This document shows positions 1-37,345 of a stretch of 37,345 nucleotides of DNA, piece by piece. The stretch is from assembly GCA_003724285.1 (NCBI GenBank), contig RHFB01000033.1, positions 1 through 37,345 of the forward strand. Direction: 5' to 3'. The notes under the pieces are model-generated. The model searched no databases and was not told the DNA's origin. It saw nothing but the letters and a program-made list of their open reading frames with translations. Position 1 is the first letter of the stretch; the number at the start of each line of letters is the position of its first letter. This DNA comes from Nitrosopumilus sp. H13 (GTDB lineage Archaea; Thermoproteota; Nitrososphaeria; Nitrososphaerales; Nitrosopumilaceae). The position numbers and the translations under genes were made by a program.

Positions 1-672
1 GAATGCCGCCCCCTTGCCGTTGCCGCTGTTTACCATCAGGATCTCAGTCTCATCAAAGATAAAACAGTTCTGCGTGATCTCTGATGCCCTGATGTCGGCG
101 CCTTCCGGGATGGCCTTGTACGCCTCTGATCCTATCTGGGATGGCGGTACTAGCACCTTGACATCTAGGCCGCGGCGCGATACTGCGCGTATCTGCTCCT
201 TGCACTCGGAGAGGAGCCCGAGGCCCCACTGGTCTGCCATGATCCTCACTGATGTCTTTGAGCCCTCTATCATGGAGCGCAGCTGGCCTAGCACGTTGTT
301 TGGCCCCATGTGAAAGTACCTCTTTTCCTCAGATCCGCGCGACTTTCTGCTTGCCTCGCTTGTCTTTTTGAGGTCAGATACGAGCGAGTTCATGGCGTTT
401 ACCTTGTTTATCTGCTCGTGAATAATCCCGTCAAATGCGTCCTCTGGGGATATGGCAGTGCATGTTATGGGCTTGCCCTTTGAGATGATTACCAGTTTCT
501 TGTTTTCAAGCTTTAGCAGGGTCGGGTATATCTTGGTCCGGGGAATCTCCGAATAGTAGGCAAGCTCGCTTGCCGGGATCGTGCCCCTTGATATCAGGGA
601 TACATACGCCTGTGCCTCGTACTTGCTCAGCCCGAACTCTTCTAGGCTGACTGGAGCCTGTCCCTGTGTCAT
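1..672 (-). CDS. TrmB-family (wHTH) transcriptional regulator, C-terminus cut off by the window edge
   Basis: Minus-strand reading from CAT at 670-672 is open to the left edge: MTQGQAPVSLEEFGLSKYEAQAYVSLISRGTIPASELAYYSEIPRTKIYPTLLKLENKKLV..., typical TrmB wHTH followed by a PLD-like effector domain. Confidence 0.8.
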   Translation of the reverse strand, partial: MTQGQAPVSLEEFGLSKYEAQAYVSLISRGTIPASELAYYSEIPRTKIYPTLLKLENKKLVIISKGKPITCTAISPEDAFDGIIHEQINKVNAMNSLVSDLKKTSEASRKSRGSEEKRYFHMGPNNVLGQLRSMIEGSKTSVRIMADQWGLGLLSECKEQIRAVSRRGLDVKVLVPPSQIGSEAYKAIPEGADIRASEITQNCFIFDETEILMVNSGNGKGAAF

Positions 673-718
673 GATTCTGATGCCTACATCATTAGGTAAA
701 ATTGAGAGCTAAATTCCT

Positions 719-1378
719 TTGCACAGGCGCTCAAATAAAGTCAAAACTGTACCTGCAGGCAGGTGTAGCCACGGTTACCGCCCCGGGAGTCACACCGCCC
801 TCAAATACGCAGTTTCTGATATGACATGTATGGCCGGCACCGGCGTGCTCTGCACAGACATATCCCACACAGTGATGCTCGTACCCAGACTCAAATACTC
901 TGGCATCCTACTTGATGGCATCATTGACTCGCTACAAGAGGCGCGCGACTCGCTACATACCTCCAACAAGCGTCTGGCAGACTGTGAGGAATTGGGCAAG
1001 TGCGAGTGGGAGGCACTCAAGTCAGAGGCGGCAGTCATGTCTGCCCTAGAGGCGATTACAAAAATAAAGAGAAAGGCAGGCCAGATATCTGGCGTGATGA
1101 GCATCCCAGAGGTGCTTCCGGCGTCAATCCAGGTGGTCAGGACCGTGAGCGCCAGCCTGTATGAGATGATGCCTGACTGCAGCCAGAGGCTCTCAGAGCT
1201 CTCCGTGCATCTTGGCAGCATTGTGCTTGATTCGGCGGCAATCACGCAGGCCCGGTTTGACTTTGGCCGCTCCAATTCCGAGTCCTCTGACCTGCTTGAT
1301 GAAGCAAAGTTGATTGCAGACTCTAAATTAAAAAAGCAGTATCCTAATCTTGATTTTTCGGAAGCAGACACAGTTTGA
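719..1378 (+). CDS. Snf7/CdvB-like (ESCRT-III) paralogue; start codon uncertain
   Basis: Helical protein with ...ALEAITKIKRKAGQISGVMSIPEVLPASIQVVRTVSASLYEMMPDCSQRLSELSVHLGSIVLDSA..., resembling the archaeal CdvB core; directly upstream of a Vps4/CdvC gene. Confidence 0.6.
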   Translation: MHRRSNKVKTVPAGRCSHGYRPGSHTALKYAVSDMTCMAGTGVLCTDISHTVMLVPRLKYSGILLDGIIDSLQEARDSLHTSNKRLADCEELGKCEWEALKSEAAVMSALEAITKIKRKAGQISGVMSIPEVLPASIQVVRTVSASLYEMMPDCSQRLSELSVHLGSIVLDSAAITQARFDFGRSNSESSDLLDEAKLIADSKLKKQYPNLDFSEADTV

Positions 1379-1848
1379 CCAGACTGGGTTCGCGCAGCCT
1401 CGCAGGCGAGCTGAATCGCATACGATCCGTCTCTTCGAAGATCGAGGCCAGAATGTCTGAGCTGAGGCCGTCTGAGGAGGCACGAATAGACGGGCTCACA
1501 TACGAGGAGCTTCAGGATCTGGCCAAAATAGCCGGAATTGCCGATTTCATGGTCTGCAAGTATGCCGAGAGCAAGAACATGCACCGCATCCTCAAGGAAT
1601 TTGCCGCCATAATCACCAGTACTGCAGACTCGCTTGACTCGATTGATGATGAGATGTCAGAGCTGATACTGTCCGTAGAGGACTCGATTGGCAGGGTAAA
1701 GGACATGCACTCTAGCATACATGAAAAGTCAGATGTCTGCCGCAGGCACGCAGGCACGGCTGATAGTCCAATTAATTTAACCAATTCTATTACACAGATT
1801 AACCCATCTAAATACCAACAAAATCCTCAAGGACATGCCACTAGGTAA
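1375..1848 (+). CDS. small helical/coiled-coil protein, cdv-associated
   Basis: TTG start overlaps the upstream stop by 4 nt; heptad-like helical composition; ends 5 nt before the cdvC start. Confidence 0.5.
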   Translation: MTRLGSRSLAGELNRIRSVSSKIEARMSELRPSEEARIDGLTYEELQDLAKIAGIADFMVCKYAESKNMHRILKEFAAIITSTADSLDSIDDEMSELILSVEDSIGRVKDMHSSIHEKSDVCRRHAGTADSPINLTNSITQINPSKYQQNPQGHATR

Positions 1849-1853
1849 TAAAG

Positions 1854-3047
1854 ATGAGTTTGGCCCCGCAAGAACTAGAAAACAATGCTAGCGTATCTGC
1901 CTCTGAGGCAATCAAGTTTGACTCCCAGGGTGCCCGGGGCATGGCTATTACAAAGTACCAGCAGGCCATAGACGCTCTGGCCACGCTAATGCGGCTGTTC
2001 CCAAACGGTAAGATGAACTCCCTGTACAGGGACAGATGCAAGTCATACCATGACCGAATCCAGGCGCTCCAGCAGGCACACGGCGTGGATCCCGCGGTGG
2101 ATCCAAAGGCATCTGATGACGAGCAAAAGGCGTCAGTCAAGAGACAGGAAAACGAGAACGATTTTGAAGATCTGATCATGAAGGAAAAGCCTGACGTGAC
2201 GTGGGGGCAGGTGATAGGGCTTGATGATGCAAAAAGGGCGCTGCGCCAGTCAATCGTGTATCCTACAAAGCGGCCCGACTTGTTTCCGCTCGGATGGCCA
2301 AAGGGGATGCTGCTTTATGGCCCGCCGGGAACGGGCAAGACAATGCTGGCAGCCGCCACTGCAAACGAGATGGACGGCTATTTCATCAACGTGGATGCCT
2401 CGTCCATGATGAGCAAGTGGCTTGGCGAGGCAGAGAAGAACGTCTCAAAGCTGTTTGCCATGGCAAGGCAGTATGCAGAAAAGGAAGGCAAGCCCGTGAT
2501 ACTGTTTGTAGACGAGGTCGACTCGCTTTTGGGATCGCGCAACAGCGAGGTGGGCGGCGAAGTCAGGACCAAGAACCAGTTTCTCACAGAAATGGACGGA
2601 GTGGGCGGCAAGGGCAAGGATCTCATGATGTATGTGATCGGGGCCACAAACAAGCCCTGGAGCCTTGACATGGCGTTTTTGCGCAGGTTCCAAAAGAGAA
2701 TCTACGTGTCCCTGCCGACACAGGAGGCAAGGAAGAGCCTCTTTGAGCAGTACACTGCAGAGCTGCGCAAGGACCCCGAGGTCAGCGCGGCGGATCTGGC
2801 AAAGATATTTGACGGGTACAGTGCAAGCGACATAAAGGACATCTGCCAGGCAGCTCAGATAAAGACAGTCGACGAGATATTCAGCTCGCCAGAATACCAC
2901 GAGCCGGTAGAGGGCGAAGAGCCCATACAGCCAAGAAACCTCACCACCACTGATTTCAAGGAGATAATGGCAGTCAGAAAGCCAAGCGTCTCAACTGAGA
3001 TGATCCGGGCCTACCACAAGTGGAGCAACGAGTTCAAGGCACTCTAG
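1854..3047 (+). CDS. cdvC: Vps4-like AAA ATPase CdvC (MIT domain + AAA)
   Basis: N-terminal MIT-like helices; Walker A GPPGTGKT, Walker B ILFVDEVDSLLG, SRH and Vps4-type C-terminus. Confidence 0.93.
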   Translation: MSLAPQELENNASVSASEAIKFDSQGARGMAITKYQQAIDALATLMRLFPNGKMNSLYRDRCKSYHDRIQALQQAHGVDPAVDPKASDDEQKASVKRQENENDFEDLIMKEKPDVTWGQVIGLDDAKRALRQSIVYPTKRPDLFPLGWPKGMLLYGPPGTGKTMLAAATANEMDGYFINVDASSMMSKWLGEAEKNVSKLFAMARQYAEKEGKPVILFVDEVDSLLGSRNSEVGGEVRTKNQFLTEMDGVGGKGKDLMMYVIGATNKPWSLDMAFLRRFQKRIYVSLPTQEARKSLFEQYTAELRKDPEVSAADLAKIFDGYSASDIKDICQAAQIKTVDEIFSSPEYHEPVEGEEPIQPRNLTTTDFKEIMAVRKPSVSTEMIRAYHKWSNEFKAL

Positions 3048-3098
3048 CCCATATACGTGGGACAGGTAAAAACTTAAATTCATTTTACAGGGGACTCT

Positions 3099-4268
3099 AT
3101 GAGGGTCAAAATAGCCACGCGAAAATCAAGCCATACAAAAAAATTCGCAAAGCTGATCCTTGATGACGGCACAGTCCTTGAAGGGCAGGGATTTGGCAGT
3201 TCTGGCACCATCTTTGGCGAGATTGTCTTTAATACGGGGATGGTCGGATATGTAGAGGCCCTCACAGACCCCTCATACAGCGGCCAGATACTCACCCTCA
3301 CATACCCGCTTGTGGGCAATTACGGCGTGCCCGACCCGGAGGCGACTGACGCTGACGGCATCTCAAAATACTTTGAATCAGACAAAATCCATGCAAGGGG
3401 GCTTGTGGTGCACGAGCTCTCGCTGACTGCAAGCCACTGGAACCTTGCAATGACCCTTGATGAGTGGATGCACAAGGAGGGGATTCCGGGGATCTCCGGC
3501 ATTGACACGAGGACCCTGACCAAAAAGCTCCGCACGGGCGGCGTCATGATGGCCGCCCTGGCAGTGTCAGATACGGAGATTGACACAGGAAGCGTAAAAA
3601 AAGAGCTTGGCTCTGCTACGGGATACTCGGCAGAGCAGTTCATGGACGAGATATCCACAAAAGAGGCGCGCGCATTTGGGGACGGGAGGGAATGCATCGC
3701 AGTAATTGACACGGGCGCAAAAAACGCAATACTGCGCAACATCCGGGATCTGGGGTACAGGGCGGTCTTGCTGCCGTGGAACTCGACATATGAGGAGGTA
3801 ATCTCGCACAATCCAAGCGGCGTGGTTATCAGCAGCGGTCCTGGGGATCCGCAAAAATGCCCGGACACGATAGAGACTACAAAAATGCTGATTGCAAACA
3901 ATGTTCCAACGCTTGGCATCTGCCTTGGCGCGCAGATAATCGGCATAGCAGGCAACACTAAAACTTACAAGCTAAAGTACGGCCACCGCGGGCAGAACAA
4001 GCCGTGCATCAACCTTGAGAACAACCAGGTGTATGTGACGAGCCAGAACCACGGATACGGCATTACCCCAGAGTCCCTTGAAGAATCGGACTTTGACTTG
4101 TGGTTTACAAACGCAGACGACAAGACAGTCGAGGGGATACGGCACAAGACGCAGCGATGCGTCGCCGTGCAGTTCCACCCAGAGGCCTCGCCGGGCCCGT
4201 ACGACTGCCGCTTCGTCTTTGAAGAGCTCAAACGCCTTGTGGAGGAGGGATCGACTGCCAAAAAATGA
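3099..4268 (+). CDS. carA: carbamoyl-phosphate synthase small subunit (glutaminase)
   Basis: Class I GATase motif LGICLGAQIIG and QFHPEASPGP; N-terminal CPSase_sm_chain LILDDGTVLEGQGFG. Confidence 0.95.
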   Translation: MRVKIATRKSSHTKKFAKLILDDGTVLEGQGFGSSGTIFGEIVFNTGMVGYVEALTDPSYSGQILTLTYPLVGNYGVPDPEATDADGISKYFESDKIHARGLVVHELSLTASHWNLAMTLDEWMHKEGIPGISGIDTRTLTKKLRTGGVMMAALAVSDTEIDTGSVKKELGSATGYSAEQFMDEISTKEARAFGDGRECIAVIDTGAKNAILRNIRDLGYRAVLLPWNSTYEEVISHNPSGVVISSGPGDPQKCPDTIETTKMLIANNVPTLGICLGAQIIGIAGNTKTYKLKYGHRGQNKPCINLENNQVYVTSQNHGYGITPESLEESDFDLWFTNADDKTVEGIRHKTQRCVAVQFHPEASPGPYDCRFVFEELKRLVEEGSTAKK

Positions 4269-7200
4269 GACGTTGAAAAAAATTCTCGTGCTCGGCAGCG
4301 GGGCAATAAAAATCGGAGAAGCCGGCGAAAGCCGCTAAAACGGCCGCCAGTTTGACTACTCCGGAAGCCAGTGCCTCAAAGCCATCCGAGAAGATGGGCT
4401 CCAAAGCGTCCTTATCAACCCAAACATTGCGACAATCCAGACGGATACGAGGTTTGCAGACAGGGTATACCTTCTTCCGGTGACGCCCGAGTACGTCGAA
4501 TCGATAATCGAAAAGGAGCGGCCAGACGGAATCATGCTTGCATACGGGGGCCAGACTGCCCTTAACTGCGGCGTCAATCTAGACGGAGCAGGCGTGCTCA
4601 AAAAGTACGGAGTCGGCGTACTTGGAACCCAGATCCCGGGAATACAGAGCACAGAAGACCGGCAGCTCTTCAAGGATTCCATGAAGGAGGCAGGCGTGCC
4701 CGTGCTGAAGAGCCAGACCGTGACCAACTTTGAGGACGCAAAAAATGCAGCAGAGGCCCTCTCGTATCCTGTGATAGTCAGGGTCGCCTATACCCTTGGA
4801 GGGCGCGGCGGCGGCGTGGCATACAACGAGATAGAGCTGCACGAGATAGTAGAGCGCGGCCTCAAGGCAAGCCTCGTAGGCCAGGTATTAATTGAAGAGT
4901 ACATCGGCCACTGGAAGCAGATCGAGTACGAGGTGATGCAGGACTATGACGGCAATAATGTGATAGTGTGCAACATGGAAAACGTCCTGTCCATGAAGGT
5001 GCACACCGGTGACAACATCGTAGTGGCCCCGTCGCAGACCATAGACAACTCTGAATACCACATGCTGCGCTCCGCCGCCCTTCGCGCAACAAAGCACGTC
5101 GGAATAGTGGGCGAGTGCAACATCCAGTACGCCCTGGCCCCTGACTCTGACAAGTACGCGGCAATAGAGATAAACCCGCGCCTTTCGCGCTCCTCTGCGC
5201 TTGCAAGCAAGGCCACGGGATACCCGCTTGCATACATGTCCGCCAAGATCGGGATCGGATACGGCCTCCCGGAACTGGTAAACAGAATCACAAAAAACAC
5301 CACCGCCTGCTTTGAGCCCTCCCTTGACTATATAGTCTGCAAGCACCCGCGCTGGGACTTTGCAAAGTTTGAGCTGGTAAACCGGCGCCTCGGGCCCACC
5401 ATGAAGTCAGTCGGAGAGGTGATGGCAATAGGCCGTACGTTTGAAGAGTCGCTCCAAAAGTCGATACGCATGCTAGATATTGGCAATGACGGGCTCGTAC
5501 TAAACAGGTCTGACGGCTCCAAATACACGGAAGAAGAGATCGAAGACAAGCTTGCGCATCATGACGACATGATACTGTACTATGTGGCAGTGGCCCTGAA
5601 GATGGGGATCACAGTGGATCGGATATACCGGCTCTCCTCGATAGATCCGTGGTTTATAGAAAAGATTGCAAACATTGTCGCAGTCGAGTCCAAGCTGGCC
5701 CACTCGGAGCTTGACTCTGCCATGCTCTGGGAGGCAAAAAAGACGGGCTTTTCAGACAGGCAGATAGCCCGGGCCAAGGACAAGAGCCCTGATGAGGTGC
5801 GCAGCCTGAGAAAAAAGCTCGGCATCGTGCCTGCAGTAAAGCAGATAGACACGCTTGCAGCAGAGTGGCCTGCCGTGACTAACTATCTCTACATGACATA
5901 CGGGGGCGACTCGCACGATGTCGAGGTTCCAGACAGCAGGGGAATCGTGGTGGTGGGCGCAGGCCCGTACCGCATTGGCAGCAGCGTCGAGTTTGACTGG
6001 GGGACGGTAAACATGGTGTGGGGCCTGCAAGAAAACGGCGAGAAGAACATCACCGTGGTCAACTGCAATCCCGAGACCGTCTCTACTGACTATGACATCT
6101 GCACCCGGCTCTACTTTGAGGAGCTCACGCAGGAGCGGATACTGGACATTACAGAGTTTGAGAATCCAAAGGGCGTGATCACGTGCGTCGGGGGCCAGAC
6201 TGCAAACAACCTCACTCCCGGGCTTGCCGAGCGCGGAGTCCGCATACTGGGCACCGGGGCAGATGACGTGGACAGGGCCGAGAACCGCTCAAAGTTTAGC
6301 GCAGAGCTTGACAAGCTGCACATACAGCAGCCGCTGTGGCAGGCGTTTTCTGACCTTGCCGGCGCCAAGACCTTTGCGCACAAGGTGGGGTATCCGGTGA
6401 TTGTGAGGCCCTCGTACGTCTTGTCCGGGGCGGCCATGAAGGTCGTCTGGTCCCAGAACGAGCTCAAGAAATATGTGCAAGACGCCACCGATGTCTCGCC
6501 TGACCATCCCGTAGTGATATCAAAGTTCATGCTCGACTCGCTTGAAGTAGACGTCGACGGGGTCTGCAACGGAAAGCAGGTGATAATAGGCGCGATTGTA
6601 GAGCACATTGACAGCGCGGGAGTCCATTCCGGGGACGCAATGATGTGCATCCCGCCGTGGCGCCTCAACAACCGCATAATCGAGACCATCAACGACTATA
6701 CGCGAAAAATTGCGCTCACGTTTAACATCTGCGGCCCGTTCAACCTGCAGTTTCTAGTCCATGACTCCCATGTGTACGTGATAGAGCTCAACATCCGGGC
6801 GTCGCGCTCGATGCCGTTTGTCTCAAAGCTGGTAAGGACAAACCTCATCTCACTTGCATCCCGGGCGATTCTCGGCAGGACGCTGCCTGACATACCTGCA
6901 GACAAGTGGAAGAGGATACGCAACCACGGCATAAAGGTGCCCCAGTTCTCCTTTATGCAGCTTGACGGGGCAGACATTGCCCTGGGAGTGGAGATGCAGT
7001 CTACCGGCGAGGCCGCCTGCTTTGGAGACAGCTTTTATGACGCCCTCTCAAAGGGGCTGACCTCGGTGGGATACAACCTGCCCGAGCGCGGGACTGCGCT
7101 GGTAACGGTGGGAGGCGCTCCAAACAAGGAAAAGCTGCTGCCTGCGATAGCCCTGCTCAAGGGGCTCGGATTTGAGATACTTGCGACAGAGCACACCGCG

Positions 7201-7524
7201 GAATTCTTTGAGGAAAAGATAGGCCAGGTGAAAATAGTCCACAAGATATCAGAGCCTGAGCGAAAGCCAAACATCTCTGATCTGCTCTATGAGCGCAAGA
7301 TCGACTTTATCATCAACATTCCCAGCACCTCTACGCTTGAAAAGTACGTCGGGATGCTTGATGACGAGTACCAGATACGGCGCAAGGCGCTCGAGCTTGG
7401 CATCCCGGTGCTTACCACGATAGAGCTTGCAGACTCTTTTGTAAAGACGCTAGAGTGGCTCCGGGACAACGACACCACAAGGGAGCCGCTAGCCCCCTAT
7501 GATCCCCTAGACGACCCTGTCTAG
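4255..7524 (+). CDS. carB: carbamoyl-phosphate synthase large subunit, interrupted by a 21-nt insertion with an in-frame TAA; proposed join(4255..4329,4351..7524), probable CTG (4255) or TTG (4273) start
   Basis: 4480-7524 encodes the ATP-grasp/MGS body. In the same frame upstream: [25 protein letters not shown][SR*NGRQ][52 protein letters not shown], the conserved CarB N-terminus. Confidence 0.9.
4330..4350 (+). other. predicted 21-nt archaeal pre-mRNA intron (HBh' relaxed BHB motif) in carB
   Basis: Helix GGCG(4324-4327)/CGCC(4345-4348), 5' bulge AAA(4328-4330), inner helix GCCG(4331-4334)/CGGC(4341-4344), loop CUAAAA, 3' bulge AGU(4349-4351). Cuts at 4329|4330 and 4350|4351 restore GAA-TTT = E-F. 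Confidence 0.75.
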
Positions 7525-8250
7525 GGCCGACTCGTCCCCGATTATCGAGCCATCAAGCGTGGTGATCCGCGCCCTGCACTCGCCTATCCTCCGTATTATG
7601 GGCGATGTTGACTTTGAGTGCTTTTTGTGCGTTGCAAAAAAATACCTGTTAAATGACGGCATGACTATTACCTCAATGCTGCCGGTCCTGCTCGGAAAGA
7701 TGTCCCCCTTTTGGGCCTGCATGGATGCCCACACCCTCTGGCCGTTTAACACGGATCCCTCCTCAATGTATGTCGGATGGGCATGGCCCATGACAATCCT
7801 GCCTACGTGTCCAAAGTTGTCAGAAGGCATTGCATGACCGTGTGTAAACAGCGTGTCTTCTTCTATCATGCCGGACGGGCCGGTCATGGTCACCGCATCT
7901 GGCACAAGCCGTTCAATATTCGAGTCGTGGTTCCCCGGGACTAGCACCACGTCGCATTTTCTGCATATCCTCTCAAAGAATGCCGGAACCTCGTCCCACT
8001 CGCTCTTTGAGATTCCCCTGACGCTGGACTTTACGTCGCCTAGCAGCACCACGGAATCCGGCTCTTGCGAGTCGATCAGACACTCAATCTCCTCTGCCGT
8101 CTGGCGCGCAGCAGAGTTCTTGCCGACAAATATCCCGTTTGCCGCAAGTCCTGCCTCAAAGCCCAGATGCAAGTCTGCCACTGCCAGGATCCTCCTCCTG
8201 CCCTCTGCTAGTAGCGCGGGGCTTGAGGGGATTATGCGGATGCGCTGCAT
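7507..8250 (-). CDS. metallophosphoesterase (calcineurin-like); start taken at MQRIRIIPSS rather than the longer ORF start at 8472
   Basis: ILAVADLHLGFE, VLLGDVKSS, VLVPGNHDSN, GHAHPTY metallophosphoesterase motifs. Confidence 0.88.
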   Translation of the reverse strand: MQRIRIIPSSPALLAEGRRRILAVADLHLGFEAGLAANGIFVGKNSAARQTAEEIECLIDSQEPDSVVLLGDVKSSVRGISKSEWDEVPAFFERICRKCDVVLVPGNHDSNIERLVPDAVTMTGPSGMIEEDTLFTHGHAMPSDNFGHVGRIVMGHAHPTYIEEGSVLNGQRVWASMQAQKGDIFPSRTGSIEVIVMPSFNRYFFATHKKHSKSTSPIIRRIGECRARITTLDGSIIGDESALDRVV

Positions 8251-8328
8251 CAAAAGGTTATACCACGCCTGTGTGATTAAACCCTTGTGGGCAATGTCGA
8301 TTCTGCAGTATCTGAAAAGCGCGTAAAG

Positions 8329-8577
8329 ATGCACGTCTTTGAGCCAAGCAGGAGGGTGCTTTGGACAGTGGTGGGCAAGGGCAGTGAGCACTGGGTTGAT
8401 CCCGACTCTGGCTACTGCTCGTGTCCGGGATTCTACTTTGGCAGGGCGCGGGGCAAAAATGAGTGCTATCACCTCGAGTCAGTCAGGCTTGCACGCAGCA
8501 AAAACCGGGTGGAACGGGTCGTCTTTGCAGACGAGGAGTTTGCCCCCTTTGTATGCGGGCTTGTGGAGGACCTGTAA
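8329..8577 (+). CDS. SWIM-type zinc finger small protein
   Basis: CSCPGFYFGRARGKNECYHLESVRLA = CxCx(n)CxH SWIM pattern; upstream alternative start at 8287. Confidence 0.75.
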   Translation: MHVFEPSRRVLWTVVGKGSEHWVDPDSGYCSCPGFYFGRARGKNECYHLESVRLARSKNRVERVVFADEEFAPFVCGLVEDL

Positions 8578-8614
8578 ATCAGAATTTATTAGTCAGGGTG
8601 CCAGACACACACTC

Positions 8615-8866
8615 ATGGATACTGCCAGACACAACGCCGAGATTGAAAAAATTGCAAACCTGATGGTTCATGATGATATACCCACTGACGAGCAGGATGC
8701 CTCCAAGCTTCAAAAGTACAGGGATGTGATCATGCGGGACTGTAACCTGGATGATGGAGCCGCAATGGACATGGTGTACGAGACGCTCCTGTACAGAAAA
8801 CTAAAGAGCGCCGACTCTGGGGGCCTGCTTGACAAGGGCAACGAGTTCGGAGCCGGCTTTAGCTAG
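8615..8866 (+). CDS. conserved small hypothetical protein
   Basis: ATG at 8615 about 30 nt after an AT-rich TATA-like box; MDTARHNAEIEKIANLMVHDDIPTDEQDASKLQKYRDVIMRDCNL... Confidence 0.6.
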   Translation: MDTARHNAEIEKIANLMVHDDIPTDEQDASKLQKYRDVIMRDCNLDDGAAMDMVYETLLYRKLKSADSGGLLDKGNEFGAGFS

Positions 8867-9168
8867 AGCGGCACCGTGTCGATGTCGTCCTTTGAGACTC
8901 CCTTCCAGAGGCCGATCATGCCCTCTGGTTCTACCGCTTCTACCTTTGTTATCTGCTGGATCTTTATGTGATCCGGGTTTGGCGGCATCCACAGCATTGC
9001 CATATATTCGCCCACATCCCCGACCTTGTCTGGCACTGCCATTACTATTTTGTCTGCTGAAAACCCCTTTGATACGAGGGCGCCAGTTGCCTTTTCGCGC
9101 AGATCCATCTTTCCGTGCAAGAACAAGTATACCGTCCTTTGAGCATCAATTTCTGCCATGACTCCCAT
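8863..9168 (-). CDS. hypothetical protein
   Basis: 101-aa ORF, convergent with the preceding gene (4-nt overlap), protein-like composition. Confidence 0.6.
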   Translation of the reverse strand: MGVMAEIDAQRTVYLFLHGKMDLREKATGALVSKGFSADKIVMAVPDKVGDVGEYMAMLWMPPNPDHIKIQQITKVEAVEPEGMIGLWKGVSKDDIDTVPL

Positions 9169-9244
9169 GATATGGCGCGGCTAAATCAACCTTTCCCACA
9201 TTGCCGGCTAGGGTTTAAATTAGAATCTGGAAGGATTACAAGCT

Positions 9245-9538
9245 GTGAAGATATTCACAGTGGGCAGCAAGTCCTTTGTAGCAAGCTTTCAGCTTGCGGG
9301 CGTTCCCGGAGTGGTGTCAGAGACTCCGCAGGGGGCGTTCGAGGAGATCAAGAGGCTCACTGACGACTCTGATGTGGGGCTCATACTAGTCAGCGACGAC
9401 ATCTCAAAGCCCATTGATGACAAGCTGACTGATCTCAGGGCGGCAAAGTCCACACTCGTGTTTGCTCTCCCCTCTGCAGGCAGTGAAAAGTCCGAGGTGG
9501 ACTATCGCGCCATGCTCAAAAAGATTCTTGGCGTGTAA
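9245..9538 (+). CDS. atpF: A/V-type ATP synthase subunit F
   Basis: KIFTVGSKSFVASFQLAGVPGVVSETPQGAFEEIKRLTDDSDVGLILVSDDIS typical of subunit F; GTG start. Confidence 0.85.
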   Translation: MKIFTVGSKSFVASFQLAGVPGVVSETPQGAFEEIKRLTDDSDVGLILVSDDISKPIDDKLTDLRAAKSTLVFALPSAGSEKSEVDYRAMLKKILGV

Positions 9539-9561
9539 CTCTTATAATCATTTTACATACA

Positions 9562-10608
9562 ATGCTCATGAAATCTGCCACGGTGGAGGGGCCGTCATCA
9601 GTAGCAGTCGGCGAGTCAGGCGAGCCGGATCTAAAGCCTGGCGGCATCCTAGTCCGGATGCATGCGTGCGGAATCTGCGGTTCTGACGTTGAAAAGGTGT
9701 TTGGCAAGTACGGCAAGCAGTCCATGCGGCTGGGTCACGAGCCGGCAGGAGTCATAATCAGGACGGGCCCGGACGTCCCCGGGTTTGCCGCAGGAGACAG
9801 GGTGTTTACGCACCACCATGTCCCGTGCTATGACTGCCATCTGTGCAATCACAACAGCGAGACGCTGTGCGCTAGATACTCGGAGACAAACCTAGAGCCG
9901 TGCGGCCTCTCAGAGGTGTATGCGGTTCCGGCATGGAACGTCTCGCACGGGGGCGTACTCAAGCTGGCAGACTCGACGAGCTTTGAGGAGGCTGCCATGA
10001 TCGAGCCGCTTGCGTGCTGCGTGAGGGCGTGGTCAAAGCTGCCTGCCCGGAAAGGCGATACCGTCGCAGTCTTTGGAGTGGGGCCGACCGGAATGATGCA
10101 CGCAATGATTGCGCTGTCCAAAAAGTTCTCAAAGGTGCTCTGCCTTGATGTAAATGACTTTAGGCTTGACTTTGCAAGAAACCTCGGGGCCACGGACTCG
10201 ATAAGATCAGACGATGCAGACAGGGTGAAAAAGATACTGGAGCACACCGGGGGCGCGGGGGTGGATGTGGCGATAGTTGCAACTAGCAGCCTCGAGGCGC
10301 TTGCAGATGCAATCGAGATGGTGCGCAGCGGCGGCCACATAATGATGTTTGGCGTGCCGTCCCGCGGGGCGAGCATGAGCATTGACATGAGCAAGATCTA
10401 CTCCAAGGAGATCACCATGCATGCAAGCTATGCCGCCTCTGACAGGGACACAAAGGAGGCCCTTGGCATGATCGAGTCCTCTGAGATTGACGTAAAACAG
10501 CTCATCACCCACACGTATACGATATCTGACTCGCAGAGCGCCTTTGAGCATGCACGAAGCGGAGCAGACGCCATGAAGATAATAATCACAAAACAACAAA
10601 AGGCTTAA
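9562..10608 (+). CDS. zinc-dependent MDR-family alcohol/threonine dehydrogenase
   Basis: CGICGSDVEKVFG, GHEPAGVI, CYDCHLCNHNSETLC structural Zn site, VAVFGVGPTGMMHAMIA Rossmann motif. Confidence 0.88.
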   Translation: MLMKSATVEGPSSVAVGESGEPDLKPGGILVRMHACGICGSDVEKVFGKYGKQSMRLGHEPAGVIIRTGPDVPGFAAGDRVFTHHHVPCYDCHLCNHNSETLCARYSETNLEPCGLSEVYAVPAWNVSHGGVLKLADSTSFEEAAMIEPLACCVRAWSKLPARKGDTVAVFGVGPTGMMHAMIALSKKFSKVLCLDVNDFRLDFARNLGATDSIRSDDADRVKKILEHTGGAGVDVAIVATSSLEALADAIEMVRSGGHIMMFGVPSRGASMSIDMSKIYSKEITMHASYAASDRDTKEALGMIESSEIDVKQLITHTYTISDSQSAFEHARSGADAMKIIITKQQKA

Positions 10609-10634
10609 AGGTATTTGGCTCCAAGCCCGGTTGA

Positions 10635-11549
10635 ATGGACTGGGGTCTTCAAAACAGAATAGCAGGCATAATCAACCCGCAGAACAACCGCGCCCTCATG
10701 CTGGCAGTAGACCACGGGTATTTCCTGGGCCCGACTGAAAAACTTGAGAATCCTACAAAGGTCATAGCCCCGCTGCTCAAATACTGCGACTCGTTAATGC
10801 TTACGCGCGGAGTCCAGAGGGCATGCGTTCCAGCAGCTACTCGCACGCCGATGGTCCTCCGCGTGTCAGGCGGCTCTAGCATCATCGGCGAGGATCTCTC
10901 GCAGGAGGATATCACCGTGTCAATACAGGATGCGCTCAGGCTCAACGCGTCTGCTCTTGCAATGTCCATCTTTGTCGGCTCAAAGTACGAGCACCAGACG
11001 ATTGTAAACCTGGGCAAGCTTGTAGGCGATGCCCAGCAGTACGGCATTCCGGTGCTGGCAGTGACTGCGGTGGGAAAGGAGCTTGGCAAGGACGCAAGAT
11101 ACCTCTCGCTTGCATGCAGGATTGCCGCAGAACAGGGGGCGCACATTGTAAAGACGTACTATTGCGAGAACTTTGAAAAGGTGGCAGACTCGTGCCCCGT
11201 ACCGATCATAGTGGCAGGTGGAAAAAAGATTCCAGAGCGCGACGCGCTAGAGCTCACATACAACTCGATAAAAGGCGGGGCAGTGGGAGTGGACATGGGA
11301 CGGAACATCTGGCAGTCAGAGCACCCGGTTGCGATGATCAGGGCGGTGCGCTCTATCGTACATGGAAACTCTGACGTCGAGAGGGCGTATGAAATGTACA
11401 AAAAGCTCTCAAGTGAGCGCCCCGGAAAGAGGCCGGGCGCAAAACCGAATATACCGCGACCAATCCCCAACACGCCAGACCCGGGCAACCCGAGGCCTGA
11501 GATAAACACGGGTTCTACATCGGCTGGGTCTCCGCCGGACACGATCTAA
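10635..11549 (+). CDS. class I aldolase, DeoC/LacD/LsrF-like, with a proline-rich C-terminal tail
   Basis: LMLAVDHGYFLGP, HIVKTYYCENF (Schiff-base lysine context), PIIVAGGKK, GGAVGVDMGRNIWQ. Confidence 0.82.
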   Translation: MDWGLQNRIAGIINPQNNRALMLAVDHGYFLGPTEKLENPTKVIAPLLKYCDSLMLTRGVQRACVPAATRTPMVLRVSGGSSIIGEDLSQEDITVSIQDALRLNASALAMSIFVGSKYEHQTIVNLGKLVGDAQQYGIPVLAVTAVGKELGKDARYLSLACRIAAEQGAHIVKTYYCENFEKVADSCPVPIIVAGGKKIPERDALELTYNSIKGGAVGVDMGRNIWQSEHPVAMIRAVRSIVHGNSDVERAYEMYKKLSSERPGKRPGAKPNIPRPIPNTPDPGNPRPEINTGSTSAGSPPDTI

Positions 11550-11950
11550 TTGTCTGCCTTTGAGATGTGAATGTGGGCGATCTTCCATGTGGGGCTCTTT
11601 ACCAGCACGAACGTGGCCCTGCCGCCAATGTTCACGTGCTTGCCTGTAAACGCCTTGTTGTCCACTAGCATCCCCTTTTGAACCAGCTTGAGGGCCACCA
11701 CTGCGGCATCCCCAAATATGCTGATCTTGGGCTCTTGTATCTCGTATGTATAGTCCGAGATGCTTGCAAACTTTAGCTCCTCTAGCAGTATGGTGGTCTG
11801 GTAGTCCTTTAGGTCGTACGGGGGCAGATCGCCAAAGCTTGAAAACCGCGAGTCATCAAGATGTATGTCCCGCAGCGCCGACGTATCCTTTGTGACCCCG
11901 GCCTCAAAGAGCGCCTCTATCACGTGTATTATCTCCTCGCTGTCTGACAA
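11546..11950 (-). CDS. SnoaL/DUF4440-like NTF2-fold protein
   Basis: 134 aa with ALFEAGVTKDTSALRDIHLDD...GDAAVVALKLVQKG...GRATFVLVKSPTWKIAHIHIS. Confidence 0.7.
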   Translation of the reverse strand: MSDSEEIIHVIEALFEAGVTKDTSALRDIHLDDSRFSSFGDLPPYDLKDYQTTILLEELKFASISDYTYEIQEPKISIFGDAAVVALKLVQKGMLVDNKAFTGKHVNIGGRATFVLVKSPTWKIAHIHISKADN

Positions 11951-12115
11951 GCAACATTTGTGCGTTCAAATTGTTATAAAGTCTTCTGAAATGCCACGCC
12001 TGAACGCCTGCGAATCTTTATTAGTTGCAGCAAGGCTTTACCCCTTGGTTTGAGCACAAAGACTGCCATTACAAGCGGTTACCTCCTGCAGGTTCTACTG
12101 TAGGGCGTGCTCTTG

Positions 12116-12134
12116 AATTTTAACCATTAAAATT
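12116..12134. promoter_or_regulatory. perfect palindrome AATTTTAA-CCA-TTAAAATT abutting the annotated ilvB ATG
   Basis: 8-bp arms are exact reverse complements; directly followed by ATG 12135. Confidence 0.6.
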
Positions 12135-13847
12135 ATGGAGATTGAAATGATTACTGAAATGCAAAGCATGACTGGTGCAAAGGCCCTGATGACTGCCATG
12201 GAAAAAGAGGGAGTCAGACAGGTGTTTGGCCTACCGGGAGGTGCAAACCTTCCAATGTACGACGAGTTTGCCAGGTGCGACATCAGGCACATACTGGTAC
12301 GGCACGAGCAGTCTGCGGCACACATGGCAGACGGATTCGGACGTGTAAGCAGAAAGCCGGGGGTGTGCTTTGCAACGTCCGGGCCGGGCGCCACGAACAT
12401 ACTTACCGGGATTGCCACTGCGCAGGCAGACTCTGCCCCGATGGTGGCAGTAACGGGACAGGTGCCTGTGGCAATGATCGGCAGGGACGCGTTCCAGGAG
12501 AGTGACATCATCGGCATGGCAAACCCCGTGGTAAAGTATGCGTTCCAGCCTAGGACCGCAGGAGAGGTTCCAGAAGCGGTAAGAAAGGGGTTTTACATTG
12601 CAGAGACTGGACGGCCGGGACCGGTACTAATCGACATTCCAAAGGACGTCCAGCAAAACGAGGAAGAGATGATATTTCCCGACGAGTTCAAGATACAGGG
12701 GTACCACCCTTGGTCTGATCCGGACATTGTGGCTGTAGAAAAGGCAGTAGACGCGCTGATGCACGCGCAAAAGCCGATAATACTTGCAGGCGGGGGCGCG
12801 ATAATCTCGTCTGCATTTGCAGAGCTTCAGGCGGTGGCAGAGACGCTGATGCTCCCGGTAGTAACGACGTTCAAGGGCAAGGGGGCGTTCCCGGAGACCC
12901 ATCCGCTTGCGCTCGGGCCCATCGGAATGCACGGGCATGCAGAGGCAAACAAGATGATGACAGAGGCAGACTGCGTGCTTGCGATAGGGACCAGGTTCTC
13001 TGACAGGTCAGTAGGCACGTTTGAGGCCTTTGAGAAGAGGCTCAAGATAATCCACATGGACGTGGATCCGGCGGAGATTGGCAAGAACCAGACGGCGCAG
13101 ATTGCAGTGGTGGGCGATGTCCGCGCATCGCTGCGCATAATGGTAAAGATACTTGCACAAAAGGCGCAAAGCAAGGCAGAAGAGACGCCGTGGATCAAAC
13201 ACGTAAAGGAGACAAAGGCGTACTGGAAGGAGAACCTAAAGCTGCATCCCGGCGAGATGGGAGCGGCAAAGATACTCCGCAAGCTCCGCGAGCTCTTGCC
13301 CCCGGAATCAATAATCACCACAGAGGTGGGCCAGCACCAGATGTGGGCGTCGCTGTTTTATGACGTGATACAGCCGGGGACGTTCTTCAGCTCGACGGGG
13401 CTTGGCACGATGGGCTGGGGATTTCCCGCGTCAATCGGGGCAAAGGTGGCAAGGCCGGACGTGCCGGTCGTAGACATTGCAGGTGATGGAAGCTTTAGCA
13501 TGACGGAAAACTCGCTTGCGACTGCCGTGCTAGAGAACATTCCGGTAATCGTATTTATTCTCAACAACTATTCACTGGGCATGGTTGCGCAGTGGCAGAG
13601 GACGTTTTATGACAGAAGGATGATAGGCGTGGACCAGGGACGGTGCCCTGACTATGTAAAGCTTGCAGAGTCGTATGGCGCGCAGGGACTAAGGGCGCAG
13701 TCCATGGACGAGCTTGACGGCGCGATAAAGACGGCGCTCAAAAGCGACATAGCTACGGTAATCGACATTCCAATCGACCCAGAAGAGGACGTGCTGCCGT
13801 TTGTGGCCCCGGGGACTTCGCTTTCGGAAATGATACTCCCGTCGTGA
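12135..13847 (+). CDS. ilvB: acetolactate synthase large subunit (ThDP-dependent); true start may be 12159 or 12168
   Basis: VFGLPGGANLPMYDEF, RHEQSAAHMADGFGR, GDGSFSMTENSLATAVLENIPVIVFILNN ThDP motif. Confidence 0.93.
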   Translation: MEIEMITEMQSMTGAKALMTAMEKEGVRQVFGLPGGANLPMYDEFARCDIRHILVRHEQSAAHMADGFGRVSRKPGVCFATSGPGATNILTGIATAQADSAPMVAVTGQVPVAMIGRDAFQESDIIGMANPVVKYAFQPRTAGEVPEAVRKGFYIAETGRPGPVLIDIPKDVQQNEEEMIFPDEFKIQGYHPWSDPDIVAVEKAVDALMHAQKPIILAGGGAIISSAFAELQAVAETLMLPVVTTFKGKGAFPETHPLALGPIGMHGHAEANKMMTEADCVLAIGTRFSDRSVGTFEAFEKRLKIIHMDVDPAEIGKNQTAQIAVVGDVRASLRIMVKILAQKAQSKAEETPWIKHVKETKAYWKENLKLHPGEMGAAKILRKLRELLPPESIITTEVGQHQMWASLFYDVIQPGTFFSSTGLGTMGWGFPASIGAKVARPDVPVVDIAGDGSFSMTENSLATAVLENIPVIVFILNNYSLGMVAQWQRTFYDRRMIGVDQGRCPDYVKLAESYGAQGLRAQSMDELDGAIKTALKSDIATVIDIPIDPEEDVLPFVAPGTSLSEMILPS

Positions 13848-13853
13848 TGTGGC

Positions 13854-14336
13854 ATGTGGGCGATACTATCCATACTAGTCGAGAACAAGCCGGGAATCCT
13901 CTTCAAGGTGACGCACCTGTTCCGGTCAAGGAACTTTAACATCGACAGCATCTCAGTAGGGGTGACTGAAAACCCGGGCTATTCCAGAATGACCATAACC
14001 ACCGTGGGAGATGAAAAGCAGGTGGCCCAGATAGTAAAGCAGCTTGACAAGATGATCGACACTGTAGAGGTAAAGCACTTAGATGAGCACAAGGCCGTAT
14101 ACCGCGAGCTGAGCATCTTCAAGATACGCCTGAACAACGCAAATGACAGCATGGAGATAAACAAGCTTGCAAACGCGTACGGGGCAAAGGTGCACGATGT
14201 CAAAAAGGACTCGATAATGGTAGAGCTTACAGCCACGCCGGATCAGATAAAGGCATTTGAGGATCTTGCAAGGCCGTTTGGAATACTAGAAGTGGCGCGC
14301 ACCGGCGTTGCGGCGCTCCAGAGGAGCGGGGCATGA
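13854..14336 (+). CDS. ilvN: acetolactate synthase small (regulatory) subunit
   Basis: ILSILVENKPGILFKVTHLFRSRNFNIDSISVG ACT domain; immediately follows ilvB. Confidence 0.93.
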   Translation: MWAILSILVENKPGILFKVTHLFRSRNFNIDSISVGVTENPGYSRMTITTVGDEKQVAQIVKQLDKMIDTVEVKHLDEHKAVYRELSIFKIRLNNANDSMEINKLANAYGAKVHDVKKDSIMVELTATPDQIKAFEDLARPFGILEVARTGVAALQRSGA

Positions 14337-15841
14337 GGGTTCGCATATTTGACACGACCCTCCGGGACGGCGAGCAGACCCCCGGCGTGTCGCTCTCACC
14401 GGATCAAAAGCTTGCAATTGCCATAAAGCTTGACGAGCTGGGAGTCGATGCAATAGAGGCCGGATTCCCCGTAATATCTGAGGGGGAGCAAAAGGCAGTC
14501 AGGATGATCACATCGCAGGGGCTCTCCTGCGAGATTGCCGGGCTTGCCAGGACCAGCAAGAAAGACATTGATGCTGCAGCCGATGCCGGGCTTGACTATG
14601 TCCACACGTTCATTGCCACGTCCGACCTGCACCTAGAGCACAAGCTGCGCATGAGCCGCAAGGAGGCGCTCGACCACGCCGTAACTGCAGTAGAGCATGC
14701 AAAGTCGCGCGGGATGAGGGTAGAGTTTTCTGCAGAGGATGCGACAAGGACAGAGCGCGAATACCTCCTAGAGGTGTTTGGGGCAGTTGCAGAGGCGGGC
14801 GCAGACAGGGTGGACATACCTGACACGGTCGGGTATTCGACGCCAGAATACATGGCAGGAATAACAAGGGACGTGGTAAACGCCACAAAGCTTCCGGTAA
14901 GCGTCCACTGCCACAACGACTTTGGGCTTGCAGTGGGAAACGCGCTCGCGGGGATTCATGCGGGAGCAGAGTGCGCGCACGTCACAGTCAACGGGATAGG
15001 CGAGCGCGCAGGCAACGCGTCACTCGAGGAGCTTGCAATGGCGCTCCAGTGCCTAGAGCACGGACGGAAATACGAGACCGGCATAAACTCAAAGATGCTG
15101 TATGAGACGTCCAGATTCATATCCAAAACAGTCGGAATTCTGGTCCAGCCAAACAAGGCCATCGTGGGAAGCAACGCGTTTGGCCACGAGTCGGGAATCC
15201 ACACGCACGGTGTGCTGAACAATCCCCTCACGTACGAGCCGATAAGCCCGGAGCTTGTGGGAAGAAAGAGGTGGCTGCAGGTAGGCAAGCATGCAGGATT
15301 GCACGGGATGAACGCAATGCTCAAAGAGTACGGGATAAAGCCGACAGAGGAGCAGTCAAAGAAGATACTAGAAAAGGTAAAGGCCCTCGGAGATATGGGG
15401 ACAAAGACTACGGATGTGGAGCTGCTCTTGATTGCAAGCGAGATACTCGGCGATGCGGGGATCAAAAAAATCGTGCATCTGGCCGGATTCAAGGTATCCA
15501 CGGGGGTGGGCATAACGCCGCACGCGTTTGTAAAGCTCAACATTGACGGCAAGGACTTTGCCGGGGAAGACTCTGGGGTGGGGCCAGTAGACGCGGCCCT
15601 CAATGCGATTGAAAAGATCACGGGAGACATTGCAGAGATAAAGATACGCGACTATGGGCTTGCCGCGATATCCGGAGGCTCTGGAGCCCTCTGCGAGGTG
15701 ACCATCAGGGTGGAGGACTCGGAGGGCAACAAGGTCTCTGCAAAGTCAGTCGGCAAGGATATAGTGACTACGAGCGTAGAGGCGGTAATTGACGGCCTTA
15801 ACCGGATAATGCTCAGAAAACTAATGGATACAAAATCCTAA
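14333..15841 (+). CDS. leuA: 2-isopropylmalate synthase-family enzyme (IPMS/citramalate/homocitrate synthase)
   Basis: RIFDTTLRDGEQTPGVSLSPDQKLAIA, SVHCHNDFGLAVGNALAGIHAGA, LeuA dimer regulatory C-terminus. Confidence 0.88.
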   Translation: MRVRIFDTTLRDGEQTPGVSLSPDQKLAIAIKLDELGVDAIEAGFPVISEGEQKAVRMITSQGLSCEIAGLARTSKKDIDAAADAGLDYVHTFIATSDLHLEHKLRMSRKEALDHAVTAVEHAKSRGMRVEFSAEDATRTEREYLLEVFGAVAEAGADRVDIPDTVGYSTPEYMAGITRDVVNATKLPVSVHCHNDFGLAVGNALAGIHAGAECAHVTVNGIGERAGNASLEELAMALQCLEHGRKYETGINSKMLYETSRFISKTVGILVQPNKAIVGSNAFGHESGIHTHGVLNNPLTYEPISPELVGRKRWLQVGKHAGLHGMNAMLKEYGIKPTEEQSKKILEKVKALGDMGTKTTDVELLLIASEILGDAGIKKIVHLAGFKVSTGVGITPHAFVKLNIDGKDFAGEDSGVGPVDAALNAIEKITGDIAEIKIRDYGLAAISGGSGALCEVTIRVEDSEGNKVSAKSVGKDIVTTSVEAVIDGLNRIMLRKLMDTKS

Positions 15842-15857
15842 AATTCCCTGACTCTGT

Positions 15858-16874
15858 GTGTATGGCATGTATGAGATATCCATGATAAGGGGCGATGGGA
15901 TAGGCCCTGATCTGGCGGACTCTGCCTCGTCTGTGCTTGGAGCGATGGGCAGGCTGGGAGCAGAGTTTGAGATTGTCCCGCTTGATGCGGGAGATGGCGC
16001 GCTCAAAAAGACAGGCAAGGCGCTGCCCGATGAGACGGTATCTGCCATACGGAATTCAGATGCGTGCCTCAAGGCCCCGGTAGGCGAGAGCGCGGCAGAC
16101 GTGATAGTGGTGCTGAGGCGCATGCTGGACCTTTATGCAAACATCAGGCCGGCAAAGTCGTATCCCGGGATGAACGCCCTCCGGGACGACATTGACATGG
16201 TCATAGTCCGGGAGAACACGGAGGATCTCTATACGGGAAAAGAGTTTGACCTGGGAGACTCTGCTGTCGCCTTGAGGATAATCTCCGAGGCCGCCTCTGA
16301 GCGCATAGCAAGGCATGCCTTTGAGACTGCAGAGAGAAGGGACGGGGCAAAAAAGGTCACATGCGTGCACAAGTCAAACGTGATGAGGATTACTGACGGC
16401 CTGTTTGCCAGTACGTGCTCCCGGGTTGCAAAGGAGTATGACATACGTTTTGAGGAGATGTACGTTGATGCGTGCGCGATGAACCTGATAAGGCAGCCGG
16501 AGAAATTTGATGTCATCGTCACCACTAATCTGTTCGGGGATATACTGTCTGACGAGTCCTCGCAGGTGGTGGGCGGGCTTGGCATGGCGCCTGCTGCAAA
16601 CATCGGGGATGACTTTGCCCTCTTTGAGCCCGTGCACGGTGCCGCCTTTGACATTGCAGACTCGCACATTGCAAACCCGTCGTCGTTTCTGCTGTCGATC
16701 AAGATGATGTGCGACTGGCTTGGAGCAAAGCACAAAGATGACGCATGCACAAACGCGGGCAGGCGGCTAGAGTCAGTGATATTTGACCTTGTAAAGTCCG
16801 GGGTCAAGACCCGGGATATAGGCGGGGATCAAAATACGGCGCAGTTTACGCAGAAAATAATCGACGCGCTCTAG
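15858..16874 (+). CDS. leuB: isopropylmalate/isocitrate dehydrogenase family
   Basis: MIRGDGIGPDL, VRENTEDLYTG, NLFGDILSDESSQVVGGLGMAPAANIG; substrate not certain. Confidence 0.82.
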   Translation: MYGMYEISMIRGDGIGPDLADSASSVLGAMGRLGAEFEIVPLDAGDGALKKTGKALPDETVSAIRNSDACLKAPVGESAADVIVVLRRMLDLYANIRPAKSYPGMNALRDDIDMVIVRENTEDLYTGKEFDLGDSAVALRIISEAASERIARHAFETAERRDGAKKVTCVHKSNVMRITDGLFASTCSRVAKEYDIRFEEMYVDACAMNLIRQPEKFDVIVTTNLFGDILSDESSQVVGGLGMAPAANIGDDFALFEPVHGAAFDIADSHIANPSSFLLSIKMMCDWLGAKHKDDACTNAGRRLESVIFDLVKSGVKTRDIGGDQNTAQFTQKIIDAL

Positions 16875-17227
16875 TCCCTTCCTCTCCGGGCATCAGACGT
16901 GGGAGGCGTCATGGACCAGAAGAACATTATGAGAAAGATCGGCGCCGTTATGAGCACTGCTGCAATCACGGTCACGGTATAAAATCCTGGAGCCTGTCCT
17001 GGAATAAACGGGCCGGGAAATATCGCATACAGACACAAGACGGCGGCAAACACGAGCAAGAACTTGTTTTTTAGCAGTATCCTTTTCCATCCCAGCCGCC
17101 TCCTGCCGATATGGCAGTTCTTGCAGCGGCTCCCGTCGTCTGTCATGCAGCTAGTACAGCAGGTATTGTCGCAAAAGTAGCATATCCTGTCGCCAAATGC
17201 AGATCCGCAATAGTCGCACCTGTGCAC
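16871..17227 (-). CDS. small membrane protein with N-terminal Cys-rich zinc-binding segment
   Basis: MHRCDYCGSAFGDRICYFCDNTCCTSCMTDDGSRCKNC followed by two hydrophobic helices. Confidence 0.7.
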   Translation of the reverse strand: MHRCDYCGSAFGDRICYFCDNTCCTSCMTDDGSRCKNCHIGRRRLGWKRILLKNKFLLVFAAVLCLYAIFPGPFIPGQAPGFYTVTVIAAVLITAPIFLIMFFWSMTPPTSDARRGRD

Positions 17228-17306
17228 GATGTATGGTTGGTGCCCTGAATTTATCTATCTTGTGCCTGTAGAAAGCACTATTACCGGCATTTGCAGTATT
17301 TTGGAC

Positions 17307-19175
17307 ATGGATGGCAAGGCACAAATCGTCAATTTTTCGCTCAGAAAAGAGGTCTTTTTTATCGCGCTCGGCTCGATGCTGGGAGCGGGCGCAATGCTGC
17401 TGCCGACCCTTCTGCCAAACTCGCTTAGCAACTTGTCCATCAGCTCTGACTTTTACACGTTCTGGGTGGTGGCTGCACGGGTGCTTGGGTCAGATAACCA
17501 CATCGTGGGGGTCTTTGTACATCTGAGCATTGCCACCATTATCGGCATAGTTGTCGGACTGATTCTCTACAAGACGAGCATGCTCAACATATCAAAGCTC
17601 TCAAACGGCATCGCATTCGGGCTGCTGACTGGCGGCATAGTCACCGTGGTCTTTACGCTTCCTGCGCAGTATTTCTGGATACAGCCTACGATTGCAGAGA
17701 TAAACAACCTACCTGTACAAAACGTGGTATTCTCAGAGGTGTTTTGGATCAGGGCGCTTGTATCCCACTTTGTGTGGGGGGCGACGCTTGGAATCGTCGC
17801 ATCGATACTCACCCGCAAAAAGGGGACAAATTATAGGTGCCACAGGTGCGATATCGAGTTTGGAAAACTAGCGACGTACGAGGCGCACGAGCAGTACATA
17901 CACGGCCCGGATAACCCGGACACAAAAAAGATACTGATCCTCGGCGGCGGCTATGCGGGGGTGGGAGTGCTAAACCACATACAGGAAAAGCTGCACAACG
18001 ACGTTGCCGTGAGCATAACCCTGGTAAGCGAGTCAAACTTTTTTCTACACACGCCAATGCTGCCAGAGATGGCCACCGGCACCATAGAGCCAAGGCACAT
18101 TGCGACCCCGATACGCAACTTTTGCAGGCGGGCCCGGTTTTACCATGCGCGGGTAATGGAGGTGGATACTGTGAAAAAATCCGTATCAATACAGCGCAGC
18201 TCTGACGGCGTATCTAGCGTCTTGCACTATGACTATCTGGTTCTGGCGCTAGGCAGCAAGACCAACTTTTTTGGCAATGAAAACATTGAGAAAAACGCGT
18301 TTACGATAAAGTCACTTGATGATGCAATCCGCATAAGAAACCACATAATATCCATGCTAGAGGCGGCAGACCAAGAGTCGGATCCCATAGTCCAAGAGAG
18401 GCTGGCCACATTCATGGTGGTGGGAGGCGGATTCTCCGGGGTGGAGACTGTGGGCGAGATAAACGACTTTGTGAGGGACTCAGTAACCAAGTTTTACAGG
18501 AATATTGATCCCGGGACGCCCAGAATAATACTGGTTGCATCGGGGGAAAAGATACTGCCAGAGATTGGCAACCTGGGGGTGCATGCAAAAAAATCCCTTG
18601 AAGAATCCGGGGTTACAATGTACACAAAGACCAGGCTTGCCGACCTAGTTGAGAACGTGGCGCATCTGAATAATTCAGAGCAGATTCCGTGCCATACGGT
18701 GATATGGGCGGGCGGAAATGCCGCAGACGACGTGATTGCCCGGATTGATACAGAGCATTACAAGAACGGCAGCCTGATAGTTGATCAATACATGAGATTG
18801 AAGAACCATCCCGAGGTGTTTGCACTAGGCGACTGCTCGTATGTGACGGATCCGCGCACAGGCAAGCCGTATCCCCCAACTGCCCAGCATGCGATAAGGC
18901 AGGCGGGAACCGTGTCAGAGAACCTGCTTCATGCCGTGCGCGGGACAGACGGCGCGTCCTCGTTTGTATATGATACAAAGGGATCGATGGCAAAGATTGG
19001 GAAAAAAGACGGCGTGGCGCTACTAATGGGGCGCGAGTTCCGCGGGTTTGTCGCCTGGTTTATCTGGAAGCAGTACTATCTGTCCACCTTGCCTACCTTT
19101 GAGAAGCGGCTCCGGGTGGGTCTTGACTGGTTTATAGATCTGTTCTTTCCTCGTGATATTACGAGACTTGATTGA
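17307..19175 (+). CDS. type II NADH dehydrogenase (FAD) with N-terminal membrane domain and C2H2 finger; longer ORF starts at 17229
   Basis: Several N-terminal TM helices; YRCHRCDIEFGKLATYEAHEQYIHG; then ILILGGGYAGVGVLNHI, MVVGGGFSGVETVGEI, VFALGDCSYV NDH-2 motifs. Confidence 0.88.
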   Translation: MDGKAQIVNFSLRKEVFFIALGSMLGAGAMLLPTLLPNSLSNLSISSDFYTFWVVAARVLGSDNHIVGVFVHLSIATIIGIVVGLILYKTSMLNISKLSNGIAFGLLTGGIVTVVFTLPAQYFWIQPTIAEINNLPVQNVVFSEVFWIRALVSHFVWGATLGIVASILTRKKGTNYRCHRCDIEFGKLATYEAHEQYIHGPDNPDTKKILILGGGYAGVGVLNHIQEKLHNDVAVSITLVSESNFFLHTPMLPEMATGTIEPRHIATPIRNFCRRARFYHARVMEVDTVKKSVSIQRSSDGVSSVLHYDYLVLALGSKTNFFGNENIEKNAFTIKSLDDAIRIRNHIISMLEAADQESDPIVQERLATFMVVGGGFSGVETVGEINDFVRDSVTKFYRNIDPGTPRIILVASGEKILPEIGNLGVHAKKSLEESGVTMYTKTRLADLVENVAHLNNSEQIPCHTVIWAGGNAADDVIARIDTEHYKNGSLIVDQYMRLKNHPEVFALGDCSYVTDPRTGKPYPPTAQHAIRQAGTVSENLLHAVRGTDGASSFVYDTKGSMAKIGKKDGVALLMGREFRGFVAWFIWKQYYLSTLPTFEKRLRVGLDWFIDLFFPRDITRLD

Positions 19176-19252
19176 CCACACATTGATGCCGCCCCACAAA
19201 ATTTCCATATTTTACCACTCAGTTTTTATTAATCGCTCCTGCTCCATTCTAC

Positions 19253-19384
19253 ATGGCAGCATGCTGCATTTGCAAGGGTCCTGCAAACACCCTCAAGATA
19301 GCTGACGGCAACCCAAAGTACAAGGGCAAGCCCGTCTGCAAAGAGTGCCAGGGGTACCGCAAGCTGCTACTAGAGACGAAATAA
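19253..19384 (+). CDS. 43-aa zinc-ribbon mini-protein (not in the ORF track)
   Basis: MAACCICKGPANTLKIADGNPKYKGKPVCKECQGYRKLLLETK: CxxC...CxxC; TATA-like TTTTTATTAAT ~25-30 nt upstream. Confidence 0.65.
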   Translation: MAACCICKGPANTLKIADGNPKYKGKPVCKECQGYRKLLLETK

Positions 19385-19621
19385 CTAGGACTTGTTTTCC
19401 TTGAGCCACTTTTCATACATGGCAATCAAAGAGTCCACATCCTCGCCGTTCTCAGAGTACGTCACTATCACCCCAAATGTCCCCTTTGTGTCATGCCCCC
19501 TTGCAAAGTATCCCCAAAACGAGTCGGGCAGTTTTGCAAAGCTGTTCGAATCATGGGACACGCCTACGAGATTGTTGCCAATTACTTCTGCGACCTTTTT
19601 TGCATCGACAGGTTCTATCAT
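19385..19621 (-). CDS. small hypothetical protein
   Basis: 78 aa, convergent directly against the mini-protein; MIEPVDAKKVAEVIGNNLVGVSHDSNSFAKLPDSFWGYF... Confidence 0.6.
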   Translation of the reverse strand: MIEPVDAKKVAEVIGNNLVGVSHDSNSFAKLPDSFWGYFARGHDTKGTFGVIVTYSENGEDVDSLIAMYEKWLKENKS

Positions 19622-19654
19622 GGGGTTGATTCGTCCCGTTCTAATAAAAACATG

Positions 19655-20941
19655 CTAGGGCCCAAGCCTGTCTGGATCCCGGGGGTATAGCACCACTTCC
19701 CGCACGTTGTCAATCCCGATAAGCGTAGTCATCAGCCTGTCAAGACCCATGCCCCATCCGGAATGGGGAGGCATGCCCCAGTCAAAGGTCTTGAGATGGT
19801 CTGCAAACTGTGCAGGATCCAGGTTTTGCTCGCGCAGGCGCGACTTTAGCATCTCCGTACTGTGCAGCCTTGTCCCGCCAGAGGACAGCTCCAGATAGCC
19901 GTACTGTAAGTCAAACGAGCGCGACAGCGTTGCATCCTCGTCCTTTTCACGGATGTAAAACGGCTTTAGCTTCATGGGCCAATCAGTCAAAAAATAAAAT
20001 CCAGGATGATTCTCGCCTATTATCCTCAGGTGCGAGTCAAGCAGGTCGTCTCCAATCTCCACCTTTTGATCTGCCTTTCGGAGCTCCTCTACGCACTCGC
20101 TGTATGTAATCCTCTTAAACGGGGTCTCTGGAATTTTTACCGTGTGTCCTATCACCTCTTGCTCTTTTTTGCAGTTTTGCCCCACGTGCTCGTACACCTT
20201 CATTATCAGTGATTCTAGCACGTCCATGACGTCGTCATAGTCCATGAATGCCGCCTCTATGTCCACGCTGGTAAACTCGCTTAGGTGCCTGCCGGTATGC
20301 GAGTTCTCTGCACGATAAAAGTTTGATATCTCAAAGACCCGCTCAAGGCCGATTGTCATCTGCTCCTTGTACAGCTGCGGGCTCTGGGCAAGGTATGCGG
20401 TCTTGCCAAAGTATTCAAGCGAGAACAGATTGGCTCCCCCCTCGCTTGCACTGCCTATTATCTTTGGGGTGGTAATCTCGATGAATTTTTTTTCTGCCAG
20501 TGTGCTCCTCAATACTTGTAGCACGTGGTGCCTCATCTTGAAGATGGATGCAGTCTTTTGGTTCCTCATGTCTAGGGCACGATGGTTGAGACGCGTATCG
20601 ATGTTGCTCTCCAGCCTTCCTATCGGGTCGACAGGCAGCGGATGCACCGCCCTGCCAAGTACCTCTATCTTTTGGGCCTTTACCTCGAAATCAAAGTCCC
20701 TGGCCTTTGTCTCCTGGACTATTCCGCTCACACTTATCACGCTCTGGCGGTTTATCTCGCCGAGATTCTCGTTGAGCTCGCCCTTTACTATGATCTGGGA
20801 TATCCCCGTCACGTCGCGCAGCGTGATGAATGTCATCTTGCCCATCTTACGCAAGTCCTCGATCCATCCTCCCAAGACGACATCCTTGCCTACCAGTCCG
20901 GGACTCAGCTCTGCAATATCGTGCGTCTTTACAAAGACCAT
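19655..20941 (-). CDS. aspS: aspartyl-tRNA synthetase (archaeal type)
   Basis: VVLGGWIEDLRKMGKMTFITLRDVTG OB fold; FRAENSHTGRHLSEFTSVDIE; GWGMGLDRLMTTLIG class II motif 3. Confidence 0.95.
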   Translation of the reverse strand: MVFVKTHDIAELSPGLVGKDVVLGGWIEDLRKMGKMTFITLRDVTGISQIIVKGELNENLGEINRQSVISVSGIVQETKARDFDFEVKAQKIEVLGRAVHPLPVDPIGRLESNIDTRLNHRALDMRNQKTASIFKMRHHVLQVLRSTLAEKKFIEITTPKIIGSASEGGANLFSLEYFGKTAYLAQSPQLYKEQMTIGLERVFEISNFYRAENSHTGRHLSEFTSVDIEAAFMDYDDVMDVLESLIMKVYEHVGQNCKKEQEVIGHTVKIPETPFKRITYSECVEELRKADQKVEIGDDLLDSHLRIIGENHPGFYFLTDWPMKLKPFYIREKDEDATLSRSFDLQYGYLELSSGGTRLHSTEMLKSRLREQNLDPAQFADHLKTFDWGMPPHSGWGMGLDRLMTTLIGIDNVREVVLYPRDPDRLGP

Positions 20942-20962
20942 GAATGTCTCCCGGATTCTGAC

Positions 20963-21868
20963 CTATCTAAAGTCATCGTCTGTCCCAATCTTTTTCGTAG
21001 GAATTTTTTTCCACTTTGGAACCGACCCCTCTACTCTCTCAAACTCCAGCGTGATGCTCTCATCGCGTATGTGCGGTTCCTCATCCAGTCTGGATTCTGC
21101 ATACTCTGCATAGTTTTTCTGTATGTCTATGCCATAAAACTTTCTGCCAAGATATCTGGCGACCTTTGTTGTCTGCCCTGCTCCGTTGAACGGATCCAAG
21201 ACCGCATCGCCCTCGTTTGAGTACAGGTTGAGCAGTCTGTATGGTATCTCCTCTGGGTACGGGCAGGGATGATTCAGAAATCCCGGAGGCACGGGTGCTA
21301 TGTGCCATACAGAGTTTGCAATCTCTTTCCACATGACGTCCTGGTTGATGTTGGAGAATGCATACTCCATCCTTCGCAGCTTGTTTTCATCCTTTCGCAT
21401 TACCAGTATTGACTCGTGCATTATGTTTGCCCTGAAATATGACGGATACGGGTGCTGGACAAAGCTGCCGGCCCTGTTTGCCCCTCCAGTCACCTTGTGC
21501 CATACTATCTCCTCGTGCAGTGCCCAGCCCTGCTCATACAGCCTAGATGCCAGCAGTGCCGGGAGGGGCTCGAGCGTCCCCTTGTTTATCTCGTTGCCTA
21601 TTATTATGCAGCAATATCCGCTGCTTTTTGTGACCCTGTGCACCTCTTTGAAGATTTTTGCCATGTCGTCAATATAGTCAGAGACTGATATTGAGAGCTT
21701 GCCGCGATAGTTCTCCCCCTTGTTTCCTTGTCGGGCATGCATCGAATAGTCGATGGCGTTTCTGTACGGCGGAGACGTGATGGTAATGTCAAATGTGTCA
21801 GAGTCGATCCCTGAGAGGACACTTACATTGTCCCCGCATTTTATCTGGTCAAGCTCCAACTCGATCAA
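20963..21868 (-). CDS. beta-class DNA methyltransferase (TSPPY; N4-cytosine or N6-adenine)
   Basis: Motif IV DITITSPPY is N-terminal and motif I DAVLDPFNGAGQTTKVARYLGRKFYGIDI is C-terminal. Confidence 0.9.
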   Translation of the reverse strand: MIELELDQIKCGDNVSVLSGIDSDTFDITITSPPYRNAIDYSMHARQGNKGENYRGKLSISVSDYIDDMAKIFKEVHRVTKSSGYCCIIIGNEINKGTLEPLPALLASRLYEQGWALHEEIVWHKVTGGANRAGSFVQHPYPSYFRANIMHESILVMRKDENKLRRMEYAFSNINQDVMWKEIANSVWHIAPVPPGFLNHPCPYPEEIPYRLLNLYSNEGDAVLDPFNGAGQTTKVARYLGRKFYGIDIQKNYAEYAESRLDEEPHIRDESITLEFERVEGSVPKWKKIPTKKIGTDDDFR

Positions 21869-22002
21869 GAATGCGTGGGCTCTGACTTAAAAGTTTGGAG
21901 TAAAATTTTGAGATTCTGACGGATCTTTTGCCATCTCATAGCAGTATTGGTGTCGGGCATGCAATGACAAAATAAAAATGCCGGCCAATCCGTCCAGAAT
22001 CC

Positions 22003-22932
22003 ATGACCTTTCTGTCTGCACGTGGCCTCAACGCCAGATACCGCTCCTCCAAGGGCCCTGTATATGCGGTAGATGATGTAGACTTTGAGCTCAAAGACGG
22101 CGAGTCGATAGGAATTGCAGGCGAGAGCGCCTGCGGCAAGAGCACGCTGGGACTTGCAGTAATCAGAATGCTACCAGGTGCTGACATTGACGGCAGAATC
22201 TCCTTTGATGGCAAATCCCTCCTCGAGATGCCAGAAGAGGAGTTTGACAGGCAGTTTAGATGGAAAAAGATATCCATGATATTCCAGGGGGCGATGAACT
22301 CACTTGACCCCGTATTCACCATACGGGACCAGTTCCTAGAGGTGCTCAAGCAGCACGGTTTTGAGGGTGATGCAGGCAAGACAATATCTGATGCCATAAA
22401 ATCAGTCAAACTTGAGGATTCTGTCCTCAAAAAATACCCCCACGAGCTTAGCGGCGGCATGAAGCAGAGGGCGGTAATTGCAATGGCCCTGCTGTTAAAG
22501 CCAAAGTTTGTCATTGCCGACGAGCCCACGACTGCCCTTGACGTGCTTATTCAGGCCCAGATCATAAACCTGTTAAAGTCACTAAAAAAAGACGGCATGT
22601 CGTTTATGCTCATCACCCACGATCTAGCCGTTCTCTCTGAAATTGCAGACAAGATTGGAATCATGTATGGCGGACAGATTGTAGAGTTTGGCACATCTGA
22701 GGAGATTTACAAAAACCCCAAGCATCCGTACACCCAGGGACTGCTTGAATCCATCCCGACACTCAAGGGCGACCCTCCAAAGTACATCAAAGGGATCCCT
22801 CCAAGCCTGCTGGATGCGCCGACACGGTGCAGGTTCATAGACAGATGCCCGCAGGCCGTGGAAAAATGCAAGCAGCTTCCGCCAAAGTTTGAGACCGACA
22901 CCGGCTATGTCAGATGCTGGCTGTACGAATGA
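22003..22932 (+). CDS. ABC transporter ATP-binding protein, OppD/DppD type
   Basis: GESACGKST Walker A, ELSGGMKQRAVIAMALLLKPKFVIADEPTTALD, C-terminal oligopeptide domain RCRFIDRCPQAVEKC. Confidence 0.93.
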   Translation: MTFLSARGLNARYRSSKGPVYAVDDVDFELKDGESIGIAGESACGKSTLGLAVIRMLPGADIDGRISFDGKSLLEMPEEEFDRQFRWKKISMIFQGAMNSLDPVFTIRDQFLEVLKQHGFEGDAGKTISDAIKSVKLEDSVLKKYPHELSGGMKQRAVIAMALLLKPKFVIADEPTTALDVLIQAQIINLLKSLKKDGMSFMLITHDLAVLSEIADKIGIMYGGQIVEFGTSEEIYKNPKHPYTQGLLESIPTLKGDPPKYIKGIPPSLLDAPTRCRFIDRCPQAVEKCKQLPPKFETDTGYVRCWLYE

Positions 22933-22963
22933 TCCCGGGATCGTGCCAATCCGGGAATCCGAC

Positions 22964-23341
22964 TCATTTGGAATGTTTCTTTACAATGGGGAGACAGGAG
23001 TCTATGATCCTGAGCATCTCTGTTCTTATCACCTTTTTGTCAATTGACACCCAGACCCTGCTCTTTTTTATCGCAAACGAGATGGTCTGCACCTTTTTTC
23101 TCTCCTCCCACACAAACTCTACCTCGCCTAGGTTCTTGTCAAAGAACCCCTCCAGATCCGTCTTTATTGCAATGTGTGAGAACTGGTAGTGCGTGTTCTT
23201 TTCATTTAGCAGGGGCACAAGATCCGACCTTCTCTTGTATGCCAGGAGCTCGCCACTTGGGCCTATCACCCCGACAAACCTGATAAACGGGCTGATTGCC
23301 ACTACAGAGTTGCAGATCTTCTCAAAGTCCTTTTTCGCCAT
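22964..23341 (-). CDS. conserved hypothetical protein (roadblock/sensor-like fold possible)
   Basis: MAKKDFEKICNSVVAISPFIRFVGVIGPSGELLAYKRRSDLVPLLNEKNTHYQFSHIAIK... Confidence 0.65.
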   Translation of the reverse strand: MAKKDFEKICNSVVAISPFIRFVGVIGPSGELLAYKRRSDLVPLLNEKNTHYQFSHIAIKTDLEGFFDKNLGEVEFVWEERKKVQTISFAIKKSRVWVSIDKKVIRTEMLRIIDSCLPIVKKHSK

Positions 23342-23602
23342 CTTGTATGCCCTGCATAATTATGATATTTTAATGATCTTTTGGATAATTCCACGCCTGA
23401 TGGCCGCCTGACCTTAAATACTCTGCACAGCAGCACGCTGAACCATGCGATGATTCCAGACATGTCCCGGATATCCACCATATTGCTCATCTCCTGCAAA
23501 GCCAGTCCCGGCGCAAAATTCCGATTAATTTGAAATCTGCGGCGAGCCACATTTCCAATCCCGTGCCAAAACTAAATTAATCCCCGCCACTGCGCAAGGG
23601 TT

Positions 23603-24238
23603 GTGGATTTTGTAGACTTGTTCCCGTTTGCCCCTGAAGTGGGCTATCCGCTCCTAGCACTCGTAAACTTTTTTGGCTCGCTTGTGCCATTTGTCCCGCT
23701 TCCGGGATTCTTGCTGCTTGCAACAATGGCAGTAGGCGATCAGTTTGATCTGCACGTGATTGCAATCCTCTCTGCAGTTACGGCTACTGCGGCAAAGCAG
23801 ATAATCTTCTATGCAAGCTATGGCAGCAGAAAAATCGTAAGTGAAAAGACAAGACTGCGGCTGCGCCCCTTTGAGAGACTGGTGAAAAAATACGGGGCGG
23901 CGGCGGCATTTGTAGCGGCTGCCACCCCCATCCCAGACGACCTGGTGTATGTGCCGCTGGGACTTGCAAGATATAATCCAAGGAGGTTCTTTATTGCCAC
24001 CCTGTCAGGCAAGTTTGTACTGAGCTACGCCATTGTGTTTGTATCCCACTACCTGGGCCTCTCATTGATAGAGCCGTTCATTGAGAATATAGATGACGCC
24101 ACGCCCATATACATCGGCATAGTCGCGTTTGGAGCTGCCATGACCATAGTAGTAATACTGATGCTCAGGCTTGACTGGGAGAGGATACTGGGCCGGTTTG
24201 CTCCATGGACGCTTGATGATAATGATGACAAAAACTAG
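23603..24238 (+). CDS. DedA/YqaA-like (SNARE-associated/VTT) membrane protein
   Basis: Hydrophobic helices with AAAAFVAAATPIPDDLVYVPLGLARYNPRRFFIATLSGKFV. Confidence 0.75.
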   Translation: MDFVDLFPFAPEVGYPLLALVNFFGSLVPFVPLPGFLLLATMAVGDQFDLHVIAILSAVTATAAKQIIFYASYGSRKIVSEKTRLRLRPFERLVKKYGAAAAFVAAATPIPDDLVYVPLGLARYNPRRFFIATLSGKFVLSYAIVFVSHYLGLSLIEPFIENIDDATPIYIGIVAFGAAMTIVVILMLRLDWERILGRFAPWTLDDNDDKN

Positions 24239-24786
24239 TCGCTCTTGAAATTCCACTGCCTGTCTGTTGCCTGTCTTATTCCTATTCTTGCAGATGCGGT
24301 GATCTTTTTGGGTCTTGGGCCGTCTGCAACGTACAACCCCGTGCAGCTGGTCAGATCCGTCCCGTAGTGGCTACTTGTAATTCCCATTGCCTGGGCAAGC
24401 TTTGCCGGTCCGTCTGCCAGATTATTCACGCCTGTCATGCCACGATTATTCTGCATCATCTTGATGCCCTTTTCTGGCCTGACTGCCCTGATGAGCACAG
24501 CGCCTGCCTCCACACCGGGGCTCCTTGCGACAATGTTAAAGCAGTAGTGCATGCCGTATGTGAAATAGACGTATGCCGTCCCTACCTCGCCGAACATGGC
24601 CCTGTTCCTGTCTGTCATGTTTCTAAACGCGTGGCTTGCGGGATCATCCCTGTGCTTGTATGCCTCTGTCTCTGTTATCACGCCGGATATGATGCCCCTT
24701 CCAACCCTGCGGATCAGCATCTTTCCCAAAAGATCCCTTGCCACCCTTGCCGTGTCCCGCCGGTAAAATCTCCTAGGAATACTCAA
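24235..24786 (-). CDS. 3-methyladenine DNA glycosylase (AAG/MPG family)
   Basis: RVARDLLGKMLIRR, ETEAYKHRDDPASHAFRNMTDRNRAMFGEVGTAYVYFTYGMHYCFNIV. Confidence 0.93.
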   Translation of the reverse strand: MSIPRRFYRRDTARVARDLLGKMLIRRVGRGIISGVITETEAYKHRDDPASHAFRNMTDRNRAMFGEVGTAYVYFTYGMHYCFNIVARSPGVEAGAVLIRAVRPEKGIKMMQNNRGMTGVNNLADGPAKLAQAMGITSSHYGTDLTSCTGLYVADGPRPKKITASARIGIRQATDRQWNFKSD

Positions 24787-25360
24787 TGTCTACCGGAACA
24801 TCCCTGCCGTTTTTTAATTCTCTGATCAGCGAGAACATTCTTGCAATGTCGCCGTCTAGCACCTCTACTAGGCCAGAGTTGTAGATGGTGGCAGCAGGAT
24901 GAACCGTAATAAAGTACAGCTGCCCGTCCTTTCTTGCAATCTTGCCCCTGTACTTTGTAATCTCTGCTCCGCCTAGCACCGAGCCAAACGCTGTATTTCC
25001 CAGCACGCAGACCATGCTGGGCCTGATTGCCGCAAGCTCCTCTGCCAGATATCCACTGCATGCCTCTCTCTCCTCTGTCTTTGGAACCCTGTTCCCCGGA
25101 GGCCTGCACTTTACCACGTTGGTAATGTAGACATCATCCCTTGATATGCCGGCCCTCTCCAGTGATTCGGAGAGTATCCTTCCGGCCGCCCCTACAAACG
25201 GCTCGCCGCGCTCATCCTCGTTTCTTCCCGGAGCCTCGCCTACAAACACCACGTCTGCATTGCTACTGCCCTTTCCCGGAACCGCGTTTGTCCTGGTCTT
25301 GCACAGTTCACATCTGGTACAAGAGATGACGTCCTGCCTTGTCTGCTTTAGACTCTTCAT
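24773..25360 (-). CDS. uracil-DNA glycosylase family 4 (Fe-S)
   Basis: CTRCELCKTRTNAVPGKGSSNADVVFVGEAPGRNEDERGEPFVGAAGRIL; VHPAA motif. Confidence 0.93.
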   Translation of the reverse strand: MKSLKQTRQDVISCTRCELCKTRTNAVPGKGSSNADVVFVGEAPGRNEDERGEPFVGAAGRILSESLERAGISRDDVYITNVVKCRPPGNRVPKTEEREACSGYLAEELAAIRPSMVCVLGNTAFGSVLGGAEITKYRGKIARKDGQLYFITVHPAATIYNSGLVEVLDGDIARMFSLIRELKNGRDVPVDIEYS

Positions 25361-25361
25361 C

Positions 25362-25630
25362 TCATGCTCCTGACCGCCGCCAGTTGTACCGTCTCATGTC
25401 AATTGAGGCAATCTTCATGTCCGATATTAGGTATCCGCCTCTGATCATCTCTTCAGGCATGTGATCCCTGCATTCTAGCCAGATATTGCCGGCATTGTAA
25501 AATAGTACTCGTCCTCAAAGTCATAGTCGGCCCTGCCTTCCTTGCGCAAAAACTCAAAATACATAGAGCAGTCCTGGTAAAAGTCGCCGTTTCGCGGATT
25601 GGCCATGAATCCACGTGTCCGGACCTGCAT
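25362..25630 (-). pseudogene. small conserved-looking gene with a 1-nt frameshift in an A4/T4 run near 25499-25502
   Basis: Frame 1 reads MQVRTRGFMANPRNGDFYQDCSMYFEFLRKEGRADYDFEDEYYF; after adding one T it continues YNAGNIWLECRDHMPEEMIRGGYLISDMKIASIDMRRYNWRRSGA* up to the UDG start. Confidence 0.6.
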
Positions 25631-25725
25631 TTTTTTGCAAGAGTGAGCAGTTTTAGTCTTGGGTGTCTGTTTTTTTCAATCAAGCCCGGCAAAGTAATTT
25701 ATGGAATCCATTCCGGGGCTCAGTC

Positions 25726-27540
25726 ATGCAGAGAATAGTGGCAGATACCAGCGTCATAATCAACGGCCAGCTGCTCTCCCAGATAGAGGCAGGCTCCATA
25801 CGCGATGCACAGATAATCATACCGCAGGCAGTCTTTGACGAGCTCCAGTCCCAGGCTGCAAGCAAAAAGGAGCAGGGCTTTGTGGGGCTGGAAAAAATCC
25901 GCAGACTAAAGGCGCTAGCAGAAAGCCACGGTCTAGAGGTGGCAATGAAGGGCTCGCACCCGTCCACTGAGGACATCAGGCTTGCAGACCGCGGCAGGAT
26001 TGACGCGCTGATCACCGACATGGCAAAGCAGGAGGATGCCACACTGTACACGTCTGACAATGTGCAGCATCTGGTGGCGCAGGCAGAGGGAATTGGAACC
26101 GTGCTTTTGCGCTCTGCGCCAAAGGAATCGGACCTTGAATTCCTAAAGTACTTTGATTCGGAGACCATGAGCATACACCTCAAGGAGCGGCAGCGTCCGC
26201 TTGCAAAAAGAGGCATGCCGGGAACATTTACACTCACAGAGGTAGGAGACGAGCCGCTATCCAAAGAGTATCTGGAGATGATTGCCTCGCAGATATTTGA
26301 CGCAGTAGAGGCAGTGGACTCGAGCACAATAGATATCTCAAAGACTGGCGCCTCTGTAATCCAGCACGACGACTATCGCATTGCAATCACGCACCCGCCG
26401 TTTTCAGAATCCTATGAGATCACAATAGTGCACCCGATAGTAAAGATGTCCCTTGAAGACTATGACGTATCTGAAAAACTAATGGAGCGGTTCTCTGATG
26501 CGGCAGAGGGGATAGTGATCTCTGGCGCCCCGGGATCCGGCAAGAGCACGCTTGCATCAGGGCTTGCCAACTTTTACCACTCCAAGAAGAGAATAGTAAA
26601 GACCTTCGAGTCTCCCCGGGACCTCCAGGTGGACCCCGGGATCACCCAGTACAGCAAGCTAGAGGGCAGCTTTGATAATGCGGCAGACATACTATTGCTT
26701 GTCCGCCCAGACTATACGATATTTGACGAGGTCCGGCGCCGCGAGGACTTTGGGACGTTTGCAGACCTGAGGCTGACCGGGGTGGGGATGGTCGGCGTAA
26801 TCCATGCAAGCTCGCCGCTTGATGCCATCCAGAGGTTCATAGGCAAGATAGAGCTGGGCATAATCCCAAGCGTGCTTGACACCGTGGTGTTTGTAAAAAA
26901 CGGCATGATTGCAAAGGTGTACGACCTAGAGCTAAAGGTAAAGGTGCCCTCTGGCATGACAGAGTCAGACCTTGCCAGGCCGGTAATCGAGATCCGGGAC
27001 TTTGCAGACGGCACGCTAGAGCACGAGATATACACGTTTGGGGAGGAGAACGTGATCGTCCCCGTCTCAAAGCTCGACAAAAAGCCGGGGCTCGAAAAAC
27101 TTGCAGAAGACAAGATCCGCGAGGTCTTCAAGAGGTATGATCCCGGGGCGACAGTCGAGGTTCTCTCTGATAACAAGGTGCGGGTGTTTGCCGACGAGGG
27201 ATGCATAGCTTCGATAATCGGCCGCGGAGGCTCCAACATCGGGGAGATTGAAAGGTCGCTTGGGGTCCGCGTGGACGTGGTACCGCGCGACTCTGTAGGT
27301 GCGGCAGAAGTCCAAGGCGTCCAGTTTACCTATTCGGAGACGCACGGCATGATATTACTTGTGGTGGGGCGCGAGTACGCGTCAATGCAAGCCGACGTGC
27401 TGATAGATGGCAGGCATGTCGCATCAAAGAGGGTGGGAAGAAAGGGACAGATAAAGATCCCAAGGCACTCGGGCGCAGGCAGGAGCATATCTGACTCGGA
27501 CTTAAAGGGCGAGATCAAGCTAGTGCTCAGAGATTCCTGA
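25726..27540 (+). CDS. PIN domain - PilT/VirB11-like ATPase - KH domain protein
   Basis: MQRIVADTSVIINGQLL (PIN), VISGAPGSGKSTLASGLANFY (Walker A), YTIFDEVRRREDFGTFADLRLTGVGMVGVIHA, C-terminal CIASIIGRGGSNIGEIERSLGVRVDV (KH). Confidence 0.92.
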   Translation: MQRIVADTSVIINGQLLSQIEAGSIRDAQIIIPQAVFDELQSQAASKKEQGFVGLEKIRRLKALAESHGLEVAMKGSHPSTEDIRLADRGRIDALITDMAKQEDATLYTSDNVQHLVAQAEGIGTVLLRSAPKESDLEFLKYFDSETMSIHLKERQRPLAKRGMPGTFTLTEVGDEPLSKEYLEMIASQIFDAVEAVDSSTIDISKTGASVIQHDDYRIAITHPPFSESYEITIVHPIVKMSLEDYDVSEKLMERFSDAAEGIVISGAPGSGKSTLASGLANFYHSKKRIVKTFESPRDLQVDPGITQYSKLEGSFDNAADILLLVRPDYTIFDEVRRREDFGTFADLRLTGVGMVGVIHASSPLDAIQRFIGKIELGIIPSVLDTVVFVKNGMIAKVYDLELKVKVPSGMTESDLARPVIEIRDFADGTLEHEIYTFGEENVIVPVSKLDKKPGLEKLAEDKIREVFKRYDPGATVEVLSDNKVRVFADEGCIASIIGRGGSNIGEIERSLGVRVDVVPRDSVGAAEVQGVQFTYSETHGMILLVVGREYASMQADVLIDGRHVASKRVGRKGQIKIPRHSGAGRSISDSDLKGEIKLVLRDS

Positions 27541-27991
27541 AATTCTCGACTATCTTGGGGTTTGCCCTGAGAAACGTAATGAACTTTCGCAGCTGCTTTA
27601 TAGTCTTTGGATCCAGATGGTGCTCTATGCCCTCTGCATCCCTGTTTGCAGTCTCGTATCCCACCCCCAGTATCTCAAAGAACTCTAGCAGTATCCCGTG
27701 CTTTTGCCTGATGCCGTCTGCAATGCGGCTCCCCTTTTCTGTGAGGTTGATTCCGTGGTACTTTTCATACTCTAAAAACCCGCCCTCGTCTAGCCTCTGG
27801 AGCATCTTTGTGACGCTCGGGGCGCTCACCTCCATGTACCTGGATATGTCCAGAGTAGTGGCATACCCCTTTAGCTCTACCAATTCTGATATCACCTCTA
27901 GATAGTCCTCCATTCTCGAGCTTGACTGGCTCCTCTCTGAACGGTGGGCCGCCTTTATCGAATCCAGCCTCCTAGAGTTTTTTGCCTTCAC
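27527..27991 (-). CDS. DtxR/MntR-family metal-dependent regulator
   Basis: RMEDYLEVISELVELKGYATTLDISRYMEVSAPSVTKMLQRLDEGGFLEYEKYHGINLTEKG. Confidence 0.9.
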   Translation of the reverse strand: MKAKNSRRLDSIKAAHRSERSQSSSRMEDYLEVISELVELKGYATTLDISRYMEVSAPSVTKMLQRLDEGGFLEYEKYHGINLTEKGSRIADGIRQKHGILLEFFEILGVGYETANRDAEGIEHHLDPKTIKQLRKFITFLRANPKIVENFRNL

Positions 27992-28019
27992 TTCCTGTAT
28001 GTGGCAGGCTCCTAGTATA

Positions 28020-28044
28020 ATTGGATGTCCACTTGTTATCCAAT
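28020..28044. promoter_or_regulatory. inverted repeat ATTGGAT-N11-ATCCAAT in the DtxR-like/28111 divergent region
   Basis: Exact 7-bp arms; a second palindrome ACTTGCAAGT follows at 28049-28058. Confidence 0.5.
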
Positions 28045-28110
28045 ATTGACTTGCAAGTAATTACTATTGATCCTAGAGTCTTAACTAATCACGCCCTGAT
28101 TCCCCACAGA

Positions 28111-28458
28111 ATGGATCCTCTAAAGGCACGACTAGAGCAGATAAAAAAGTCCGCCGATTCTGCAAAGCGCAGGGCCAGCCTGTACTCGGAACTAGCGGGA
28201 ATCTCTGACAAACGCACGGCCACGTCGCTTGGGGCACTCCAAAAGGCCTCTGCTCCGGGCAAAAAGCTCCAAAAGATAGGATTCATGATGCTGTGGGTCC
28301 CAGAGCCCACGGGGGTGACGTGCGCAGTGGGAGCTCCGATGATTGTGGCGGGACGGTACCTTGACAAAAAGTACAACGGAACCACGATACACGACATTGG
28401 CCACGAGACAAAGAACACACTCTCCTCGATTAACGACTTTAAGAACACCATACTGTGA
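28111..28458 (+). CDS. hypothetical protein with one hydrophobic segment
   Basis: MDPLKARLEQIKKSADSAKRRASLYSEL... ; ATG at 28111. Confidence 0.65.
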   Translation: MDPLKARLEQIKKSADSAKRRASLYSELAGISDKRTATSLGALQKASAPGKKLQKIGFMMLWVPEPTGVTCAVGAPMIVAGRYLDKKYNGTTIHDIGHETKNTLSSINDFKNTIL

Positions 28459-28493
28459 CTTGGTTTTTAAAAGGAACCCGTACACCACATCTC

Positions 28494-28985
28494 ATGACCA
28501 CCCGGACGCAGGTACTGGTTCCCATAATCATCGCTGCAGTAATAGTGGGCGTGGTGGGACTGTCTACCCTGCCCGGTGATGCCAAGCGCGCGTCTTCTGA
28601 GTTTCCGATAGGGACGATCAAAATAGACGACGTGGTGCTGCAGGTGCAGATTGCAGACACGGAGGCCAGGCGCGCAGGAGGGCTGATGTTCCAAGATCAG
28701 CTGCCGTATGACGAGGGAATGATATTCGTATTTGATCAGCCCGGAAACTATGGCCTATGGATGCGCAACATGCAGTTTGCGCTGGATATGATCTGGTTTG
28801 ATGCTGACGGCAGGGTGGTGGATATAATCCAGGGAGTCCCGCCGTGCATTACCGTAGAGGAGATAATAAGCTGTGATACGTACCAGCCAGAAGGCAAGGC
28901 GTCTTACATACTAGAGGTGACATCAGGGTTTGTCGAAAAATACGACATTACCCGGGATTCCATACTTACAGTAATCTCGATTTGA
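28494..28985 (+). CDS. DUF192 family exported/membrane-anchored protein
   Basis: N-terminal TM then QIADTEARRAGGLMFQDQLPYDEGMIFVFDQPGNYGLWMRNMQFALDMIWFDADGRVVDI. Confidence 0.88.
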   Translation: MTTRTQVLVPIIIAAVIVGVVGLSTLPGDAKRASSEFPIGTIKIDDVVLQVQIADTEARRAGGLMFQDQLPYDEGMIFVFDQPGNYGLWMRNMQFALDMIWFDADGRVVDIIQGVPPCITVEEIISCDTYQPEGKASYILEVTSGFVEKYDITRDSILTVISI

Positions 28986-29026
28986 GATTGCAAAAGCTTA
29001 TCTTTGAATGACAATCCCCGGAACCC

Positions 29027-29650
29027 ATGAACATGCTGATCCTGGGACTGGCTGCAGTCGCAGCAATAACTGTTGCAAGCCTTGTCATTTTTGCACAGCC
29101 TGGAGAAGAGCCGCCTGCAAAATCATACGCAAACGACTTTACGTTCTCTGACATTATAGTGATCGAGGAGGGCCTGACCGCCTATAACCTGAGCCTTTCT
29201 GCCCCGGCTCCGATTACCGACTCGACGATAGACCAGTACTGCACGTATTTTGATGCAGACGGCAAGCAGCACTATGTCTCGTACTGTACCACCACGGCGC
29301 TAGTAGAGTCAGGTGCCACGGTGGGAAACATCAACATCGGGGGGACAGTAGACGGCGGACCGGTGTTGGCCGTGGCCCTAGTAGAGTCGGCATCCCTTGA
29401 TCCCGGGAGGGCAGAGGGCGTCTTTGAGGTGATGGCCAGGACTCTTGTGTGCGACTGCTGGGCAGATGTGCGCCCCGGCGGATTTGCATCAATCCAAGAG
29501 TGGATGGACGAGGTAAGAATGCAGTTTGCCGCCTCTGATCAGAGCCTTCCCCTAAAGTCGAGGATCTCAGGCCTTGACCAAAAGGATCTAGTGCTGGAGA
29601 TCAGCCTGACAGACAACCTGTATCTGTGGGCGCTGGTAGTGACAAAGTAG
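29027..29650 (+). CDS. secreted/anchored hypothetical protein
   Basis: N-terminal signal anchor MNMLILGLAAVAAITVASLVIFAQPGEEPP, four cysteines in the mature part. Confidence 0.65.
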   Translation: MNMLILGLAAVAAITVASLVIFAQPGEEPPAKSYANDFTFSDIIVIEEGLTAYNLSLSAPAPITDSTIDQYCTYFDADGKQHYVSYCTTTALVESGATVGNINIGGTVDGGPVLAVALVESASLDPGRAEGVFEVMARTLVCDCWADVRPGGFASIQEWMDEVRMQFAASDQSLPLKSRISGLDQKDLVLEISLTDNLYLWALVVTK

Positions 29651-29681
29651 TCTAATATATCACGGAGTGCTTGGGACTGCG

Positions 29682-30440
29682 ATGATTGATCAGCTGTGGC
29701 TTGTGCCGCTGGGGTTTGCAGCCGGAGTGCTCGGCTCTATGATCGGGCTTGGCGGCGGAATAATAATAGTGCCGGTACTGACGTTTCTGGGGTTTCCGCC
29801 GACCCTGGCTGCAAGCAACAGCCTCTTTGCCACTCTGAGCAATGCAGCCGCATCAAGCATTGCATACTCGCGACAAAAAAGAATAGAGTACCGGCTCGGG
29901 ATAAAGCTCGGACTGGTCTCTGTCCCCGGGGCCGTGATTGGCGCGCTCGTCTCTGCCGACGTGACCCCTGCAACGTTCAAGATATTGTTCGGAGTGGTAC
30001 TGGTGGCATCCGTATCCTACATGCTGCTACGGAGACGGCTTGAGGGCGACAACTCCTCGATGCCTGCATTGATGGTGGTGCTTGTCGTGTCTGCAAGCTT
30101 TTTTGCAGGCATTATATCTGCCTTTTTTGGAATCGGCGGCGGCATTGTCTTTGTGCCGCTGATGGTTGCAGGAATGGGCATGTCTATGAGGCGGGCGGCG
30201 CCGACATCACAGCTGGTGCTGCTGTTTGCGTCATTCTCCGGGGTAATCACTCACAGCATTCTGGGGCACCCGGACTTTGCGCAGGCAGGCCTGCTTGCCG
30301 CCGGAGCCTTTTTTGGGGGACTGGCAGGCTCTAGGCTTTCTGCAGGTGTTCGGGAAAAATACCTGCTATTGCTTGCATCTGCTGCAATACTGGCCGCCGC
30401 CGCAAGGCTCTTTGCAGACTCTGTCACGCCCGGCGTGTGA
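29682..30440 (+). CDS. TauE/SafE (sulfite exporter) family permease
   Basis: GFAAGVLGSMIGLGGGIIIVPVLTFLGFPPTLAAS...SAFFGIGGGIVFVPLMV repeat; longer start at 29667 possible. Confidence 0.9.
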   Translation: MIDQLWLVPLGFAAGVLGSMIGLGGGIIIVPVLTFLGFPPTLAASNSLFATLSNAAASSIAYSRQKRIEYRLGIKLGLVSVPGAVIGALVSADVTPATFKILFGVVLVASVSYMLLRRRLEGDNSSMPALMVVLVVSASFFAGIISAFFGIGGGIVFVPLMVAGMGMSMRRAAPTSQLVLLFASFSGVITHSILGHPDFAQAGLLAAGAFFGGLAGSRLSAGVREKYLLLLASAAILAAAARLFADSVTPGV

Positions 30441-30551
30441 TCGCAGGCTTTTATACTCATTTTGAGACTGGTACTGTTTGTCAGATTGTATGATCTGGCA
30501 GCTGGGGAGACTAGTCGGCTCCTCGGTTTTATCTCCGAATGGTTTTTTAAC

Positions 30552-30561
30552 GGGGGGGGGG
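30552..30561. repeat. G10 homopolymer between a TATA-like box (GGTTTTTTAA) and ATG at 30574
   Basis: cggggggggg|gtatgg: ten consecutive G. Confidence 0.9.
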
Positions 30562-30573
30562 TATGGAACTTTA

Positions 30574-30789
30574 ATGATGGACTGTCAATTCGCGATATAC
30601 TGTGACAAAGCACGCGCGTCTGAAATAAGAATACATAAAGTCACATGCGTTGACCATAAAAAGGATCAAGGGCATGATGACGAGTGGTTTTATGCTCCCA
30701 CCTATGCCAATGCAAAAATCATTGCAGATTTGCTGCACCGGGATCGCAGTCTTGATGTAAAAGATTGTGGTAACTGCCATCCTTCCTAA
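30574..30789 (+). CDS. small hypothetical protein
   Basis: MMDCQFAIYCDKARASEIRIHKVTCVDHKKDQGHDDEWFYAPTYANAKIIADLLHRDRSLDVKDCGNCHPS; start inferred from promoter spacing. Confidence 0.6.
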   Translation: MMDCQFAIYCDKARASEIRIHKVTCVDHKKDQGHDDEWFYAPTYANAKIIADLLHRDRSLDVKDCGNCHPS

Positions 30790-30877
30790 TCCCCCGTCTA
30801 GGATTATCTCAAATTTAAGATCTGCCGAATCTGGTAAATACATGCACTATTTTGCATTTGACTTGGCTATGTGTGGT

Positions 30878-32623
30878 CTATCTTGACTCGTCCACGCAAA
30901 AGGTGACTAGTGCAGACGAGGCGGCAGATTCAGAGACCAAAAAGTTGAGCGCATCTGCAATCTTTTTGTCATCTGGCTCTGCTCCGGACACGGTTCCCGG
31001 AAGTATGGTAAATATTCTGACCCGGGATCTCAGGACGTCGCTTAGCTCCTGGTTTACCGTGGTGGTAAACGGCCTGAGCGCCCCGCGAAACACCTCAGTC
31101 TGAGCCCTCTGCGCCCCGGTTATTTTTTTGCCAACTGGCAGATCCGGGCCTATTATCATGACTGCCCCTTTTGCATCCTTGTAGAGGCGGGGATCCCTGC
31201 CTCCTCCAGGAACAAACTGCTCTAGCGCCTTTTGTGATACCATGGACGGCGTCAGAATGAACTTTTCAACCAGCCCGTCCCATTCTGCACGTGACAGTCC
31301 TGTCAGCCTTGTATCTGCCAGGCTTCCAGTGACGTGCACCACGGCCCGAATCTGTCCAATATTCTTCCTTGCCGTATCGAGCCAGCGCCCCACCTCGTCC
31401 GGACTTGCAACATCTATCACATGGGAGTGAAATCGCGAGCTGATGTACTCTTGAACCTCTGGAGGAGCATTACTTGAGATAAAGCATGCCGCCTTGGCGC
31501 CGTTCTTCTCCACGTGCCGCGCCAGAAACTCCACCCTCTTGGCATCCCTCATGGTGCCGGCATCGACTGTAAACACGACTGCGTCCCCAAAGTCAGGCTG
31601 ATGGACTCCCGGGGTGGCGGTGCCGATGTGGGCCTTTACCGGATAAAACACCCTGTCCCCCGGAACCACCTTGCCGTTTAAAATCCTGGATATCTCCTCG
31701 TCGCACAAATTCAGGACAGATTCTGCCACCTGCTCTTGCGATAGAAACTCCCTGTTTGCAATCATGTGCGACGTGTTGTTTTGGACTTTTTCTGCAATGC
31801 TCTGAATCTTTTCTAGCAGGCTTGCAAGCGTGTCTGCGTCTGCCCCGAGCTTTTCAGCGGCCTTTGCAACGCCCTCTTTTACCACGGCCTCGCCTTCTCC
31901 AAGCAGCGGCAGCAGTTCCTTGCTTGCCGCATCCACATGCTCTGGATCGAGGCTCTCAAACCCGCTCACCCTCATAAACTCTGATGCGGCCTTTGGATAT
32001 ACGGTCTTGTAAATCCTGTCCGAATGCACCGGTCCGGGATTTGTCGCAATCGATATTATTCCCCTGTCTACTAGCTCCCACGACATGGCCTCTGCCAGAC
32101 GGTTCTTTGCCCCCTGTGAGGCCGTGTAGGGGCTTCTGAACCTGTACGGTCTCTGCTCAAGCGGTCTCTCTTCTGTAAAGAACGTAGATATCGTGATTAT
32201 CTTGCCCCCCTCCTTCATCACCTGAAGCCCCTGCACAGAGCACCAGAACGTCCCGGTGAGATGAATCTTCACCGTGCTCTTGAACTCGTCAAGCGGTGCG
32301 TTTGCAAAGCATGTTACGGGCCCGGAGACTCCTGCATTATTAATTATATAATCTACAACAATGCCGTCGTTCTTTAGAGCGGCAAACATGTCGTTTATCC
32401 CCTTTTCCTCGCTGACATCCACGCCAGAGAATATCCTCACAGTCGAGCCCGTGTTTTTTTGGGAAATTATCCCCTCTAGCATCCCTGCCGCATCCTCCAG
32501 CGGCTCTCTTCGCCTGCCAAGGATTATCACGCTTGCCCCGTTCTCTACAAACTTTTTTGCAATGGCCCTGCCAATTCCAGTGCCGCTGCCAGTTATCAAT
32601 GCCGTCTTGCCCTGAAATTTCAA
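30878..32623 (-). CDS. tandem SDR protein (catalytic SDR + helical linker + degenerate SDR), MCR-C-like architecture
   Basis: GKTALITGSGTGIGRAIAKKF, NNAGVSG, SPYTASQGAKNRLAEAMSWEL; second half without a TGxxxGxG motif but SDR-like. Confidence 0.85.
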   Translation of the reverse strand: MKFQGKTALITGSGTGIGRAIAKKFVENGASVIILGRRREPLEDAAGMLEGIISQKNTGSTVRIFSGVDVSEEKGINDMFAALKNDGIVVDYIINNAGVSGPVTCFANAPLDEFKSTVKIHLTGTFWCSVQGLQVMKEGGKIITISTFFTEERPLEQRPYRFRSPYTASQGAKNRLAEAMSWELVDRGIISIATNPGPVHSDRIYKTVYPKAASEFMRVSGFESLDPEHVDAASKELLPLLGEGEAVVKEGVAKAAEKLGADADTLASLLEKIQSIAEKVQNNTSHMIANREFLSQEQVAESVLNLCDEEISRILNGKVVPGDRVFYPVKAHIGTATPGVHQPDFGDAVVFTVDAGTMRDAKRVEFLARHVEKNGAKAACFISSNAPPEVQEYISSRFHSHVIDVASPDEVGRWLDTARKNIGQIRAVVHVTGSLADTRLTGLSRAEWDGLVEKFILTPSMVSQKALEQFVPGGGRDPRLYKDAKGAVMIIGPDLPVGKKITGAQRAQTEVFRGALRPFTTTVNQELSDVLRSRVRIFTILPGTVSGAEPDDKKIADALNFLVSESAASSALVTFCVDESR

Positions 32624-32698
32624 CTATCATTCCCCTGAATCCCTTGTTATTTAATCAAATTGATCCCGGATTCGTGCCTCGTTATTAATGACAGTATG

Positions 32699-32716
32699 CA
32701 CAGTATGAATACTGTG
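32699..32716. promoter_or_regulatory. perfect inverted repeat CACAGTAT-GA-ATACTGTG preceded by a direct copy of ACAGTATG
   Basis: Arms are exact reverse complements; includes the likely ATG (32705) of the small ORF. Confidence 0.6.
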
Positions 32717-32848
32717 TTGATGATTGATAATAACCTGTCAGCAGCAAACCAGTTCATGAGCCAGAAACTCCAAAAAGGCGACTCGCTGTACCCGCGGATA
32801 ATCCGCGAGTTCGATGATGACGACGAACCGATGCTTTACCGCCACTGA
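32705..32848 (+). CDS. 47-aa acidic small protein
   Basis: MNTVLMIDNNLSAANQFMSQKLQKGDSLYPRIIREFDDDDEPMLYRH; followed by a T-rich run. Confidence 0.45.
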   Translation: MNTVLMIDNNLSAANQFMSQKLQKGDSLYPRIIREFDDDDEPMLYRH

Positions 32849-32921
32849 TATTTTTTATCTTTTGCCATTCATGGGCGGGTCACAATCAATCTTTATTTTA
32901 GGGTGCGGCTGACGGTATCTG

Positions 32922-33158
32922 ATGCACGACGAGGAGCCCGACACGTTTGTCTACAAGACATGGCCTGAAAAGTTCAGCGACATGCTAGGGGAGATAGGCG
33001 TGGACTCGGAGGCGATGGAGATCGGGACCGACGACGTGGAACTAGGCGACTATTACTCTAGGAACTTTGCCCAGACTCCCAGAATGATTACAAACAGGGG
33101 CTGCGTTGACGTCAAAAACTCCAATATTGACGTGGTGCAGATAATACAAAAGGGATGA
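32922..33158 (+). CDS. small hypothetical protein
   Basis: 78 aa; TTTATTTTA box ~30 nt upstream. Confidence 0.6.
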   Translation: MHDEEPDTFVYKTWPEKFSDMLGEIGVDSEAMEIGTDDVELGDYYSRNFAQTPRMITNRGCVDVKNSNIDVVQIIQKG

Positions 33159-33162
33159 AAAG

Positions 33163-33537
33163 ATGCAGGATCCAAATCCGATTCCATGGGGTGCTCAGGA
33201 CAGGTTTCAGGCGCATTTCATCGTGAGAAAAGATCCGGGCACTTTTAAGGACTATGTCGCAAGGACGCGCCTGACCACCAGGGGCCACTTTGCCGCAAAG
33301 ACAGTCGACAAGGTGGGCTGGAACGGGGCAGGCAAGCTGGCAGTCGCGCTTGATGCCGATTCAGAGCTCAACGCAATGATTGCAAAACAGACAGTCCATG
33401 ACGCCACTATCTACATCGAGCCCACAGAGGGGGTCGTGCGCATACGCAGCAAGTGGGATAATCATATCGCGTTTGGGATCACAAAGGATCTCTACGAGAT
33501 TTATGACCGCATCGCCGGCCACATAAAGTCCATCTAG
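33163..33537 (+). CDS. conserved hypothetical protein
   Basis: 124 aa, 4 nt after the previous stop; likely co-transcribed. Confidence 0.6.
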   Translation: MQDPNPIPWGAQDRFQAHFIVRKDPGTFKDYVARTRLTTRGHFAAKTVDKVGWNGAGKLAVALDADSELNAMIAKQTVHDATIYIEPTEGVVRIRSKWDNHIAFGITKDLYEIYDRIAGHIKSI

Positions 33538-34070
33538 GCCTTCCACCAGTCAAGTGCCAGATATTCCACCCCTTTGCCGCTTGGCACGGCAAAGATAAAC
33601 TGCTTTTTAACCGTGGTTGCAAGCCTGCCTGCAAGTACCACCCCGGTGGACGTGACCGGCTCGCTCCGGTTGTAGACCCTGACCAGGTACGGCGCATGGT
33701 CTATTCCGGGCCCCTTTTCATACACTGCAAAGTCGCAGCCAAACTTTATCCCCGGATTTACAATGTACCCCTTGTCTCTAAAGTCCTTGTAGACCATGTA
33801 CTTTTTCTCAAAGTCATAGTGCTCGTTTTTGCATATCTCGCCTAATTTCTTTGCATCCATCTTTTTCTTTGCCCTGTGTATGGTGATCTTTTTGTTCTCT
33901 AGCAGGTACAGCCCTTCGATCAAATCCAGAACCAGCGGCGCGTCAATCTCCTCTACCTTTGGCTTTGGAATGCCTATCGGCTTGCCATAGTATCCCCCAC
34001 CGAACAGCTTTTTGGAATCCTCAATGTCCCATACGATGATCCTGTTCTCTATCAGCTCGCCTTTGATCAT
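33534..34070 (-). CDS. endA: tRNA-splicing (tRNA-intron) endonuclease
   Basis: FGCDFAVYEKGPGIDHAPYLVRV (catalytic Tyr/His) ... TTVKKQFIFAV (catalytic Lys) typical of EndA. Confidence 0.93.
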   Translation of the reverse strand: MIKGELIENRIIVWDIEDSKKLFGGGYYGKPIGIPKPKVEEIDAPLVLDLIEGLYLLENKKITIHRAKKKMDAKKLGEICKNEHYDFEKKYMVYKDFRDKGYIVNPGIKFGCDFAVYEKGPGIDHAPYLVRVYNRSEPVTSTGVVLAGRLATTVKKQFIFAVPSGKGVEYLALDWWKA

Positions 34071-34100
34071 ACAGTAAGGCGGGCCAGTCAGTATATGATT

Positions 34101-34766
34101 CTAGAGGCTGAGCGCAAGCAGTATGAAAGAGTCAGAGACCCTCTGGCACTTGTCTGCCATCTCTTCAATCCCCTCTATTACGTCCTTTATGAGCATGATC
34201 TCCTTTGTGTTTGAGACCTCTGAGAGCAGCTTTATCGTCGCGTCCCTGTATTTTATGTCGATCTCCCTCTCGATGGTCTGCGTCTCTTGTGCCAGCTCTA
34301 TGGCGTTGGCAGTGTTTGTAGTCAGGCTGCGGATTATCTCGTTGAGCTTGTAGACCTGGTCTACTACCAGCTCTATCAGTACCGTGATGTCCTTGTCAAG
34401 CTTTGTACTCTTGAGGGTGCTGACCTTTACGTTTGAGAGCTTGAATGAAATGCCCGTAATGTATCCGGCGATCTCATCCATCGTATATGCGGTATTGAGC
34501 AGGTTCTCCCTGTTCATTATCAGGCCTCCCACGTCTGCAACCTCGCGCGTGATCTTTCTTCTCAGGTTCTCCACGTCCTCCTCTATGGAGGAGATCTGCT
34601 CTATGGCGTTCTTGATTCCCTTTTTGTCCTTTTTTATCATCAGCTCTGGCACGGTTGCAAGCTCCCTTGAGGCGTGCAGGATGCGGCTGATCTCGTCTTG
34701 CAGGACAGCGATAGCCTTTCGCTTTGCCTGAACTTCCAACTCCCCGCTATACATAACTGAAGGCAC
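34101..34766 (-). CDS. PhoU-like/DUF47 helical protein
   Basis: Long helices; C-terminal KDVIEGIEEMADKCQRVSDSFILLALSL is PhoU/DUF47-like. Start could be internal Met (MYSGELEVQ). Confidence 0.75.
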   Translation of the reverse strand: MPSVMYSGELEVQAKRKAIAVLQDEISRILHASRELATVPELMIKKDKKGIKNAIEQISSIEEDVENLRRKITREVADVGGLIMNRENLLNTAYTMDEIAGYITGISFKLSNVKVSTLKSTKLDKDITVLIELVVDQVYKLNEIIRSLTTNTANAIELAQETQTIEREIDIKYRDATIKLLSEVSNTKEIMLIKDVIEGIEEMADKCQRVSDSFILLALSL

Positions 34767-34809
34767 ACGCCTCCAAGGTAATTTAAACCCTGTATGATCT
34801 GCCCCCGGC

Positions 34810-36576
34810 TCACATCAGGCTCTTGTCGTGCGCCACCTTTTTTTGCCCGTGGTACAGCGTGGCGACCTCTTCGTTTGTGGACGCGTCTTCTGCCCCCTTT
34901 TCATCCCTTATCTTGCCGGTAAACTTTGGAAAGCGCAGGGCAAATCCGGCGCCCTTTCGTACTGTGTCAAGACCCGCCTTGTGTATGGGGCTGAGCGTAA
35001 TCTCTGATGCGACCACCTCTATTACCAGCTCTGGCTCAAACCACACGTCTGGCTCCATCTCGCTGCGCACCCTCGGGTTCTTTTTGATCACCACCTTTGG
35101 CTTTAGAATCTGGTACAGCTGATCCAGGCTCTCATCGGAGAACCCGGTGCCCACCTTGCAGATGCTGGTAAACACGTTCCCGTCAATATCATACGTGGCA
35201 AGCAGCAGCGTCCCATAGCTGCCGGTCCTCCTGCCCCTTCCAAAAAAGCCGCCTATCACGACTAGATCCAGGCTGTCGCCAAGATCGTTTTGGTACTCGC
35301 GCTTTAGCTTGAGCCAGTTGCTGCCCCTAGAGCCTGCCTGGTACTGGCTGTCCAGCCTCTTTAGCATGAGTCCCTCGCTTCCCGCATTGATGCTGTCCTC
35401 CATAAAGTCCTGCACCTCGCCGCTGTTGCCTGCCTTTCTCATCTGAATGCACCTTGCATACTCGTCGCTCTTTACCACCCTCTCAAGCATTGCCCGCCTG
35501 TCTGTATATGGCATATCCAGACAGCTGGCCCCGTCACAGTAAAGGATGTCAAAAAAGTTCACAGTTATTGGATACTCGGCTACTGCCTTTTCTATCTTGT
35601 ACTTTCTTCTGCGGTGCATCAGCTCCTGGAACGGGAGAAACTCCCCCGTGTTCTCATTTACTGCCACCGCCTCTGCCTCTAGTATCGCATCCCCGGCATC
35701 TATTATTTCCGGGATCTTTTCAATTATGTCCGGATAGTATGCAGAAATGTCCTCAAGCCTCCTTGAGAATAATGCGACCCTGCCTCCCCCGGTGTGAATC
35801 TGCACGCGCTCGCCGTCAAGCTTGTACTCTGCTGCAAACTCGCCTCCAAATTTTTCCACCGCCTCCTCCTGGCTCTTTACCCTGTCTGCAAGCATGGGTC
35901 TGACCGGATTAAACAGCATCATCTTGAATTTTTTTACCGCATCGAGCCCGCCTGTCGCGACTGTCTCTGCCACCCTTCCAAGATCACTGGAGACGTTGTA
36001 TGCGTGCTCTAGCAGCCTCCTGTTTGCCTTGTCGCCTGTATACCTTGCCGCAAGCGCGTCCATCACAGTGTTCTCTGCCACGCCAAGCCGCATGGTTCCA
36101 AGCAGGATCTTTAGTATGTATTTGGCCTCTGGCGGACTCGCGTCATTGAGCAGGCTGGAGATGTACTTCATCTTCATGTCCTGTGAGCGCGACCCTTCCA
36201 GCCTTGCAATCTTGAAGAGCGTCTCGTATATCCGCTCGACTGTGATGTCTTGCGCCATAAACGTAGTCTGCGTCTTTTGGGACAGTATCTCAGACGCGGC
36301 ATGGCCCAGATCCCCCTCCTTTCTGTACTCGTCTTCGATGTTTTTTGCCGCAATTCCAGACGACTTTGAGATTGCGCGGATTGCGAGCTTTTCTGCGACT
36401 CCGAGCTCCACCCCCTCAAAGTCGGGTCTCAGCTTTCCCTGCATGAGGTATGTTATCCTTGCCACCACCTCATGCGGCGTCTGCTCGAACAAATCCACGA
36501 GATGCTGCGTCAGTTCCGTCCTTTTTCTTGTAGACTCCATGCGTCCAAACGCCTCTGCCAGGACTGAAAACTTCAC
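34810..36576 (-). CDS. lig: ATP-dependent DNA ligase
   Basis: EYKLDGERVQIH adenylation motif I, EAVAV, EGLMLKRLDSQYQAGSRGSNWLKLKREY motifs IV-V. Confidence 0.96.
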   Translation of the reverse strand: MKFSVLAEAFGRMESTRKRTELTQHLVDLFEQTPHEVVARITYLMQGKLRPDFEGVELGVAEKLAIRAISKSSGIAAKNIEDEYRKEGDLGHAASEILSQKTQTTFMAQDITVERIYETLFKIARLEGSRSQDMKMKYISSLLNDASPPEAKYILKILLGTMRLGVAENTVMDALAARYTGDKANRRLLEHAYNVSSDLGRVAETVATGGLDAVKKFKMMLFNPVRPMLADRVKSQEEAVEKFGGEFAAEYKLDGERVQIHTGGGRVALFSRRLEDISAYYPDIIEKIPEIIDAGDAILEAEAVAVNENTGEFLPFQELMHRRRKYKIEKAVAEYPITVNFFDILYCDGASCLDMPYTDRRAMLERVVKSDEYARCIQMRKAGNSGEVQDFMEDSINAGSEGLMLKRLDSQYQAGSRGSNWLKLKREYQNDLGDSLDLVVIGGFFGRGRRTGSYGTLLLATYDIDGNVFTSICKVGTGFSDESLDQLYQILKPKVVIKKNPRVRSEMEPDVWFEPELVIEVVASEITLSPIHKAGLDTVRKGAGFALRFPKFTGKIRDEKGAEDASTNEEVATLYHGQKKVAHDKSLM

Positions 36577-36608
36577 ACAATGCCTGCCTCATGCGTCAAT
36601 AAAAGTAT

Positions 36609-37022
36609 CTAGATGTATCTAAAGATGGTGGGCTTTACAGACTTTGGATTATCAGATACCAGTGCAAAGTTGTTCGTAGGGTATGCACTTTTGTACTGTT
36701 TCATAAAGCTCCATGCCACGTCGTGTGTCTTAAAATCTGTCCTGATCCCGTCGATATGGCTCTTTTTCCCAAACACGTCAAAGACTACGACTGCGTATTT
36801 TTTGGGGCGGCTGTGCGGCTTTGCCTTGAGAAGCCAGGCAAGGGCAAACACAAAGACGGATCCCAGAACCACATACTCGCCTGCCACCTTGAAAAAGGCC
36901 ATGATTACCCCGGGTATTGTCTGCCCAAAGAGGACTATGATAAAGTTTGAAAACGAGATCACAGCCAGGGCAGTAAAGACATATGTCTTCCAGTCAAATA
37001 CCCTGAGAATCCCCTTTTGCAT
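36609..37022 (-). CDS. membrane hypothetical protein with small soluble C-terminal domain
   Basis: Two TM segments then VVVFDVFGKKSHIDGIRTDFKTHDVAWSFMKQYKSAYPTNNFALVSD. Confidence 0.65.
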   Translation of the reverse strand: MQKGILRVFDWKTYVFTALAVISFSNFIIVLFGQTIPGVIMAFFKVAGEYVVLGSVFVFALAWLLKAKPHSRPKKYAVVVFDVFGKKSHIDGIRTDFKTHDVAWSFMKQYKSAYPTNNFALVSDNPKSVKPTIFRYI

Positions 37023-37082
37023 CTGTTTTTGTAATTCCTTTTTTAATTTAACTATTTCCTATGAAAAATCCATGCCATCAGA

Positions 37083-37337
37083 TCAGTCTGGATCCTCGTA
37101 TTTTTCCTTCTTTTGGCCGCCAGTGGCTCCCTCCATTGGCTTCATTTTGCTCTCTAGCACCTCCATCCTTGCCCGGTACCCCTCTGCGTACTCGAGCTCA
37201 GATGGCACGAGCGTTGCGGGGTGTATGAATCCCTGGCTCCTGATGGCCATGGCGCGCTTTGTTGCGATCTCCCTGATGTAATCCCAGTCCGGCGTGGAGA
37301 ACCCGTCAAAGGGCCCGGTAAACTTGCCCCCGTGCAT
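37083..37337 (-). CDS. hypothetical protein, may extend past the right edge
   Basis: 84-aa ORF, no upstream stop visible before the window end. Confidence 0.5.
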   Translation of the reverse strand: MHGGKFTGPFDGFSTPDWDYIREIATKRAMAIRSQGFIHPATLVPSELEYAEGYRARMEVLESKMKPMEGATGGQKKEKYEDPD

Positions 37338-37345
37338 GCTAAAGA

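Follow-up and report, generated by a model that had tools for sequence, protein, structure and literature searches.

A putative bulge-helix-bulge intron in the carB gene of Nitrosopumilus and its relatives

The carB gene of Nitrosopumilus sp. H13 is interrupted by 21 nt that we read, with a probability of about 95%, as an archaeal bulge-helix-bulge (BHB) pre-mRNA intron like that of cbf5. This reading was put forward in an earlier note on the same DNA. It is supported by matching inserts in hundreds of genomes, by insert lengths that are independent of the reading frame, by covariation, by constrained pairing at synonymous sites, by precise absence of the insert from relatives, and by the presence of genes for EndA and RtcB. 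Every comparative test able to refute it came out in its favour.

The carB locus and its relatives

The window (the whole stretch of DNA analysed, 37,345 nt) is contig C50 of a 1.18-Mb genome bin with 92 contigs and a completeness of 84%. Its carB gene lies on the forward strand, directly downstream of carA (3099 to 4268, forward strand; PF00988, PF00117), whose stop overlaps the carB start region. In relatives, the TTG or ATG start codon aligns with a CTG here, in a stretch (4256 to 4275) that also contains the carA stop TGA (4266 to 4268); TTG at 4273 is an alternative, and translation may in fact begin a few codons before it. The GC content of the whole window is 52.8%, yet carB third positions are strongly AT-rich in most genomes of the genus (GC3 about 0.2 to 0.4).

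Counted from TTG 4273, exon 1 (4273 to 4329) ends in GGCGAA (4324 to 4329), encoding ...GEAGE. Exon 2 (4351 to 7524) starts with TTT, encodes FDYSGSQ at its beginning, contains CPSase_L domains and stays open to its end in the spliced frame. Between them, at 4330 to 4350, lies the putative intron, AGCCGCTAAAACGGCCGCCAG. Apart from these 21 nt, carB is a single open frame; TAA at 4336 to 4338 is the only in-frame stop ahead of the natural end at 7524. On re-reading, the insert, its stop and its flanks had been reported correctly in the earlier note.

Excision of 4330 to 4350 exactly restores the conserved E-F-D-Y-S-G motif and yields a CarB of 1076 aa with a terminal stop only. The N-terminal preATP-grasp domain PF25596, whose match (residues 2 to 118) spans the junction, scores 149 bits with the insert removed and 136 bits with it kept. 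The spliced segment aligns to residues 7 to 140 of Escherichia coli CarB with no gap at the junction, where the E. coli motif is ACEFDYSG. Frame, domain and alignment thus bear out the claim that in-phase removal of 21 nt restores E-F.

The insert was sought in relatives with a pattern allowing 12 to 40 nt between GA[A/G]GCNGGNGA[A/G] and TT[C/T]GA[C/T]TA[C/T]TCNGG. Of the 401 genomes sampled from the order, 214 had a same-site insert, and the reversed control pattern gave no match in the 401 genomes among the matches listed. Comparison with carB of relatives had been proposed in the earlier note; its intron reading stands, and the insert is order-wide, not a one-off. Within the genus, where 96 genomes were searched at the protein level, 24 have an insert at exactly this site and most have an uninterrupted carB. 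The insert is also carried by 61 of the 70 genomes of one other family (36 of the 37 of good quality). Carriers include isolates, single cells, closed chromosomes and complete genomes of cultured ammonia oxidisers, among them Candidatus Nitrosotalea devanaterra (closed chromosome LN890280.1), Nitrosotalea bavarica, Nitrosopumilus salaria BD31 and Marine Group I single cells. Two of the closed carrier chromosomes are 2,833,868 and 2,954,373 bp long. Where relatives lack the intron, the exons are joined at exactly GAA/TTT.

A CarB tree of 144 rows requires about 12 gains or losses, at least 5 of them forced by well-supported branches; these numbers are rough because many branches are weakly supported. 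Together with the precise absences, they fit a single early gain followed by several exact losses; transfer of carB could mimic some of these. We take the intron to be ancient in the order, with clean loss in several lineages. Outside the order, one genome (G440, contig C32, about bases 1849 to 1897) contains an isolated carB bearing a version of 23 nt, and the other searched genomes of its family gave no CarB match; this copy may reflect transfer or a binning error. Because this sole carrier outside the order is isolated, the intron is dated to the order and no further, with its root within the class uncertain.

Structure and conservation of the predicted motif

Both the minimum free energy (MFE) and centroid folds contain the central helix H (GGCG at 4324 to 4327 paired with CGCC at 4345 to 4348), the 5′ bulge AAA (4328 to 4330) and the intron hairpin h′ (4331 to 4344; GCCG at 4331 to 4334 paired with CGGC at 4341 to 4344, loop CTAAAA), all as first described. 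The 3′ bulge is AGT (4349 to 4351), followed in the window by two more unpaired bases before the outer helix resumes; part of the carB intron set likewise has further unpaired bases there. By the EndA rule, under which each bulge is cut behind its second base, cleavage is predicted between 4329 and 4330 and between 4350 and 4351. These cuts coincide with the homology junction, and the agreement to the nucleotide that the earlier note reported holds without ambiguity in the window; a one-nucleotide shift is possible in 89 of 164 sequences. The carB insert thus has the 4-bp central helix, the 3-nt bulges on opposite strands and the junctions between bulge nucleotides 2 and 3 that define the cbf5 type. 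Both 4-bp helices occur at the required offsets in 11 of the 37,145 possible 21-nt intervals of the window, which corresponds to a chance of about 3 in 10,000 for the single interval that homology requires.

The motif had been called a relaxed HBh′ form with no outer h helix. An outer exon-exon helix does exist: it pairs 4313 to 4322 with 4354 to 4364 on the forward strand, is partly present in the MFE fold and is conserved, with 99.0% of cells paired in an alignment of 67 distinct sequences. Paired third codon positions are nearly invariant in its 5′ strand, and its 3′ strand is also under synonymous constraint. A further outer helix (GGGGC at 4300 to 4304 with GCCTC at 4373 to 4377) is 97.9% paired in the same alignment. 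The BHB assignment is therefore kept and the term relaxed dropped, since the outer helix is conserved; the carB motif lies nearer to a full hBHBh′ whose 3′ bulge is slightly enlarged.

Among 164 unique sequences, the inner three pairs of H are formed in 100% and the outermost in 87%, with G-A in the other 13%. Across the 101 listed introns, the only bulge triplets are AAA, AGA and AAT on the 5′ side and AAT, AGT and ATT on the 3′ side. All 101 have standard pairs at positions 1 to 3 of h′ (GC, CG, UA, AU and GU types), and 96 also at position 4. That makes 399 of 404 paired cells, whereas none of 1000 shuffles exceeded 348. In the 67 aligned introns, h′ is 100% paired and shows two-sided changes in three of its four pairs. 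The complete 22-pair structure is 98.6% paired across the 67 sequences, against 23 to 47% when partners are slid, and contains 56 two-sided changes, against 18.6 in shuffles. Covariation is strong for h′; H and the outer helices show one-sided changes only, as expected from coding constraint.

Since the outer helices consist of coding bases, their pairing was tested at synonymous sites. In the 24 carriers of the genus, third-position diversity is 0.04 at paired sites, 0.26 at nearby unpaired sites and 0.47 in codons +12 to +61. In AT-rich carriers, the GC3 value is 0.71 at paired third positions and 0.27 elsewhere. At the same sites, intronless genomes of the genus have a diversity of 0.33 and a GC3 of 0.14, and the constraint is absent. 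The further outer helix can form in 24 of 24 intron-bearing and 7 of 43 intronless genomes of the genus. An RNA structure across both exons is therefore under selection only where the intron is present.

Processing enzymes and alternative readings

In the predicted fold of the carA-carB transcript, the outer helix joins two exon segments and H joins exon 1 to the insert, with the two bulges on opposite strands. A splicing endonuclease, probably an (αβ)2 EndA, would cleave each bulge behind its second nucleotide (4329/4330 and 4350/4351), and RtcB would presumably ligate the exons to give CarB with ...GEAGE-FDYSG.... Cleavage, ligation and the role of EndA are what we infer; the carB intron very likely works as the cbf5 intron does.

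A candidate processing enzyme is encoded in the window itself: endA, for a splicing endonuclease alpha subunit, lies at 33534 to 34070 on the reverse strand (PF01974, E value of 5.5e-30; PF02778, E value of 5.6e-19), and its product retains candidate catalytic Tyr, His and Lys residues as read from the sequence. Contig C33 encodes another EndA-type subunit, without an apparent catalytic His, and contig C23 encodes RtcB (PF01139); in total, the genome has two genes matching PF01974 and one matching PF01139. An α2-β2 EndA has been reported for Thaumarchaeota (PMC4090602), and the two EndA-type genes, judged by sequence, fit such an enzyme. (αβ)2 enzymes are the kind that is efficient on relaxed motifs (PMC6379350).

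In-frame read-through or stop-codon reassignment would make the insert seven extra residues, as its length in the window, a multiple of three, allows. However, the inserts vary between 20 and 40 nt in length (20, 22, 23, 25 and 26 nt among them) and span all three frames (length modulo 3, 44/31/26 in the 101 listed introns). A stop is present in every one of the 90 inserts of 3n length among the 164 unique flanked sequences; the stop is TAA, TAG or TGA depending on the genome, and many relatives have no insert. A frame-shifting 22-nt version occurs in several complete genomes in which CarB otherwise shares about 90% identity with that of the window. With lengths in every frame, no stop-free 3n insert and this 22-nt version, neither read-through nor a seven-residue insertion explains the insert, and we give such readings almost no credence. 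An assembly error or recent pseudogene in a single metagenome bin might be suspected from the fragmentation of the source (92 contigs, 84% complete), but homologous inserts with intact CarB around them recur in hundreds of independent genomes. The artefact that the earlier note had allowed for is likewise countered by inserts in isolates and closed chromosomes, and the odds of an error of this kind are negligible.

The third alternative is programmed ribosomal bypassing, in which the insert is kept in the mRNA and ribosomes hop across it. Short hairpin-bearing inserts with stops are skipped in T4 gene 60 and in the mitochondrial byp elements, and bypassing accommodates any insert length. The take-off and landing codons are the same in 0 of 164 sequences, however, and the structure, bulges and frame-independent junctions obey the EndA rule. 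Bypassing needs no pairing across both exons, yet such pairing is constrained, and the host encodes both EndA and RtcB. We therefore regard bypassing as very improbable and favour the spliced intron.

Other loci, known introns and meaning

When 41 genomes were searched with a covariance model, carB was the sole locus found; the model is dominated by the conserved carB exons, so introns in other genes are possible despite the lack of matches. One intron locus is known per genome. Matches span about 60 nt at intronless carB and at least 81 nt at carriers. Although intronless, the carB genes of G267 and G265 match the intron model with 55 and 45 bits across 60 nt; their exon-exon helix looks retained after intron loss, or serves something else. 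Five bins (G098, G132, G203, G230 and G366) each have two carB intron loci on separate contigs, most likely owing to mixed strains, overlapping contigs or contamination. A biotin-carboxylase-like gene (accC/pccA) on contig C83 was considered as a second case, at 1498 to 1510 of locus L002, and rejected, as no insert is present: an in-frame TAG follows ...SADSMNL, and residues expected before VPTVPG are seemingly missing, which looks like a stop with a short deletion, or an assembly fault. Rfam models run over 4200 to 4500 with E values up to 1 gave no match to group I or II introns or other curated RNA families.

The closest known system is the cbf5 intron (Watanabe 2002; Yokobori 2009, PMC2738675), also a short BHB intron in a conserved protein gene with lineage-specific losses. 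In Desulfurococcales and Sulfolobales, cbf5 introns are 16 to 44 nt long, compared with 20 to 40 nt in carB, and are cleaved by EndA in a BHB-dependent manner; cbf5 of Cenarchaeum and Nitrosopumilus maritimus is intronless (PMC2738675, Table 1). Against that range, the suggestion that 21 nt would be among the smallest is roughly fair. The carB intron differs in its gene, in its mostly mesophilic hosts among the ammonia-oxidising Nitrososphaeria, in its extended exon-exon pairing and in being known here from sequence alone. Archaeal pre-tRNA and pre-rRNA BHB introns share the motif, the predicted cut rule and the enzymes, whereas the carB host RNA is an mRNA bound to a reading frame. The HVO_1309 BHB site of Haloferax (PMC7714728) is likewise an mRNA substrate of EndA, but it lies in an untranslated leader and the carB insert within coding sequence.

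Archaeal protein-gene introns had been described as very rare, and a 2020 study of EndA substrates indeed counts one BHB intron within archaeal mRNA, that of cbf5 (PMC7714728). The earlier note knew of none in carB, and the open-access literature that we searched (subscription journals and preprints lay outside the search) describes none. With cbf5 the sole reported mRNA intron, no paper on a carB intron found and no Rfam family, carB is therefore very likely a second gene, in a new and much larger lineage, for the same kind of intron.

An unspliced carB message stops after about 20 codons, so splicing could set the supply of carbamoyl phosphate in ammonia-oxidising archaea. That the intron has been retained as such a control point, through EndA/RtcB activity or folding of the exon-exon helix, is a speculative proposal that we think unlikely; if true, it would amount to regulated pre-mRNA splicing in archaea.

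The finding would extend pre-mRNA splicing to mostly mesophilic, very abundant archaea and, across an order, to a central metabolic gene. In many genomes of ammonia-oxidising archaea, carB is probably mis-annotated as truncated or frameshifted, and the finding hints that further tiny introns in protein genes have gone unnoticed, being invisible to gene callers. The carB introns constitute a large natural data set on intron loss, and the cultured carriers offer an immediately testable system.
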